Assembly (NCBI GenBank): GCA_001464455.1
Contig: LNEI01000018.1
Location: forward strand, 1 to 64,000
Source: Acidobacteria bacterium Ga0077534
GTDB taxonomy: Bacteria; Acidobacteriota; Blastocatellia; Pyrinomonadales; Pyrinomonadaceae
Direction of reading: 5' to 3'
Length of the DNA: 64,000 bases
Shown here in pieces: positions 1 through 64,000 of the stretch. Position numbers and translations under genes: made by a program. Numbering within the stretch: position 1 is the stretch's first letter; each line of letters begins with the position of its first letter. The notes beneath the pieces are model-generated. The model was not told the origin of the DNA and ran no database searches. It was given only the letters and a program-made list of their open reading frames with translations.

Positions 1-3000
1 ACACCGGAGTTTCCTTCACTACCTGTAACGTCAGTGATCAAAACAGTCCGCACCCCTGGCGTCGGAGTCGGCGTAGCCGTTGGTGTTGGAGTCGCCGTTG
101 GTGTCGGCGTTGGCGTCGCGGTTGGCGTCGGCGTCGGTGTTGGTGTTGGTGTGGCCGTCGGGGTCGGCGTCGGCGTTGGCGTCGCTGTCGGCGTTGGCGT
201 AGGCGTTGGCGTCGGAGTTGGCGTCGGTGTCGGAGTTGGCGTTGGCGTTGGTGTAGGCGTCGGTGTTGGCGTCGGCGTGGCAGTCGGTGTCGGCGTCGGT
301 GTCGGTATTGGTGTTGCAGTCGGCGTCGGTGTTGGCGTCGGAGTGGGCGTTGGCGTTGGCGTTGGTGGAGCAGTTTGCACCTCGAAAGCGCCCATATCGA
401 CGATCGAATTCCGAATTCTATCGAAGCCGAACGCACGCTGATCACGTGTGAGAGGGGCTCCATCTTGATCCACAGCTAGAGTATTGTTTCCGCTGTCGAT
501 CGCGGGACTTCCCGCCAGCAGTGCGTGCGTGCTGGTCAAACATCCGCCGCAGCCATTATTGGTCAAGGGGCCAAGCAAAGGATTCACCGGCGAGGCCACG
601 GTACCGACGATGTTTCCGTCCGTGCCATTAAAAAAGCCAGTCGATCCATCTGATTTGCCTACGAGGCTGTTCTTTGGCAATACGAATGTCCCTTGAACGT
701 CATTCGGCCCGGACACGCCGGTGTTGGTCGCGATTATCGAGTTATGAACCGTAGCGGTTCCCTCGTTCGTGACACCGCCGCCGAACGAAGCCGTGTTATT
801 TGCTATCGTCGAATTGATCACGGTCAGAACGCCTCCGGCGTTGTAGACACCACCGCCGGTGAATGCCGTCTGGTTACCGGAGATGGTGCTATTGATGATC
901 TTCAGATTCGATGTCGAACCAACGTTCACGCCTCCCGCAGCCATAACTACCGAAACCTCGGGTGCCAACTCTTCGGGCCGTGCGAAGGCTCCGCTCAAGT
1001 TATTGGTGACGGTGCTGCCGATGATCGTCGAGGCTCCGCTTCCGAGCAAGGCGATACCGCCGCCTTGATTGGATGACACACTGCTCGTACCGGACATGAA
1101 CAGCGAGCCTGTTCCGGTCACATAAACGGCGGCGCCACCGACTGCAGCAACGTTAGAGCTGTTCCTAACAAAGGCACTAATCAGTCGAAGTGAGCCGGCG
1201 GACCTGATCGCGCTTCCTCCATCCGAACGGCCGTTTCTGACTACCAAGCTGTTCAATGTAACGACAGCCGAAGCAGACGTGATATTGAAGACGCGAACCG
1301 CGTCATTGCCCGTGATCTGATTGTAAACGTTCGCGCTGCCTCCGATGATCGTCAAACTCTTGTCGATAACCAACTCGCTCAGAACGGTCGTCGTGGCGAT
1401 CTGGTTGAATGTTATTGTGCTCGACGGACACGCATCCGCTATCGCCTGCCTCAAACTCCCCGTCCCGCTGTCATTCGTATTTGTAACTATCGGATCCGTG
1501 ATACAAGACGGCGTCGGAGTTGCAGTTGGCGCCGGGGAAGGAGTTGGCGTTGGCGTCGGCATCGGAGTAGGAGTTAGCGTGGGCGTGGGCGTGGGCGTAG
1601 GCGTGGGCGATGGCGACGCTCCCGCGAGCAGAAATCTTACCGAACCGTTACCTCGATTCGGACTCGACACCTGCAGGGGAAAGTCGGTGGCCACCGCCGA
1701 TGCGGTTGTAAATGGCCCCTGAATGAGCATTGGCGGCTCGCTGCCGCTGCCCCCCGCGAGGATCGCATAGTTACTATCAGCGCTAATACTGACGTCCTCA
1801 AAGCCACTGTTCCCAGCCGCAAGCGTCAACGCTTCTACCGTTGAACTGCTAGAGAACGGAGCAGCGATCGATGCCGCATGATGAGCTCCCGAACTAACGA
1901 CCAGAGCTCTTTGACCGTTTGGCGTTACGACAATCCCCTGCATCTGAGTTCCGCCGGGAATCGTTAGCAATGTTGGGGTTGAACCCGCGCTAAATGGAGC
2001 CTGGAAGATCTGGATCTGATTTCCTGACCGGGTCGTAACCAGCAATGTATTGTCATCCGGCGTGATCGCGATCGAACCGCCTACATTACCGGTTACGGGA
2101 ATGGTAAACGAGATCGATGTATATGGCGCGTCGAGAACTGATATCCCGTTCGAATGATAAATAAACGCTCGACCTGCCGAGTTGAAGACTATCGCCTGAG
2201 ATTGGAAGCCTTGAATAAAACCCGGCATAACGGTTAGCGTCCGTGTCGATGAGGGCCCGAACGGAGCCGTCAAAACGTGATATGACGAAAAACTGCCCGA
2301 TACGATCGCCTTGGTGCCGTCAGGGGAAACGGCTATTGAACCGGTGCCGTCATATGTGCCCGGACCGCCTGTCGTATCTATGGTCGAAATAAGAGCCGAG
2401 GTCGAAGGGTTTATTACAAAGATTCTGCTCGTCTGAAAATCTGAAACCAGAGCCATCGTGCTGCTGATATAGGCGATTCCCTGCGGCCTCGCATCGCTGG
2501 GAAGCCCCGGAACAGGATTCTGCGTAGCCGGTTGGCTAGCGTTTGGAAGAACCACAATGCTTCGGCTTGTACTCGTCGTCGTAATGATCGCCGATTGTGC
2601 GGTCGGTGTCGGCCCGGAGGGAGCGACTGCAGTCACGAATGGTGACAGTGAGTTCACCCTCGCGCAAAGGGTTCGTGTAGCAAAATCCGGGGCCGGACTG
2701 TCAGGGGCAAGTATGGTCCTATCTACTAACTCACCGTTCTCACCGTGCAATATCCTCAGACGGGCGAACTCAACCGGATCGTTGACACTCGAGACAACGA
2801 AACACACTACCACCGGCGGCGTAAACGTCGCGGTCGTCGTGATATCGAAAGCTGGACCGGTCCCGAGGATCGCGTAGCCCTGCGGCGGGGTTCCCGCCGA
2901 CGTCGGCGGATCGATCGGCGTAAACGTCGTATTTCCGGCTATTGTCACCGTTGGAAACGTTACTGTTGAAGCCCCCGCGCCGCCCGTCACCGCGACATTC

Positions 3001-4010
3001 GATCCGGCCGGCGTATTGCCTTGGGGTGTCGGCGTCGGTGTCGGCGTTGGACTTGGCACCGGGTCGACGATCGAATCCGAAACCCAACGCGGCACTTCGC
3101 TGCTCTGTGCGATTGTGTCAAACTGAGTTACCTGCTGCACATTACCGCCGTTAAGGTCCATTACGTGGATCTGGTCCCGCATCAGGCCTCCTGGTGCCGG
3201 TATGTTTCGTTCGAACGCTATGAGACTGCCGTCGAGCGAGAAGGATGGGTTCTCGTCGGGTGCAGAGTTGTTTGTCAACTGTCCTCCACCGCCGCCCGAA
3301 AGGGCTAATATGAAGATCTCATTGAAATTATTCTGACCAGCCTCGGTTCGGCCCTGATACACGATCTTCGTACCGTCGGGCGAGAACTGCCCGCCAAACT
3401 CGAAAAAGAACGTCAGCCTCGTCTCGTTTGTACCGTCGATATTTATCGTGTAGAGATTTGGCAGGCCATTTGGACTGTTTCGATTTGAATCGAATACAAG
3501 CTTTGTACCATCCGGCGAAAAGGAGGGTCGACGATCGATCGCTGCATCTGTTGTTACCCGCCGTTGATTGGTTCCATTGGCGTTCATGATCCAAACATCA
3601 GTATTCGAACCTCCTCTCGTAAATGCTATTAAGGATCGGTCGTATGAAAAAGTCGGCTCCGAATCGTTGTTACTGAAGGTCAACTGCTGGATATTGCTGC
3701 CGTCCTTGTTCATCGTGTAGATATTCGAAAAGAATACGTAGACCACCTTCTGACCGTCACGCGAGACATCCGCCCCGATGTTCTCGGATACATCGTTAAA
3801 GCTGATCTGAGTTCGACCGGTTCCATCTGGGTCGATCGCGAACAGCTCGTTGTCGGTCGCGGTCCGGTTAATGAACGCGATCTTGCCTGTCGACGATGTG
3901 CCCATTGCAGCTAAGGAAGCGTCGGATAGCCGAACGATACCAAACGCTGACGCCACTAATATCGTGGCAAACGCTAGTCTATACACCGACGCGTGCATTC
4001 TCTTTTTCAT
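1..4010 (-). CDS. Giant secreted multi-domain protein (propellers, beta-helix, Calx-beta), 5' part
   Basis: An open frame of at least 1336 codons starts at the ATG 4010-4008 and is still open at the left edge, so the C-terminus is missing. Reading the protein in order: a basic, hydrophobic signal peptide (about residues 1-30); TolB/PD40-type propeller repeats with recurring SPDGTKIV-like motifs (about 35-320); a short Pro-Thr linker; a domain of unknown type; a YVTN/lactonase-like propeller (about 470-790, motifs such as [10 protein letters not shown]); a second Pro-Thr linker (about 800-832); a parallel beta-helix domain opening with a CSLREAI-like [10 protein letters not shown] and closing with the typical DMGAFE (about 838-1205); a Pro-Thr linker of about 100 residues; then [12 protein letters not shown], which matches the start of a Calx-beta domain. 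Such proteins are exported and probably surface-attached or released. It is transcribed away from the ECF sigma/kinase pair across a 135-bp gap. Domain names are from motif recognition only; ligand unknown. Confidence 0.85.
59..371 (-). repeat. Pro-Thr-encoding hexanucleotide repeat tract
   Basis: About 310 bp of degenerate 6-bp units (GGCGTC/GGCGTT on the + strand) code for an almost pure Thr-Pro linker in the minus-strand giant protein, with Ala replacing Pro at irregular places. The third codon positions vary, so the tract is old or selected at protein level rather than freshly slipped. It creates long false open frames (Gly-Val and Arg/Gln rich) on the other frames. Confidence 0.85.
1512..1612 (-). 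repeat. Second Pro-Thr linker repeat
   Basis: Shorter tract of the same hexanucleotide type inside the giant protein, joining the second beta-propeller to the beta-helix domain. It includes occasional Leu, Met, Ser and Ala codons. Confidence 0.75.
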
Positions 4011-4094
4011 ATTCACCTCTGAAGATCAATAGATTTTTATCTCTCACCTAATAAAGCGAGGATTTTTGTGAAAAGCGCCGACGTCACAAAAAAA

Positions 4095-4124
4095 TTTCAG
4101 AACTCCCTCTTTTCAACGTATAAT
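4095..4124 (+). promoter_or_regulatory. Candidate promoter of the sigma/kinase operon
   Basis: A perfect TATAAT lies at 4119-4124 with a weak -35 (TTTCAG, 4095-4100) 18 bp upstream. Transcription would begin near 4131, just ahead of the ATG at 4146, which argues against the upstream in-frame GTG at 4068 as the start. Confidence 0.5.
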
Positions 4125-4145
4125 CAGGGTAGAAAAATCTTAAGA

Positions 4146-4703
4146 ATGACACCGGGACGAGACATAACGCAGTTGCTGAACAAGGCGGCAGCCGGCGAGG
4201 ATAAGGCCTCGGCTGACGAGTTGTTGGAGGTTGTCTACGACGACCTGCGTCGACTTGCGTCGGCCTATATGGAGAATGAGCGGGGTGATCATACGTTGCA
4301 GGCTACGGCGTTGGTCCATGAGGCTTATATGCGGCTGATCGACTGGAAAACAGTTACTTGGCAAAACCGGGCACATTTCTTTTCGGTCGCGGCTCAGGTG
4401 ATGCGTCGTGTACTGATCGATCATGCGCGTGCGAGTAAGGCTCAGCGTCGAGCGGGGCATAAGCTTGTACTGGACGAGGCGATCAGCCTGCCGGATCATC
4501 GGCAGATCGATATGGTTGCACTTGATGACGCACTGCAAGACCTGGAGAAGATCGACCCGCGACAGGCAAAGATCGTTGAGATGCGGTTTTTTGGTGGTCT
4601 TTCGATCGAGGAGACGGCATTTATTCTCGATGTTAGTGAATCGACGGTAAGGCGTGACTGGACGTTTGCAAAGGCGTGGTTTCAGAGAGAATTGACCACG
4701 TAA
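4146..4703 (+). CDS. ECF-family RNA polymerase sigma factor
   Basis: This 185-residue protein matches the Sigma70-ECF family of Acidobacteria and Planctomycetes. It has the family opening (MTPGRDITQLL), region 2 with an ATALVHEAYMRLID-like helix (about residues 55-75), and region 4 with a helix-turn-helix ending LSIEETAFILDVSESTVRRDW (about residues 150-170). It should direct polymerase to a special promoter set. An upstream GTG at 4068 is in frame, but the ATG at 4146 starts exactly at the conserved N-terminus and sits after a TATAAT box. The kinase gene follows after 9 bp, so the two are surely cotranscribed. No anti-sigma factor is visible nearby; the kinase may take that regulatory role (inference). 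Confidence 0.9.
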   Translation: MTPGRDITQLLNKAAAGEDKASADELLEVVYDDLRRLASAYMENERGDHTLQATALVHEAYMRLIDWKTVTWQNRAHFFSVAAQVMRRVLIDHARASKAQRRAGHKLVLDEAISLPDHRQIDMVALDDALQDLEKIDPRQAKIVEMRFFGGLSIEETAFILDVSESTVRRDWTFAKAWFQRELTT

Positions 4704-4712
4704 TTTTCGGAC

Positions 4713-7304
4713 ATGGAACAAAGCCAGAGATGGGATCAGATCAAAGAGCTTTTTGCCGAGTGCGTCGAGCTGCCGGCAGGCGATCGGACCGCCTTTCTTG
4801 ATGCAAAATGCGCCGATGACGTAGAGCTTCGAAAGGAGATCGATTCCCTGCTCGCCGCCCACGAAGCCGATCACAATCTGCTCGAAAATCATTCGATCGA
4901 CCTCGAAGCCAGGGTAATGAAACTTGAACCCGCTTTGGCAGAGCGGCGGTTTGGCAATTACCGGATCGTTCGTGAGATAGGCAGCGGAGGTATGGGTTCG
5001 GTCTTTCTGGCTGAGCGCGACGACGGCGAATTTTCGATGCAGGTCGCGTTGAAGATCGTCCGCCAATCGGTCGCGAGCAGCGAGGTGATCGAACGGTTCA
5101 AGAGCGAACGCCAGATACTCGCCAATCTTCACCACACAAATATTGCGACGCTCGTAGACGGCGGAGTGAGTGCCCAGGGCGAACCGTTTTTGGTGATGGA
5201 GTTTGTCGACGGGCTTTCGATAACGGAGTACTGCGACCGGCAAAACCTATCGGTCAAAGAACGGCTGCGCCTTTTCCTAAAGGTCTGTGCGGCCGTTTCT
5301 TTTGCTCATCGGAATCTTATCGTCCATCGAGATCTCAAACCGTCAAACATTCTTGTCGATCAGGATGGCCAGCCCAAGCTGCTCGATTTTGGCCTTGCCA
5401 AAGCATTTACCGACGATGCCGCTCAAACGCAAACGGCCTTCCGTGCATTTACTCCGGCCTACGCCTCGCCCGAGCAAATTCTGGGGCGCAACATTTCGAC
5501 AGCATCTGATCAGTATTCGCTTGGTGTTCTGCTCTACGAATTACTTACTGGCTCGAAACCATTTAATTTCGACGGACGTTCTTATGACGAGATCGTGCGT
5601 TCGCTGGAAACAAGCGACGTCAGGTCGCCGTCTACGATTGTTCACGGTGAAAAGAGATCGTTGAAACCACTTGCTAAAGATCTGGACAACATCACGCTGA
5701 AGGCTCTCCGTCGCGAGCCCGAACGCCGATATGGCTCGGTCGACGCCTTTGCCGATGACATCCGCCGCCATCTCGAGGGGCGGCCCGTCTCGGCAAGGCC
5801 GAACACCTTTAGCTACCTAGGGTCGCGGTTCATCAAGCGTTACCGGACGCCGGTCGCCGCTGCGGCGTTTGTTTTGCTCGCCCTGATAGGCGGGTTTGCC
5901 GTTGCAGTTTGGCAAGCTCAGATCGCTCGACAAGAGCGTGACAAAGCCGAGCAGCGCTTTCAGGAGGTCCGTCGGCTGTCAACGTCGTTCCTTTTTGAGA
6001 TCGCCCCGCGGATCGAACGGCTGCAGGGCTCGACAGAGACTCGTGAGATCCTGGTGACTCGTGCACTCGAGTATCTAAATACCCTCGCGGCCGAAAAAGG
6101 TAACGACCCCGAGCTGCAGCTCGAACTCGCTCAAGCCTATCAAAAAGTTGGCGACCTCCAGGGCAATCCCGCAAAGCCCAATCTCGGTAACTATCTAGGT
6201 GCGGTCGATAGTTATGAAAAGGCAAGAGAGATCCTGACCACGCTAGAATCCGGTCGTGAAAATAAGCTCAAGATCGCCAAGATCGCTCACGAACTGTCAA
6301 ACATCAGATTTGCCCAAGGGCAGACCAGTCTGTCGATAAACGAATCGCAGAATGCTCACTCGATCTATAAGTCGCTGCTCGAAAGCGAGCCTGAGTCGAC
6401 TGAAATTCTCCTGCTTTTCCTCGCTCAGCAGATAGACCACGCTCATATCTATTCGATCAACAATCAGTATGAACTCGCGATTCCGATGTATGAGTCGGCA
6501 CTTGCGAGGCTGAATAGTATGGATCAATCAGAGCGGTCAACGGCACGATTGACCGCACTCGGAACTGCGTACCTTAGCAACAGCCTGTCATGGGACAGCC
6601 GCCAGGCCGAGGCTGAGGCCGAGAATGAAAAAGCTGTCGCGAAGGCGGAACTTCTTAGGGCTCGTTATCCGCGAGACCCGGAGATCCAGAGAACCGTGTT
6701 CAACGTTTATCAGCTCGCAAGCAGCACCTTCGAGGGGATCAAGAACGAAGTATCATTATCGTTCGCCGAGAAGGCCGTTTCCGCCGCTCAAACTGCTGTC
6801 GACATCGACCCGGCAGACCTTCAGGCACAGCTTTTCCTGGCAAAATCCCGATCCAGACTTGGTATCTCTTTCGCCCTTAATAAACGAGTCGATGAGGCCA
6901 TCTCCCAGCTGACCGAGGCCGAAAGGGCCCTTCGCAGCCTGATAGACCGGGAACCTCGAAACACGATCTACCTTGACGACCTCGGAACACTCTATATTCG
7001 CTTCGGCGACGTCGAGAAAGCTCGTAATAACCTGCCTGCAACACTCGCCGCGTACCAAAAAGCCGCAGAGATCTGTGAACGAATGGTTGGGATCGACGAG
7101 CGAAACCTCGTGGCTCAGAGAGACCTCGCTCAGGCTCTAAAAAGTGTTGGTGTGACTGAAAATAAGCTGGGCATGAAAGCGGAAGCCCGCGCCAGTCTTT
7201 CGAGAGCAAGCACCATCGTAAAGATGCTGCGCGAGAACAATGCTCTTGGAGATTTTGACGAAAAGATCTTTACCGAGATGGACGAATTGCTCGCAAAGAT
7301 TTGA
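4713..7304 (+). CDS. Transmembrane Ser/Thr protein kinase with TPR-like C-terminal region
   Basis: 863 residues. An N-terminal helical segment (1-75) leads into a PknB-type kinase: glycine loop GSGGMGSVF (about 90), catalytic Lys114 in VALK, HRDLKPSN with Asp207, DFGLAK, and an ASPEQ activation-segment motif. A single hydrophobic segment (about 378-400) predicts an inner-membrane anchor, and the remaining ~460 residues are helical repeats resembling TPRs, with recurrent Ala/Leu patterns and several YxxA motifs. All active-site residues needed for activity are visible. It lies 9 bp after the ECF sigma gene, a common pairing in Acidobacteria, suggesting a phosphorylation-linked signalling unit. 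Substrate and signal cannot be read from sequence. Confidence 0.92.
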   Translation: MEQSQRWDQIKELFAECVELPAGDRTAFLDAKCADDVELRKEIDSLLAAHEADHNLLENHSIDLEARVMKLEPALAERRFGNYRIVREIGSGGMGSVFLAERDDGEFSMQVALKIVRQSVASSEVIERFKSERQILANLHHTNIATLVDGGVSAQGEPFLVMEFVDGLSITEYCDRQNLSVKERLRLFLKVCAAVSFAHRNLIVHRDLKPSNILVDQDGQPKLLDFGLAKAFTDDAAQTQTAFRAFTPAYASPEQILGRNISTASDQYSLGVLLYELLTGSKPFNFDGRSYDEIVRSLETSDVRSPSTIVHGEKRSLKPLAKDLDNITLKALRREPERRYGSVDAFADDIRRHLEGRPVSARPNTFSYLGSRFIKRYRTPVAAAAFVLLALIGGFAVAVWQAQIARQERDKAEQRFQEVRRLSTSFLFEIAPRIERLQGSTETREILVTRALEYLNTLAAEKGNDPELQLELAQAYQKVGDLQGNPAKPNLGNYLGAVDSYEKAREILTTLESGRENKLKIAKIAHELSNIRFAQGQTSLSINESQNAHSIYKSLLESEPESTEILLLFLAQQIDHAHIYSINNQYELAIPMYESALARLNSMDQSERSTARLTALGTAYLSNSLSWDSRQAEAEAENEKAVAKAELLRARYPRDPEIQRTVFNVYQLASSTFEGIKNEVSLSFAEKAVSAAQTAVDIDPADLQAQLFLAKSRSRLGISFALNKRVDEAISQLTEAERALRSLIDREPRNTIYLDDLGTLYIRFGDVEKARNNLPATLAAYQKAAEICERMVGIDERNLVAQRDLAQALKSVGVTENKLGMKAEARASLSRASTIVKMLRENNALGDFDEKIFTEMDELLAKI

Positions 7305-7361
7305 TTCGGTACCGGTTTGCTTTTTCGTGCCGTATCGTCCTACCATTTAGCCTCAATACGT

Positions 7362-8678
7362 ATGGATCTGGAATTGATCGTTGCCGGTGTTCTGCTCTTG
7401 TTGCTGGGCTTTCTGGCCGCGATCGACGTTGCCTTTTCACACATATCAGATGTCGGCCTGCGACGTATCACCGCCGATGACGACTCGACCGAGACCAGTA
7501 ATTCGGTAAAATTTCTGCGCGAGATCCTCGACAACCGTCCGCGTTTCCGGTTTGCCCTCTCGTCGGCTATCCAGATATTGCTAATTGCCATTGCTGTTCT
7601 TGTCACCCTTGCGATGAGCCGCTTTGAGCTTGATCGCTACCGCCTGCTCGGCTTCGCCTTTGCCGCAAGCCTGATACTGACGGCTGTCTTTCGCCAGATC
7701 GTTCCGCGATTTGCCGTGAGGGAAAACCCGGAACGAAAGCTTCTTTTCCTTCTTCCCGCGATCCGGCCGCTTTATAGCCTGACGTCATTCTTTGTCGAAT
7801 CTGTCTCGAAAGATAAACAGACGATAGCCCGCGAAAAACTTGAGGCTACGCTCGCTCCAAACCTCAGCGAGGAGCGCGACGAAGAGAGCAACAATGACGA
7901 TTTTCAGGCCCTCATGGAAGTAGGCGAGGCCGAAGGTATCATCGAGGAAAAAGAGCGCGAGATGATCGAGACGATGGTCGAATTCGCCGAAACGCGTGCC
8001 GGAGAAATAATGACTCCGCGGACCGGTATAATCGCGGTTCCCGCAACTGCCACGATCAAAGATGCTCGCGACGTGATGATCGAGGAGAAATACTCGCGGC
8101 TCCCCGTATATAGCGACAGCATCGACAACATCATCGGTATGGTCTACGTCCGCGACTTACTCGCCGCGCTTGCCTCGGGCCGTAGCGAAGAGCCGGTTGA
8201 GAACATCACGCGTGAAGCCTTTTTCGTACCCGAGACCAAGACCGCCTCTGAGTTGCTCAAATCCATGCAGCAGAATCACGTCCAGATCGCGGTCGTAATA
8301 GACGAATACGGCGGCGTCGCGGGCCTAGTCACCGTCGAGGACATAGTCGAGGAGATCGTTGGCGAAATCGAGGACGAGGACACTGAACAGGAAGAGATCA
8401 TTGAGATCATCGAATACGACGGAGGCTATTGGGACGTTCTAGGCTCGACCGAGATCGACAAGATCGAACGCCTCGTCGACCTCGAACTCGAAGACGAAGA
8501 GTACACTACCATCGCCGGCCTCGTCGTAACCGAAGCAGGCTATGTGCCTAAAAACGGCGAAAAACTGAACCTTCGCGGCCTCGATATTGAGATACTTGAA
8601 GCCGACGGCAAGAGGATCCATCTGATCCGTCTGCGGAAATTCGAGGAAAAAGAAGAAGAGACTGGGGCAGTTGAATAA
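7362..8678 (+). CDS. CNNM/CorC-type membrane protein with CBS pair
   Basis: 438 residues from the ATG at 7362 (a TTG 45 bp upstream is in frame but lies before the hydrophobic start). The N-terminal half has three hydrophobic segments separated by a short loop (DUF21-like, about 3-150). It is followed by two CBS domains (about 195-325; motifs IMTPRTGIIAV, YSRLPVYSDSIDNIIGMVYVRDLL and VVIDEYGGVAGLVTVEDIVEEI) and a C-terminal CorC_HlyC domain (about 350-430). The family is annotated as hemolysin-related but is linked to Mg2+/Co2+ homeostasis. Transmembrane content is at the low end for DUF21. It ends immediately before a strong ribosome-binding site of the next small gene. Confidence 0.85.
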   Translation: MDLELIVAGVLLLLLGFLAAIDVAFSHISDVGLRRITADDDSTETSNSVKFLREILDNRPRFRFALSSAIQILLIAIAVLVTLAMSRFELDRYRLLGFAFAASLILTAVFRQIVPRFAVRENPERKLLFLLPAIRPLYSLTSFFVESVSKDKQTIAREKLEATLAPNLSEERDEESNNDDFQALMEVGEAEGIIEEKEREMIETMVEFAETRAGEIMTPRTGIIAVPATATIKDARDVMIEEKYSRLPVYSDSIDNIIGMVYVRDLLAALASGRSEEPVENITREAFFVPETKTASELLKSMQQNHVQIAVVIDEYGGVAGLVTVEDIVEEIVGEIEDEDTEQEEIIEIIEYDGGYWDVLGSTEIDKIERLVDLELEDEEYTTIAGLVVTEAGYVPKNGEKLNLRGLDIEILEADGKRIHLIRLRKFEEKEEETGAVE

Positions 8679-8696
8679 AGGAGGAGGAAAGGATTT

Positions 8697-8918
8697 ATGT
8701 CTAACTATAAAATTGTCAGCGGTCGGGTGTTCCAGGGCACTGAAACCTACAAAGCCGAGGAATGGCTAAATGCAAATGCGGCACGCGGCTGGCACTTTGT
8801 GTCAGCATTGCCCATTGTCGAGCCAGGCCATGCATTCTACGTTTTTCAGAGCTCAGTGGCCAGCGACAGGCAGGCCGAAGGCGTTCCCTTCGCCGTTCCT
8901 GCTCACGATGACGAATAG
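8697..8918 (+). CDS. Small DUF4177-like protein
   Basis: 73 residues, with the pattern MSNYKIVSG...AEEWLNANAARGWHFVSALP. This resembles the small cytosolic DUF4177 family, in which a short beta strand is followed by a helix and a conserved GW. A strong Shine-Dalgarno (AAAGGAGG at 8677-8684) overlaps the stop of the preceding gene and fixes the ATG at 8697. Function unknown. Confidence 0.65.
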   Translation: MSNYKIVSGRVFQGTETYKAEEWLNANAARGWHFVSALPIVEPGHAFYVFQSSVASDRQAEGVPFAVPAHDDE

Positions 8919-8984
8919 CGATCTACTCTCCATTTTTGTCCAGGATCGCTGCTGACAGATATTATCTTTTCGACGGGAGGCGAG

Positions 8985-9377
8985 ATGATGAATGATCCTG
9001 AAAAGCCGTACGATCTTTCCTACGAAGTGCGGCCGGAATACCTTTACTCATATATCAAAGGAGATCTTTCTAGATCAGAAACCAAGGTCGATTGCTGGCG
9101 TGAGATCATTTCGCGATGCCGTTCGGGTGAGCACGAACGGCTGCTCGCTGTTCTCGACGGCCCCGGAAACTCGACCTCGATCGAAGCCTTCATTTCGTCG
9201 CGGGCCATCGTCGAACTCGGGTTGACCGGCATCAAGATCGCATTCGTAGACCTCGATCCCGCAAATTACGAGAATAACCAGTTCGGAGAACTCGTAGCGA
9301 GCAACCGCGGAGCTTTCGCCAAGGTATTCACCAATGAATCCGACGCTCACGACTGGCTCGTCGGCTCTGGCAAATGA
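8985..9377 (+). CDS. STAS/SpoIIAA-like domain protein
   Basis: 130 residues with an alternating strand/helix pattern: a strand ending YSYIKGDLS, a central LLAVLDGPGNSTSIEAF, then IKIAFVDLDP and a C-terminal DAHDWLVG. This fits the SpoIIAA-like STAS family often seen as free-standing small proteins. A GGAGG lies ahead of the double ATG at 8985. No partner anti-sigma kinase is adjacent, so its role (phospho-switch or lipid binding) is undefined. Confidence 0.6.
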   Translation: MMNDPEKPYDLSYEVRPEYLYSYIKGDLSRSETKVDCWREIISRCRSGEHERLLAVLDGPGNSTSIEAFISSRAIVELGLTGIKIAFVDLDPANYENNQFGELVASNRGAFAKVFTNESDAHDWLVGSGK

Positions 9378-9441
9378 GCCTTCGTTCCCACTCCGTCCAT
9401 CGTTTGATATAATCAGAGTATTCCAAACGGAGGCACTTATC

Positions 9442-10083
9442 ATGGCAATACGATTGGGCGACGAAGCCCCGGACTTTACCGCAGAAACAACGCAAGGCAC
9501 CGTAAATTTTCACGAATGGCTCGGCGATAGCTGGGGCGTCCTTTTTTCACACCCTAAAGATTACACGCCGGTCTGCACGACAGAACTCGGTATGGCCGCA
9601 AAGCTCAAGCCGGAGTTCGACAAACGTAACGTCAAGGTAATCGGTCTTAGTGTTGACCCGCTTGATTCGCACATGGGCTGGGAAAAAGACATCGAGGAAA
9701 CGCAGGGCACGGCCGTAAATTTCCCAATGATCGCCGACAGCGACCGTAAGGTTTCCGACCTCTACGACATGATCCACCCGAACGCGAACGATACTTTTAC
9801 CGTTCGCTCCGTCTTTGTCGTCGGCCCTGACAAGAAAGTAAAGCTGACGCTGACCTATCCGGCGAGCACCGGACGGAATTTTGACGAACTGCTTCGCGTG
9901 ATCGATTCGCTTCAGTTAACCGCGAAATACAGCGTCGCCACACCTGTCAACTGGAAAGACGGCGACGACTGTATCATCGTCCCCGCTGTTTCGAACGAAG
10001 ATGCGAAGGAAAAATTTCCCGCCGGCTGGAACGAGATCAAACCGTACCTCCGCGTCACGCCGCAGCCGAACAAGGTAGGTTAA
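9442..10083 (+). CDS. 1-Cys (Prx6-type) peroxiredoxin
   Basis: 213 residues starting at the ATG 9442, which has GGAGG 9 bp upstream; an in-frame ATG at 9334 overlaps the preceding gene and lacks family homology. The peroxidatic site PVCTTELG places the catalytic Cys at residue 45, and the C-terminal GWNEIKPYLRVTPQP is diagnostic of the Prx6 subfamily. It reduces peroxides in the cytosol with an external reductant. A second Cys in DDCIIVP (about residue 175) might act as a resolving residue. Separate from the bshC region, but both point to active thiol redox chemistry. Confidence 0.92.
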   Translation: MAIRLGDEAPDFTAETTQGTVNFHEWLGDSWGVLFSHPKDYTPVCTTELGMAAKLKPEFDKRNVKVIGLSVDPLDSHMGWEKDIEETQGTAVNFPMIADSDRKVSDLYDMIHPNANDTFTVRSVFVVGPDKKVKLTLTYPASTGRNFDELLRVIDSLQLTAKYSVATPVNWKDGDDCIIVPAVSNEDAKEKFPAGWNEIKPYLRVTPQPNKVG

Positions 10084-10086
10084 CGA

Positions 10087-10383
10087 ATGTGGACAATGTC
10101 GCGGCGGCAATTCATGCGCTGGGAAAAGCGCCGTCTTCACGGGAAACGCCTGATCGTGCTGCGAACCACGGCTCTAGCAACGATCGGGCTTTTTGTCGTC
10201 ATAAATCTTGCCGCGTGGCTGATCACCGGCAACCCGATATCGAGCAACTTCTTTTTCCTGTTCCCTGCCCTCGGGCTTGTTATCGGGCTAGTCGCCTGGT
10301 CACTAAATGAATCTCGCTTCGCGGATTTTCTGGAAAACAAGAAGGCACAGGCAGAAGCTAACCAAAAGCGAAGGAAAAAATGA
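10087..10383 (+). CDS. Small two-TM membrane protein
   Basis: 98 residues: a basic N-terminus (about 1-22), two hydrophobic segments (about 24-45 and 52-72), and a highly charged, Lys/Glu/Ala-rich tail. This resembles the 2TM domain family. The start lies 3 bp after the peroxiredoxin stop, and its stop overlaps the next ATG (ATGA), so it is translationally coupled to the biotinyl carrier gene. Function unknown. Confidence 0.65.
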   Translation: MWTMSRRQFMRWEKRRLHGKRLIVLRTTALATIGLFVVINLAAWLITGNPISSNFFFLFPALGLVIGLVAWSLNESRFADFLENKKAQAEANQKRRKK

Positions 10384-10883
10384 AACTTCAGGCCGAGATC
10401 AATGACCAAAAAAGCGATGTCGAGATCGTCCGCGATGACCGAGGCGTTTTCGCCCGTGTCGATGACCGCGAATACCAACTCGAGGTATCCGAGCCTGAAA
10501 AAGGCGTGTTTCTGATCAAGCACGAAGGCAAGGTTTTCGAAGTGTCGATCGATCCGAGAGCCGCCGATGGAACCAACCGCGTCAGCCTTAAAGATCGCGT
10601 GTATGACGTCACCGTAATTGACCCCAAACGCCTGCGCGGCTCAGGCACGGATGCGGCCGATGCTTCCGGTAAAGCCGAGATCAAAACGGCGATGCCCGGC
10701 AAGATCGTCCGAGTATTAAAGGCCGTCGGCGACGAGGTTGAAAAAGGCGAAGGCGTTATTGTCGTCGAAGCGATGAAAATGCAAAACGAAATGAAGTCGC
10801 CCAAAGACGGCTCGATCATCGAGATTCGATTTGGAGAAGGCAGCACGGTTGCCGCAGGCGATGTTTTAGTCGTAATCGAATAA
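10380..10883 (+). CDS. Biotin carboxyl carrier (biotinyl-lipoyl domain) protein
   Basis: 167 residues. The C-terminal ~75 residues form a biotinyl domain with the biotin-accepting lysine in EAMKMQNE and the flanking AMPGKIV and VGDEVEKGEGVIVVEA. The N-terminal ~85 residues are a beta-rich region as found in carrier subunits of propionyl/acetyl-CoA-type carboxylases, not the AccB type, whose Pro/Ala hinge is different. No biotin carboxylase or carboxyltransferase is present in the window, so its partner must be encoded elsewhere. Overlaps the 2TM gene by 4 bp. Confidence 0.85.
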   Translation: MKLQAEINDQKSDVEIVRDDRGVFARVDDREYQLEVSEPEKGVFLIKHEGKVFEVSIDPRAADGTNRVSLKDRVYDVTVIDPKRLRGSGTDAADASGKAEIKTAMPGKIVRVLKAVGDEVEKGEGVIVVEAMKMQNEMKSPKDGSIIEIRFGEGSTVAAGDVLVVIE

Positions 10884-10893
10884 CTAAGGTCAA

Positions 10894-11727
10894 CTACAAT
10901 TTTGCACCGCAATATTTGCAGTGCGTCGCATCGAGATCATGCCCTTCGGCGTGGCATTCGCGGCAGACGTGGGTCGAGGCAGGTTTTGCCGCCCGCGTGA
11001 GTTCGGCTGTAACGATGCCGGTCGGTACAGCGATTATCCCGTAGCCGAGTATCATTACGATCGAGGCGAGAAACTTACCCAAACCAGTCTTCGGTGCCAG
11101 ATCGCCGTAACCCACTGTTGTCAGCGTAACGATCGCCCAATACATGCTAGTCGGGATGTCGACAAAGCCGTTTTCCTCGCCCTCGACCACGTACATCATC
11201 GCTCCGACGACGGTCACGATCGTTAGTATCGCAACGAGAAAAACCGTGATCTTTTGCCTGCTGCGGCCCAATGCGGACATTATCACGCGGCTTTCGGAGA
11301 TGTAACTCGTGAGCTTCAGAACCCTGAATATCCGCAAAAGGCGAAGTATCCTGACGACCAGAAAGTACTGCGTGCCAACGACGAACAGGCTCAAATAAGT
11401 TGGAAGAATGGCGATCAGATCGACCAGGCCGTAGAAGCTAAAGAGGTATCGCAGAGGACGCTTGACCGCGACCAAGCGCAGCACCAGTTCGATCGTGAAA
11501 ACGATCGTAAAGAACCACTCGGCGACGAATAACTCCTCTCCATACACGTCGCGGATCCCTTTAACACTCTCTAAAAATACAGTGAATACGCTGAGCAGGA
11601 TCAGAATAGTGAGAGAAATATCGAAGAACCGCCCCGCGCACGTCTCGGCCTCGAAGACCACCTCGTATATACGGTGTCGCCAGTTCCTCTCGGCGGGTTC
11701 GCTTATTTCACGCGGTGCAGGGATCAT
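10894..11727 (-). CDS. Voltage-gated-type potassium channel with C-terminal zinc ribbon
   Basis: 277 residues. Six hydrophobic segments and the selectivity filter TVGYGDL define a Kv-like K+ channel; segment S4 carries spaced arginines (RILRLLRIFRVLKL). The tail after S6 is unusual: two CxxC pairs (CRECH and CKYCGAKL) make a rubredoxin-like zinc ribbon at residues about 250-277. It converges with the carrier protein gene and lies directly downstream of the PIG-L gene on the same strand, with a 4-bp overlap, so it may be the last gene of that operon. Confidence 0.9.
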   Translation of the reverse strand: MIPAPREISEPAERNWRHRIYEVVFEAETCAGRFFDISLTILILLSVFTVFLESVKGIRDVYGEELFVAEWFFTIVFTIELVLRLVAVKRPLRYLFSFYGLVDLIAILPTYLSLFVVGTQYFLVVRILRLLRIFRVLKLTSYISESRVIMSALGRSRQKITVFLVAILTIVTVVGAMMYVVEGEENGFVDIPTSMYWAIVTLTTVGYGDLAPKTGLGKFLASIVMILGYGIIAVPTGIVTAELTRAAKPASTHVCRECHAEGHDLDATHCKYCGAKL

Positions 11728-14297
11728 TTTTTGGCTCTAGGCAAGCTCAGCATATTAGCCAGCAATCGATACGCCCCCGGAACGCCGGCCGGCAGCTGCC
11801 TGAACAGCGAGTAGCTGCAGTAAATATACTTCCCTTTGCCGACATCCGCGATCACCAGGCCGCCTTTGTTTTCGGCCTCAGTTCCGTCGTGCGATTCCAG
11901 AAGGCCGGTGTATTTAGGATCCATTGTTGAGAAATTGTAGAGATTTCTCTCTTGAACCCACCCGATAAAATCGCTCGGCCCGATCTTATTCGGGAAGTTA
12001 AATATCGGGCTCTCCGGCACGACGATCTTAACCTCGGCATTTTCGTCCGTAACCCGGGGCCCCATCTGCATCGGATACGGCGCCAGATTCTGCTGCGCAT
12101 ATCCCGGAAGCTGATATTGCACGATGAGCGTGCCTCCGCCGTTAGCGTAATCGAGCAACCGCTTGTTGTTCGCGACGAGGTCCGGCCGGACCTGATAAGC
12201 TCGTATCCCGACCACGATCACGTCAAATCGCGAAAGCGTTCCGCTTGCCAGCTCATTCTCCGAGATAATCTCAAGATCAAACCCCATCTGCCGAATCGCC
12301 TCAGGAACACGGTCGCCGCTGCCGGCGAGATAGCCGACCTTCACCGGAGCCGTTTTGAGATCGATGATCTTCGCGTCGGTGACCGCTTTTCGATAAAAGC
12401 GGTGCGTCTGAATGTGCGGATACGAAATAACACGCATCGTCGAGGTCGCGATCGCTTCGCCGATCGCCGCTTGTGCCTTGATCTGATAATTGCCTGCTTT
12501 AGTTCTGGCAGGGAGAGTCACATCGAACGGGATCGCCTGTCGTTCGCCGCGACGAGGAATATCGAAAGTCGTTGAAGACGCAACTGCTTTCCACTCTCGA
12601 TCCGAGTCGATGTTGAGCGAAACAGTTCCGGAGACGGGCTTGATCGAGTTATTTGTAACGGTTACAACAATACGTTTCGTCTGAGCCTTTTCCGAGTACG
12701 GAATGATCATCATGGCCTGATCCATCTCGACCGTCACCTGCGGCACTATGTCAACGTTCCTACGGATCTCGCCTCGAATGTCGTCCGCAAAACGAAACTC
12801 GACCGGCCTTTCCACAACCACCTCAGTCCCGGCGATCTCGAGCGTTGCCTGCAGCATCGGGGTACGTAAAGCAAACGGCAGCGTGTGTGAATCGCCAGTA
12901 GAGGCGCTCCACCGAAACAAGTCGCCGTCACGCGGTTCACTTAACCAATAGGGCTGCGTCGGCGGCGCATTTCGCGATGGGATGACCGACAAAAAACTGG
13001 TCGAGGCAGCCGCCTCGTTTACGATGAATGCAGGGCTATTTGTTCGCGGAACATCATCCGCAACGGTGGTCCAGTCGGGAGGAGCGTTGAGGCCGAGTTG
13101 TTTTACTTTCACATCCGTTCGGCCATTTGTGAAGGCCTTCAAGCCGATCGAAAACATCTCACCCGGCACGACTGTCTCGCGGTCAGCGAGCGCGTCGATC
13201 TGAATTCCCGCTGCAAGAACTATTGCCTCGGCAAACAAGCGTTTGCGTTCTGCAAAAAAGGCGGTAGCTTTGCCGGTGGACTTCGCATTCGCATGGATCG
13301 ACGCGATCGAATAACCTTTCGCCAAAGAAGGAAGCATCTTTTCAGGAGCCGCGATATCGAAATCCGCCATTGCCGCTTTTGCCGCGGCGAACAACTCTGA
13401 GATCGCAGCTTCATCGGCTTGCAGCATCGCGGCTTTTCCGGCCGGTGAAACATCGACGCCGTCAAAAATGCCGTTCTCTTTAGTCTCGCTGCCCGACAGA
13501 TTCAAGGGTGAAAACTGCTCGCCGCGAAGTTCGAGAACGCCCTGTTCCTGCGATCTATGCTGGCTTCTCGCTTCCATCGCTATCTCAAAATATGTTCGGC
13601 CGATAGCCGGGTCGTATTTTCCTGTATTGACCCGCAGCCGCGGTTCGCCGCCGCGCGTACGCTGGTAGAATTTTTGCACGGTCCACGCCGGCCCCGCGTC
13701 GCTGCACTGCGACGCATCTGCTGCGGCCTTCACCGCTAGCGGTGCGATGTATCCCGAAAACTGATGCTGTCCGTGTCCATCAGCAGGGGTACCGGAAAAC
13801 TGTGAGATAACAACCGTCGGCTGAAACGCCCGTATCACCCGGACCGTATCGCATAGAACGATCTTTTCATCCCATTTCGACTTCGCCTCGGCAAGCGTTT
13901 TTGAGAAACCATAGTCGTAGGCTCGTCCAAAGAACTGTTCCGCACCATCCAGTTTGCGTGCCTGTATCAGCTCTTCTGTCCGAATTACTCCGAGCGATTC
14001 ACCCAACTCCGACCCGATGATGTTTTGCCCGCCGTCTCCACGAGTCAGCGAAAGATATGCAGTTCTGGCACTTTCACCACGAGCCAGATACGCGAGCAGA
14101 GCAGTGTTCTCATCATCGGGGTGCGCACCGATCATCAAGGCACTCGTCGAAGTGTTTAGCTTCTTGAGCAACTGATAAAGCCCCGATACTCCGCGATCAT
14201 AAACCGGCCGTATCTGCGCCGAAGTTTCTAACCGAATAGATGCGGAGACGCAGAGGAGAACAAGGAAAATAGTTACAAAATGGCGAATCTTACTCAT
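11724..14297 (-). CDS. Large secreted PIG-L/LmbE-type deacetylase
   Basis: 857 residues from ATG 14297; a TTG at 14315 overlapping the symporter stop (TTGA) is an alternative. A signal peptide (1-27) precedes a PIG-L domain with the zinc-binding GAHPDDE motif (about 55-61) and a later HGQH cluster (about 185). The middle is beta-rich (NEW3/Ig-like), and the C-terminal ~200 residues (VGYLAGSGDRVPEAI, DVIVVGIRAYQV, GGTLIVQYQ) resemble a glutamine-amidotransferase-like fold. PIG-L enzymes remove N-acetyl groups from GlcNAc conjugates, including in mycothiol and bacillithiol synthesis, but those enzymes are short and cytosolic; this long exported form is a different branch, likely acting on envelope or environmental amino sugars (inference). 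Confidence 0.85.
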   Translation of the reverse strand: MSKIRHFVTIFLVLLCVSASIRLETSAQIRPVYDRGVSGLYQLLKKLNTSTSALMIGAHPDDENTALLAYLARGESARTAYLSLTRGDGGQNIIGSELGESLGVIRTEELIQARKLDGAEQFFGRAYDYGFSKTLAEAKSKWDEKIVLCDTVRVIRAFQPTVVISQFSGTPADGHGQHQFSGYIAPLAVKAAADASQCSDAGPAWTVQKFYQRTRGGEPRLRVNTGKYDPAIGRTYFEIAMEARSQHRSQEQGVLELRGEQFSPLNLSGSETKENGIFDGVDVSPAGKAAMLQADEAAISELFAAAKAAMADFDIAAPEKMLPSLAKGYSIASIHANAKSTGKATAFFAERKRLFAEAIVLAAGIQIDALADRETVVPGEMFSIGLKAFTNGRTDVKVKQLGLNAPPDWTTVADDVPRTNSPAFIVNEAAASTSFLSVIPSRNAPPTQPYWLSEPRDGDLFRWSASTGDSHTLPFALRTPMLQATLEIAGTEVVVERPVEFRFADDIRGEIRRNVDIVPQVTVEMDQAMMIIPYSEKAQTKRIVVTVTNNSIKPVSGTVSLNIDSDREWKAVASSTTFDIPRRGERQAIPFDVTLPARTKAGNYQIKAQAAIGEAIATSTMRVISYPHIQTHRFYRKAVTDAKIIDLKTAPVKVGYLAGSGDRVPEAIRQMGFDLEIISENELASGTLSRFDVIVVGIRAYQVRPDLVANNKRLLDYANGGGTLIVQYQLPGYAQQNLAPYPMQMGPRVTDENAEVKIVVPESPIFNFPNKIGPSDFIGWVQERNLYNFSTMDPKYTGLLESHDGTEAENKGGLVIADVGKGKYIYCSYSLFRQLPAGVPGAYRLLANMLSLPRAKK

Positions 14298-14311
14298 AAA
14301 ACAATCCGATC

Positions 14312-15994
14312 TCAAACACTTTCCGGCTCCGCGTCCCCACCGTCCTGATCTTCCTTAACGGTCAGGCTTATCAAATAACCGAAAAATACGGTTACGAGGC
14401 ACCCGATCACGTTGAACCAAAGAAACTCAATATTCGTGTACCAACTGGCGATCCAGACCGACGCAATCCCGAAGAGCAGGCCAAAGAATGCACCCCGAGC
14501 CCGAGCCCGTTTCACGACGAACGCAAGTACAAAAACCCCGAGCAGCGAGCCGTAAAAGAACGAGCCAAATTTGTTGACGACCTCGATCAGCGATCCGAGA
14601 TTCGTGGCGAAGATCGCGACAATGCAGGCGAAAACGCCCCAAATAAATGTCGTGATGCGGCCGACGGCAACGTAATGGCTGTCGGTTGCTTCGGGTTTGT
14701 AGAGTCTGCGGTAGAAGTCGATCGTTGTCGCGGTCGCGAGCGCATTTAATTCAGCAGCGATCGATGACATCGCCGCCGCGAATATCGCGGCGATCAGCAA
14801 CCCGATCACGCCCATCGGCATGTGGGCGAGAATAAAGGTCGGGAAGACGTAATTGACGTCGTTGAACGACGGATTGCTGGTCGCCCTGACGTGAGCGACG
14901 GCTTCTTTTCGGCTCTCGTTAAACTTCTTGTCAGCCTCAAGGTAAGCCTGACGTGCTGCCGTGTCGGTGCTGTCGAAATTTACCGCCGCGTTTCGTCTCT
15001 CTTCGTGGGCTGCGGCGTACCTGTTTTGAATGCCCTGGAATTCGACGTTCTGCGAGGCTTTTGCGATCTCTGCATTGTTAAAAACGATGGGCGGCGCCGT
15101 GAACTGGTAAAAAATAAAAACCATGATGCCGATCAGCAAAATGCCGAACTGCATCGGTATCTTGAGAAACGCGCTCATCAGCAGCGAGGTGCGGCCTTCG
15201 TCTACCGACTTTGCCGTCAGAAAACGCTGCACCTGGCTCTGATCGCAGCCAAAATACCCGAGCATCAAGAACAATCCCCCAATCAAACCGGACCAGATCG
15301 TGTATTTCTCCTGCAGATTAAAACTGGTATCGACCATGTCGAGCTTGCCTAGGCTTCCCGCCAGATACAGCCCGTCCGTCAGCGAAACGCCCGCCGGAAA
15401 ACTGGACAGAATAACAAAGAAGCACACGCCCAATCCGAAGAAGATGATGACCATCTGCTTCACATCCGTCCACGTCACAGCCTGCACGCCGCCAAAGACG
15501 GTGTATATCGTTGTCGACATTCCTATCGCAAATATAGTGGCGATCAGATTCCATCCGAAAACGATCGATAAAACGATCGCCGGAGCCGAAATTATCGTCC
15601 CAACGCCGAGGCCGCGTGAGATAAGGAAGAAGAAACTGGTGAGTGAGCGGACCTTTACGTCAAAGCGTTTCTCGAGATACTCATAGGCCGTAAAAACATT
15701 TGCACGGTGAAAGAACGGAACAACCGTCACGCACAGGATGATCATCGCGAACGGCAGCCCGTAATAGAATTGGATAAACCGCATCCCGTCGCTGTAGGCT
15801 TGGCCCGTCGTACCGACGAGCGTGATCGCGGACATCTGCGTTGCCATTACGGACAGACCGACGGCCCACCACGGCAGGCCGCGGTTTGCGAGAAAATATC
15901 CTTCTTTGCTGCCGCTATGCTTCGTCATCCGGATTCCATCCCAGATGACGTACGTTAGGTACGCAAATACTATTGCCCAGTCGAGTGCTCTCAT
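14312..15994 (-). CDS. Sodium/solute symporter (SSS family)
   Basis: 560 residues with about 13-14 hydrophobic segments. The motif [36 protein letters not shown] (split over residues about 30-65) is the SSS family signature around TM1-TM2. A hydrophilic, charged loop (about 330-385) interrupts TM8-TM9 and is longer than usual. The start MRAL at 15994 is chosen because it begins the first TM segment and overlaps the stop of the preceding small ORF (ATGA). The PIG-L gene follows at once; the transporter may import the sugar or amine released by that enzyme (inference). Confidence 0.9.
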
Positions 15995-16119
15995 TTGAAA
16001 TATTGCGAAAAGCCCCAAAGGGCGGTCACGACAACGAATGTCGCGATGACAACCGCGATGTAGACTCTGTTCCAAAAGGCGTTAGGCCTTTCTTCTGGAT
16101 AATCAGGATTCTTTTTCAT
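15991..16119 (-). CDS. Small single-TM membrane protein between mutL and the symporter
   Basis: A 42-residue ORF: a charged, Pro-rich N-terminus ([18 protein letters not shown]) followed by one hydrophobic helix ([18 protein letters not shown]). Its ATG directly follows the mutL TAA, and its TGA overlaps the symporter ATG (ATGA), filling the gap exactly. The overlap and the clean TM helix support real translation. Small membrane partners of SSS transporters are known in other bacteria (for example DUF3311/YhdT-like subunits, which are longer), so an accessory role for the symporter is likely, though this is inference. Confidence 0.65.
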
Positions 16120-18057
16120 TTATGTCCTATGAAACGAACGTTCAATATCCTTCATCGACAGGCGCAAGATAACGGGCCGCCCGTGCGGGCACGTCGTCGG
16201 CGAAGTCGTTATCAGCAAACGGTCGATCATCCACCGCATTTTCTCCGGTGTCAGCTTCATGTTTATTTTGACCGCAGCTTTGCACGCCAGGCTCGCGGCG
16301 ATGTCATCGCGAAGCGTCCGTTTCGCCCCGCCCTTTTTCTCGGCTTCGATCGTATCAAGTATCTCGGTAAACAGATTCCTAGCCTCTGCGGGCCGCAGAT
16401 CGGTCGGTATGCTCTTTATCGCCACCGTTCTACCAGACAACCGCATCAATCCGAAACCGAGCGATTCCAGATCGTTCTCGATCAAGGCAAAGGCCTCTGA
16501 CTGGGCGGGCGAAAGGTCAACAGTCTCAGGAAGAAGCAGATTCTGCGATTCTATCTCTCGCTCGGTCTCACTCTTGCGAAACTTATCGAACAGTATCCGC
16601 TCGTGAGCGACGTGCTGGTCGATCAGCAACAGTCCTTCGTCATCCACCGCGATGATAAAACTCTCATGCAGCTGCCCAAGCGGCTGGATCGTCGACGGCG
16701 AAACACTCTCGATATCAACAGCCTTCGCAACCTTTGCGGCCGAATCGACCGGCGGCATCTCTATATAACCGCTCGGCTGTAACCGTTCTTCTGGAACCGA
16801 GATGCCTTCATCAACAAAGAAATCCGGGCTTTCTTGAGAATCTTTGAACTCAATGATCTGCGGCCGCGACGGAGCCTGAGGAGCCGGATCAGCCGTTGCT
16901 ACGCGAGCGAGCGGCGGAGGTTGTATGAGTTCGAGCTGCGGAGTTGCCGGTTGGATCCCGAAATCTATACGACTCTGTTCAGGCGGCGGCTGTTCAACCG
17001 ATGGCGGAACAAACGCGGGTTCCGAAGCCTGCGGCAGAGATTCGGCCCGTGCTTCGGCGACTATCCCCGCGTTTGCAAGCGCTCCGCGAACGGCCTCGGC
17101 GATCACGTCCTTAACCGCCTCGCCGCGGCGGAACCTGACCTCGGTTTTTGCGGGATGTACGTTGACATCGATCTCCTCAAGAGGCATCTCAAGGAACAAA
17201 AAAGCGACCGGATAAACGCCGTGTGGCAGCACGCTTCGATACCCTTCCAGCAGTCCGCCGGCGATCGTCTTATCACGCACAAATCGTTTATTTACAAAGA
17301 AATACTGTGAGTCCCGCGTCGTCCGCCTTTCTCGCGGGGCCGAAACAAAACCGCTGAGTTTCGCGACGTACTCCCGCCCGCCATCGACCGGCAAGAGGCT
17401 CTCGAGAACGTCGCGCCCGAAAATCTGAAACGCCCGTTCCCGCAGATCTTTGGCGGGCGAAACACGCATCACATCGCGGCCATTGTTCGTCAGCGTAAAG
17501 GCGATCTCAGGGTGGGCAAGAGCGTAATGCGTGACGATACTCGTCAGGTGATAATTCTCCGTCGCCTCCGAGCGCATGAATTTCCGCCGGGCCGGCGTGT
17601 TGAAAAACAGATCGCGAACCGACACCGTCGTCCCGCCGTCTCGTGCCGCGTCTTTGACGTCGATCAACCGTCCGCCCTCGATCACTACGCGCGAAGCGAC
17701 CTTGTCTTCGGCGGTTTTTGTGATCAGCTCGACTTTTGCGACCGAAGCGATCGAAGCGAGTGCCTCCCCACGAAAACCGAGCGTGCCGATCGCCCCGAGA
17801 TCTTCCTGCGTCCTTATCTTCGACGTAGCGTGCCGTTCGAACGCGAGGATCGCATCGTCACGTGACATTCCCTCGCCGTCGTCGCTGATCCGCATCAGCC
17901 GCCGCCCGCCGAGTTCGATATCGACCTGTATCCGCGTCGCCCCCGCATCGATAGAATTTTCGACGAGTTCCTTGATCACGGACGCAGGCCGCTCGACCAC
18001 CTCACCGGCGGCGATCTGATTGGCAAGATTGTCTGAGAGCACTCGTATCTTATTCAT
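16120..18057 (-). CDS. mutL: DNA mismatch repair protein MutL
   Basis: 645 residues. The N-terminal GHKL ATPase contains all family motifs: LANQIAAGEVVERPASV, ELVENSIDAGATRI, DDGEGM, and TLGFRGEALASI. The transducer region has NKRFVRDKT and DVNVHPAKTEVRF. A long Pro/Glu-rich linker (about 340-430) leads to the C-terminal dimerisation domain, with QHVAHERILFDKF and ACKAAVKIN. The start at 18057 is 1 bp after the bshC stop and matches the family N-terminus; upstream in-frame ATGs lie inside bshC. Its conserved C-terminal endonuclease motif DQHA(X)2E appears as DQHVAHE, consistent with a nicking MutL. Confidence 0.95.
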   Translation of the reverse strand: MNKIRVLSDNLANQIAAGEVVERPASVIKELVENSIDAGATRIQVDIELGGRRLMRISDDGEGMSRDDAILAFERHATSKIRTQEDLGAIGTLGFRGEALASIASVAKVELITKTAEDKVASRVVIEGGRLIDVKDAARDGGTTVSVRDLFFNTPARRKFMRSEATENYHLTSIVTHYALAHPEIAFTLTNNGRDVMRVSPAKDLRERAFQIFGRDVLESLLPVDGGREYVAKLSGFVSAPRERRTTRDSQYFFVNKRFVRDKTIAGGLLEGYRSVLPHGVYPVAFLFLEMPLEEIDVNVHPAKTEVRFRRGEAVKDVIAEAVRGALANAGIVAEARAESLPQASEPAFVPPSVEQPPPEQSRIDFGIQPATPQLELIQPPPLARVATADPAPQAPSRPQIIEFKDSQESPDFFVDEGISVPEERLQPSGYIEMPPVDSAAKVAKAVDIESVSPSTIQPLGQLHESFIIAVDDEGLLLIDQHVAHERILFDKFRKSETEREIESQNLLLPETVDLSPAQSEAFALIENDLESLGFGLMRLSGRTVAIKSIPTDLRPAEARNLFTEILDTIEAEKKGGAKRTLRDDIAASLACKAAVKINMKLTPEKMRWMIDRLLITTSPTTCPHGRPVILRLSMKDIERSFHRT

Positions 18058-18058
18058 T

Positions 18059-19741
18059 CTACAAATAGATAACGCGATGCCCGCGTTCATCAACGTCGAT
18101 CTGGTCGTAGATCTGATCGATCACCCCCGTTCCGTAACGCACGACCAGATCGAAAATATTCAAAACTCGTTCCTGCAGATGACCATTCGGCATAAGCGAC
18201 GAAAAAAGCTCGTGCACCTGCCGGTCGACGACCTCGTTTCGGCGTATCTCGGCCAGCAAGGCCTTCTTTCGCAGGGCGGCGAGGTGATAGGCCACCTTCT
18301 GAGTACGCTTTGCGGCGTTTCTCGTGAGGGTCGGATCGATCTCGGCAACGAGCTCATCGATTCGGCTTAACTGCATACCCACGATCTCCTCGGCCTCGGT
18401 AAAGACCGTTGCAGCCCGTCCCGCTTCGCTAGTTTCGGCAAGCCGCAGCCGAAGTTTCTCTTCGCCATCGAACAACGAAAGAAGATCGACACCAAACTTC
18501 TCGATCGCCCGTCCCTGCCGGGCCTCGACCACCGTAAAGCTCTGCCTGTGAAGGATCGGCGTCACCGGACGGCCCAGCGTCTCGTAAACCACGCTATTCT
18601 GTGCAAAATAAGCAACCTCGGCCCCACCGCCGAAATAGCAGGCGGTAGGCAGCAGAAAATCCTGCACCGCTGCCCGCAGCATGACGCCTGGGCTGAATCT
18701 TTCAGGCGTTTGAGCTGCGATCTGCAGAAGCTCATCTCGCTCGAACCTGACCGGCGCATCCTTTGCCTGAAACGAGCCGTCGGGGCGTTTCCGGATCGCA
18801 CGCCGCACGCCTTCGTCGTCGTGCCAAAACAGCGGAAAATAGTCCGGCTCGATCAAAACCTGCGCATGAAACCCTCGATCTAAAAGCGTTTCGCTTCGTT
18901 TCGTGAGCCGTGCAACGATCTCGTCCGAACGCTCGATTGCAGCTGAGTAAATTGGAGCAGCAAGTTTCTTGATCTCCGGGTCCAGCGGATCGATATAAAC
19001 GATCCCGAATTTCCCCAATAGTCCCGCCAGGGTCCTTCCAAATGCCTCGCCAAATCCTATGTCCGGTTTCCACGCGTCCGAGATCATCGCTCGAACCTCG
19101 TCCGTAAACTGCGTAACCTTCAGGCGTTCAAAAACGGACGTGATCAGGCGGTCGATCGATCCGTTCAGATAAACAGAGCCAACGGCGACGCCTGAGGTCG
19201 GGTCGTCGTGTTCGTAACCGACACGAAATGGCTCGCTTGCAGCATCCCTAAAAAACGCCTCGGAAACCTCAGCAAGATCGTGATCCTCTGTTGCCGCCCA
19301 AAAAACCGGTACTGCCGAAACTTCCCGGCGTTCCAGTTCCTCCGCCATTCGGATCGCTGATAGAGCCTTGTAGATCGTATACAGGGGGCCTGAGAACAGG
19401 CCTGCCTGCTGGCCGGTCACGACGGCTACGGTTTCGCTGCTACGCAGCCTTTCGATGTTTGCAAAAGTCGCAGCGGATGCACCGATCGATGTGTTGATAG
19501 CAAATAACGCGTCGCACAGCCGCTCTCGATCGGTCGAGTAGTTTGCCAAAACATCAGGAACGGCAGCGACAACTTCGTCTGCATCCTTAACTGCATTCGG
19601 ATAAAATTCTCGGAGCGACGCCGGATCTTCCTGATACTCGACAAACAGCCGTGACTGGCCAGGAATATCGCCAAACGCCAGCCGCGAGACTTTAACGTCT
19701 GGTCCGTCGGTCTGGGTCTCGCGAGCGGTCTCTTGCTTCAA
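18059..19741 (-). CDS. bshC: BshC, putative cysteine-adding enzyme of bacillithiol synthesis
   Basis: 560 residues with the family signatures VTGQQAGLFSGPLYTIYKA (about 110-128) and PVFWAATEDHDLAEV (about 145-160), and a coiled-coil C-terminal region. BshC adds Cys to GlcN-malate, the last step of bacillithiol synthesis. The start is a TTG: a strong AAGGAG lies 9 bp upstream (19751-19756 on the + strand), and no better ATG is near. First gene of a compact operon with mutL, a microprotein, symporter and PIG-L gene. bshA is not in the window. Confidence 0.92.
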   Translation of the reverse strand: MKQETARETQTDGPDVKVSRLAFGDIPGQSRLFVEYQEDPASLREFYPNAVKDADEVVAAVPDVLANYSTDRERLCDALFAINTSIGASAATFANIERLRSSETVAVVTGQQAGLFSGPLYTIYKALSAIRMAEELERREVSAVPVFWAATEDHDLAEVSEAFFRDAASEPFRVGYEHDDPTSGVAVGSVYLNGSIDRLITSVFERLKVTQFTDEVRAMISDAWKPDIGFGEAFGRTLAGLLGKFGIVYIDPLDPEIKKLAAPIYSAAIERSDEIVARLTKRSETLLDRGFHAQVLIEPDYFPLFWHDDEGVRRAIRKRPDGSFQAKDAPVRFERDELLQIAAQTPERFSPGVMLRAAVQDFLLPTACYFGGGAEVAYFAQNSVVYETLGRPVTPILHRQSFTVVEARQGRAIEKFGVDLLSLFDGEEKLRLRLAETSEAGRAATVFTEAEEIVGMQLSRIDELVAEIDPTLTRNAAKRTQKVAYHLAALRKKALLAEIRRNEVVDRQVHELFSSLMPNGHLQERVLNIFDLVVRYGTGVIDQIYDQIDVDERGHRVIYL

Positions 19742-19837
19742 AATCCTCGGCTCCTTTTGGTATGCCTAAATTATAGAATTCATTTGGAAAAGCTACAAAC
19801 TAGACGATCTTTGATCTTCGATAGTTGGTCCGGGATT

Positions 19838-19872
19838 AAAAACAAAAAGGCGACCCCAACTCGGGCCGCCTT
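19838..19872 (-). terminator. Rho-independent terminator after the BNR propeller gene
   Basis: On the minus strand, AAGGCGGCCC pairs with GGGGTCGCCTT around a short loop and is followed by TTTTTGTTTTT. It separates the BNR gene from bshC. Confidence 0.8.
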
Positions 19873-19889
19873 GTATTCAGGATAAACAC

Positions 19890-19917
19890 AAAGATCAAAG
19901 ATCAAAGGTCAAAGATC
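19890..19917. repeat. Short tandem repeat AAAGATC
   Basis: Four near-perfect 7-bp copies of AAAGATC/AAAGGTC lie right at the 3' end of the BNR gene; two more related copies (ATCTTTGATCTTC) are at 19807-19820, in inverted orientation. Confidence 0.5.
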
Positions 19918-22075
19918 ACAACCCCGCTGACGTCTTCGTTGCACGTTCGATCTTATAGACGCCTGACGAATGAGTTGCTGCAAAGATGCGGTCAGGGTCG
20001 TTTGGATCAAACGCCATCGACCAGATCCGGCGACTGGGGAGCTTCATATCCTGCGTATCTACGCGTTTCCAGCGATCTCCGGCATCGGTCGAGATATAGA
20101 CGCCGCCATCGGTGTCAATTGCGCTCGAGAGAAGTATCTCGTTGGTGTTATTTGGGTTGATCAGGATGCTCGTGAAATTGCCCAGCGGAAGGTTCCCGCC
20201 GCGACGTGTCCACGTCTTGCCGTTATCGCGGCTCAAATAAAATGTCTGGATCGTGCCAACGTAGATATTGTCAGGACGTTTCGGATCAGACGCTATCGAG
20301 CTGACAGGCACATTGCTGACCGCTCCGCCGACCCTGTTCCACGTCAGGCCTTTATCACGCGAGACAACCACGCCGGTGGTCGCGGTACCGGCCCAGATCG
20401 TGTCGGGCCGCGCAGGCGAAACGTGGATGGCATATACGTTATTACTCAGACCTTCTCCGAAAGATAGTTTTTCCCATCCTTTCGCGACGTCGAGACTACG
20501 ATAGAGCCCTTTATCAGTGCCCGCGAGCAGGCCTCCGCCGGGCATGATCTCGATCACGGTGACCTTTTCCTTAATGGCAGGAATAAGTGCAGCGACCGGA
20601 GCCGGCGCTACCTTTGAGGTAGGCGGCACTATCGGGGCGGTGGACGCAGTCTTTTTCACGCCTTTCTTTGGCGGGGCCTTTTTCACCGGTGCTTTCCTGA
20701 CAGGAGCCTTTTTGACCGGTGCCTTTACGGTCGCGACCATCGGCGTCCAAGAAGAGCCGCGATCTAGCGAACGGAAGACTCCGATGTTCGTGCCCAGATA
20801 CATCGTCTTAGGATCCGATGCATCCTGACGGATGGCGTATGTGCGGATCCGCGTCGTGTCGAGGCCGCGAGCCGGCAGCCAGTTCGTTCCGCCGTCATCA
20901 CTGACAAAGAAGAAGCCGCCACCGGTTGCCGTGTTATGCGTTGCCGCATAGAGCCGGTTCGATTGCTCGACGTCCGGCGTGACCATATAGGTAAAACGGC
21001 TGGAAAAGTTTTGATTGGTCTGCCGGAAACTGCGTCCCGAGTCTTCTGAGACCATTACGCCGTTATTGTTCGTTCCAATAAAGACCCGGTTTGGCTCACT
21101 GGGATGCACGGCGATGGAATTTACCTCGAGCTGCCGCTGGGTCGTCAGGGCCCAGGTCTTGCCGCCGTTTACCGACATCCAGAAGCCCTCGGTCGTTCCG
21201 GCATAGATTGTCGTCGGCACCGATGGGTGCTGAACGATATCGCGGGTCCTTCGCGACTGCGAAGGAATACCCTGAATCTTTCGCCATTTCTCGCCGGCAT
21301 TCTGCGATTCGTAGATACCGCTGCATGCCGAGGCAATGACGTAATCCGGATTGCGTGGATCGATCGAGATCGCAAAAACATCTGAATCGTCGATCATGCC
21401 GTCCTTGATCAGCCGCCAGCTTTTGCCCGCATCAGTGGATTTGTATGCACGCCAAAAGGTTCCCGCGAATATAGTATTGTTGGTTCGCGGATCAATTGCT
21501 AATGAGTCGATATTTACAGGCATTGTCGGCGACGAGATCTTTTCCCAATCAGCCCCTCGATTCTTCGACATCCAAACGCCACGGGTCGTTCCTACAAAAA
21601 GCATCGTAGGGTCGATCGGAGACTGCGTCATCGCGTGGATCGACTCATTCTTCAGCTCCTTCGACTCTTTCCAGGTGACTCCGCCGTCAGTCGAACGAAA
21701 GAATGCTCCCGGGCCCGAGCCGCGATGGCCCGAGGTGTAGAGTATCCGCGAATCCTGCGAATCGACCAGCAGCTGATCGAGAATAAGCTCAGGCTTGTTA
21801 AGATTTGCGAGAAGACGCCACGTCTTTCCGCCGTCACCCGATGTGTGGATCTGGCCGTCAAGCGTGCTGACGTACAAGCGGTCCTTATCCCGAGGGTCGA
21901 TCTCGACCACGCGAACATCGCCGCCCGTCGGGCCGACCACACGCCATTCACCAAACGACGCCGCTGCCGCTGCAAGGTCGTTTTCCGACGAAGCAAACGA
22001 CGGAAGCACCGATGCATTAACGAGCATCGCCACGGATAAGAAAGCTAAAGCCGATCTAAATTTCGTTTTCCACAT
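19916..22075 (-). CDS. Secreted BNR/sialidase-type beta-propeller protein
   Basis: 719 residues. A signal peptide (1-30) is followed by at least ten blades carrying the Asp-box signature S-x-D-x-G-x-T-W (for example SGDGGKTWR, STDGGVTWK, SKNRGADWE, SRDNGKTWT), typical of YCF48/BNR exo-alpha-sialidase-like propellers; catalytic sialidase residues cannot be assigned. A Lys/Pro/Ala-rich insert of tandem KAPVKKAPVRK-like units (about 475-535) interrupts the propeller, resembling a histone-H1 tail. Start at ATG 22075 because it opens the signal peptide; the in-frame start at 22141 adds a non-hydrophobic leader. Confidence 0.8.
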   Translation of the reverse strand: MWKTKFRSALAFLSVAMLVNASVLPSFASSENDLAAAAASFGEWRVVGPTGGDVRVVEIDPRDKDRLYVSTLDGQIHTSGDGGKTWRLLANLNKPELILDQLLVDSQDSRILYTSGHRGSGPGAFFRSTDGGVTWKESKELKNESIHAMTQSPIDPTMLFVGTTRGVWMSKNRGADWEKISSPTMPVNIDSLAIDPRTNNTIFAGTFWRAYKSTDAGKSWRLIKDGMIDDSDVFAISIDPRNPDYVIASACSGIYESQNAGEKWRKIQGIPSQSRRTRDIVQHPSVPTTIYAGTTEGFWMSVNGGKTWALTTQRQLEVNSIAVHPSEPNRVFIGTNNNGVMVSEDSGRSFRQTNQNFSSRFTYMVTPDVEQSNRLYAATHNTATGGGFFFVSDDGGTNWLPARGLDTTRIRTYAIRQDASDPKTMYLGTNIGVFRSLDRGSSWTPMVATVKAPVKKAPVRKAPVKKAPPKKGVKKTASTAPIVPPTSKVAPAPVAALIPAIKEKVTVIEIMPGGGLLAGTDKGLYRSLDVAKGWEKLSFGEGLSNNVYAIHVSPARPDTIWAGTATTGVVVSRDKGLTWNRVGGAVSNVPVSSIASDPKRPDNIYVGTIQTFYLSRDNGKTWTRRGGNLPLGNFTSILINPNNTNEILLSSAIDTDGGVYISTDAGDRWKRVDTQDMKLPSRRIWSMAFDPNDPDRIFAATHSSGVYKIERATKTSAGL

Positions 22076-22394
22076 AATTCGATTTCCGAAAGAAGAGAGG
22101 GAACAATGGCCAATGCGGTACGACAAACGCACCCTGCGCACAAACCTTTGATGTCCGCTTTCGCGGTAGGGTTTGTAGTTTTTACAACTTGAAATACGGC
22201 TTGGAAGCAGATAAACCCGCCTCCAGTGAAACTAACCTACTGAGGAAGAGTTTAACCTATTGCCGAAATAATTCAAAGCATATTTTAAGCAATTGTTTAA
22301 TGGACAGTACTTGGTGGATGGTGGTTCGGTATCAGCCGCGGATTCGGGCTGCGTGGTCTGGCCGTCGCCGCCTTGGGAATAGTGGTAGAGATCA
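22076..22394. other. Intergenic region upstream of the BNR gene
   Basis: About 320 bp without a convincing gene. A weak minus-strand promoter could lie near 22255-22290 (TTGAAT, 16 bp, TAAACT), but it is not distinctive. Nothing else is recognised. Confidence 0.4.
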
Positions 22395-22437
22395 AAACAA
22401 AAAGGCCGGGGAGCGTGATGCCCTTCCCCGGCCTTTT
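22395..22437 (-). terminator. Strong rho-independent terminator after the outer-membrane protein gene
   Basis: Minus strand: AAAAGGCCGGGGA pairs perfectly with TCCCCGGCCTTTT around a 12-nt loop and is followed by TTTTTGTTTT. Placed 29 bp past the stop of the upstream gene. Confidence 0.9.
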
Positions 22438-22465
22438 GAATTATGTTCGCTTTAGAAGCGAAGCG

Positions 22466-24859
22466 TTATGCAGGTGGATTGTCAGCACCGGCAGGAACGA
22501 GCCAGAGTTTAACTCTCTGCTCACCGTTGTTCGGGCCATCGACGAAGGTGATTCGCGATGCGTCATACGACGTTCCCGGACGGTTGATAGCTCTCATGAT
22601 CTGTGCCTTCTGGCGACGGATCTGAGCAGGCGTTCCGTAGATGATGACATAGCCGCGGGCACTTGGGTTATTGTTCAACTGGATATAGAAGTTGTCAATA
22701 CGTGCCTTAACATCGTCATCAACGCTCGGTCCGTACTCGTCGACCGGGACCGCACGCGGAGTATCTACGATACCAGCGACGTCGCTTGCCGTGGTCGTAC
22801 AGTTACATTCAGGTCGTGTTCCACCGATGTTCACGGTAGCCGTGACATTCGAGCCCGCCATTTCTCTGGTGGTCGCAACTGTGATGCTCGGTGTTCCCTG
22901 GCCCGATGTGATCGTACCAGCCGAAACGGTCCAGTTGTAGGTGAAGTTAGCTGATCCCTGTCCTGTTGCCGTTGCCGTGAACGTCATCGAATCGCCAGGA
23001 TTCGTCGTTCCAGCAGGGCCGTTGACCGAAAGGTCACCGCAAGCACATGGATTTTCAACTGGCGGTCTGACACAGTCAGGACATTCACGGATCGTGATCG
23101 TCTTAGTGTCGGTACGTCCGCAAACTCCGCAGCCGTCATCAACACCGGTAACGATGGTGTAAGTACCAGCCTGAGCCGAGCTCAGATCCCACTGAACGTT
23201 TGCACCCGTTCCGACAACGCGGCCGCCAGAGACGGTGTAGTTGTAGGTAAGGACGTCATTTTCAGGGTCCGTAGCACGAGTCGCAACGCTGATGGTCTTG
23301 TTGCTGTCTGAACAAGCACCAGACGGCGAGCTCGTTCCCGGAGGGCACGGCAGCGTGATAACGGTTCCGCTGAGCGTAACCGAATCAACATTGGCCGGAA
23401 GATTGACTACTTCGCCCAAACGCTTGTCACGGCGACCGATCCAGAACTGAGCAATGTATCCGTGAGGATCCGATGAAGGTCCGAGACCTGCAGGGATGCC
23501 ATTGGTCGTAACGGTGGTCGTCGTCGGGACACAACCAGGAAGCGAAACAGGTCCGCAAAGGATGGTCACGCTGTTCGAGGTGCTGTCTTCGTCGAAGCTG
23601 CTGATCGTCTGCGAGTTAAAGTTGTGGCGATAAGCTAGGCCAAAACCAAACCAGCGACGCGGATAGACGCGGAAACCAGCGATACCGTCTGCCGGGTTCT
23701 GTTCGAGAGCGTTAGCCGTTCTGCCGCCGACGTACTGCAGCGAGCGGAACTCGAGGATCGGCTGGAAGAACTTGTTGACCGGGAAGTCGACGCCGACCGA
23801 GAGGTGAAGTTCATCACCCGGATCGAACAAAACTGCTTCCGTGCCAGCAAAGTTGCCCTTGACCTTGCTCGTGTAAACGTAGCCTGCGTTGAATGCAACG
23901 TTAGCCCATTTCGTAGCACGTCCATCGATGAAATACGTCAGGCCGACATCGCCCTTGTTGCTGCCCGGGCCCGAACCACGCTGCATCATATTGAAGCCAG
24001 AGAAGTCGTCGGCATTGTCGTTATAAAAACGATAGAACATCGAAAGGCCGTGGCCCCACGCTGCTTTCGTGTCGTTGAAACGCCATTTGAGACCAACGTT
24101 GTATGTGTTGAACGAAGACGTTCCATACGTACGGTTGATGAAAGGAGCGTCTGCAACGTAGGTCGGCATGGTCGAGAAGCTGACCGGCGTCGTGTTGACA
24201 CCGTTGCCGCCTTGGTTAGCAGGGATGATCGCGGTCGTCAGAACCACACCTGGAAGGATGCTGCCGTAAACCGAACCAACGCCCGGAAACAGGTCAGCAG
24301 CTCCGCCCGCACGCGGTGGGCTAAGAGTGTTGGTTGCCGTACCCAGATTCGGCGTGTAAAAAGTTCCGCCTACAAATGGATACTGCGTGAAAGCCGAACC
24401 GATAGGACGGTAGATCGCACGATTTCCGGTTCCCGGCTCAAGAACGATCGCGCCTGGACGGCGGAGAACGTTGTTGAATCGAAGCTGCGAATTCGGCAGG
24501 TAGAAACTCGAAAGGTTCTGCGGAGCATTAACCTTCACGCCTCTCCATGCTTCAGTGGTGAAGAATAGTTCGAGACGATTCGAAAGTCCGACCTGGAAGC
24601 TGAGCGGCATCGTCGTAAAGTCGACGTTGCCCGGATCGCGGTCGTAATTGCTGAGTGCTCCACTCAGGGTGTATTCACCCTTTCTCAGGGTCGAGCTGTC
24701 ATAAACAGTAAATAGGCCGGTAGGGCCGCCAACCGGGCCACCGGTCCCAACAGTAGGTGCCGTGTTGCGGGGTTCTTTCTCGGACAACTGAGCCGACACC
24801 GCAAACGCGAGCGTTAAAATTATAAGTGTAACAAGGTACACCCTAGTAGCGAGTTTCAT
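22466..24859 (-). CDS. Large outer-membrane beta-barrel protein with PKD/Ig-like repeats and OmpA-like end
   Basis: 797 residues. Start at ATG 24859, which has a GGAGG 7 bp upstream and begins a signal peptide (1-25); a longer in-frame start at 24907 is unlikely. The N-terminal ~450 residues alternate short aromatic strands (YTLSGALSNY, LELFFTTEAW, FGFGLAYRHNF), as in a transmembrane barrel. Then come two Cys-rich Ig/PKD-like segments (CxxC in GVDDGCGVCGRTD and PCACGDLSVNG) and a C-terminal ~85-residue segment (DDVKARIDNFYIQLNNNPSA) resembling the peptidoglycan-binding OmpA domain. A clear sigma-70-type promoter lies upstream. Function probably in the envelope. Confidence 0.8.
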   Translation of the reverse strand: MKLATRVYLVTLIILTLAFAVSAQLSEKEPRNTAPTVGTGGPVGGPTGLFTVYDSSTLRKGEYTLSGALSNYDRDPGNVDFTTMPLSFQVGLSNRLELFFTTEAWRGVKVNAPQNLSSFYLPNSQLRFNNVLRRPGAIVLEPGTGNRAIYRPIGSAFTQYPFVGGTFYTPNLGTATNTLSPPRAGGAADLFPGVGSVYGSILPGVVLTTAIIPANQGGNGVNTTPVSFSTMPTYVADAPFINRTYGTSSFNTYNVGLKWRFNDTKAAWGHGLSMFYRFYNDNADDFSGFNMMQRGSGPGSNKGDVGLTYFIDGRATKWANVAFNAGYVYTSKVKGNFAGTEAVLFDPGDELHLSVGVDFPVNKFFQPILEFRSLQYVGGRTANALEQNPADGIAGFRVYPRRWFGFGLAYRHNFNSQTISSFDEDSTSNSVTILCGPVSLPGCVPTTTTVTTNGIPAGLGPSSDPHGYIAQFWIGRRDKRLGEVVNLPANVDSVTLSGTVITLPCPPGTSSPSGACSDSNKTISVATRATDPENDVLTYNYTVSGGRVVGTGANVQWDLSSAQAGTYTIVTGVDDGCGVCGRTDTKTITIRECPDCVRPPVENPCACGDLSVNGPAGTTNPGDSMTFTATATGQGSANFTYNWTVSAGTITSGQGTPSITVATTREMAGSNVTATVNIGGTRPECNCTTTASDVAGIVDTPRAVPVDEYGPSVDDDVKARIDNFYIQLNNNPSARGYVIIYGTPAQIRRQKAQIMRAINRPGTSYDASRITFVDGPNNGEQRVKLWLVPAGADNPPA

Positions 24860-25039
24860 CACATTCCTCCGCCGAAATAGAAAATAAATTTCAATTAGTA
24901 ACAACACGATCGGACACTAAAAGCGTTCGATCTAAAACAGATTCTCAATTATTGCACATTAAACGCGAACCTAACAAGCATTAATGCTCGAAACACGGAC
25001 GCGTTTCAAAATACTACGAGGTCTATACTTACGCTTTAG

Positions 25040-25068
25040 GTTATAGAGGGTTTCGCCTGTAAAGTCAA
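25040..25068 (-). promoter_or_regulatory. Sigma70-like promoter for the outer-membrane protein gene
   Basis: Minus strand TTGACT (25068-25063), 17-bp spacer, TATAAC (25045-25040). Predicted start near 25033, leaving a ~170-nt leader before the ATG at 24859. The 294-bp gap 24860-25153 contains nothing else recognisable. Confidence 0.7.
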
Positions 25069-25153
25069 ACGACGCAGACAATTCCCCCCTGCAACCGACG
25101 TTACAGCACCTTATATCAAAAATCAAGCATTTTTCGTCACTTAGCGTACATTG

Positions 25154-26443
25154 CTAAGCATAAATGCCGCGCATTCTTGTGTCGTAGGCGACGCGGTCGA
25201 TGGCCAGCATGTACGCGGCCGTTCGCGAATCGACCTCATGTTTGTCGGCAAAACGGACCAACTCGTTAAAACTTGCGACCATTTTGTCTTCGAGCCGTGC
25301 ATTGACCTCGGCCTCCGACCAGAAATATCCCATTCGGTCCTGCACCCATTCAAAGTACGAAACCGTGACGCCGCCGGCATTTGCAAGAATGTCCGGCACG
25401 ACGAATATTCCCTTATCATGCAAGATCTTATCGGCCTTAGGCGTGGTCGGCCCATTGGCACCTTCAGCGAGGATCTTGCATTTGATCCGGTCGGCATTCT
25501 CTGACGTGATCTGATTCTCGGTCGCACACGGGGCAAGAACGTCGCATTCGATCTCGAGCAGTGCCTTATTGTCTATAAACTCAACATCCGCATATCCATC
25601 GAATGTCTTATTGTTCTTGAGATACTCGAGAACGTGCGGAATATTTAATCCGTTCGGATTGTAGATACCCCCGCCCACGTCTGAGATCGCGATGATCTTG
25701 TAGCCGGCCGCATGCATCAGTTCGGCACCGATACCGCCTACATTTCCAGAACCCTGTACAACTACCGAGGTCTGTTCCGGGGTCAAGTTAAAACGTTTGA
25801 TAGCCTCATTTACCGTGAACATCACGCCTCGGCCTGTGGCCTCACGCCGTCCGAGCGATCCGCCAAGGGCGACGGGCTTTCCGGTAACGACGGCGTTTAC
25901 CGTATGACGCATGTGCATTGAATACGTATCCATGATCCATGCCATCGTCTGCTCATTGGTGTTCATGTCCGGGGCTGGCACATCCTTATCCGGGCCGATG
26001 AAATCGATCAGTTCGGACGTATAGCGACGCGTGAGACGCTCGAGTTCGCCGATCGACATCTGATGCGGATCACAAATTATGCCGCCCTTACCACCGCCGA
26101 ATGGCACGTTGACGACCGCGCATTTCCAGGTCATCCACGCCGAAAGCGCCTTGACCTCGTCGAGTGAAACGTCCGGGGCATAACGAATACCGCCCTTTGC
26201 CGGCCCGCGAGCAAAATTGTGCTGCACGCGGAAGCCCTCAAAAACCTGTATGTGTCCCGTGTCCATTCGAACGGGTATGTAAACCTTGATCTCACGACTC
26301 GGAACGCGCATGACCGCGTAAAGGTCTTCCTCGAGGTTAAGCAGCTTTGCGGCACGGTCGAACCGTTCGCTCATTGCTTCGAACGGATTCTTTTCGTCGC
26401 TTCCACGGAAGCGCCGCATTTCATCAGCCATCGGATTTGCCAT
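25154..26443 (-). CDS. gdhA: Glu/Leu/Phe/Val-type dehydrogenase (glutamate dehydrogenase)
   Basis: 429 residues, the usual length of a hexameric NAD(P)-dependent glutamate dehydrogenase. Signatures: [13 protein letters not shown] with the catalytic Lys (about residue 115), [13 protein letters not shown] (about 150), and a Rossmann fold with [14 protein letters not shown] (about 235). It interconverts glutamate and 2-oxoglutarate. The cofactor preference cannot be decided by eye. A candidate promoter is at 26533-26560, and the gene is monocistronic with the outer-membrane protein gene downstream under its own promoter. Starts at ATG 26443; a GGAG is 12 bp upstream. Confidence 0.95.
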
Positions 26444-26532
26444 TATTAAAGTGTCTCCAACAAAAATCTCTCTATTCTTCGGTCAGCCCAAATGAACGCC
26501 AGATCGTTTCCAACAATCCCGGGCGTTAACGC

Positions 26533-26560
26533 ATCATATCCAGTCGTCAAGAATACTCAA
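26533..26560 (-). promoter_or_regulatory. Candidate promoter for the glutamate dehydrogenase gene
   Basis: Minus strand TTGAGT (26560-26555), 16-bp spacer, TATGAT (26538-26533). The rest of the 336-bp gap 26444-26779 shows nothing else except the + strand TATAAT near its right end. Confidence 0.4.
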
Positions 26561-26765
26561 TATCCTTGATCTCAAACCGTCGTCTTAGGAGAAAGATTTT
26601 CCAACGAAACGGTCATTTTCGGGCAGGCAAACGCCAATAAATATTTCGGCGTTCAATTCGAAAATCTTAACTTACAAAAAAGTAGTAAAGCAAATGAATG
26701 AGGCTAAAAATGGACGGTTCGACGATCAGCTATTTGAGAGCCCACGATTGCAATGCTAATGTAAC

Positions 26766-26771
26766 TATAAT
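26766..26771 (+). promoter_or_regulatory. TATAAT box immediately ahead of the TPR gene
   Basis: A perfect TATAAT ends 8 bp before the ATG at 26780, so the transcript would be nearly leaderless. No good -35 at the usual spacing is seen. Confidence 0.35.
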
Positions 26772-26779
26772 CTATAGTA

Positions 26780-28189
26780 ATGATCGGCTTTTTCAACATT
26801 GATGCACGGACGGGGAAACCAGTCTCGACCTTTATCCTTATCGTGATCGCACTTTGTTCGATCAGTATCGTCGTTCCGGCACAGGAGGAAACTGCGCAGG
26901 ATCCGGTCGCGGTATTCAATCAGGCTCAGGATCTTCACGAGAAAGGCGATCTCGCGGGTGCAATAAAACTGTACGAGAATGCTCTGAAGATCGAACCTGC
27001 GTTTCCAGAGGCCGAGTATCAAAAGGGCACGGCGGAACTAGCTCTCGGTAAGCTGGCCGAGGCCGAAAAGTCTTTTCGCCGGGCGATCTCGCTGCGGGAA
27101 GACTGGACGCTGCCGATGACTGCCCTGGGCTCGCTGCTTCTCGACAAAGGCGAGATCGTTGAGGCTGAAAAGCTATTTGCCCGCTCAGTTGAGATCGAAC
27201 CGCAGAACGCCGTAGCCCTGTCGGCCCTGACGGAACTAAGAGTATCGTCGAACGCGCCGCCGGCCGCACTTGAAGATCTGCTCGGCAAGGTCAGCAGCCT
27301 GGCTGGAAAGGCTAACGCGAGTGCCGCACTTTGGGCGGCCAAAGCCGCCCTCGAAAATACTCTCAAACGCCGCCCGGCGGCAAAGTTAAGTGTTACCAAA
27401 GCTCTTTCGATCGATCCTAAAAATCGGTCGGCGATCTTTCTTCTTGCGGATATTGCCCTCGCCGAGGGCGATCTAAACCAGGCTCGCCAACTTGCACAAC
27501 GCGTCGCCCAGCCTCCGTCCGATCAGGAAAAGCTCCTCCGCGCAACGATCCTCGCGGCAGAAGGATTCCCGGATGAAGCTCTAAAGGCTCTCGAATCGAT
27601 CACGAAACCGGGAAAAGCCGCAAACGACCTGCGTTCAAACCTAAACGTCGCTCGAAAAACGACCCCGGCCGAGTTGGAGAAGCTGCTCGAGGCTTCGCCG
27701 AACGATGTCGCCGTACTGGGCCGTCTTTGCGTTATGCTCAGGCGTGACGATCCTGAAAAAGCTCTACGATATTGTCGCCGGGCGTCCGAGGCTCAGCCTG
27801 ATAACATCACCCACGCGATCGGTTTCGGTGCCGCTCTCGTACAGGCTAAACAATACGAATCAGCGGTTGGACTCTTTCGAAAGCTCTTGCAGATCGTCCC
27901 GGACAATTCGACCGCTCGTGCAAATCTGGCGACCGCTCTTTTTCAACTTAAACGGCCCGTTGAGGCGAAGGCCGAGTTTCAATGGCTGGTTGATAACCAA
28001 CCGACGGCTCCCGGAGCATATCTTTTTCTCGGAATAATTCACGACGAGGCGGGGGAATATTTGGACGCGATGGCAAATTACCAGCAGTACTTACGCTTCG
28101 CCGATGAATCCATAAACAAGCTGGACATCGAAAAGGTAAATTTACGTCTCCCTTTACTGCAAAAACTGATAAACTCTAAGAAAAAGTGA
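26780..28189 (+). CDS. Exported TPR-repeat protein
   Basis: 469 residues. A signal peptide or N-terminal anchor (about 17-37) is followed by roughly ten tetratricopeptide repeats with the classical spacing (A-x-x-x-Y-x-x-A-L-x-x-x-P, for example AIKLYENALKIEP and AEKLFARSVEIEPQN). TPRs form protein-interaction solenoids. Its stop overlaps an in-frame GTG of the next gene (GTGA), and two small exported proteins follow, so the three probably act as an envelope complex (inference). No catalytic domain is seen. Confidence 0.85.
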   Translation: MIGFFNIDARTGKPVSTFILIVIALCSISIVVPAQEETAQDPVAVFNQAQDLHEKGDLAGAIKLYENALKIEPAFPEAEYQKGTAELALGKLAEAEKSFRRAISLREDWTLPMTALGSLLLDKGEIVEAEKLFARSVEIEPQNAVALSALTELRVSSNAPPAALEDLLGKVSSLAGKANASAALWAAKAALENTLKRRPAAKLSVTKALSIDPKNRSAIFLLADIALAEGDLNQARQLAQRVAQPPSDQEKLLRATILAAEGFPDEALKALESITKPGKAANDLRSNLNVARKTTPAELEKLLEASPNDVAVLGRLCVMLRRDDPEKALRYCRRASEAQPDNITHAIGFGAALVQAKQYESAVGLFRKLLQIVPDNSTARANLATALFQLKRPVEAKAEFQWLVDNQPTAPGAYLFLGIIHDEAGEYLDAMANYQQYLRFADESINKLDIEKVNLRLPLLQKLINSKKK

Positions 28190-28212
28190 ACGTTAAGATC
28201 GATCAAGGTAAA

Positions 28213-28761
28213 ATGCAAAGAGCGAAAGGTAAACTAGGCCTGTTCGCTGTCTGGTTTTCTGCTTTTGCCTTTTGCCTTTCCTCTTTTGCCTCCGCAACTG
28301 CGGGCCAGGAACCAGTTACTGATACAGCACCGCCGCCGATCAAGATAATTTCCCCCGACGAACAAAAACGCCTCGACACCAAGACCGACGTCAAGGATCG
28401 AACCAAAATATCTATCGATATGATGAAAGTTCGCATCGCGGCGGCGGAGAAGTTTGCGGCGGAACGCAATTTCCCAGAAATGTACCGCGAACTCGGCCAC
28501 TTTCACGGCCTGATGGATGACGCCCTCGATTATCTTCATAAACGCGATAACGGCAGCGGCAAGGTGCTCGACAGTTTCAAGCGGCTTGAAATATCGCTTC
28601 GAGCCGTCGCTCCGAAGATCGAGGTGATGCGTCGCGAACTTCCGCTTCGTTACGATCCGTATGTCCGCCGGTTGATGGGTTTTCTCAGGCAGGCTCGTGC
28701 TAAGGCAACCGATTCGCTCTTCGACGACTCTGTATTACCAGCAAAGAAGCCCGGTAATTAA
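28213..28761 (+). CDS. Small exported protein of unknown function
   Basis: 182 residues from the ATG at 28213, which has AAGG upstream; an in-frame GTG at 28186 overlaps the TPR gene stop and would add nine residues. A signal peptide rich in Phe/Ala/Ser (about 8-28) precedes a mostly helical, charged mature part with no known motif. The DNA coding the signal peptide is a quasi-repeat of TTTTGCCTTT. Second gene of the TPR operon. Function not recognised. Confidence 0.7.
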   Translation: MQRAKGKLGLFAVWFSAFAFCLSSFASATAGQEPVTDTAPPPIKIISPDEQKRLDTKTDVKDRTKISIDMMKVRIAAAEKFAAERNFPEMYRELGHFHGLMDDALDYLHKRDNGSGKVLDSFKRLEISLRAVAPKIEVMRRELPLRYDPYVRRLMGFLRQARAKATDSLFDDSVLPAKKPGN

Positions 28762-28768
28762 ATCCGCT

Positions 28769-29353
28769 ATGAGACACTCATTTTTCATCTTCGCCGTTGT
28801 TCTGGCGTTTTTAGCAGCTCCGTCGTTCGTTTCTGCCCAGCGCGATTATTTCACGCCCGAAGAGGTCGAGCTTATCCGCGAAGCTCAAAAGATCGACGAA
28901 CGCATTAATTTGCTTACGAAGATCATTGACCGTCGCTTTGCGGCACTCAAGGTCGAGGTCGGCGGGGCCAAGATCTCGCCGAAAGAAGCTGATAAATGGG
29001 GAGTTCTCGCAGAAAGTTCGCGTCACGAGTTACTGCTCGATATCAAACGCATCCTTCAGAAGGCGATCGACGACATTGATTCGCTGGCCGAGCGGCCGGA
29101 ATCCGCGATCCTTCCAGAACCCGACAATAAAAAGGCAAAACAAAGCTTTGCCGACCTTTTCCCGAAAGCCGTTCGGTCACTGGCCGCCTCGGCGAAACGT
29201 TATCAACCTGCCCTCAAAGCCGAACTTGACAGGCCAAACGACAATGCCGAAAAAGGCTCGGTCCTGGCCTCGCTCGAATTCTGCGACCAGATAATCGCCG
29301 CAGTCGAGAAACTCCCTGCCCAAGTGGAGCAGGCAAAGAAACCGAAGAACTAG
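28769..29353 (+). CDS. Small exported helical protein of unknown function
   Basis: 194 residues from ATG 28769, 7 bp after the previous gene. A signal peptide (MRHSFFIFAVVLAFLAAPSF...) is followed by a charged helical protein with KIDERINLLTKIIDRRF-like coiled-coil segments. No known family is recognised. It follows the TPR protein and the preceding exported protein in one operon. Confidence 0.7.
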   Translation: MRHSFFIFAVVLAFLAAPSFVSAQRDYFTPEEVELIREAQKIDERINLLTKIIDRRFAALKVEVGGAKISPKEADKWGVLAESSRHELLLDIKRILQKAIDDIDSLAERPESAILPEPDNKKAKQSFADLFPKAVRSLAASAKRYQPALKAELDRPNDNAEKGSVLASLEFCDQIIAAVEKLPAQVEQAKKPKN

Positions 29354-29471
29354 ATTCATCTAAATTTCCCGGCCGAAAACCCGCAAAAAAAATCACGCAT
29401 TTTACGCATTTTGCGTCGTTTCACGCGGAAAGGCATTCAAATGTGCCACTCGGTTGTGGTAGCTTCGTCTC

Positions 29472-30566
29472 GTGGCAAAGGTTTTTTCAAAATTTTCGAT
29501 CATCGTTTCGGCTCTTTTCTTCACTGCGTGCTCGACCAGTATCGAGATACCGCAGGGCTTCCCGACCCCGCCGCCGCCCGCCGATGCTAAGCGGCTCGCC
29601 GCGATCAACCTCAAACGCGACCCAACTCTCGAAAGCCAGATCGCGAAGATCGCTGAAGCCGCGAAAGGCAAGGTCGGTGTGGCCGCCGTCGATCTCGATA
29701 CGGGCGACGCGGCGCTTTTGAATGCCGACGACAAATTCCCGATGCAGAGCGTCTACAAGCTGCCCATTTCGATGGCGGTCATGGAGCGGATCCGCCTGGG
29801 CAAAGCCGAGCTTGATGAAAAGATCGGCGTGACGAAAGACGACTTCGTCCGCCCCGGAATGCGTTCACCGCTCAGGGACGCAAACCCGAACGGCGGCGAA
29901 TTCACCATCCGCGAACTGATCCGCCTCTCAATGGTCGAATCCGACGGCACCGCAAGCGACGTCCTGATGCGCGTCGCAGGTGGTGCGGGAGCCGTTCAGG
30001 ATTACCTATCACAGATCGGCATCGACGGCGTCCGCGTCGTTAACACCGAAAAGGAAATAGGCCGCGACTGGCAAACCCAGTTTGCCAACTATGCCACCCC
30101 AACCCAAGCCGCCGAACTCCTACGTTGGCTCGACGTGGCCGCCTCGGACGCAACCGCCAACGACGCGCCTGTCAGAACCGCGAGCGATAGCGACCGGGCC
30201 AATGGGGTCAGTACCGGGAACGATAGTGACCGGGGCTCTCAACCCGCGACACGAGACAACGACGCGCTCACCGAATACCAACTGCTCCTAAAATTCATGG
30301 CCGACTCCAACCCCGGAGCCAAACGCCTCAAAGGCGAACTCCCGCCCGGAACCTACGTCGCCCACAAAACCGGAACTTCTGGGACGCAAGACGGAATCAC
30401 CGCAGCCACCAACGACATCGGTATCATCCGCCTTCCAAATGGCAAGCGCGTCGCTATCGCCGTTTTCGTCTCCGATTCACCGACGGACGAAAAAACACGT
30501 GAAGCCGTCATCGCGAAGATCGCCAAAGCAGTTTGGGACGCATGGAGTCAGAACCGGGAGCAATAG
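29472..30566 (+). CDS. Class A (subclass A2-like) serine beta-lactamase lipoprotein
   Basis: 364 residues with a GTG start. A lipobox (FFTACS, Cys about residue 20) predicts a membrane-anchored lipoprotein. The penicillin-binding serine is in SVYK (SxxK), the second motif reads SDG in place of SDN (MVESDGTAS), and the third is KTG in AHKTGTSG. The segment RDWQTQFANYATP matches the A2 branch (CfxA/PER-like), and the N-TEKE segment likely carries the omega-loop glutamate. An extra segment of about 40 residues lies between the helix ending LLRWLDVAA and LTEYQLLLKF; it is built from two copies of a repeat element (see repeats), and a third copy supplies the stop codon. Resistance role inferred, not proven. 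Confidence 0.85.
   Translation: MAKVFSKFSIIVSALFFTACSTSIEIPQGFPTPPPPADAKRLAAINLKRDPTLESQIAKIAEAAKGKVGVAAVDLDTGDAALLNADDKFPMQSVYKLPISMAVMERIRLGKAELDEKIGVTKDDFVRPGMRSPLRDANPNGGEFTIRELIRLSMVESDGTASDVLMRVAGGAGAVQDYLSQIGIDGVRVVNTEKEIGRDWQTQFANYATPTQAAELLRWLDVAASDATANDAPVRTASDSDRANGVSTGNDSDRGSQPATRDNDALTEYQLLLKFMADSNPGAKRLKGELPPGTYVAHKTGTSGTQDGITAATNDIGIIRLPNGKRVAIAVFVSDSPTDEKTREAVIAKIAKAVWDAWSQNREQ
30171..30198 (+). repeat. Dispersed repeat element, copy A1 (inside the beta-lactamase gene)
   Basis: Sequence GTCAGAACCGCGAGC then GATAGCGACCGGG; one of six copies of a ~29-bp element in the window. Here it codes VRTASDSDR in frame. Confidence 0.75.
30207..30235 (+). repeat. Dispersed repeat element, copy A2 (inside the beta-lactamase gene)
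   Basis: GTCAGTACCGGGAACG then ATAGTGACCGGGG, same orientation and frame as A1, 36 bp further on. Codes VSTGNDSDRG. Confidence 0.75.
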
Positions 30567-30574
30567 CGACCGGG
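30547..30574 (+). repeat. Dispersed repeat element, copy B (over the beta-lactamase stop codon)
   Basis: GTCAGAACCGGGAGC then AATAGCGACCGGG. Read in a different frame from A1/A2 it gives SQNREQ and the TAG that ends the gene, so the element has apparently replaced the original 3' end. Confidence 0.75.
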
Positions 30575-30604
30575 TAGAGTTTTGTTATGTCCAACGGTGT
30601 TCTT

Positions 30605-30675
30605 GGGACGCACTACCACAAACGGTTCAGCAGCGGGCATGCCTGCCAGTGTAGGGCTTGAAAATTGGGACGCAC
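30605..30675 (+). repeat. TGGGACGCA repeats in the gap upstream of the antitoxin gene
   Basis: Two copies of TGGGACGCA lie here; four more are at 30380, 30534, 31216 and 31567, three of them inside genes. The 175-bp gap 30567-30741 has no gene; it also holds part of repeat copy B and a short palindrome GGGCATGCC. Confidence 0.45.
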
Positions 30676-30741
30676 AAAAAAGTCTTGCGGGCTCGGGCAG
30701 ATCGTAGTATTATGGGCCCTCAGTAGCCATATAGCCATTTT

Positions 30742-30993
30742 ATGATCTATTCAGTAAAAGATGCGAAAGATAACCTGAGCGAGATCATCCGTCTCGCCGA
30801 GAGCGGCCGTCCGCAAATCATCAAGCGGCACGACACCGAAGTAGCCGTCGTCGTTTCGATAAACGAATGGAAACGGTCACGCGGAAAAAGAAAGACCTTG
30901 GTCGAAGTTCTTCGCACGAGCCCGCTGGTCGGACTAGACCTTGATCTCGAACGCCAATCCGATCTTCCACGTGACATAAAGCTCGGAGAATAA
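30742..30993 (+). CDS. Phd/YefM-type antitoxin
   Basis: 83 residues. The N-terminus MIYSVKDAKDNLSEIIRLAESG matches the Phd/YefM DNA-binding family, followed by QIIKRHDTEVAVVVSINEW, where the family usually has a V-x-L-x-S-x-x-E/D-W-like pattern, and an acidic tail that probably binds the toxin. Its stop is 5 bp before the PIN gene, forming a type II toxin-antitoxin operon likely autoregulated by the pair (family knowledge). Confidence 0.85.
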   Translation: MIYSVKDAKDNLSEIIRLAESGRPQIIKRHDTEVAVVVSINEWKRSRGKRKTLVEVLRTSPLVGLDLDLERQSDLPRDIKLGE

Positions 30994-30998
30994 CGCCG

Positions 30999-31433
30999 AT
31001 GTCCTATCTCCTCGACACCTGCACGATCTCAGAAATGGTCGCCGTCAAACCGGACGCAAACGTTCTCGAGTGGTTCGAAAACCAGCCTGAATCAAAGCTA
31101 TTTCTGAGCGTGATCACTCTCGGTGAGATCCAACGCGGGATCTATCAACTGCCGGCGGGAAAAAAGAGATTGAAGCTGGAAACTTGGTTTTTTGACGAGC
31201 TGATGCCTGTTTTTCTGGGACGCATCCTAGCAATAGATGAAGAACTGGTCGGCTTGTGGGCAAAAATGACGGTGAAATTAAAGGCTCAGGGCTTCGTCCG
31301 GCCATCACTCGATTCCCTGATCGAGGTAACAGCGCTTCGTCACAATATGATCCTTGTGACCCGAAATGTTCGGAACTTCCAAGCTTCCGAAGTCAGCATT
31401 CTCAACCCATGGACTATAGACGAAGATAAATAA
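30999..31433 (+). CDS. PIN-domain toxin (VapC-like ribonuclease)
   Basis: 144 residues. PIN-domain acidic sites: LLDTC (Asp6), TLGEI (Glu48 region), and SLDSLIEVTAL (Asp about 107); the fourth position reads LVTRNVRNF, as in the FitB branch, with Asn where Asp is common. These enzymes cleave RNA when the antitoxin is lost. The antitoxin is 5 bp upstream. A hairpin AAGGCGG/CCGCCTT follows the gene, but its T-run is on the opposite strand. Confidence 0.85.
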   Translation: MSYLLDTCTISEMVAVKPDANVLEWFENQPESKLFLSVITLGEIQRGIYQLPAGKKRLKLETWFFDELMPVFLGRILAIDEELVGLWAKMTVKLKAQGFVRPSLDSLIEVTALRHNMILVTRNVRNFQASEVSILNPWTIDEDK

Positions 31434-31849
31434 AAAAGGCGGGCCCGAAAAAGTCCGCCTTAAAGAGTATGTATTATGTCATGGAACCCAACGCCTTACT
31501 TTTGAATTCCAATACTAATAAACGCCTGGAACGCGCGTTTGTTGCAAAAATGTTTAGCACGGGTTTTGGGACGCATACGACTTGACAGCTAGCGTCCCGC
31601 TTGCAAGTTTGACTCGCTGACTTCAACTCTTTAGACTTCTAATTTGATCTAGTGGTGAGTTATTGCGACTTGCGGCCACGATAAATAAGCGGCTAAACAG
31701 CAGAGAGGTTATCCGGAAAGTATCGCGAACTCTGTGCTTGTTTAGGCGCAGAGTTTTTATTTTGAACCACGGATGGACACAGATGAACACGGATAAAACT
31801 ATCGATCCTGATCTATATTTATCCGTGTCCATCTGTGGTTGATTTTCTT
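31434..31849. other. Intergenic region before metH
   Basis: About 415 bp without a gene. It holds a hairpin just after the toxin gene, another TGGGACGCA copy at 31567, and the large inverted repeat at 31765-31840. I looked for a B12 box or SAM riboswitch core and found neither. Confidence 0.6.
31765..31840. repeat. Inverted repeat hairpin of ACGGAT/GACAC type in the metH leader
   Basis: Left arm: AACCACGGATGGACACAGAT, continuing GAACACGGATAAA (31765-31797). Right arm: TTTATCCGTGTCCATCTG then TGGTT (31818-31840). The right arm is the reverse complement of the left minus one ~10-bp internal unit. It ends ten bases before the metH ATG at 31850. Such ACGGAT-rich arms are seen in many genomes of Acidobacteria, Planctomycetes and related phyla (from memory). 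Confidence 0.75.
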
Positions 31850-34800
31850 ATGAATTTCCTCGAGCTACTAAAAGAGAAAGTAATTGTTTTCGACGGTGCA
31901 ATGGGCACGTACCTTCAGTCGCTCGATCTGTCGATCGACGAATGGGGTGGGCCGGCGTTTGAGAATTGTTCGGAAAATCTGCTTTACACACGGCCCGATG
32001 CCATTGAGAAGGTTCATACCGCGTTTCTCGACATCGGCTGCGATGTGATCGAGACCAATAGCTTTGGCGGCAGCGAGGTTGTGCTGCAGGAATTCGGCAT
32101 CGCCGAAAAGACCTATGACGTGAATCTGCGGGCCGCTCAGCTTGCCAAACGGATCGCGAGCGATTATTCGACGCACGATAAGCCCCGTTTTGTCGCAGGT
32201 TCGATCGGGCCCGGCACCAAGCTGCCTACACTCGGGCACATAACTTATCCGCTGCTGAAAGATGCGTATCGCGAACAGGTTCGCGGCCTTGTAGATGGCG
32301 GAAGCGATCTTTTGCTGGTCGAGACCTGTCAGGATCTCTTGCAGACCAAGGCTGCGCTGGCCGCAATCTTCGAACATTTTGAAAAAAACAAGATCCGCAT
32401 TCCTGTCATCGCACAGGTGACGATCGAGGTTTTTGGAACAATGCTTAACGGGACCGAGATCGGAGCGGCCCTGACAGCTCTCGAGCCGTTTCCGATCGAC
32501 GTCATCGGCATGAACTGCGGCACGGGGCCAAAGCAGATGGCGGACAGTCTGCGGCATCTTTGCGAAAATTCGCCGATCCCGGTTTCCGTACTGCCAAACG
32601 CCGGTTTGCCCGAGGTCAAAGACGGGCAGCAGCATTACGACGAGACGCCGGATAGCTTTGCCGCCCAGGTCGAGCATTTTGCACGCGATTTCGGAGCAAA
32701 CATTGTCGGCGGCTGCTGCGGTACGACGCCGGAACATCTGCGGCAGGTGATCGAGCGTGTTGGCGGAATGTCGCCGAAACAGCGAAACGCTAAACTCGCC
32801 CCATCCGCTTCGTCCATCTATTTCCAACAGCCTTACACTCAGGATGCTTCGTTTCTGATCGTCGGCGAACGCGTCAATGCTTCAGGCTCAAAGAAGATGC
32901 GCGACCTGCTCGATGCTGAAGATTGGGATGGGCTGGTCAATCTCGCCAAATCTCAGGAGAAAGAAGGGGCTCACATTCTCGACGTCAACGTCGATTTCGT
33001 TGGCCGCGATGGCGTAGCGGATATGCACACGCTGGCAGCTAGGCTCGCAACAGCGGTAAAGATCCCGCTGATGTTCGACTCGACCGAATGGGAGAAGATG
33101 GAAGCCGGGCTCGAACACGCCGGCGGTAAATCGATCCTAAATTCGACCAACTATGAAGACGGCGAGGAGCGTTTCCTAAAGGTCCTCGGCCTCGCCAAAG
33201 AGTTCGGTGCAAGCGTCGTCGTCGGCCTGATCGACGAAGACGGCATGGCTCGTTCCTATGAGGACAAGGTCAAGATCGCTCGCCGCGCGTACAAACAGGC
33301 GACCGAATTTGGTATTCCGGGTCATGATATTTTCTTCGACCCGCTCGCTCTGCCGATCTCGACCGGCATCGAAGAAGACCGCAAGAACGCGGTAGAAACT
33401 ATTAACGCCATCAAGACGATCCACGAAGAACTGCCGCAAGCCAACATCATTCTCGGCGTTTCGAATATCTCATTCGGATTGAATCCGGCGGCCCGCGTGG
33501 TTCTTAATTCGGTTTTCCTCCACGACTGTGTCGAGGCGGGAATGAACTCGGCGATCGTAAACGCGTCAAAGATACTGCCGCTGATGCGGTTTAGTGAGCA
33601 TGAGATCGATACCGCACGCGACCTTATTTACGACCGGCGAAAATTTGACGGTGATATTTGCACCTACGATCCGCTAGGCGAATTCTCTACGATGTTCGAG
33701 GGCAAATCGGCACAGTCGATCAAGCCCGACATTTCGAATCTACCGATAGAAGAAAAACTGAAACACCACATCATCGACGGCGAACGCATCGGGTTAGAAG
33801 ATTCGCTAAAAGTGGCGTTAGAAAAATACCCGCCGCTTGAGATCATCAATGACATCCTGCTAGACGGGATGAAAACGGTCGGTGACCTTTTTGGCTCGGG
33901 CCAGATGCAGTTGCCTTTCGTTCTGCAATCCGCTGAGTCGATGAAGGCGGCGGTCAAGTTCCTAGAACCATTTATGGAAAAGGTCGAGGGCTCGAACAAG
34001 GGCGTGATGGTGCTCGCGACCGTCAAGGGAGATGTTCACGATATCGGCAAAAATCTGGTCGATATCATCCTAACCAACAACGGCTACAAGGTAGTAAATC
34101 TCGGCATCAAACAGCCGATCGACGACATCCTGCGTGCCGCCGAAGAAAACAATTGCGACGCCATCGGAATGAGCGGCCTGCTCGTTAAATCGACGCTCAT
34201 CATGCGAGACAATCTCGAACTGATGAACGAACGCGGCATCAACATTCCCGTCATCCTCGGCGGTGCCGCCCTAAATCGCCGCTACGTCGATGCGGACCTG
34301 GTCCCGCTCTATAAAGGCAAATTGTTTTATGCACGCGACGCCTTTGATGGGCTGCATGCGATGGATGAGCTGACGACCGAGTCAGAACCGGAAACGATAG
34401 TGACCGGGGATTTTGCCGCGGGCAGTTCAAACGGCGAGGGTTCCAAAGCCCCGGTCACTATCGTTCCCGGTTCTGACTACTTGGTCGATTCGAACATTGT
34501 TACAGTTTCGGATGCCGAAGACCTAGTCGGCGAAGATGCAAAACTCGGTACAGCCGCCGCTCGTGTTTCGACCCGCTCGACGGGCGATACAACGCACACG
34601 ACCCGATCAGACACAGCGGTGATCGAGCAACCGCCCAAGGCACCGTTCTACGGCTCAAAGGTCGTCGAGATCACTGACCTGACCAAGGTTTTTGAATTCA
34701 TCAATGAGACCGCACTGTTCAAAGGCCAGTGGCAATACAAGCAAGGCCGCAAAACTCCGGAAGAGTATCAGGCCATACTAGAGGAAACAGTTTATCCGAA

Positions 34801-35530
34801 GTTCAAAGAGATAAAGGCTCAGGCTATCCGTGAAAAGCTGCTCGAGGCAAAACTAGTTTACGGCTACTTCCCTTGTTATTCCGAAGGCAACGATCTCGTG
34901 ATCCTTCACGACGACGAAAAGACCGAACGTATGAGATTCACGTTCCCGCGACAGCCGCTGGAACAACGTGGCGGGAAGAATCTGTGTCTGGCGGATTATT
35001 TCAGGAGCGCGGACACTCCTGTCCGCATCGCCGGTTCCTCCGGCGAGACCTCCCTCGCAAGCTTTTCTACCCTCGCCGAAGCGTCGAGCGTTGCGGACAA
35101 GAGTGTCCGCCCTCCAATCGACGTCGTCGCGTTTCAGCTTGTGACGATGGGCCGCAGGGCGAGCGAGCATTCGGCAAAGCTTTTCAAATCAGACAATTAC
35201 ACTGATTATTTGCTTTTCCACGGCCTGTCAGTCGAAGCGGCTGAGGCACTGGCTGAAATGTGGCACAAGCGGATTCGCGAGGAACTCGGCATTGCCGGCA
35301 GTGATGCTCCTGAAATGGCCAAGCTTTTTCATCAGGGTTATCAGGGTTCGCGATTCAGCTTTGGCTATCCCGCGTGCCCGAATATCGAGGACCAGACCAA
35401 GCTTTTCGAACTGCTCCAACCCGAGCGTATCGATGTCGATCTCACGGAAGAGTTCATGCTCGACCCCGAACAATCGACCTCGGCGATCATCGTGCACCAC
35501 CCTGAGGCGAAGTACTTCAATATCGAATAA
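31850..35530 (+). CDS. metH: B12-dependent methionine synthase MetH
   Basis: 1226 residues, close to E. coli MetH (1227). Modules in order: homocysteine-binding with zinc cysteines (NCGTGP and GGCCGTTP, about 300), pterin-binding (ILDVNVDFVGRDG, ~380), cap and B12-binding with the cobalt-ligand His730 in DVHDIGKNL, and the C-terminal AdoMet reactivation domain with RFSFGYPACP. The enzyme methylates homocysteine using methyltetrahydrofolate. ATG 31850 is chosen; the GTG at 31835 lies inside the leader hairpin. Two in-frame inserts are repeat-derived: residues about 844-876 between B12 and activation domains, and about 1052-1088 in the activation domain after CLADYF. Both sit at surface loops, and core motifs remain intact. 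Confidence 0.93.
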   Translation: MNFLELLKEKVIVFDGAMGTYLQSLDLSIDEWGGPAFENCSENLLYTRPDAIEKVHTAFLDIGCDVIETNSFGGSEVVLQEFGIAEKTYDVNLRAAQLAKRIASDYSTHDKPRFVAGSIGPGTKLPTLGHITYPLLKDAYREQVRGLVDGGSDLLLVETCQDLLQTKAALAAIFEHFEKNKIRIPVIAQVTIEVFGTMLNGTEIGAALTALEPFPIDVIGMNCGTGPKQMADSLRHLCENSPIPVSVLPNAGLPEVKDGQQHYDETPDSFAAQVEHFARDFGANIVGGCCGTTPEHLRQVIERVGGMSPKQRNAKLAPSASSIYFQQPYTQDASFLIVGERVNASGSKKMRDLLDAEDWDGLVNLAKSQEKEGAHILDVNVDFVGRDGVADMHTLAARLATAVKIPLMFDSTEWEKMEAGLEHAGGKSILNSTNYEDGEERFLKVLGLAKEFGASVVVGLIDEDGMARSYEDKVKIARRAYKQATEFGIPGHDIFFDPLALPISTGIEEDRKNAVETINAIKTIHEELPQANIILGVSNISFGLNPAARVVLNSVFLHDCVEAGMNSAIVNASKILPLMRFSEHEIDTARDLIYDRRKFDGDICTYDPLGEFSTMFEGKSAQSIKPDISNLPIEEKLKHHIIDGERIGLEDSLKVALEKYPPLEIINDILLDGMKTVGDLFGSGQMQLPFVLQSAESMKAAVKFLEPFMEKVEGSNKGVMVLATVKGDVHDIGKNLVDIILTNNGYKVVNLGIKQPIDDILRAAEENNCDAIGMSGLLVKSTLIMRDNLELMNERGINIPVILGGAALNRRYVDADLVPLYKGKLFYARDAFDGLHAMDELTTESEPETIVTGDFAAGSSNGEGSKAPVTIVPGSDYLVDSNIVTVSDAEDLVGEDAKLGTAAARVSTRSTGDTTHTTRSDTAVIEQPPKAPFYGSKVVEITDLTKVFEFINETALFKGQWQYKQGRKTPEEYQAILEETVYPKFKEIKAQAIREKLLEAKLVYGYFPCYSEGNDLVILHDDEKTERMRFTFPRQPLEQRGGKNLCLADYFRSADTPVRIAGSSGETSLASFSTLAEASSVADKSVRPPIDVVAFQLVTMGRRASEHSAKLFKSDNYTDYLLFHGLSVEAAEALAEMWHKRIREELGIAGSDAPEMAKLFHQGYQGSRFSFGYPACPNIEDQTKLFELLQPERIDVDLTEEFMLDPEQSTSAIIVHHPEAKYFNIE
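34381..34409 (+). repeat. Dispersed repeat element, copy C1 (metH linker)
   Basis: GTCAGAACCGGAAACG then ATAGTGACCGGGG. Codes ESEPETIVTGD in MetH. Forms an inverted pair with C2, 39 bp apart. Confidence 0.75.
34449..34477 (-). repeat. Dispersed repeat element, copy C2 (metH linker, inverted)
   Basis: Reverse complement of the same element: CCCCGGTCACTATCGTT then CCCGGTTCTGAC. Codes APVTIVPGSD. C1 and C2 can base pair almost completely in RNA or single-stranded DNA. Confidence 0.75.
35003..35112. repeat. Second inverted repeat element inside metH activation domain
   Basis: Arms GCGGACACTCCTGTCCGC (35009-35026) and GCGGACAAGAGTGTCCGC (35093-35110) are reverse complements with one mismatch, and each is itself a 6-bp hairpin (GCGGAC/GTCCGC). 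A third palindrome (CGCCGG/CCGGCG) lies between them. The block codes about 37 extra residues in MetH. Confidence 0.75.
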
Positions 35531-35534
35531 AAGA

Positions 35535-35563
35535 ATGGCCGCAACCCGGGCGGGCTGCGGCCA
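35535..35563 (-). terminator. Bidirectional-type hairpin between metH and the metalloprotease gene
   Basis: ATGGCCGCA-CCC pairs with GGG-TGCGGCCAT. On the minus strand it is followed by TTCTTTTATT, so it suits the minus-strand protease gene best, and may also end metH transcripts. Confidence 0.65.
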
Positions 35564-35586
35564 TCGATCGATCTATCTTGTAGAGC

Positions 35587-37926
35587 TTACTCCAGCCCCA
35601 CGAAATTCACGTTCGTCGCATCAGTTACGCCGAGGCTCAGTGTCTGAGGCGAGAACCGGTACCGTTTGCTCGCGGCCGTGAGCGTGTAGCTCGACCCGCC
35701 GTTTACATCTGAGAATGAGTAGATTCCAAATGAACTCGTCGTCGCTATTCTGCGGTTCCCTGCCCCATCGATCAGAGTTACGCGGAGATTTCCGAGATTC
35801 TGGCCTGTCGGGGAGGTGACCCGTCCTGATACCGTGACCGGGACAGACACGACGATCGAAAAGTTATTGTTGTTAATATCGAAAAAGATCTTACCAACGC
35901 CCTCGATCTTGATCCTGGCATTGGTAGTGTTCACATTCGGCAGAACAACCGTTTCCGAACCGTCGTTCGGCGTGCTTGCTGCCAGTACCGTTGGAAAGGT
36001 CAATCCGCCGTCAGTTGAGAGCGATATCTTGACGTTCGCGGCATTGACAGGGCTGTTGTTAGTACCGTTTACGTTCCACGTAACAGCCTGACTCGACCCG
36101 CCATTGTAGCTGATGCCCGCGGTCCCTTGGGATGTTATTTCGAACGGGCCACTGTTACCGTCTACCGCGATGTTGGCGGTCGCAGTGTTAACGCCGCCGC
36201 CATTCGGGCGGTTATCGCGGACGATCACCTGAAAGGTCAATGCCCTGCCGATCTGAGGCAAAAGCTCTCCGGTGAGGCACGTAGACGTGATACAGGTGTA
36301 CTGTGCCGGCGGAACATTGGCATTGTTCAGAATGTACTGGAGCGATGGAAATATCCTGGTCGGAGAGGTAGTTGGCAAATAGGGCCTAAAGATCGGCCGC
36401 GCGCCGTCAGCATCTGTATTCGGTATCGCCGTCGTTACGGCACCCAGGTCGTACTGCTGCCAGTCGTATGTTAGCGTATCGCCATTCGCATCGGTCCCGA
36501 TCGCTGTTAGAGAAAACGGCGTTTGTTTCGGTATATCGAAGATTATCCCGCCCTCGACCGAAACCTCAGGCGGCGTATTTCCAGTGTTCGTAGTCTGGGC
36601 ACAGGTGTTACCGTTACCGTTCTGGCTAAAGTTGACTATCGCTTCGATACTACGCACATGAAAGGTATCGATGCTGTTGCGGGCCAGGTTCTGCGAGCCG
36701 CAGATACCCGCATAGGCCATGACTGTTACGCCGCTTCCCGGTTCGTAAGCGGAACCCGCCGAACGCTGTCCGGAACAGCCGCCTCCGCTATTGTAAGTGT
36801 GATTAGCACCCCACTGATGCCCCATCTCGTGAGCGACATAATCGATCGCAAAAGCGTCGCCGATCGGATTGGGCAAGCCCGTCACCCCTCGTGCCTTGCT
36901 GCCGCCGCAAGGGCCGTTGAGAGTAGCGACCCCGCCGCCGCCAGTGCTAAAAACATGGCCGATGTCGTAGTTAGCGGACTGGATCAACTGGTTTACGATC
37001 GTTGTGTTTTGACCGAGCAGGGTTGAGCCGTTGTCATTGTTGAAGGGATCGTTGGTTGAGTCGCAGGCCGAACCGCCAGTTCCGACGGGGCAATTCATGT
37101 TGTTGCCCGCGAATATCAGTAGATCGTTATTCGCTATCATCACCATGCGTATGGCAACGTCGCGTTCAAAAACGCCGTTGACCCGGTTCATGATCAAAAC
37201 CTGAGCCGCAAGCGTTCCTGCGATCGTGTTGCCGCCAACGGCGACCGCATATTCGTTGGTCGCCGAAACGGCCAGTCGATAGGTGCGAAGCTGAGTTCCG
37301 GCGGTTACCTCCGGTGCATCACCAAACCCGCTGCGAGCCGCGTTGAGGCTTTCGTGCAAAAACGTTTCGAGCGACGGGTCACCGACTTCGCATTTGAAAT
37401 CACTGGTACGCTCGAGGTCGTTCTTGTAGTAGGTAACGTAATTGTCCGTGTCGCCGACCGCATACGGATCCACCAAAACGGTTCCCGTTGCAGACAAAAC
37501 GATCGCGTGAAACCCATTCGGCAAGAGGTCAAAACGGGCGGTGGCGGTCGGGTCATCGATACCGCGGGCGACGTACGTGGCTCCCAATTCCGGGTACTTT
37601 TCGAGCAGTCCCGGCTCAACAATGAGCGAGTGCTCAAAACTGTACTTTTCATAACGCCCGTCTGGCATTGGCAGTTCAATGATCGCCTCCGAAGCCGACC
37701 GGGAAAATTCTTTTGGCGCCGTTGCGAGCAGGTTACGCAATTCGTCCTTGTTCAGGCGAACGGTGCGGTAAATCTCGGGCGTTTGGGTTCGCTGTACTGG
37801 CCGAAGTTTCAGGTCAGCATCGCTTATTTCCGTCCATATCCCATCTCCGCCGGACGCAAAGGTCGAACTGGCGGCGGCAAAAACACAGGTGGCAACGAGT
37901 AGAAACAAAAAACGATTCTTTTTCAT
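35587..37926 (-). CDS. Secreted zinc metalloprotease (M12B/reprolysin-like)
   Basis: 779 residues. A signal peptide (1-25) and a prodomain precede the zinc motif HEMGHQWGANH (HExxHxxxxxH, about residue 360), with a Met-turn candidate (VMAYAGIC, ~400). Downstream are Ig/cadherin-like segments and a C-terminal carboxypeptidase-regulatory-like domain (SGRVTSPTGQNLGNLRVTL, about 700-779). No type IX sorting tag is seen. Likely a digestive or surface protease. Single gene, terminator at its 3' side. Confidence 0.88.
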   Translation of the reverse strand: MKKNRFLFLLVATCVFAAASSTFASGGDGIWTEISDADLKLRPVQRTQTPEIYRTVRLNKDELRNLLATAPKEFSRSASEAIIELPMPDGRYEKYSFEHSLIVEPGLLEKYPELGATYVARGIDDPTATARFDLLPNGFHAIVLSATGTVLVDPYAVGDTDNYVTYYKNDLERTSDFKCEVGDPSLETFLHESLNAARSGFGDAPEVTAGTQLRTYRLAVSATNEYAVAVGGNTIAGTLAAQVLIMNRVNGVFERDVAIRMVMIANNDLLIFAGNNMNCPVGTGGSACDSTNDPFNNDNGSTLLGQNTTIVNQLIQSANYDIGHVFSTGGGGVATLNGPCGGSKARGVTGLPNPIGDAFAIDYVAHEMGHQWGANHTYNSGGGCSGQRSAGSAYEPGSGVTVMAYAGICGSQNLARNSIDTFHVRSIEAIVNFSQNGNGNTCAQTTNTGNTPPEVSVEGGIIFDIPKQTPFSLTAIGTDANGDTLTYDWQQYDLGAVTTAIPNTDADGARPIFRPYLPTTSPTRIFPSLQYILNNANVPPAQYTCITSTCLTGELLPQIGRALTFQVIVRDNRPNGGGVNTATANIAVDGNSGPFEITSQGTAGISYNGGSSQAVTWNVNGTNNSPVNAANVKISLSTDGGLTFPTVLAASTPNDGSETVVLPNVNTTNARIKIEGVGKIFFDINNNNFSIVVSVPVTVSGRVTSPTGQNLGNLRVTLIDGAGNRRIATTSSFGIYSFSDVNGGSSYTLTAASKRYRFSPQTLSLGVTDATNVNFVGLE

Positions 37927-38089
37927 AATTGTACTGCCGGAAGGGTAACAGATGAACCTATAACCGATGGCTTGAAAGTGTTAAGTTAGAGTTTAATAAA
38001 ACGAAATATAGTTGTCTACAATTTCCTTCCGGATTGTTCGACGAAGCAGCAACAACAAGCGTATTAAATGCTAATATAACGGTTTGCCG

Positions 38090-38962
38090 ATGAGCCAGAA
38101 TTCTCTTCAAACAAAGCCGGAAACTGCGATCGAGCCTCGACCGCTGCTCCCGGAACCCGACGAACTAGCCGCAATTACCGCCGTCGAGCGGGCGGGCTTT
38201 TCGCTCGCGCATCGGATGAATCTCGGCGTTTGGAAGCGGCTAATGACCTTCTGCCAACGGCACATCGGCTCGCTCTGGATCTACATCGCGACATACAATC
38301 TGATGAACGTTTTCGGTATCGAAAATGTAGAGAATAGCGATCCGAACCGCCCGCTCGTCCTCGTTGCAAACCACCGCTCATTCTTCGACATGTACACGGT
38401 TTCGAGCGTCATTTTCCGCCGCACAAAGCGGCCGATCACGCTCTACTTCCCTGTCCGGGCGAAGTTTTTTTATGACAATCCGGTTGGTTGGTTCGTGAAC
38501 TTTGTTATGGGCTGGATGTCGATGTACCCGCCGTTTTTTCGCGAAGATCGCGAAGTGAGAAAGCGTGAGTTCGATAAATATTCGATGCGGCGGCTCGTCC
38601 AACTCTGCACCGAAGGCCACGGCCACGTGATAGGCTTTCACCCCGAAGGCAAGCGAAATCTCGAAGGCGGCCCGTATGATCTGCTTCCCGCACAGCCGGG
38701 CATCGGAAAGGTTATCTATTCGGCCAAACCCGAAGTAATTCCGGTCTTTATAGCCGGTCTAGGCAACGATTTGCCGAAACAAATTCTCGGCAACTGGACC
38801 GGAGGCCCGAAGATCAGGATCTGGTTTGGCGAGCGGATCGATCTGACTGAGTTCTATGAAAAAAGCGACCGACTGCGTACCCACAAGGAGATAGCCGATC
38901 ATCTGATGACGAAGATCGCTGAGCTCGGTAACAATGATAAAGAATCAACCCTACGCGACTAG
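38090..38962 (+). CDS. 1-acyl-sn-glycerol-3-phosphate acyltransferase (PlsC family)
   Basis: 290 residues from ATG 38090; a TTG two codons upstream is in frame. Contains NHRSFFD (NHx4D catalytic motif, about residue 90) and FHPEGKRN (the FPEGT-like motif). It transfers acyl chains in phospholipid synthesis at the inner membrane; substrate specificity within the LPLAT superfamily is uncertain. Transcribed between two minus-strand genes, no partner in operon. Confidence 0.85.
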   Translation: MSQNSLQTKPETAIEPRPLLPEPDELAAITAVERAGFSLAHRMNLGVWKRLMTFCQRHIGSLWIYIATYNLMNVFGIENVENSDPNRPLVLVANHRSFFDMYTVSSVIFRRTKRPITLYFPVRAKFFYDNPVGWFVNFVMGWMSMYPPFFREDREVRKREFDKYSMRRLVQLCTEGHGHVIGFHPEGKRNLEGGPYDLLPAQPGIGKVIYSAKPEVIPVFIAGLGNDLPKQILGNWTGGPKIRIWFGERIDLTEFYEKSDRLRTHKEIADHLMTKIAELGNNDKESTLRD

Positions 38963-38974
38963 TGTAGAGGAAGA

Positions 38975-40198
38975 TCAGTTTTCGCAGCACGCTTTTAAGT
39001 AGGTCTTGAAAGCACCAAAAGTCCTGAACTTTTTCAAGTGTGAACTTCCGAGCGTTGTGGACGAGGCCAACCTATTAAAGTCATTTAGTTCCAATCGAGA
39101 TGTCAGGGCCTTGACCGACAAATGTTGAAACAAAGAATTGTTGTTCTTGTTAAAAACCTCTTCAAGTAGGAAGCTGAGGAAATCATCCGTCAATGCCAGA
39201 TCCAGATACGCGAACGTAGCAAGTGCGCTGTACTTAGGCCCTTTGTTGCTTCTGCGTTCTCGTAAGTAAAGATCCTTTGCTTGTTCGAAAATTTCTAGTT
39301 TACGACGTTCGTCAAGTCGACCTAGTTTACCAACATCAATGCCGACTTCATTTCGAATCAGCGTAACTATGTCGTTTGAACTTAGACTCCTGTTTTGCCT
39401 CCTTATTGCGGCCAATAGAGTTTTAAACGCATCTGGCTTACCGCGCTTCTTTGCCTTCGTCAATATCTCCCTTAACAATTGGTGTGAAGCACCATAGTAA
39501 AGAACTGACTCGGCGTTGAAGGTTGCGGGCGAATACGTCCAACTAAGAAGATTTGCGCGGATCGGATTGTAGTTCAATGAAATTTCCGGGAGGGTTTCCA
39601 TTTGCCTTTTGATCGATTGCGGCGGTGAAAAAGTGTGGCCTACTTCGCTACTCACATACTCAGCAAAGCCTTCGCTAATCCATGTGGCACCTTCCAGAAA
39701 CAGTCCGTCGTTGATCCGGTGAGTGAGTTCATGCGGGATATTTGTGTAGATTGTTTCACAGTGCTTCGTTACTCGCACGCAGCTAAGATCTATCTCCTCG
39801 CTACGGTCGTTAACGATAGGATAAACAAAATCAGCTCCTGTTGGGGCAGTCACCTGATAGCTTTCAGGTAATCGATCAAACTTCGCGACATATATCACTA
39901 TCTTTAGAGGAGCCTCTCGCTTAAGCATTTGTCCGGTAAGTGAAATAACCGGTTTCAATTTTTCGAGGACTTTTTTAGCAAAATCTCTGGAATTAGTGTC
40001 GCTTTTTACTTCAAGTGTTAAACCATCATCGAGCTTCGCCGTGTAAGAATGCTTGCACTCTGTTTCGAACATCTTTGTTAGGTTCCTGGGAAATCCGGTA
40101 TTAAGCCGACCCATGACAATCGCACTCTGACCCTGCGCCCACGAGCATAAGGTCAGAACGGCAAAAAAAAGAAAAACAAACTTGCAAACAAATTTCAT
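38975..40198 (-). CDS. Exported metallopeptidase-like protein (HExxH)
   Basis: 407 residues with a signal peptide (1-24). The motif PHELTHRI gives HExxH zinc ligands (about residue 170), and WISEGFAEYVSSE about 20 residues later offers the third ligand Glu, as in gluzincin/peptidase MA families. Codon use and base composition look AT-richer than the neighbours, as in the next gene, which may point to horizontal transfer of both. Peptidase activity inferred. Confidence 0.7.
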   Translation of the reverse strand: MKFVCKFVFLFFAVLTLCSWAQGQSAIVMGRLNTGFPRNLTKMFETECKHSYTAKLDDGLTLEVKSDTNSRDFAKKVLEKLKPVISLTGQMLKREAPLKIVIYVAKFDRLPESYQVTAPTGADFVYPIVNDRSEEIDLSCVRVTKHCETIYTNIPHELTHRINDGLFLEGATWISEGFAEYVSSEVGHTFSPPQSIKRQMETLPEISLNYNPIRANLLSWTYSPATFNAESVLYYGASHQLLREILTKAKKRGKPDAFKTLLAAIRRQNRSLSSNDIVTLIRNEVGIDVGKLGRLDERRKLEIFEQAKDLYLRERRSNKGPKYSALATFAYLDLALTDDFLSFLLEEVFNKNNNSLFQHLSVKALTSRLELNDFNRLASSTTLGSSHLKKFRTFGAFKTYLKACCEN

Positions 40199-40204
40199 GC
40201 TAGC

Positions 40205-40242
40205 AAAAAACGCAAGGCCATCAGTTTCTCGATAGCCTTGCG
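40205..40242 (-). terminator. Rho-independent terminator after the lipoprotein gene
   Basis: Minus strand CGCAAGGC pairs perfectly with GCCTTGCG around a 16-nt loop, followed by TTTTTT. Lies between the lipoprotein gene and the metallopeptidase start. Confidence 0.85.
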
Positions 40243-40252
40243 CGACGAAATG

Positions 40253-40861
40253 TTATTGTTTCACGGATGCGGTGGAACCCTCACAACTACCTTGAGTCTC
40301 AACCTCGTAATTAATTGTTACTGAACCAAGATAAACTAACCGTCCAGGACCTTGACCGCGGATATGAAAGGTATATTCTCCAGAGGGCAAATCGCAGCTA
40401 TTTTGAGTCACGCTATACTGGTATGACAGTTTTGCGTCACTTCCACTCGACTGCGAAGAGGCCGCCGCTAGAATCGTAGTTTCGTCACCAAGAAACGTGT
40501 GTACTGTGGCTCCAGTTTCTATCGGATCAAGCGTTGTTGTCGTCGGAGATAAAGCAACGTTGAAATTTCCGCTTCCAGAACCTTCATAATTTGTAACAAC
40601 GTCGACAGTCGCTCCAGTGAAATCAGAAGACCAACCGCCCGGAACATCAACGATCAACTTCGAATCCTCGGGATCCTCTATGGTGGGGGCGTCCCATTCA
40701 ATAGACACTCCTCCACCACAGGTTAGGGTACCATTAGCGTTACGGGTGCACTGACCATTTACGGTAGTTTTCTTGGGCTTCGGACATCCCGTGGCCAGCA
40801 TGGAGCAAATAACAATTAAACAAAGCACTAAACCTTTGTATCTTTTACTCTTGTCAATCAT
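40253..40861 (-). CDS. Putative lipoprotein of unknown function
   Basis: 202 residues. The lipobox LATGC (Cys about residue 26) predicts lipid anchoring. The mature part is beta-rich, Thr/Ser/Gly-rich and contains four more cysteines (CTRNANGTLTCGG, NSCDLPSG and a final QGSCEG), which may form disulfides. No family recognised. AT-rich relative to most of the window. Confidence 0.65.
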   Translation of the reverse strand: MIDKSKRYKGLVLCLIVICSMLATGCPKPKKTTVNGQCTRNANGTLTCGGGVSIEWDAPTIEDPEDSKLIVDVPGGWSSDFTGATVDVVTNYEGSGSGNFNVALSPTTTTLDPIETGATVHTFLGDETTILAAASSQSSGSDAKLSYQYSVTQNSCDLPSGEYTFHIRGQGPGRLVYLGSVTINYEVETQGSCEGSTASVKQ

Positions 40862-41306
40862 TTTCCTCTCCTATTATGATCGGGAAGAAAACAGGCCCTA
40901 ACGGGACACGCGCATTAAAGATAGTTTCTTCAACATCGGTTGAATCTCTGCAGTGTTTCGCGGTAAGATACTTGAGCTTTTGGTGTATCTCGTGTCCAGC
41001 ACACAGAGACGCTAAAAACATAGGCCGCCCGATTTTGTACGAATCGAGCGGCCTAATTTGGATCTGAAATAATGGCTACGGCGCCTTGGGAGCGACCTTC
41101 ACCGGAAATACTTAAATTCGATACGGGTGGAAAACGCATAAAAACCGCCACATTAATCGATTTCTTAGATTATCGTCTTTTAAATAGCACCCTGTCAAGC
41201 ATTTTCTCGAGCAAATTGGGGGGGGGAAGTGATTGATATAATTAGGCTTAGCTCGCCGAAACGGACTTGAACGAACGGCCCGCTAATTAACGCCATTAAG
41301 ATCTTA
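40862..41306. other. Intergenic region with hairpin and G-tract
   Basis: 445 bp without a convincing gene. It contains the terminator-like hairpin at 41013-41056 and a run of nine Gs at 41218-41226. Confidence 0.6.
41013..41056 (-). terminator. Terminator-like hairpin, minus strand
   Basis: TAGGCCGC-CGATT pairs with AATCG-GCGGCCTA around a 7-nt loop; on the minus strand a TGTTTTTA follows. It lies ~250 bp past the FHA-protease stop, so transcripts of that gene would end here. Confidence 0.65.
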
Positions 41307-42944
41307 CTAGTTCTGAACAGAAGGCGTTGAACTATCGGTATCGGCGACCTGGGTTTCGGCTTCCTTTTGAATTTCCTCAGGCGAACGCCAGCCTGCTTTC
41401 TTCAGCAATTCAAGGGCGAATCGTACTGGAACCGCCATGTTCGCGGCGGTACTCTCAGTAAACACCCCAAAATTAACTCCTATCACCTTGCCCGACTGCC
41501 CAAACAAAGGGGCTCCCGATCCGCCCTCGGCCGTTTTGGCATCGTGTACGATGCGGCGGGTATCCAGATCCGTTATTGCTCCTTGCGTGAGCAGCGGAAC
41601 TATCTTTTGCGACTGGGCAAGGAAATTGATCAGATTCTGTCTTGAGTTGCCAAACCGCTGATTTATCGACTTTGCCTCGGCATCATCGATCATTGCGAGC
41701 AGGCGGTCAGGGCCGCTCGGGTAGCCCATTGTAACAACGGTTTTACCGATCGTCGCAGAATCGGAATCAGTATCGATGGGTATCACCGGAATTTCTGCCG
41801 GAAGCATCGTCGGGTCTATCGTTCCGACCGCTACATCTTCGCGAGGCCCGAGTTGGCGAACTTTGAGCGTGAACGGCTGTCCAAAATTGGGGAAATAGAC
41901 AACGAGCTTCTTCAGCCTCGCCCGGCCGTTTGCCATCTGCATGATCTGCTTGACCTGATCGTCCTCTTCCCAGGGCTGGACGACGTGGCGATTGGTCACG
42001 ATGTAGCCGGTCCCGACATGAAAACCCGTGCCGATAAAATCATATTCAACCGGAGCTCCGTTGCCCTCGGTCGTAACGCCGATCTGCGGCTGCATCAACG
42101 GTTGGCTCGGCTCTTCGGACTGCATCGGCTCGTACGGATTTTCGCGGAATGCCTGCGGGTCCGCATATCTCAAGACTTTCCCGCTGCGTTTGTCGACCAG
42201 ATCGTAAACCCCAACGATCAGGCAAACAGCGCCGCCATATTCGACCCGAAGATTAGGAGCCAGCGAAACCGTCTGGATCAACGTCTTGTTTGTCTTCCCA
42301 AGTTCGTCGATCTGATCGGTCTGTTGGCCCAGCTTTTCCTCAAGCTTTTTGATCACGTCGTTTTGAGCCTCGGCAGTGCGGCGGCCCTCGCGAAGTTCGT
42401 TGTTAACGGCAAACCCAAGATACAAAACACCCGTAATAAAGCCGAGAACCAGGACAAGCGTGATCAGCTTGGTCGTCCACGATATCTCACGCGAAAGTTC
42501 CCGTACGAATTCACGAAGGAAAGCCTTGGCATCGTCGCGTTTGGCCGACGATGCAGACTCGAGAGCAGCATCCTCTATGAACCGCGAAATGTGCGGCTGA
42601 TCGCGGTTTGTCGTGATCAGAGACGAGCGATTCTCGAGCGAGAAGAACGAAAACGAGATGTCAGTCTCGTCGATCGCAATCGAGTCGCCATCGGTGATCG
42701 CGATGTAGCGGCGGATCGGGTTCTGATTTATCTTTAGCCCGACCTTGTCGTCAAACTCAACTATGCGATAGACACCATCGGTATTTTCGAGATCGAACCA
42801 CGGGCGCACATCGCCGGTCTGCGGAGCATGTATCTGCAGATCGCACGTCTCGTCCGAACCGATGCGAATGCGTTCCTGCGAGAAGAACTCAGTCCGCCTT
42901 TCGGTGCCGACGCTGATGTGAATTATGAGCCCAGTTGCCATCAA
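41307..42944 (-). CDS. FHA-domain membrane protein fused to a trypsin-like (S1C/HtrA-type) protease
   Basis: 545 residues. N-terminal FHA domain (about 1-100; IRIGSDETCDLQIHA, LKINQNPI), a single TM (about 155-180), a short coiled coil, then a serine protease domain with the triad His in TNRHVV (about 330), Asp in REDVAVGTID (about 385) and Ser in EGGSGAPLF (about 490). FHA domains bind phosphothreonine, so the fusion links Ser/Thr-kinase signalling to proteolysis across the membrane: the FHA part would be cytoplasmic and the protease periplasmic. No PDZ domain is seen. Start at the first of two ATGs. Confidence 0.85.
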   Translation of the reverse strand: MMATGLIIHISVGTERRTEFFSQERIRIGSDETCDLQIHAPQTGDVRPWFDLENTDGVYRIVEFDDKVGLKINQNPIRRYIAITDGDSIAIDETDISFSFFSLENRSSLITTNRDQPHISRFIEDAALESASSAKRDDAKAFLREFVRELSREISWTTKLITLVLVLGFITGVLYLGFAVNNELREGRRTAEAQNDVIKKLEEKLGQQTDQIDELGKTNKTLIQTVSLAPNLRVEYGGAVCLIVGVYDLVDKRSGKVLRYADPQAFRENPYEPMQSEEPSQPLMQPQIGVTTEGNGAPVEYDFIGTGFHVGTGYIVTNRHVVQPWEEDDQVKQIMQMANGRARLKKLVVYFPNFGQPFTLKVRQLGPREDVAVGTIDPTMLPAEIPVIPIDTDSDSATIGKTVVTMGYPSGPDRLLAMIDDAEAKSINQRFGNSRQNLINFLAQSQKIVPLLTQGAITDLDTRRIVHDAKTAEGGSGAPLFGQSGKVIGVNFGVFTESTAANMAVPVRFALELLKKAGWRSPEEIQKEAETQVADTDSSTPSVQN

Positions 42945-43099
42945 ATACGCGACGCGTTTCGTCGGTGAAATTCTAACATATCGCCGACCTTTTGCATCGA
43001 GATATCAAAGGATGAACGCCCGTCAGAAGAAAATGTTGCAGTTCTGATGTGTCGTCGGGATCAACAGTTGCAAGATAAGCGATCCGCCAAGGTTGATCT

Positions 43100-43149
43100 G
43101 CCCGCGAAAGACGCTCCTTTCGCCTATTTCGCGGGCAAATTCTTTTTTG
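43100..43149 (+). terminator. Attenuator-like hairpin just upstream of the ferredoxin gene
   Basis: TGCCCGCGAAA pairs perfectly with TTTCGCGGGCA (43100-43137) and is followed by AATTCTTTTTT, only 14 bp before the ATG at 43163. No + strand gene lies directly upstream, so it would act within the leader. Confidence 0.6.
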
Positions 43150-43162
43150 GTAGCCTATCAAT

Positions 43163-43558
43163 ATGGCAAAGCCCAAGTTCATCACCGACCGCCAGGAACT
43201 AGAAAAACTCGCCCCGATGCTCAAGGCCCCGATCAAGCGGCAGGTCTTCGTCTGCACCGGCAAATCGTGCTCAGCCGTCGGCGGGCAGGAAGTAATGGCC
43301 GAATTCTCTCGCATCCTGACCGAAAAAGGCCTCCGCCAAGGCAAAGAATCAAAAGGCCGCAACCCGCTCGGCGAGGTCGTCCTGACCGAATGCGGCTCCA
43401 TCGGCTTCTGCACCATCGGCACCGCCGTCATGGTCTACCCCGACGGCACAATGTACGGCCAGGTCCAGCCCGAGGACGCAGCGGAGATCGTAGAGGAGCA
43501 TTTGGAGAAGGGGAAGGTTGTGGAGAGGTTGGCGTTGATTGAGTTTGGGAGAGCCTAG
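43163..43558 (+). CDS. Thioredoxin-like [2Fe-2S] ferredoxin
   Basis: 131 residues. Four cysteines arranged as CTGKSC and CGSIGFC (about residues 32, 37, 75 and 81) resemble the thioredoxin-like 2Fe-2S fold of NuoE/Clostridium pasteurianum-type ferredoxins. It likely carries electrons in the cytosol; partner unknown. The last ~60 codons are repeated 710 bp downstream as a pseudogene-like fragment. The next gene starts 1 bp after its stop. Confidence 0.85.
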   Translation: MAKPKFITDRQELEKLAPMLKAPIKRQVFVCTGKSCSAVGGQEVMAEFSRILTEKGLRQGKESKGRNPLGEVVLTECGSIGFCTIGTAVMVYPDGTMYGQVQPEDAAEIVEEHLEKGKVVERLALIEFGRA

Positions 43559-43559
43559 A

Positions 43560-44075
43560 GTGAAATTTGCAGTTATCAAACCAATCAGTGTTATTTTAAC
43601 CGTCATCGGTATTGCCGGTTCGGTATTGGCTCAGGATCGAGTAAATCCGAAGGTCAAAAAGATAGTCTTCGAAGGTTCCAAAGTTTTCTCGACGTTCCCG
43701 TTTGAAAAATTCGCAACTAAAGTTGGTAAGACTCAGATCATTGAGGTGGATGGTATCAAAACTACCGTCACAACAAAACTGCTTCGGAAGCCTGTTTTCG
43801 TTAATACGGAAACGTGCGATCCGAATGGGGTGCCACACGTCGATGGAGGCTTCTTTTTTCGCGTAACAAAATTCCTTTCTTATGCCGTGGCTGGCCAGGT
43901 ATTCGCATACGATGTGGATTACGAGCTTTTCGACGTCCGGTCGGGTCAAGAAGTCGGAGCGACAACAGGCGGTATCTATGTGGCGTCAAATAAAAAAGGA
44001 AGATACAGTCAACAATGTCCACCTGACTTCAAGCTGGACTACATCCCTAAGTGGGCGAAGAAGCACGTTAAGTAG
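43560..44075 (+). CDS. Small exported protein of unknown function
   Basis: 171 residues from a GTG at 43560, adjacent to the ferredoxin stop; a longer in-frame start at 43539 would overlap the ferredoxin gene. A signal peptide (about 1-24) is followed by a beta-rich domain with two cysteines that could pair. AT-richer than the flanking ferredoxin copies, so it looks like a different-origin insertion between them. No family recognised. Confidence 0.65.
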   Translation: MKFAVIKPISVILTVIGIAGSVLAQDRVNPKVKKIVFEGSKVFSTFPFEKFATKVGKTQIIEVDGIKTTVTTKLLRKPVFVNTETCDPNGVPHVDGGFFFRVTKFLSYAVAGQVFAYDVDYELFDVRSGQEVGATTGGIYVASNKKGRYSQQCPPDFKLDYIPKWAKKHVK

Positions 44076-44255
44076 AACCGCTCGCGAGATCGTCCTAAGC
44101 GAATGCGGCTCCATCGGCTTCTGCACCATCGGCACCGCCGTCATGGTCTACCCCGACGGCACAATGTACGGTCAGGTCCAACCCGAGGACGCTGCGGAGA
44201 TCGTTGAGGAGCATTTGGAGAAGGGGAAGGTTGTTGAAAGATTGGCGTTGATAGA
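44076..44255 (+). pseudogene. Truncated duplicate of the ferredoxin 3' end
   Basis: About 180 bp matching 43363-43545 at roughly 93% by eye. It codes the second Cys pair (SECGSIGFCTIG) through the C-terminus but lacks the first half, start codon and first Cys pair. Nearly all differences are third-position and silent, with one Thr-to-Ser change, which implies that the copy diverged under selection before it was cut off. Confidence 0.75.
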
Positions 44256-44261
44256 ACTATC

Positions 44262-44639
44262 TTAAATGGGCGGCTTATCACCGCCGGGGATAACTCGCCA
44301 AAGAGTCGTAGGTCGTTCTGGTTGGCGGCGCTTAGCTTCAATGTAGAGAACACGAAACCCAGGCCAGTGGCATCGACCGCCTACCGATTCAGAAATTATT
44401 TCCATTTGTCTCTTGAACTCGTCTCGATCCGCGTAGATTACGACATAGAAAACTTGGGGATCGTCGCATTTATGAGCTTCCCAGATCGGAACTAGCTTTT
44501 CCTCAACAATTTCTCGATTTATTTCGGCAAGTTCAAGTAGCTTCTCGGCATGTCGTTTTTCCTGTGCGAATGAAACTGTTACTAAGGCCATCAGGGAAAG
44601 TACCATTGCGAAGCATATTCTTTTGACTGACCTCGTCAT
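44262..44639 (-). CDS. Small exported protein of unknown function
   Basis: 125 residues with a signal peptide (about 1-25) and a short mature domain with two cysteines (HKCDDPQ and GGRCHWP) that may be disulfide bonded. Its stop lies against the end of the ferredoxin fragment on the other strand. No family recognised. Confidence 0.6.
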   Translation of the reverse strand: MTRSVKRICFAMVLSLMALVTVSFAQEKRHAEKLLELAEINREIVEEKLVPIWEAHKCDDPQVFYVVIYADRDEFKRQMEIISESVGGRCHWPGFRVLYIEAKRRQPERPTTLWRVIPGGDKPPI

Positions 44640-44699
44640 TTAATTCCCCCGTCGTCTCATCCAAGACTTTTCTTCGCGTCGTCAAACAACCTCACCATT

Positions 44700-45098
44700 T
44701 CACTCAGGAATCAGAAACGCGCCCGGAATCCGTTCATCGAGTGTCGCCAGAACACAACCTTTCGCGACTGCAAGCTCAAGAAGATGTCCATCGGTTGTTT
44801 GTTTCGCTCCGAGCACCCACAAAGGCAGCCTTGAGGCACCGTGATCATCCGCGACGAATTCGAAATCAAGGCCGTCGAATTCTTTGACGGCAGCTAAAAG
44901 TCCTTTGGCTTCTACGATCGAGACACTGTAGACCTGTGACATAACCCGAATGAAACCGAGTTCGGTGATAGGGCATGTGGCGAATTCGGGGATATCGTCA
45001 CCGGCAACGGTCGCCGCCCATTTTACAACTCGTGCATGAAACAGATGATCGGTGTGCCCGAACGCAACAAGTGCGTTCACATCGAGGAGGTATCTCAT
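44700..45098 (-). CDS. PIN-domain toxin (VapC-like)
   Basis: 132 residues with the PIN acidic set: LLDVNAL (Asp6), PITELGFIRV (Glu), QTTDGHLLELA (Asp) and LATLDERI (Asp). Predicted Mg2+-dependent RNase. Start overlaps the antitoxin stop by 4 bp, so the pair is coupled. Confidence 0.88.
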   Translation of the reverse strand: MRYLLDVNALVAFGHTDHLFHARVVKWAATVAGDDIPEFATCPITELGFIRVMSQVYSVSIVEAKGLLAAVKEFDGLDFEFVADDHGASRLPLWVLGAKQTTDGHLLELAVAKGCVLATLDERIPGAFLIPE

Positions 45099-45352
45099 GG
45101 GAAGTCGGCAAGAATTTCCTCAACCATCTCGTTGGTTAAAACGGGAGCGTTGGGGCCAGAAGTCAGGACTGGAAATCCCGTGATCGGATCCTTGATCAAT
45201 CGGGTTTTGAACTTTGGTTTACGCCCCCGAGAGAGAACTATCTCTCCGTTTTTAACCTCAGCCTCAACTTTGTCGCCCGACTTCAGGCCTAGGCGATGAT
45301 TCAATGATGCCGGAATAACTACTTGATCTTTCTCTGTCACAGTCATTTCCAT
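45095..45352 (-). CDS. AbrB/MazE-type antitoxin (VapB-like)
   Basis: 85 residues. The N-terminal ~45 residues form a SpoVT-AbrB DNA-binding domain (EKDQVVIPASLNHRLGLKSGDKV), and the acidic C-terminus probably wraps the PIN toxin. The gene begins 22 bp after the pntB stop, on the same strand, so pntB and the toxin-antitoxin pair may be on one transcript. Confidence 0.85.
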   Translation of the reverse strand: MEMTVTEKDQVVIPASLNHRLGLKSGDKVEAEVKNGEIVLSRGRKPKFKTRLIKDPITGFPVLTSGPNAPVLTNEMVEEILADFP

Positions 45353-45374
45353 AATTACAATCTTAGCACTGTCG

Positions 45375-46772
<1,398 letters not shown>

Positions 46773-47096
46773 TTAAGTTGACGCGACGATGACGATATCG
46801 CACGGTGCGATCGATTCGAGTTCTTCAAGTGCTCGTGGCACAAGCGGCTTTAGATATGGATACGTACTTCGACCTGCCCGAAATACCAGAATCGAGATAT
46901 CGAAATTCTTAATATTCTGCTGAAACCTTAGATTCTGATCGACCGTTATCAATACATCGAATTCTGTCGAAGCTGCCGCAAGAAGCTTCCCATTTTTCAG
47001 CCCTTTGAACCCGGCTTCATCGATCGTCGAGACCGTGTGGCCAACGAGATCGGGTTTCAAATAGTTCGTTACACATTCATCAAGCAGCAAGTTCAT
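46773..47096 (-). CDS. DUF5615-type PIN-like toxin component
   Basis: 107 residues from ATG 47096, inside the end of the preceding gene. MNLLLDECV opens a PIN-like fold, with VLITVDQNLRF as the second acidic motif. DUF5615 proteins are paired with DUF433 proteins and are thought to be toxin-antitoxin systems. An upstream in-frame start at 47129 is less likely. Its 3' end abuts pntB. Confidence 0.75.
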   Translation of the reverse strand: MNLLLDECVTNYLKPDLVGHTVSTIDEAGFKGLKNGKLLAAASTEFDVLITVDQNLRFQQNIKNFDISILVFRAGRSTYPYLKPLVPRALEELESIAPCDIVIVAST

Positions 47097-47310
47097 ATCC
47101 GACGAGTAGTTGCTCCTTAGATTCTTCAAGTACGGCCGTCACTTGCTCTCTCTCGACCGTCGGATACTGCTCTAAAAACTGCTCAATCGACTCACCGGTC
47201 TCCAGCGAATCGAACAAATTCTGAATCGGAACCCGGGTACCTCGAAAAACCGGCGTTCCACCGAGCTTTTCGGGATCGATCTCAACAAGATTGTGTTCAA
47301 TGTTGTTCAT
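47080..47310 (-). CDS. DUF433 protein (probable antitoxin)
   Basis: 76 residues. The sequence VEIDPEKLGGTPVFRGTRVPIQNLFDSLETG is characteristic of DUF433, a winged-helix family. Its 3' end overlaps the DUF5615 gene by 17 bp, and its start overlaps the preceding gene's stop by 4 bp. Confidence 0.85.
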   Translation of the reverse strand: MNNIEHNLVEIDPEKLGGTPVFRGTRVPIQNLFDSLETGESIEQFLEQYPTVEREQVTAVLEESKEQLLVGYELAA

Positions 47311-47687
47311 ATATTTGTCAATTCTACCACGCGAATCACTGTTGCGACTGCAACTGGTCTTGGCCCCTCGACAAAATACCCCTGTGTTCCTACCCCTATA
47401 CGGTGACTGTGCTCGGTGCGGCGGAGATCGTCGTTAAGAATAAACATTCTCGCGATACCTTCAACGTTAGCTGCCGTGTTTTCCGGAAGCAATTCCCCGT
47501 CACTGCCAAGAAAGACCGGGTAGATCGCCCAAATTTGATTAGATTCTAACTCTTCGTTTGTTTGCTCGGCATACCTCCAGTCGGTTCGTATTCCCTGCAT
47601 CGGAGGTCCGGTTGTTCGACCGCCCTCCTCGGGAGAAAGGAATCGGTATCGAACCTCAAAATCATTTCGCAAGGTAGTAAAATCCAT
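47307..47687 (-). CDS. Small protein with EF-Tu domain III-like motifs
   Basis: 126 residues. RYRFLSPEEGGRTTGPP followed by a distal RTDW resembles the EEGGR and R-P-Q-F segments of the third domain of elongation factor Tu, and GYFVEGPRPVAVATVIRVVEL its end. No GTPase domain is present. It starts directly after the pntA stop and overlaps the DUF433 gene, so it is in the same operon. Assignment is tentative; the role might be a decoy or a toxin-antitoxin accessory. Confidence 0.55.
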   Translation of the reverse strand: MDFTTLRNDFEVRYRFLSPEEGGRTTGPPMQGIRTDWRYAEQTNEELESNQIWAIYPVFLGSDGELLPENTAANVEGIARMFILNDDLRRTEHSHRIGVGTQGYFVEGPRPVAVATVIRVVELTNI

Positions 47688-49328
47688 CTACTTCCTAAAC
47701 ATTGCCAACATCCGATTCGTCACCAAAAACCCGCCAGCGATATTGATTGCGGCGATCAGAACGGCGACGGCTCCTAAAATCGTCGTCAGGTTCATGTCTG
47801 TGCCGCCGAGTTGGAGCATGCCGCCGACGAGGATGATGCCGCTGATGGCGTTGGTGACGCTCATTAGGGGCGTGTGGAGGGCGGGTTTGACGTTCCAGAC
47901 AACCTGATAGCCGACGAAGCACGCAAGCATGAATACAGTAAAATGCGACAGCGTAGAGGCCGGTGCAACGATGCCGATGCCGACGGCGATCAGTCCGACG
48001 ACGGCCAGCAACCACGGGCTAGCTCCTGTGCCTTCGTCATGGCCGTGTCCGCCGGATTTTTTCGGGCTTGCTGCGGCTACGGCGGCACTGCTTTGTGAAG
48101 GAACGCCAGGTTCAGGCGGCGGTGCTGCGGTAACGGCAACGACCGGCGGTGGCCACATCATTTTGCCTTCGTGGAGGACGATTGCTCCTCTCACCACCTC
48201 ATCGTCTAGGTTGATATGGATCTGCGTATCGGCATCGGGTGACCCAGTCGCTATCGCTCCCGGTTCTGACACGGGCGGCTTAGCGAGGTCGGTCAGCAAT
48301 GCAACTATGCACGCACCGTACAGTTGGGATGACATTGACGCCATTCTCGACGGCAGATCGGTGTAGCCGATGATGGAGACGCCTTTGTGTTTTACTACCG
48401 TGCCGGGTTCGGTGAGGACGCAGTTGCCGCCTTGTTCGGCGGCGAGATCGACGATGACCGAGCCGGGTTTCATCGATTCGACCATGCCTTGCGTGATCAG
48501 TTTTGGGGCTGGTTTTCCGGGAATTAAGGCTGTCGTGACGATGATGTCAACCTGCATCGCCTGAGCGGCGAAGAGTGCCATCTCCGCTTTGAGAAAAGCG
48601 TCGGACATCTCTTTGGCATAGCCGCCTTTGCCCTCGCCTTCTTCTTTCTCTTTGATATCGAGATCGAGAAACTCCGCTCCCATGGAAGCGACTTGATCTT
48701 TTGTCGCCGAACGCGGGTCAAACGCCCGCACTATCGCGCCGAGACCTTTCGCCGCCCCGATCGCCGAAAGCCCGGCGACACCGGCACCGATGATCAAAAC
48801 CTTCGCCGGATCGATCTTACCTGCCGCGGTGATCTGACCAGTAAAAAATCGCGGAAAGTGGTTCGCAGCCTCAATGATCGCTCGATAACCGGCAATATTT
48901 GCCATCGCCGATAAAGTGTCCATCTTCTGAGCACGCGTGATGCGCGGAACGCAGTCCATGCCGAAGACCGTGGCCTTTCGCTTCGCCAGCCGGTCGAGCC
49001 TTTCTTTGTTCTGAGCGGGCCAGATGAAGCCCACGAGCGTTGCTCCCTCGTTCAAAAGATCGGCTTCGTGAACACCAAGTTCCTTATTCTCCTCGGGCGG
49101 ACGCACCTTCATTATCACGTCGGAGGCGGCCCAAAGTTCGCGGGTGCCGTCGATCACGGTCGCACCGGCTTCGCGGTATTCGCTGTCGATGGTGTTGATG
49201 CCGTGGCCCGCATGAGACTCGACAACTACATCAAATCCCAGCTTTTTCAGCTTCAAAACAGTCTGCGGAGTCGCAGCAACGCGCTTCTCGCCCGGATGTA
49301 TCTCTTTCGGAATACCGATCGTGGTCAT
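47688..49328 (-). CDS. pntA: NAD(P) transhydrogenase alpha subunit
   Basis: 546 residues from ATG 49328, which starts the family N-terminus ([10 protein letters not shown]); the in-frame start at 49409 is too early. Domain I binds NAD(H) ([22 protein letters not shown] with a Rossmann Gly pattern; [12 protein letters not shown]), followed by a linker and about four membrane segments ([18 protein letters not shown] and onward), as in the fused alpha subunit. The linker around residue 350-365 ([10 protein letters not shown]) is encoded by a dispersed repeat copy. Upstream is the Rieske gene; downstream, three small genes before pntB. Confidence 0.95.
48242..48270 (-). repeat. Dispersed repeat element, copy D (inside pntA)
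   Basis: In the pntA sense the sequence is GTCAGAACCGGGAGC then GATAGCGACTGGGT and codes [10 protein letters not shown], in the same reading frame as the metH C1 copy but a different frame from the beta-lactamase copies. Confidence 0.75.
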
Positions 49329-49409
49329 AGTTTTTAAAACTGCAGGTTTGGGTAACTTTTCCGAGATAATACTGGAATTCAGTGCTCGAAACAACTTCGC
49401 AGCTGTCAC

Positions 49410-49841
49410 CTACTTCACAGCGACGGTCACCGAGCCATCGCCGGGTTTAGCCTCATAGGCCTTGATGGGTGTTTCGGCGGGCCCTTCGACGACGCGACCG
49501 CTGGCGGTGTCGAACTTTGAGCCGTGCTTCGGACAAGCAAGCTGGTTCCCTTTGTACTCGAGCAGCCCCCGCTTGTGAGTACAGAATGCTGAAAAAGCTG
49601 CATATTTATTGTCCGCAATGCGGATAATGATCAGCTTTCCGGCGGACGAATCGACGATCTGCGAACCGCCAACTTTAGCAAGCGAACTATCGGTTCCAAC
49701 TGGAACTTTCAATTCCTCAAGGCTCGAGGCGAAAGCTCTGCTGCTCGAGATCTTTAGAACTGTCGCCCCAGCAACCAGCCCGGCCTTCACCAAAAATTCG
49801 CGACGCCCAATGCAAGGCAGCTTCTCTGTACAATCTTCCAT
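49410..49841 (-). CDS. Rieske-type [2Fe-2S] protein with Tat signal
   Basis: 143 residues. The N-terminus carries a twin-arginine motif (RREFLVKAG) before a hydrophobic stretch. The Rieske ligands are present as CTHKRGLLEY and CPKHGSKFD, so the cluster should form. Small free-standing Rieske proteins of this type sit on the outer side of the inner membrane. Located between the TVP38 gene and pntA; relation to transhydrogenase is not known. Confidence 0.85.
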   Translation of the reverse strand: MEDCTEKLPCIGRREFLVKAGLVAGATVLKISSSRAFASSLEELKVPVGTDSSLAKVGGSQIVDSSAGKLIIIRIADNKYAAFSAFCTHKRGLLEYKGNQLACPKHGSKFDTASGRVVEGPAETPIKAYEAKPGDGSVTVAVK

Positions 49842-49899
49842 CTATGAGTTCCTCCAAAATAAATCTACTGTTGCGTCTAAAGGTACGATAATTCCAGAC

Positions 49900-50493
49900 T
49901 CAACGCACGAGTTTCAGCAGGGATCCGCCAAAAAAAATGTAACACACGCACAATATCAATTCGCCGACGAAGATCGCTCCAATAAATTTCCAGAATCTCA
50001 TTCGCGTTGTCCCAGCCAGATAACAAACGAGGTCGGTCGGCACAAACGGAAAAAATGCCCAGGCCGCGACGATCACAGTTCCTAGTGGATGTTCTAGCTT
50101 CGCCTTTATTTTATGGGCAAGAGCAGGTTTATGACTCTCAAAATACTCGCTAAACCCAAGGTAGTCCGAAAAGTAATAGATCATGGTCGACGAAAACAGA
50201 ATTCCACTCATCGATACCGCAAGGACGGCAAAGGGCTGGTCGGGAAACAGGATCGTTCCGGCAAGAACTAGTGGTGTGGATGGAAGCAAAGTGATCCCGC
50301 GAACGATAGACAAGAAGAGATAGATCAGCCAGATCAAACTGCTGAACTCAGCAAGGAACGCGGCGATATTCTGTGCCGTGAACCTCGAAGGATCACTCAA
50401 GTACCATGTAACTGCGCCCAGAACGGTCAGCGCCCAAATGATAAGGAACAGAGTGCGAAGGATCCGAGTAGTTTTGGCTATTTGTTGCGACAA
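49900..50493 (-). CDS. TVP38/TMEM64-type (DedA-like) membrane protein
   Basis: 197 residues with five to six hydrophobic segments and the SNARE-associated family pattern (GITLLPSTPLVLAGTILF and AWAFFPFVPTDLVCYLAGTTRM). Members are thought to act in lipid flipping or envelope integrity. Same-strand cluster with the S41 protease gene upstream. Confidence 0.75.
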   Translation of the reverse strand: MSQQIAKTTRILRTLFLIIWALTVLGAVTWYLSDPSRFTAQNIAAFLAEFSSLIWLIYLFLSIVRGITLLPSTPLVLAGTILFPDQPFAVLAVSMSGILFSSTMIYYFSDYLGFSEYFESHKPALAHKIKAKLEHPLGTVIVAAWAFFPFVPTDLVCYLAGTTRMRFWKFIGAIFVGELILCVCYIFFGGSLLKLVR

Positions 50494-50545
50494 AAAAGAA
50501 GGGAGGGCCAGTTCTATCCCGGCGAGCTCTGTGAGAGACGCTGCA

Positions 50546-51877
50546 TCAATTGTCCGGATCCCATTTGAATGGAAATATTTTTCCCGCCTGATCGGCGGTC
50601 AGCTCGTGCCCGAGAAGCTGAAGCGCCGCTGCAAGAGCCGGATCGCGGCTGGCCGCCAGATCGGCACCGGTTGGAACGATCTTTAGCTGTGGCGTGACAC
50701 CGACGTGCTCCAGGCTAACGCCATCGGCCATTATCACATCTGCGTTGGTCAGGTTCATGCCATAGGGAACTATCGAATCCACACCAAGCTCCATCTGCAC
50801 GCCGCGAGATTGCATCACCGCACCCGCTGACTGGTCGCCTATCACTACACCACGCTGATTGAGCTGTAGAAACCGAGCGAATATCTCCGAGGCTGATCCT
50901 GAGTTCGCGTCGAGAAGCACGATCACGCGTCCGTTGAAAACGTCCTTACCTCTGGACTTGGCCATCTGGGGCTTCATCGCTTTTCGGCCCTTAAGATCAG
51001 CGATCTTCGTGTCTTTATCAACGAAATATCCGGCCAGGCGTTCGAGCGTGACGACGTAGCCGCCACCATTATTTCGCAGATCGAGGATGAGATTCTGAGC
51101 ACCGGCGATTCGGCTAGTCATGATCTCATCGATCGAGTCCGGCGGAGTCACGAAGGTCGGCATCTTCCAAATGGTAGTTGACGCGATCTTAGCAAAACGA
51201 TGCTCAACGCGTGCCCCGCTGTTTATCTCGAATTCGCGCACCAGATCCTCAAAGCCGAGAACCGTTTTCATCGTCGTGACTTTTGACGCTACGTTCAGTT
51301 CGCGAGGCTCGGACGTTCCCGGACTCAGCACTTTGAGGTTAAGCCCCTGACGCGGGCTGATGGCGTTGTAATAGTAGTTGATCTTCCAGAGGTCTTTACG
51401 AGTGGGCTTAAATCCCTCAACGGATAGGATCTGATCACCAATTTTCAATCCCTGACGCTCTGCATCGCTTTTTGGCTGCACCGCCGTTACAAAACAGTTG
51501 TCCCCGATCATTTGCATTCGCCAACCATATTCTATCTTTGAGGCTCGCGATGGCGGATAAAACGTTGTGTGCGAATCATTTAGTTCAAGGACGGCCTGTG
51601 CAACGATGCCAAATGCTTGCCCTAGCGATGTCGCCGAGTCAAGCTTTTGATCAGCAGCCTTGAACTTTGCATCAATATCTACGCCGGCAAATTTGGGGTC
51701 GTAATAATTACTCTTGATCTCGTTTTTGACCGCGTTCAGGATATTCTTCGCGCGTTCGCGATCGATCCTGTTTAGGGTTTGCGAAATCGAAACGGAAACA
51801 AGTCCGACTGTCACAAGGCCCAGTACGAGGACTCTGGGTAAAACTAAACGCAGGAAAAGCGTTGATGATCGTGGCAT
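50546..51877 (-). CDS. S41-family C-terminal processing peptidase
   Basis: 443 residues. A signal anchor (about 10-30), a helical N-terminal domain, a PDZ-like segment (LKIGDQILSVEG, about 135-175) and the S41 protease fold: LILDLRNNGGGYV and LLDANSGSASEIFARF with the nucleophile Ser. Typically trims periplasmic proteins. No other S41 protease is present in the window. Sits just after gcvPB, probably cotranscribed. Confidence 0.88.
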   Translation of the reverse strand: MPRSSTLFLRLVLPRVLVLGLVTVGLVSVSISQTLNRIDRERAKNILNAVKNEIKSNYYDPKFAGVDIDAKFKAADQKLDSATSLGQAFGIVAQAVLELNDSHTTFYPPSRASKIEYGWRMQMIGDNCFVTAVQPKSDAERQGLKIGDQILSVEGFKPTRKDLWKINYYYNAISPRQGLNLKVLSPGTSEPRELNVASKVTTMKTVLGFEDLVREFEINSGARVEHRFAKIASTTIWKMPTFVTPPDSIDEIMTSRIAGAQNLILDLRNNGGGYVVTLERLAGYFVDKDTKIADLKGRKAMKPQMAKSRGKDVFNGRVIVLLDANSGSASEIFARFLQLNQRGVVIGDQSAGAVMQSRGVQMELGVDSIVPYGMNLTNADVIMADGVSLEHVGVTPQLKIVPTGADLAASRDPALAAALQLLGHELTADQAGKIFPFKWDPDN

Positions 51878-51908
51878 AGGATCAACTCCTGTTTTGGCTT
51901 GTATCAGA

Positions 51909-53432
51909 TCACGCGGTCTTCGCTGTCGATACGGTATCCGGACGCCAACGAAGCACCGGCTTTCTCGCCGCGGTCGCTTCGTCTAGTCTCCCGATCCTGG
52001 TCGAATGAGGAGCTCCAATGACGAGTTGCGGGTTCTCGGACGCTTCGCGGTCGATGTCGATCATAGCCTCGACAAATGCGTCGAGATCGGCCCGGCCTAC
52101 GGATTCTGTCGGCTCTATTAGCATCGCTCCTTCGACGACGAGCGGGAAATAGACGGTCATTGGATGAAAACCGTAATCGATAAGCCGCTTGGCAATATCG
52201 AGGGTCGATACTCCTTTTTTCGACTGATTCTTGTGCGAAAAGATTGCCTCATGCATACAGTCTGAAGCGAAGGGCTTGTCAAACGCTCCTTCCAATTTCT
52301 TCGACACATATCGGGCGTTCAAAACTGCAGATTCTGTTGCCTCTCTAAGGCCGTCGTGCCCGTGGGTATAAATGTACGACAAGGCACGGACCATCATGCC
52401 AAAGTTGCCGTAAAATGCTTTGACGCGACCGATCGAAGTAGGGACGTCGAAGTTAAGGTGGTAACGCTCGCCATCCTTTTCGATCCTGGGTGCCGGCAAA
52501 AACGGAGCGAGATCCGCAGAGCACAGGCATGGCCCGCAGCCCGGGCCTCCGCCGCCGTGCGGGGTAGAAAATGTTTTGTGCAGATTGAGATGAATGACGT
52601 CGACGCCCATGTCGCCGGGCCGGGCGACACCGACGAGAGCATTCATATTCGCTCCGTCCATATAAACGAGCCCGCCCGCATTATGGATAGTGTCACAGAT
52701 CTCTTTAATGTCCGTTTCAAAGATGCCGCAAGTGTTTGGATTGGTAAGCATCAATCCGGCGACACCTCCCTCGTTACACAATTCCCGCAGATGAGCCATG
52801 TCGGTCAGGCCGTCTGCGGTCGCGCGGATCGTTTTGACCGTGAAGCCGGACATCGCCGCCGAGGCAGGATTCGTCCCGTGAGCAGATTCTGGAATGAGCA
52901 TCACGCGACGATCTTTCGAAGCCTCGCCATCCCGAGCGTCGAGAAACGCCCGGATGAGCATCACGCCCGTCATTTCGCCCTGCGCACCGGCGGCCGGTTG
53001 TAAAGATACGCCCGGCAGTCCGGTGATCTCTGCGAGATCTTCCTGAAGTTTGTAGATGAGTTCGAGAGCTCCCTGCGACTCTTCTTCCGGAGCAAGCGGG
53101 TGAAGGCCCGCGAAACCGCCGATCCGTGCCGTCTTTTCGTTGAGCCTGGAGTTGTACTTCATCGTACACGACCCGAGGGGGTACATACCCAGATCGATCG
53201 AGTAGTTCCATGTCGATATCCGCGTAAAATGCCTGATAACATCGACTTCACTCACTTCCGGGACACCTTCTAGACCGTCGTCTCGCCGCAGTTCCGCGGG
53301 CAGCAACTCGTCGAGGCTGATCGGATCGACATCAAGTTTTGGCAAACGATATCCAACCCGCCCCGTCTGCGAACGCTCAAAGATCAAGCCTTCATTCTGG
53401 CTTGGGTGCTGTGTAACTTTCTTAATACTCAT
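51909..53432 (-). CDS. gcvPB: Glycine dehydrogenase (decarboxylating) subunit 2
   Basis: 507 residues. The PLP lysine lies in DVIHLNLHKTFSTPHGGGGPG, with NTCGIFE and VYMDGANMNALVG nearby. With GcvPA it forms the split glycine decarboxylase (P protein) that releases CO2 from glycine and passes the aminomethyl group to GcvH. In most genomes the PA and PB genes are adjacent; here an aminotransferase gene lies between them. Confidence 0.95.
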   Translation of the reverse strand: MSIKKVTQHPSQNEGLIFERSQTGRVGYRLPKLDVDPISLDELLPAELRRDDGLEGVPEVSEVDVIRHFTRISTWNYSIDLGMYPLGSCTMKYNSRLNEKTARIGGFAGLHPLAPEEESQGALELIYKLQEDLAEITGLPGVSLQPAAGAQGEMTGVMLIRAFLDARDGEASKDRRVMLIPESAHGTNPASAAMSGFTVKTIRATADGLTDMAHLRELCNEGGVAGLMLTNPNTCGIFETDIKEICDTIHNAGGLVYMDGANMNALVGVARPGDMGVDVIHLNLHKTFSTPHGGGGPGCGPCLCSADLAPFLPAPRIEKDGERYHLNFDVPTSIGRVKAFYGNFGMMVRALSYIYTHGHDGLREATESAVLNARYVSKKLEGAFDKPFASDCMHEAIFSHKNQSKKGVSTLDIAKRLIDYGFHPMTVYFPLVVEGAMLIEPTESVGRADLDAFVEAMIDIDREASENPQLVIGAPHSTRIGRLDEATAARKPVLRWRPDTVSTAKTA

Positions 53433-53468
53433 AAAAAACTACTTGCAGGCTGGCCGCCTGCGTGCCGA

Positions 53469-54797
53469 CTAAACTTTCGGCAGTCCCTTCCTCGCTATGT
53501 CTCCTACGACGTTGCAAAAACGGTCCAATTCCCAAAGCGTCGTGTAAACATTCGGCGTGATGCGAATCCCCGTAAACTCATCGTGGACGATCGGCGTCGT
53601 AAAGATCTTGTGCTTATCCATTAAATAGCTGCCGAGCCCTACCGGATCGACCCCATCGATCTTAAAATTGCCGATCGCACACGATTGTTTGGGATCGAAC
53701 GATGTGTTGAATCCGACTTTCGGCAGCGACTTCAGGTTGTTCATCCAGTAACGTGCGAGGAATCGCAGGCGTTCCTCTTTGCGTTTCGACCCGATCGCAT
53801 TGTGAAACAGCACCGCTTCGCCGATGGCGAGCCTCATGGCTGCCGAATGCGTACCTATCTCTTCGAACTTGCGGATGTCGTTCCTGTTCTTATCCTCAGA
53901 CGCCATTAAAGCCCAAACCTTGGCGATCTTGTCTTTTCTGACGTATAGGAGCCCGGTGCCTTTTGGAGCGTAAGTCCATTTGTGCAGCGAAGTGCCGTAG
54001 TAATCGCACTGGATATCGTCGCGTTTGAAATCGATCTGAGCGAAAGCATGAGCTCCGTCGACTATCGTTTCGATACCGCGAGCACGGGCAAGGTCACAGA
54101 TCTTTCTAACGGGCATTATCTGGCCGGTCAGATTGATCTCGTGCGAAAGCAGGATCACCTTGGTCCGCGGCGTGATCGCTTTTTCATAGAGTGCGACGAT
54201 TTCATCGGTGTTTGCTGGTGCGATCGGTATCTTGATCAGATTTAGTTTCAGTCCCTCACGCAGTTCACGCTGCCTGAGCGTGGTCAACATCCGTGGATAA
54301 TCCTGCGTGTTCGCGAGGATCTCGTCACCTTTCTTTAGGTCCAATCCAAGAAGCAGGATCTCGAGCGATTCACTTGCATTCCTGGTGATCGCGATCTCTT
54401 CTGGCGAACAGCCAAACATTTCGGCAAGACCAGTTCGCACCGTCTCGGACTGCGGCTCAAGTATCCGCCACATCGTGTAGGCCGTGGCGTCTTCCTGTTG
54501 CCAGGTGTAACGCACAAACGCCTCGGTCACCATTCGCGGACTTGGGCTTACGCCGCCATTATTTAGATTAATAATGCCTCGCGTGACCGAGAAAGCCTGC
54601 TGGATCGTCGCCCAATAGTCCTCGTCTGCGGCCGCTTCTATCGGTGACAAATGCCCTATTGATGTGCCTGCCGCTTCGACCTCACGAAACAGAGAACCGA
54701 CAACTCCTGACGACATGGCCATTAGCCCAAAGCCCTTTCCGACCGACGACAAAAAACTCCTTCGGTCAACGTCGTGTTTGAGCTCTTCAGTCATCAT
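53469..54797 (-). CDS. Class V aminotransferase with Tat-type signal
   Basis: 442 residues. Fold type I: the PLP lysine is in YYGTSLHKWTYAPKGTG, and ETIVDGAHAFAQ supplies the Asp. Similar to isopenicillin N epimerase and cysteine desulfurase-like proteins. An N-terminal DRRSFLSSVGKGFGLM resembles a twin-arginine signal, unusual for this class, so it may act in the periplasm. The start ATG overlaps the end of the small membrane ORF and has a GGAGGGG ribosome-binding site. Confidence 0.85.
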   Translation of the reverse strand: MMTEELKHDVDRRSFLSSVGKGFGLMAMSSGVVGSLFREVEAAGTSIGHLSPIEAAADEDYWATIQQAFSVTRGIINLNNGGVSPSPRMVTEAFVRYTWQQEDATAYTMWRILEPQSETVRTGLAEMFGCSPEEIAITRNASESLEILLLGLDLKKGDEILANTQDYPRMLTTLRQRELREGLKLNLIKIPIAPANTDEIVALYEKAITPRTKVILLSHEINLTGQIMPVRKICDLARARGIETIVDGAHAFAQIDFKRDDIQCDYYGTSLHKWTYAPKGTGLLYVRKDKIAKVWALMASEDKNRNDIRKFEEIGTHSAAMRLAIGEAVLFHNAIGSKRKEERLRFLARYWMNNLKSLPKVGFNTSFDPKQSCAIGNFKIDGVDPVGLGSYLMDKHKIFTTPIVHDEFTGIRITPNVYTTLWELDRFCNVVGDIARKGLPKV

Positions 54798-54921
54798 CTT
54801 GCCCCTCCGATTCGCGTTGCTTGAAGTCCGATCGTACGAGAAGTCCGAAAATAACGATCCCGACCAGGAAAAATGGTACGAGGCAGACGAGCAGTTCGCC
54901 CGGCCCCAATCCGTAAAGCAT
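54787..54921 (-). CDS. Small single-TM protein between gcvPA and the aminotransferase
   Basis: 44 residues: MLYGLGPGELLVCLVPF opens a hydrophobic helix (about 9-29), followed by a charged tail (RSDFKQRESEGQDDD). Its start is 2 bp after the gcvPA TAA, and its stop TGA lies within the aminotransferase start region. The exact fit in the gap and the clean TM helix support it; it could be a membrane anchor for the next protein (inference). Confidence 0.6.
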   Translation of the reverse strand: MLYGLGPGELLVCLVPFFLVGIVIFGLLVRSDFKQRESEGQDDD

Positions 54922-54923
54922 AT

Positions 54924-56255
54924 TTATCCGAGAGCAGCGACGAGTTGGTCGATCTGGCTCCGACTGTTTGTTTCGGTCACCGCAACAAGTAGATCGTTGT
55001 CGTGCCCCGAAAAATACTTCGACAATGCAATGCCTCCGACGACCCCGCCCTCAGTCCTTACTTTCTCGAGTGTTTCGACAGCTGAGCCGGGCCCTCGAAC
55101 TACAAATTCATTAAAGGTCGGTGCCGAAAATGGTATTGAAAAGCCGTCGATCGCCGCGATCTTCTTCTTGGCGTAGGCGGCCTTTTGGGCATTCTGCTCA
55201 GCGACTTCCTGCAGGCCTTTCTTACCCATCGTTTCCATATAAATGGTCGCTGCAAGGGCTATCAAGCCTTGATTGGTGCAGATATTCGATGTCGCTTTCT
55301 CGCGTCGGATGTGCTGCTCGCGAGTCGAAAGCGTGAGGACGAAGCCGCGATTTCCGTTCTTGTCATACGCCACCCCGCAAAGCCTTCCAGGCATGTTGCG
55401 CACGTACTTTTCCTGCGTTGCGAATAACCCAAGATGCGGCCCGCCGAAGCTCATCGGAATGCCCCACGACTGCCCTTCGCCCACGACGATATCCGCACCA
55501 CAGGCACCGGGCGACTTTAGGAGCCCAAACGATATAGCTTCTGTGACAACAACTATGAACAACGCCCCGACGGCATGGGCCGCATCGGCAAGGCGTTCGA
55601 GATTTTCAATACAACCGAAAAAGTTTGGCGACTGAACCACCAAAGCCGCGGTCTTGTCGTCGAGCGTTGAAAGGTCTGCCACTCGGCCCGTCGTTTGGTC
55701 AAAATCAGCGGTAACGATCTCAAGGTCACCGTGCTGCGTATACGTAGCTGCAACTTCGCGATACTGCGGATGAACCGAATTCGCGACCACGATCTTATCG
55801 CGGCGCGTAACCCGCTGTGCCATCAAGTAAGCTTCGGCCATTGCGGTCGACCCGTCGTACATCGACGCATTCGCGACCTCCATGCCAGTCAACTGACATA
55901 CCAGGGTTTGGAATTCGAAGATGTATTGCAGGGTTCCCTGTGAGATCTCCGGCTGGTACGGCGTGTACGAGGTAAAGAACTCACTACGTTGGATCAGATG
56001 ATCGACGACAGTCGGCGAGTAATGCGAGTAAACTCCGCCCCCCAGAAACGAAGGTTTGGTCGCTGCCGTATTTTTTGCCGCCATCACCTCCATCGCCGCG
56101 ATCACTTCCGGCTCGGCGAGCGGATCTGTGACATTTAGCTGCCGGCCAAGCTGGACCTCGGTCGGGATCGAACGAAAAAGCTCGGCTGCGTTCGAAAGGC
56201 CGACCTCAGCCAGCATTTCTTCGCGTTCTTCAGGTGAATTAGGTATATATCGCAT
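54924..56255 (-). CDS. gcvPA: Glycine dehydrogenase (decarboxylating) subunit 1
   Basis: 443 residues from ATG 56255 (MRYIPNSPEERE, the family start); the in-frame ATG at 56297 adds a non-conserved leader. Typical segments include FLGGGVYSHYSPTVV, SQGTLQYIFEFQTLVCQLTGMEVANASMYDGSTAMAE (split over about 105-145), and the C-terminal GPGSAVETLEKV. It contains no PLP lysine, as expected for subunit 1. Forms the P protein with GcvPB. Confidence 0.95.
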   Translation of the reverse strand: MRYIPNSPEEREEMLAEVGLSNAAELFRSIPTEVQLGRQLNVTDPLAEPEVIAAMEVMAAKNTAATKPSFLGGGVYSHYSPTVVDHLIQRSEFFTSYTPYQPEISQGTLQYIFEFQTLVCQLTGMEVANASMYDGSTAMAEAYLMAQRVTRRDKIVVANSVHPQYREVAATYTQHGDLEIVTADFDQTTGRVADLSTLDDKTAALVVQSPNFFGCIENLERLADAAHAVGALFIVVVTEAISFGLLKSPGACGADIVVGEGQSWGIPMSFGGPHLGLFATQEKYVRNMPGRLCGVAYDKNGNRGFVLTLSTREQHIRREKATSNICTNQGLIALAATIYMETMGKKGLQEVAEQNAQKAAYAKKKIAAIDGFSIPFSAPTFNEFVVRGPGSAVETLEKVRTEGGVVGGIALSKYFSGHDNDLLVAVTETNSRSQIDQLVAALG

Positions 56256-56299
56256 CTCAATTACTAAAAGACAATGATAACAAAACGCAGGAGCCAAAT

Positions 56300-56327
56300 G
56301 AAAAGCCGCATCGTGTCCGACGCGGCT
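56300..56327 (-). terminator. Hairpin after the DUF4412-like gene
   Basis: AGCCGC pairs with GCGGCT around a 12-nt loop; on the minus strand TTTTCATTT follows. Moderate terminator between the DUF4412-like gene and gcvPA. Confidence 0.55.
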
Positions 56328-56352
56328 AAATAGTTGGAAATATTCACCGAGG

Positions 56353-57660
56353 CTATTTTACTGCCGGTAATATTGCCGCAGCCGCCATGGATAGAACTCC
56401 TTCCGCCGCACGCGCAACGTCAGATTCGGTCTTCGAAGAGACTTTATTCTTCATGACCGACTTCGAATCGGCGACCTTTATGAGATTGAAATTAAACTCG
56501 GCATCGTATTTCGAAACCGAAGATGTGTCGGCCCCAGTAACCCTGCCAAACATTCCGCCGATCTTCCCTGCCGTCGATTGCTTCAACTTCGAGAATTCTC
56601 CGGTGACGATGTAGTCACAGCCTGCGGATCTCGCTTCAGCCTCATTCGAGACGGACACAGCCTCAATATTCCCGGCGGTCAGTTGGCGGGCGAGAAAAGC
56701 TTGCATGTTAGCCGCCGAGACGTTGTCGCCCTTGTTACCGGGAGCCAGCACGCCGATCCGTATCATTCCGGGCTTCTTTTCGCTCGAGGCAGTCGGTTCA
56801 GGTTTTTGAATTGGCGACGAACTTGTCGGACGGTCCTCGCGATCGTTTTGAGCTGCCAGGATCGAAGCCATATCCGGGCGGCCGTATAGATCATTTGAGT
56901 CGCTAACAGCCGTATAACCCGGCGGTATATCGAAAAGAGAGTCGGCAAGTGTCGCCCGACTGAACTCAAGCGTCTGTAGCGTCTGGCTAAAGGTCGAACC
57001 CCCGCTGAGGTCTGTTATCGTCTGAGTGAATTCCAAAGCAAACCCGAGCCGCCCGCTCCCTGTTTGTTTTACTATGGTTCGATCCGTGCATCCTCTCCTT
57101 TCGTCGCGCATCGGCATCGGATCCCGCTGCGTCAGTTCGACCGGGCAGGCAAAAGCAGGCAGATCAACGTACCAGCCATCGACCTCAAACTTCATATTGC
57201 TCTTCGAACACGCGTCTGGCGAAGACTGCGAGGTCATCGATGTTTTGATCCGTCGGGCTGTCAGCCCGAACATCTGCTTTCGCTCGCCGGTGTCGGTTAT
57301 CGAGCTCGTCATCGTTATCGTACCGCCTCTTCGCTCCTTTGCCGGAGCAGGAGTCGGTCGAGGACCTGCTGACGCTGGCGTATCATCCGCCGTAGCAAAA
57401 GGTTCAATGAAGTAGGACTTCTTCTTGTCATTCACCTTTAGGCTCCGCTTGAGATCGCACTGCTCAATGTCCACAACATCGGCTCCCATGCCCATAATGC
57501 CGCCGTTTTCCGTTCTCTTTCGCGAGCCTTTCACATAAACAGTCGACTCCATCTTTTGACCGCCCATGTCGGTCACCTGCCTGATCTTATAATTTTGGGC
57601 CGATGCGTTTAGCGCAGGAACCACGAGCATCGCACAGAATAAAACAAGGATACTTTTCAT
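56353..57660 (-). CDS. Exported protein with DUF4412-like N-terminus
   Basis: 435 residues with a signal peptide (1-21). The N-terminal half resembles DUF4412-type proteins (KMESTVYVKGSRKRTENG, a lipid-sensing-like LolA fold), and the C-terminal ~150 residues (GMIRIGVLAPGNKGDN, GCDYIVTGEFSKLKQ) resemble a CsgG-like segment. A poorly charged linker joins them. Lies between gcvH and gcvPA but is bounded by two terminators, so it is an independent unit. Confidence 0.65.
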   Translation of the reverse strand: MKSILVLFCAMLVVPALNASAQNYKIRQVTDMGGQKMESTVYVKGSRKRTENGGIMGMGADVVDIEQCDLKRSLKVNDKKKSYFIEPFATADDTPASAGPRPTPAPAKERRGGTITMTSSITDTGERKQMFGLTARRIKTSMTSQSSPDACSKSNMKFEVDGWYVDLPAFACPVELTQRDPMPMRDERRGCTDRTIVKQTGSGRLGFALEFTQTITDLSGGSTFSQTLQTLEFSRATLADSLFDIPPGYTAVSDSNDLYGRPDMASILAAQNDREDRPTSSSPIQKPEPTASSEKKPGMIRIGVLAPGNKGDNVSAANMQAFLARQLTAGNIEAVSVSNEAEARSAGCDYIVTGEFSKLKQSTAGKIGGMFGRVTGADTSSVSKYDAEFNFNLIKVADSKSVMKNKVSSKTESDVARAAEGVLSMAAAAILPAVK

Positions 57661-57716
57661 AATGGATCTATCCTCCTTGATAATTACCTACCAACCTATC
57701 ATTTGGGAACACTCGG

Positions 57717-57752
57717 AATAAAAATGAGGCTGCGGGGGCAAACCCGAGCCTC
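57717..57752 (-). terminator. Rho-independent terminator after gcvH
   Basis: Minus strand GAGGCTCGGG pairs with CCCG-AGCCTC and is followed by ATTTTTATT. Ends the gcvT-gcvH unit. Confidence 0.75.
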
Positions 57753-57800
57753 ACACCAAAATCCGGATCGCCGAACCTGGAATTATATGGAACCTTTAGA

Positions 57801-58190
57801 TCAAGCGCTGGCTTCGAGGTATTCCTCGTACTCCGCGGCGGATAACATTGCATCGGCATCACCCGGGTTGTCCATCTTGACCTTGATCATCCAGCCAGCC
57901 TCATACGGATCGTTGTTGACCGCTTCCGGCGTATCGTTCAGGCCATCGTTGACCTCCGCGATCTCGCCCGCGATCGGTGTAAAGACCTCAGAGACCGCTT
58001 TAACGGACTCGACCGAGCCGAAAGCCTCATGTGCGTTCAACTTATCACCGACCCGCGGCATGTCAATGTAAACGACATCACCCAGCGAGTGCTGTGCGTA
58101 GTCCGTAATGCCGATAGTTGCAACGTCGCCAGACACCGCGACCCATTCGTGGTCTTTGCTATAACGTAGGTTTTCAGGAATGTTTGACAT
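57801..58190 (-). CDS. gcvH: Glycine cleavage system H protein
   Basis: 129 residues, the normal length. The lipoyl-lysine lies in HEAFGSVESVKAVSE; DYAQHSLGDVVYIDMP and the C-terminal AEYEEYLEA are diagnostic. It shuttles the aminomethyl group among P, T and L proteins. Immediately downstream of gcvT, with a gap of 32 bp. Confidence 0.97.
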   Translation of the reverse strand: MSNIPENLRYSKDHEWVAVSGDVATIGITDYAQHSLGDVVYIDMPRVGDKLNAHEAFGSVESVKAVSEVFTPIAGEIAEVNDGLNDTPEAVNNDPYEAGWMIKVKMDNPGDADAMLSAAEYEEYLEASA

Positions 58191-58222
58191 ATTATCCGAT
58201 CAAGGTCCGTCCAAATAGAATT

Positions 58223-59341
58223 TTATTTTTGCCGCTTATAAAACGGAGTCGGCACCACCTGTGCGCTCAAATACTTTCCGCGAACTTCAATTTTAATTTC
58301 TTGCCCCACATTTGCAAACTGCGGCGGCAAAAACGCGAGACCGATGTTCTTTTTTAAGTATGGAGCAGGGCTTCCGCTGGTGACGACACCAACTTTCTCG
58401 CCGTTCACGTATACAGCGTAACCGTCTCGTGCTATCCCGGGTTCGGTCATCTCAAACCCGGCGATCTTTCGAGCAACGCCCGTTTCCTTCTGCCTGATAA
58501 GGGCGTCACAGCCGTTAAAATCTCCCTTCTTAAGCTTCGTTATCCAGCCCAAGCCGGCTTCGTAGGGCGTGATGTCATCGCCGAGTTCGTGTCCGTAAAG
58601 CGACATCGCGGATTCGAGTCTTAGCGTGTTACGAGCAGCCAGACCACATGGCAAGATACCATCAGGATCGCCAAATTTACCGTGCTCGAGAAGCCGATCC
58701 CATATCTGCACGGCATATTCAGGGGCAGCGTAGACCTCGAATCCATCTTCACCGGTATAGCCCGTTCTCGAGATGATCGCCTTGACCCCATCGACCATGC
58801 CTTCCGTGAAATAGTAATACTTGAGATCAGTGATGTCAGGCTCGGTCAGAGGCTGCAGGATCGCAAGAGCATCGGGCCCCTGGATCGCGATCTGACAAAA
58901 CTCCGAGCTTGCGTTCCGTAGTTCGACCTGATCACTGTCGCTCTTATTCGACGAGATCCAATCCCAGTCCTTCTCGGTCGTTCCCGCATTTACGACTAAA
59001 AACAACCTCTCCGGGCCAAAGCGATAAACCAAGAGGTCATCGACAACGCCGCCGTTTTCATTCGTCAGGGCCGAATAATGAGCCTGGCCGTCAACGAGCT
59101 TCGTAACGTCATTTGTTGTCAGTCGATTTACAAATGCGATCGCATCCGGCCCTTCGACCCAGATCTCGCCCATGTGCGAAACGTCAAAGAGGCCGCTTCG
59201 GTTTCGGCATCGCAGATGTTCTTCGATCACGCCGGCCGGATACTGGACCGGCATGTCCCAGCCGCCAAAATCGACCATCCGTCCGCCAAGTTCGCGGTGC
59301 CGCTCATTTAACGGAGTTTTCTTAAGATCCTCATTACCCAT
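58223..59341 (-). CDS. gcvT: Aminomethyltransferase (glycine cleavage T protein)
   Basis: 372 residues. GcvT signatures: FDVSHMGEIWVEGPDA, GGVVDDLLVYR, ISRTGYTGEDGFEVY and the Asp-rich CGLAARNTLRLE. It releases ammonia and forms methylene-tetrahydrofolate. First gene of the cluster; no glycine riboswitch fits in the ~70 bp ahead of it. Confidence 0.96.
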   Translation of the reverse strand: MGNEDLKKTPLNERHRELGGRMVDFGGWDMPVQYPAGVIEEHLRCRNRSGLFDVSHMGEIWVEGPDAIAFVNRLTTNDVTKLVDGQAHYSALTNENGGVVDDLLVYRFGPERLFLVVNAGTTEKDWDWISSNKSDSDQVELRNASSEFCQIAIQGPDALAILQPLTEPDITDLKYYYFTEGMVDGVKAIISRTGYTGEDGFEVYAAPEYAVQIWDRLLEHGKFGDPDGILPCGLAARNTLRLESAMSLYGHELGDDITPYEAGLGWITKLKKGDFNGCDALIRQKETGVARKIAGFEMTEPGIARDGYAVYVNGEKVGVVTSGSPAPYLKKNIGLAFLPPQFANVGQEIKIEVRGKYLSAQVVPTPFYKRQK

Positions 59342-59411
59342 ATGGTGAGTTTAGTTTAACGGGTTTTTGGTCGGCAACCCGGTGCTGAAGAATATTGTCG
59401 CGGCCGGGTCG

Positions 59412-60455
59412 TTAATTAAGCAAAGTGCCCGTTATTCCGCACGGAACAGCAAAGACACTATCATTTGTCGCAACGATCATCTCGCCCTTTCGGTTAAAGC
59501 AGATGCCGACAACGTTATTCCCTGCGACAAAATGCTCACACGAGCGAGCGTTTGGCGTGATCTTCACCACGCCATGACGGCCTTGATAACACGCCGCTAT
59601 GTACAAATTCCCTGCCTTGTCGAAAGCAAGGCCTTGTGGCCGGCCGAGACCGCGGAAATACTTCTCGTCAAAACCCTCGGCATCGATCGCATGGACCGCA
59701 TCGTGGCTCGCAAGTCCCGGAGCGGTCATAAAAAGCCTGCCATCCGGGCCAAACGCCAGATGATAAGCAGCGACCGAGGCCTCCATGACGGTGAAGGTCT
59801 CGACCTCGCCGACATCGACAACGCGATAGATGGTTCCCGCACGGTCGCCGACATACATTCGCCCTGATCTGTCAAAAGCAATGCCTGTGGCGATCCCGAG
59901 TCCGGTCGCGTGAACGGTAGCCGTTCCGTCTCGCCCAACCGCATATATCTCACCCTGCGCTCGATTGCTGACGAACATCTGCCCGTCGCTGTCGAAAGCG
60001 ATCCCGGTCGGATTTAAGACAGCCTCCGGCATTTCGTCCAGATAGCCGTCTGGTTCCAGCCGAAAGAGGGTCACAGGCAAGTGCTGTCCGCGTGAGCCTG
60101 AACGGGTGAGTATCAGTGCATCGTCCGAAGGATCCACCGCCGGATTAGCCACGATGTGCATCCCGTCGATCAATTTGCGCCCGATAGTTATGTCAAAGAT
60201 ATTGCTAGTTACGCCGTGGCTTTCCAGATGTACGGGCGTTCGCTTCTCGGTCGACTCTGCACCCGCAACTTCGTTTGGAACGATCGCGATCACACGGTTC
60301 ACTGAGGCCGCTACAATGCGGCACTGCATTCCCTCGACGTACACGCCATCCGCCGAACGCGGATCGATCCTGAATTCTTCGCACGTGATCGCGATCTCGC
60401 CGCCAGGGATCGCATACGCGGGTTCGACCGCAATGATCTTCGGTGAATTTGCCAT
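59412..60455 (-). CDS. IPT/TIG plus NHL/SMP-30-like propeller protein
   Basis: 347 residues without a signal peptide. The first ~90 residues look like an IPT/TIG domain (IIAVEPAYAIPGGEIAI, VHLESHGVTSNIFDI), followed by NHL-like blades with GIAFDSDGQMFVSN, GIAFDRSGRMYVGD and GLAFDKAGNLYIA. Such proteins often bind carbohydrate or protein; no catalytic residue is assigned. Runs toward gcvT on the same strand and may be cotranscribed. Confidence 0.75.
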   Translation of the reverse strand: MANSPKIIAVEPAYAIPGGEIAITCEEFRIDPRSADGVYVEGMQCRIVAASVNRVIAIVPNEVAGAESTEKRTPVHLESHGVTSNIFDITIGRKLIDGMHIVANPAVDPSDDALILTRSGSRGQHLPVTLFRLEPDGYLDEMPEAVLNPTGIAFDSDGQMFVSNRAQGEIYAVGRDGTATVHATGLGIATGIAFDRSGRMYVGDRAGTIYRVVDVGEVETFTVMEASVAAYHLAFGPDGRLFMTAPGLASHDAVHAIDAEGFDEKYFRGLGRPQGLAFDKAGNLYIAACYQGRHGVVKITPNARSCEHFVAGNNVVGICFNRKGEMIVATNDSVFAVPCGITGTLLN

Positions 60456-60555
60456 TAGCTTTACAGTTTACGGATTGCTCTTTGCCGTGTCGAATTGCGG
60501 AAAATATCCGGCAAACACGGGCAAATAATTAAATACTATTCGCACAAAAAAATCG

Positions 60556-60585
60556 TTGACCTGCCGCGTTAATAAAAGATAAACT
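60556..60585 (+). promoter_or_regulatory. Candidate promoter of pilT
   Basis: TTGACC (60556-60561), 18-bp spacer, TAAACT (60580-60585). Transcription would begin near 60592, that is, at the start of the structured leader. Confidence 0.5.
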
Positions 60586-60586
60586 C

Positions 60587-60668
60587 AGTTTAGACTTTTC
60601 CGGCCGAAAGGCGCCTGGCAACCCGTCCACGCTTAAACCCTCGGCCAGCCCCTTGTAGCATCTAAACT
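60587..60668 (+). promoter_or_regulatory. Structured leader of pilT, riboswitch-like, class unknown
   Basis: Eight bases at 60587-60594 (AGTTTAGA) pair perfectly with 60661-60668 (TCTAAACT), directly ahead of the ATG at 60669. Inside, GGCCGA (60602-60607) pairs with TCGGCC (60641-60646), enclosing a GC-rich loop with GGCGCCTGGCAACCC. If transcription starts near 60590, nearly the entire leader is this fold. I could not match it to any riboswitch consensus I know. Confidence 0.45.
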
Positions 60669-61820
60669 ATGCCAACCCGAATCGACGATCTTCTACGAAT
60701 GGCCATGAGTTTTGGCGCTTCTGACTTGCATCTGCGAGCGGGTTCTTATCCTGTTATTCGTGTCACGGGCGAGCTAAAGCCCCTTTCGGGCGTCAGCCGA
60801 ATGACGCAGGACGAGACGTTGGAAATGGCTTTTTCGATGATGTCCAATCGTCAAAAGCAGCATTTCAAGGAGGCTTACGAGGTTGACATCGGCTACGGCG
60901 TTCCGGGCTTAGGCCGTTTCCGCGTAAATATTTTCCAGCAGCGAAACTCGATCGGCATCGTCGCCCGCGTTATTTCGGATACCGTCAAGAGCTTTGCCGA
61001 ATTGGGGCTGCCACCGATCCTGACGACGATCGCGGAAGAAAATCGTGGGCTCATTTTGGTAACGGGTACGACAGGTTCTGGTAAATCGACCACTCTGTCT
61101 GCGATCGTTGACCACATAAACCAGACCCGAAATTGCCACATCGTCACGATCGAAGACCCGATCGAATTCCTTCACAAGGATAAAAAATCTTTCGTCACTC
61201 AGCGCGAAGTCGACGTAGATACGCGAAATTTCGCAGAGGCTCTCCGAGGTTCGCTTCGTCAGGACCCGGATGTGATCCTCGTCGGCGAAATGCGCGATCT
61301 CGAGACCATCGAGACAGCACTGGTTGCTGCGGAAACGGGGCACCTCGTTCTTTCGACACTTCATACGCTGGACGCTCCCGAGACGCTGACTCGTATCATT
61401 TCCGCATTTCCGCCGTATCAGCAAAAATCGATCAGGATCCAGCTTGGCGGCTTGCTCAAGGCAGTTGTTTCTCAGCGCCTGATGAAGTCGGCAAAGGGCA
61501 GCAGCCGCATTCCGGCGGTCGAAGTGCTTCGCTCGACGCCTCTTATTCGCGATTACATTCTTCACGAAGACAAAACCGCCTCTATTCGCGATGCTATCGG
61601 CGCCGGAACGTCGCAGTATGGCATGCAGACCTTTGACCAGTCGCTGTTTTATCTCTATCAATCGGGGCTCGTAAAACTAGATGAAGCCCTGCGCGGATCG
61701 ACCAATCCGGACGAATTCCGCCTGCGTCTCGCCGGCATCCAGAATACAACGGCAAGCTCACGCGAAGAGATGGAGAAAATGAGTGGTGTCGGCACCGTGT
61801 CCGAATACATCCAGCGATGA
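60669..61820 (+). CDS. pilT: Type IV pilus retraction ATPase PilT
   Basis: 383 residues. Walker A in GTTGSGKST (about residue 135), Asp box (VTIEDPIE), Walker B (VILVGEMRDLET) and His box (LVLSTLHTLDA), plus the retraction-specific AIRAS-like C-terminal motif (KTASIRDAI, GMQTFDQSL). Hexameric ATPase that powers pilus retraction and twitching motility. A short, structured leader precedes it. No pilB or pilC is nearby, as is common for pilT. Confidence 0.96.
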   Translation: MPTRIDDLLRMAMSFGASDLHLRAGSYPVIRVTGELKPLSGVSRMTQDETLEMAFSMMSNRQKQHFKEAYEVDIGYGVPGLGRFRVNIFQQRNSIGIVARVISDTVKSFAELGLPPILTTIAEENRGLILVTGTTGSGKSTTLSAIVDHINQTRNCHIVTIEDPIEFLHKDKKSFVTQREVDVDTRNFAEALRGSLRQDPDVILVGEMRDLETIETALVAAETGHLVLSTLHTLDAPETLTRIISAFPPYQQKSIRIQLGGLLKAVVSQRLMKSAKGSSRIPAVEVLRSTPLIRDYILHEDKTASIRDAIGAGTSQYGMQTFDQSLFYLYQSGLVKLDEALRGSTNPDEFRLRLAGIQNTTASSREEMEKMSGVGTVSEYIQR

Positions 61821-61896
61821 CCGATTCGCAACGCGACCAGTAAGCATCCGTTCTCACAAATTGTTTATTTTTCAGGGCTTTTCGGCGTCGTCGACC

Positions 61897-61926
61897 TTGA
61901 CACGGACGCTGTTTCCCGTGTATTTT
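61897..61926 (+). promoter_or_regulatory. Candidate promoter of rpsA
   Basis: TTGACA (61897-61902), 18-bp spacer, TATTTT (61921-61926). A second possibility is TTGAAA-17-TATTAG (62063-62091), which would leave almost no leader. Confidence 0.45.
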
Positions 61927-62100
61927 TGTCTATTACCTCAGTGAGCGGACCGACGGGTATTTCCGGCAATTATCGTTGCACAGCCTTGTATCTGCTTTTG
62001 GGATCGCGGCAGCAAGTTACGATAGTTGCCTTCGGTACGTTTCGCTCAATGCGGTAAATTGTTGAAAACAAAGTAAATTAAGGATATTAGACACGCGTAA

Positions 62101-64000
62101 ATGACAAACGAGTTAACCCAGGACGCTGAAGGATCGGAAACGATTGAGAAAACAGCGGTAGAAACAACAGAATCGACACCGGCAGCCGTCCAGGCTGCTC
62201 CAGCACCCGAAACAGCTTCAGCTGACACTCCCGCTCCGGCCGCAGAAACGACCGAGGCGGCAGCATCAGAACCTGCGCCCGCTCCGGCAGCTGTAAGCGA
62301 AACCGAACCGACACCAGCCGCTCCGGAAGCTCCGGTTGCCGCAGCAGCTCCAGAAGCTCCTGTGGCCGCCCCCGCTCCGGCAGCTCAGGCTGACGAGGAA
62401 CCTGCCGCCGACATTGACTTCGGCGCGATCCTCGAACAGTTTGAGCAAGAGCAAACGGTTTTCCACCAGGGTGAACTGGTCGAAGGCAAGGTTGTCGGGA
62501 TCACCGATCGCGGCGTGCTCGTTGATTTTGGTTACAAGTCCGAGGGTTTTGTGCCCGTCGAGGAATTTACCGACGCTAATGGCGAAATGACCGCAAAGGT
62601 CGGCGATGCCGTCGAGGTGACCATTCGCACGATGCATTCGGGCGACAGCGCTCCGCAGCTTTCCAGAATGGATGCTGTTGGACGCAAGGTCTGGGACGAG
62701 ATCGAAGCCGCGTTCAACGCAGAAACGCCAGTCATCGGCCGAGTTGTCGACAAGACCAAAGGCGGACTTCGCGTCGACATCAATGGTATCGAGGCATTCC
62801 TGCCCGGCTCGCAGATCGATTCGCGTCCTATCCGCGGGCTCGACACATATATCGGCCAGGATATCGAAGCAAAGATCATCAAGTTCAGCCGCCGCCGTAA
62901 CAACATCGTTCTTTCGAGAAAGGTCATTACGGACCTTGTTGTTAACGAACAGAAAGCCGCGACCCTGTCGAATCTCGAGGTTGGCTACATCGTTAACGGC
63001 GCGATCAAGAATCTTACCGAGTACGGTGCATTCGTCGATATCGGCGGTATCGACGGCCTCTTGCACGTGACCGATATGTCCTGGGGACGCATCCACCATC
63101 CGGGCGACCTCTTTAAGGTCGGCCAGGAACTGCAGGTCAAGGTTTTGAAACTCGATCGCGAGAAGGAAAAGATCTCGCTCGGATACAAGCAGCTTCTGCC
63201 GGATCCATGGTCGACGGTTGTCGAGGTTTACCCTGTCAATTCGAAGGTCAAGGGAACGGTTTCATCAGTTACCGAATACGGCGTGTTCGTCGAACTCGAA
63301 GCCGGTGTAGAAGGCCTCGTGCACGTTTCCGAGATCTCGTGGTCGCGTCGTGCTCAGAGCCCGAAACGTCTCTTTAACAAGGGACAGGAAGTCGAAGTTC
63401 AGGTGCTCGGCGTTGATACGGTTGAAAAGCGTATCAGCCTCGGTATGAAGCAGTTCCTCGAGAACCCTTGGGATTCGGTCGATCTTCGCTATCCTATCGG
63501 CGGCAAAGTATCAGGCCGTGTCCGCAATATCACTGACTTCGGTGCATTTATCGAACTCGAAGAAGGAATCGACGGCCTCGTTCACGTCTCTGATATTTCG
63601 TGGGCCAAGAAGATCAAGCATCCTAAAGATGTGCTGAAGAAAGATCAGGAAGTCGAAGCCATCGTCACCAGCATCGACAAACGCGGACAGCGTCTGTCGC
63701 TGTCGATGAAGGATCTTACGCCAAGTGCATGGGAAGGCTTCGTTGCTACCCATCGTCCGGGTGACGTCGTTCGCGGCAAGGTCTCGCGATTCACTAACTT
63801 CGGTGTTTTTGTCGAACTCGGTGAGGGACTCGAAGGCCTTTGCCACATTTCTGAGCTTTCAGACGAACGCGTTGAAAACCCGGAATCGATCGCTGCTCTT
63901 GGTCAGGAGATGGACTTCAAGATCCTCCGTATCGAGCCAGTCGATCAGAAGATCGGCCTTTCACACCGTGCTGTCGGTAAAGAAGGCGAGCCTATCGTTG
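62101..64000 (+). CDS. rpsA: 30S ribosomal protein S1, 5' part
   Basis: Open from the ATG at 62101 to the right edge: 633 codons, C-terminus missing. After an Ala/Pro/Glu-rich extension (residues about 1-100) the S1 repeats begin (GELVEGKVVGITDRGVLVDFG), followed by at least five S1 OB-fold repeats with motifs such as GAFVDIGGIDGLLHVTDMSWGR, GVFVELEAGVEGLVHVSEISW and GAFIELEEGIDGLVHVSDISW. S1 binds mRNA at the ribosome. The length matches a 6-repeat bacterial S1 plus extension. Runs off the window. Confidence 0.95.
   Translation, partial: MTNELTQDAEGSETIEKTAVETTESTPAAVQAAPAPETASADTPAPAAETTEAAASEPAPAPAAVSETEPTPAAPEAPVAAAAPEAPVAAPAPAAQADEEPAADIDFGAILEQFEQEQTVFHQGELVEGKVVGITDRGVLVDFGYKSEGFVPVEEFTDANGEMTAKVGDAVEVTIRTMHSGDSAPQLSRMDAVGRKVWDEIEAAFNAETPVIGRVVDKTKGGLRVDINGIEAFLPGSQIDSRPIRGLDTYIGQDIEAKIIKFSRRRNNIVLSRKVITDLVVNEQKAATLSNLEVGYIVNGAIKNLTEYGAFVDIGGIDGLLHVTDMSWGRIHHPGDLFKVGQELQVKVLKLDREKEKISLGYKQLLPDPWSTVVEVYPVNSKVKGTVSSVTEYGVFVELEAGVEGLVHVSEISWSRRAQSPKRLFNKGQEVEVQVLGVDTVEKRISLGMKQFLENPWDSVDLRYPIGGKVSGRVRNITDFGAFIELEEGIDGLVHVSDISWAKKIKHPKDVLKKDQEVEAIVTSIDKRGQRLSLSMKDLTPSAWEGFVATHRPGDVVRGKVSRFTNFGVFVELGEGLEGLCHISELSDERVENPESIAALGQEMDFKILRIEPVDQKIGLSHRAVGKEGEPIV

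Follow-up and report, generated by a model that had tools for sequence, protein, structure and literature searches.

What is the palindromic block that lengthens the activation domain of the metH product of Acidobacteria bacterium Ga0077534, and how could such a block have entered a conserved enzyme and left its gene readable? The host gene occupies 31835-35530 on the plus strand of the window, that is, of the whole stretch of 64,000 nucleotides that was analysed, and encodes a cobalamin-dependent methionine synthase whose frame stays open across the insert, as judged from the ORF list and from Pfam matches to S-methyl_trans, Pterin_bind, B12-binding_2, B12-binding and Met_synt_B12. We consider it probable that the insert is a non-autonomous derivative of a RAYT transposon which has become adapted to a translated life inside genes. 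This explanation builds on a repeated family, its in-frame location, a phase lock, an embedded transposase with flanking repeats and covariation in the hairpins, all of which were observed, and it infers transposition, binding and translation of the fusion, no transposition having been observed. That the reading phase is fixed, that the family recurs in many genes and in many species and that a transposase is embedded in host genes goes beyond what had been noticed in this DNA without database searches (hereafter the sequence-only reading).

Architecture of the metH insert

The element extends over 35004-35115 (112 nt, tips included); it had been placed at 35003-35112, which is off by a few bases, but the element itself is real. 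On the plus strand it begins with GGAGC, the left tip of its terminal inverted repeat (35004-35008; GGANN in the family form, according to a tip census), followed by the left arm GCGGACACTCCTGTCCGC (35009-35026), which has a 7-bp stem and a 4-nt loop and is read ADTPVR, by an inner hairpin ATCGCCGGTTCCTCCGGCGA (35027-35046), which reads IAGSSGE or, on the other strand, LAGGTGD, and by a variable middle with a second, degenerate inner hairpin (35047-35092). The right arm GCGGACAAGAGTGTCCGC (35093-35110) and the right tip CCTCC (35111-35115) lie on the minus strand; the host strand of this arm reads ADKSVR, and the commonest partner of GGAGC in our sample is GCTCC. That the arms are inverted copies with one mismatch and each self-complementary, as claimed by the sequence-only reading, is confirmed, since each has a 7-bp stem of its own. 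The first inner hairpin is a module common to the family, as supported by the 14-mers CGCCGGTTCCTCCG and their relatives, which recur at 11 places in the sample from the own genome. As a whole the insert forms an inverted repeat with 44-nt arms (35004-35047 and 35072-35115) that are 80% complementary, and no other inverted repeat was reported within 34900-35200. Folded as single-stranded DNA, the 112-nt element reaches -35.6 kcal/mol as compared to a shuffle mean of -18.4 (z -6.78), a value equalled by 0/200 shuffles.

The insert lies in frame within the Met_synt_B12 match, the activation domain, at a place where alignment shows the length of MetH to vary in solved MetH proteins too. The catalytic RFSFGYPACP, which had been described as intact, is indeed found downstream in the open metH frame. 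The figure of about 37 added residues holds for the size of the insert, whereas the net gain relative to congeners with a short loop is about 30.

It had also been proposed that two different palindromic families entered this one gene, and this stands. A second, unrelated palindromic element at 34380-34478 (inverted arms 34380-34413 and 34445-34478, no strand assigned), which is presumably the other metH palindrome meant by that proposal, belongs to a separate dispersed family with GGTCACTATCGTTCCCGGTTCTGACT-like arms (24 matches at up to 3 mismatches, 0 in the control). In the identical codon-model test described below, 7/22 copies of this second family in the own genome are intragenic, one of the seven with in-frame stops. 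Two of its copies lie in the window at 30171-30231 and 30547-30571, within an ORF at 29472-30566 (364 aa), one of them in frame (VRTASDSDRANGVSTGNDSDRG) and the other at the 3' end; another, at 48246-48270, reads SEPGAIATG in a minus-strand gene.

Distribution of the family and of the insert

The sequence-only reading would have been refuted by the absence of further copies from the genome together with the presence of the same insert in all related MetH proteins, and neither was found. The own genome (4.2 Mb, 32 contigs) contains 22 arm matches at up to one mismatch (0 in a reversed-pattern control) and 29 at up to three mismatches (3 in the control). The 22 matches group into 14 detected elements, pairs as well as solo arms, of which the metH insert is one. 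Among 10 host ORFs submitted to Pfam were a TrmFO/GidA-type protein, an AMP-binding ligase, leucyl-tRNA and arginyl-tRNA synthetases, an aldehyde dehydrogenase, a GH92 protein, an Fe-S/pyridine-nucleotide oxidoreductase, TatD, AIR synthase and a molybdopterin oxidoreductase. Arms were found in 32/37 genomes of the genus (own included) as opposed to 1/23 other relatives, and a database search also recovered the arm 18-mer in Verrucomicrobiota, Terriglobia and other records. G009 (e.g. C1:74878-74925) has a GCGGACATTCYTGTCCGC subfamily with short spacing, of which few copies were sampled, more of them beside genes than inside.

MetH was found in 37/41 genomes and 30 loci were obtained (own plus 29 congeners), one of which (L188) is unreadable at the activation-domain loop. 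None of the 28 readable congener loci carries the insert family at this loop, so the own locus is alone in this respect; the loop is short in 21 (e.g. ASVESGK) and has other, longer additions in seven, including NWPPA...AGGS types. In G011 MetH (L196) this loop contains a small insert of yet another kind, an AAAGGAC tandem (KDKGQRTNNK). At a second place in MetH, after ARDLIYDRRK, the arm family is present in 3/28 readable loci (G010, G008 and G023, the last with a run of N inside the copy), four have something else and 21, the own genome among them, are short. Because the arm family sits at two sites in the MetH of different species, metH is inferred to have been entered by it at two places. 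Comparison of the second place with empty congeners revealed no recognisable target duplication, but the flanks have diverged.

A fixed reading phase

In which phase are the copies read? We sampled 11 species, the own one and G010, G020, G004, G022, G009, G031, G002, G026, G035 and G021. Copies were taken as listed for G000 (own), G010, G022, G031, G002, G026, G035 and G021; three contig-edge places of G020 are left out, G004 is represented by 15 of 27 arms and G009 by only part of its ATTC-type places, and other arm-bearing genomes lie outside the sample. A codon model trained on long ORFs was applied to 180 nt of each flank with the element skipped, and a copy was called intragenic if both flanks gave the same strong frame. 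By this rule 71/114 copies are intragenic (own 10/14, other species 61/100), and 69 of these 71 are read in phase 0, as ADTPVR...ADKSVR, in either orientation. Both orientations share this phase, since inverted repeats form the ends and the span is a multiple of three in most pairs (45/49 intragenic pairs versus 6/18 other pairs). Three of the 71 copies (L214, L230 and L292, with through-frames of 76, 28 and 154 aa) may be non-genic; their spans are not divisible by 3.

Since many phase-locked copies are orthologous, distinct host sites were counted, of which 33/35 are in phase 0 (P 5e-14 against 1/3; P 1e-9 against 0.46, our estimate for stop avoidance alone); the site clustering joined four copies because the RAYT itself had served as flank. 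Avoidance of stops accounts for the phase bias in part only, because among 67 pairs stops occur in 29 to 35 in phases 1 and 2 and still in 8 or 11, depending on the strand, in phase 0. Moreover, solo arms, which are free of stops in every frame, are in phase 0 in 21/22 cases.

RAYT transposases within host reading frames

Of the RAYT queries from the own genome L010-L012, L015 and L016 were usable, the translations of L009, L013 and L014 being in wrong frames and not recognisable as RAYT sequences; it was L015 that found embedded RAYTs. With the own RAYTs, tblastn detected Y1 transposases inside arm-bearing loci, in L222, L243 and L253 within the host ORF and between arms. A search of the genus gave 11 RAYTs at 55% or more identity to the query (the query locus, 100%, included), all inside host ORFs, with open frames of 826-1064 aa except in G036 (361 aa, contig edge). 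The remaining near-full-length matches (26-49% identity) lie, 33/33, in ORFs of 193-346 aa, and two of them have an internal stop, whereas the 11 embedded RAYTs are all without a stop.

The hosts are an acetyl-CoA-synthetase-like AMP-binding ligase (ACS), entered at site b in G010, G061, G023, G026 and G035 and at site a in G022, G003, G017 and G036, and PriA in G004 and G032. In 8/8 proteins tested, Pfam places Y1_Tnp above cut-off in one ORF with AMP-binding/AMP-binding_C or PriA domains; the PriA and site-b proteins have host domains before and after the RAYT. ACAS_N, the N-terminal match, falls below its curated cut-off in both site-a proteins tested. HxH is present in 11/11 embedded RAYTs and, by alignment, Y---NP in 10/11, G023 reading YIENHP, and a pattern search places the family's inverted repeats on both sides of 10/11, with L326 having them upstream only. 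Most genomes are drafts. The assemblies of G022 and G026, in 7 and 2 contigs respectively, are nearly complete, which counts against misassembly. At L325 (G036:C390) the RAYT has site a to its left and a more distant part of the ligase to its right, perhaps through repeat-driven misassembly.

No RAYT is embedded in the own genome, where the genus search hit two free-standing ORFs (214 and 256 aa). Its free-standing RAYTs were considered as a source and rejected, as the hairpins near the eight loci L009-L016 are of other kinds and a GCGGACA arm is missing from all but L013, for which a copy lies in another gene at a distance of about 1.2 kb. Nor is arm number cleanly linked to the presence of an embedded RAYT, since genomes without one can match the arm counts of carriers. 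In three carriers the arm flanking their own embedded RAYT, GCGGACGCCCYCGTCCGC, is also the prevailing one: it makes up 35/37 genome copies in G003, 15/17 in G036 and 33/34 among the arms listed (39 in all) in G017. Against a cognate link, the RAYT-side arms of G026 and G035 are of the GGGGACA/GAGGACA type that is rare or absent elsewhere in the genome. The arms of G023 are mixed (n=43; 17 GGGGACA, 5 GAGGACA, 11 GCGGACA and 10 GCGGACG). Reversed-pattern controls were 0 in all six genomes of this test.

History of the embedded RAYTs and their host loops

In a tree of 19 RAYTs (the 11 embedded and 8 of the 33 free-standing ones) the embedded RAYTs form one clade (98/94), with the PriA copies nested in the ACS site-b group (84/84 within 99/96). 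On the simplest reading of these sequences the RAYT appears to have jumped between host genes at least once. In two pairs that are not saturated, RAYT dN/dS amounts to 0.079/1.99 and 0.094/1.06 (about 0.04 and 0.09), and the host ligase and PriA parts are constrained as well (dN 0.021 and 0.047, dS 0.49 each). RAYT dS at one site thus exceeds host dS (1.99 vs 0.49; 1.06 vs 0.49). Simple vertical descent would not predict this excess, which points to separate arrivals, to exchange or to noise in the estimate. In the ligase tree, where 14/25 inner branches are weak, the site-b carriers are scattered: the G026 ligase groups at 100/100 with those of G022, G003 and G017, which are site-a carriers, whereas the G026 RAYT pairs with that of G035 (96/92).

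Unrelated inserts, e.g. of the SPPYEGGVA...NHPVGE and NWPPA types, occupy the two ligase loops in other congeners, and we therefore infer that several palindromic families enter the loops of this genus; site a consists of only two residues (SG or AG) in four congeners. Some of the site texts taken from ACS (G005, G028, G021 site A) were wrong-frame matches and were ignored, and G036, G060, G023, G002 and G008 yielded no site A. The ligase of the own genome (L339, G000:C18:307400-316500) has another palindromic insert, of the CTCCTTACGAAGGAGGGG... type, at site b (5390-5570); downstream of it the frame is shifted and the ORF stops at 553 aa, the gene being broken or the assembly in error.

But could these elements simply be ordinary REP/BIME-type repeats that fall in genes, with a phase bias due to stop avoidance and descent and with embedded RAYTs as occasional fusions? 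We regard this as unlikely but cannot dismiss it. REPs within ORFs have already been published (PMC3733652, to the extent that this source was available), and many of the intragenic copies occupy orthologous sites. In addition, the database arms from Verrucomicrobiota, Terriglobia and others (n=102) are of mixed phase, with 38 in phase 0, 20 and 17 in the other phases and 27 outside any 150-aa ORF; this phase test, on 80 database loci, carries little weight, as it simply took the longest ORF, a crude rule. However, such repeats would not readily explain why 33/35 sites share one phase, as do 21/22 solo arms that are stop-free in any frame, nor the occurrence of 11 embedded RAYTs at three host sites, in one clade, with open frames and flanking repeats.

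Hairpin ends and covariation

The left GGANN and right NNTCC tips have complementary NN in 41/75 pairs (shuffled mean 20.4, maximum 34), and their commonest species-linked forms are GGAGC/GCTCC, GGAGT/ACTCC, GGACC/GGTCC and GGAAC/GTTCC. In 209 arms, 196 of them with a fully paired stem, the variable stem pair 2 is paired in 206 (shuffled maximum 193) and pair 7 in 198 (maximum 180). The shuffles do not remove relatedness, neither for tips nor for stems; as far as such comparisons can tell, the arm stems are kept by paired changes at two variable positions. A minimal form, GGAAC-arm-GTTCC, is seen in L278.

The tips bear on another explanation, according to which a host-beneficial loop extension is spread between genes by gene conversion, without a transposase. 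The NN are often alike within a genome and differ between species, at orthologous sites too (GGAGC, GGAGT, GGACC, GGAAC), much as in concerted evolution. We nevertheless find gene conversion quite improbable, as it does not account for unrelated palindromic families in the same loops or for a transposase between the repeats, and no function of these loops is known. Finally, a mobile translational-bypass or RNA-spliced element (byps- or IStron-like), whose insert is removed to leave the host protein unchanged, could draw on the long perfect-ended hairpin in the RNA-like strand (the computed fold is that of DNA) and on insertion into conserved genes, but is barely credible and was set aside on the frame and phase evidence, as it needs no multiple of three, no fixed phase and no open frame, all three of which are seen, and 11/11 embedded RAYTs are free of stops.

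A model for a probably RAYT-derived insert

We suggest that a complete element is a RAYT-type HUH/Y1 transposase gene between GGANN repeats, the terminal hairpin having the form GGANN-GCGGACA-CTCY-TGTCCGC, and that short copies have lost the transposase but still possess the repeats. As the embedded RAYT has no stop before it and none of its own, translation of the host gene would produce it as an inner part of the host protein, without need of a promoter. The repeats would fold as single-stranded DNA hairpins to be bound and cut by the RAYT, an inference from the biochemistry of TnpAREP, which cuts such hairpins guided by a foot tetranucleotide (PMC8266576, as far as the accessible part of that paper goes). 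It is by analogy only that an embedded RAYT may cut GGANN hairpins; its expression, cutting and transposition are inferred. A copy is then thought to enter a gene at random phase. Survivors, as inferred from the phase bias, would be those that keep the frame, present the hydrophilic, harmless phase ADTPVR...ADKSVR and sit in a tolerant surface loop, all others being lost, and they may take either orientation in the same phase, as is observed. The enzyme would not have to sense the frame for a phase lock to arise, because frame-breaking insertions would vanish along with their host. We remain evenly divided over a more far-reaching proposal, namely that the transposase gene exists solely as a translated, in-frame inner part of conserved host enzymes and re-enters the same loops repeatedly, that the hairpin ends co-diversify with the transposase and that short in-frame copies lengthen dozens of proteins.

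Relation to known systems

Rickettsia has been known since 2000 to contain palindromes that code for protein. To our knowledge, the mover of these Rickettsia palindromic elements (RPEs) has not been identified. RPEs and the protein-coding palindromes of Wolbachia lie in frame in many unrelated genes, and what is available of the two accounts (PMC10969869, PMC2229807) describes a similar size of about 100-150 bp, terminal inverted repeats, unrelated conserved host genes and a conserved encoded peptide. As a kind, the present family qualifies, being a palindrome in frame in genes for unrelated proteins with a preferred phase. The likeness is one of kind without sequence comparison, and the family differs from RPEs in belonging to another phylum and in having a transposase between the same repeats within host genes.

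With REP/REPIN sequences and their RAYTs the family shares short dispersed hairpins, single or as inverted doublets, a 5' foot motif and, in congeners though not in the own genome, an HUH/Y1 transposase with Y---NP flanked by repeats. It thereby fits a REPtron in its hairpins, singles and inverted doublets, but not in its foot, which is GGANN instead of GTAG, nor in being mainly extragenic, as 71/114 copies are intragenic and largely phase-locked. RAYTs have been portrayed as genes that occur in single copy, pass on vertically and do not copy themselves (PMC8049555, in the portion at hand), whereas here they reside in frame within host genes at three sites. The account in PMC3733652, again known in part, covers two further systems. 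TIR-associated tyrosine transposases (TIRYTs, in TIRtrons), noted in Acidobacteria, likewise lie between terminal inverted repeats, some of which are dispersed as dimers; the GGGGWSAS consensus of many TIRs is absent from our arm sequences, the C-terminal helix-turn-helix of TIRYTs had no Pfam match in 8 proteins, the RAYT segment ending soon after the Y motif, and residence in frame in host genes is not mentioned in that part. Intragenic REPs of Opitutus terrae and others are also read in ORFs, often as dimers adding 20-30 residues, but neither a phase rule nor an embedded transposase is described there. A literature search, mostly at the level of titles and abstracts, found no report of in-frame RAYTs in host genes or of such palindromes.

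Possible in-frame RAYTs beyond the genus

Of 396 genomes of the phylum at least 237 have a RAYT match. From the long-frame cases among the matches listed we took 14 loci and submitted nine to Pfam, and in 7/9 (L391, L394-L399) a Y1 segment shares one frame with a DNA-methylase family (DUF1156, Eco57I type, N6_N4), the host domain being mostly found on one side only and Y1_Tnp being below cut-off in L398. In L393 the RAYT precedes the host domain, and in L400 it is unseen by Pfam. Hairpins flank most of the Y1/methylase cases. The flanks of L391 and L394-L399 are rich in hairpins, with repeated peptides such as NTGIPACALPETQ. We regard these in-frame RAYTs of other Acidobacteriota as a lead, as some of the genomes are G+C-rich and long frames arise easily.

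Implications

By analogy, the system is best read as operating in the manner of Rickettsia palindromic elements, with a candidate for the mover in addition. This candidate is embedded in host genes and bounded by the same repeats, which would open mobility, phase choice and tolerance to direct tests. The RAYT-derived origin of the insert would also alter the view of RAYTs as static, stand-alone, domesticated genes. One survey of Y1 proteins removed 'unexpectedly long' ones as fusions or annotation errors (PMC6006769, so far as its available text states), and our findings suggest that such length filters have discarded real cases. If true, the methylase-embedded RAYTs of other Acidobacteriota would point to a general RAYT lifestyle and not to a peculiarity of one genus.
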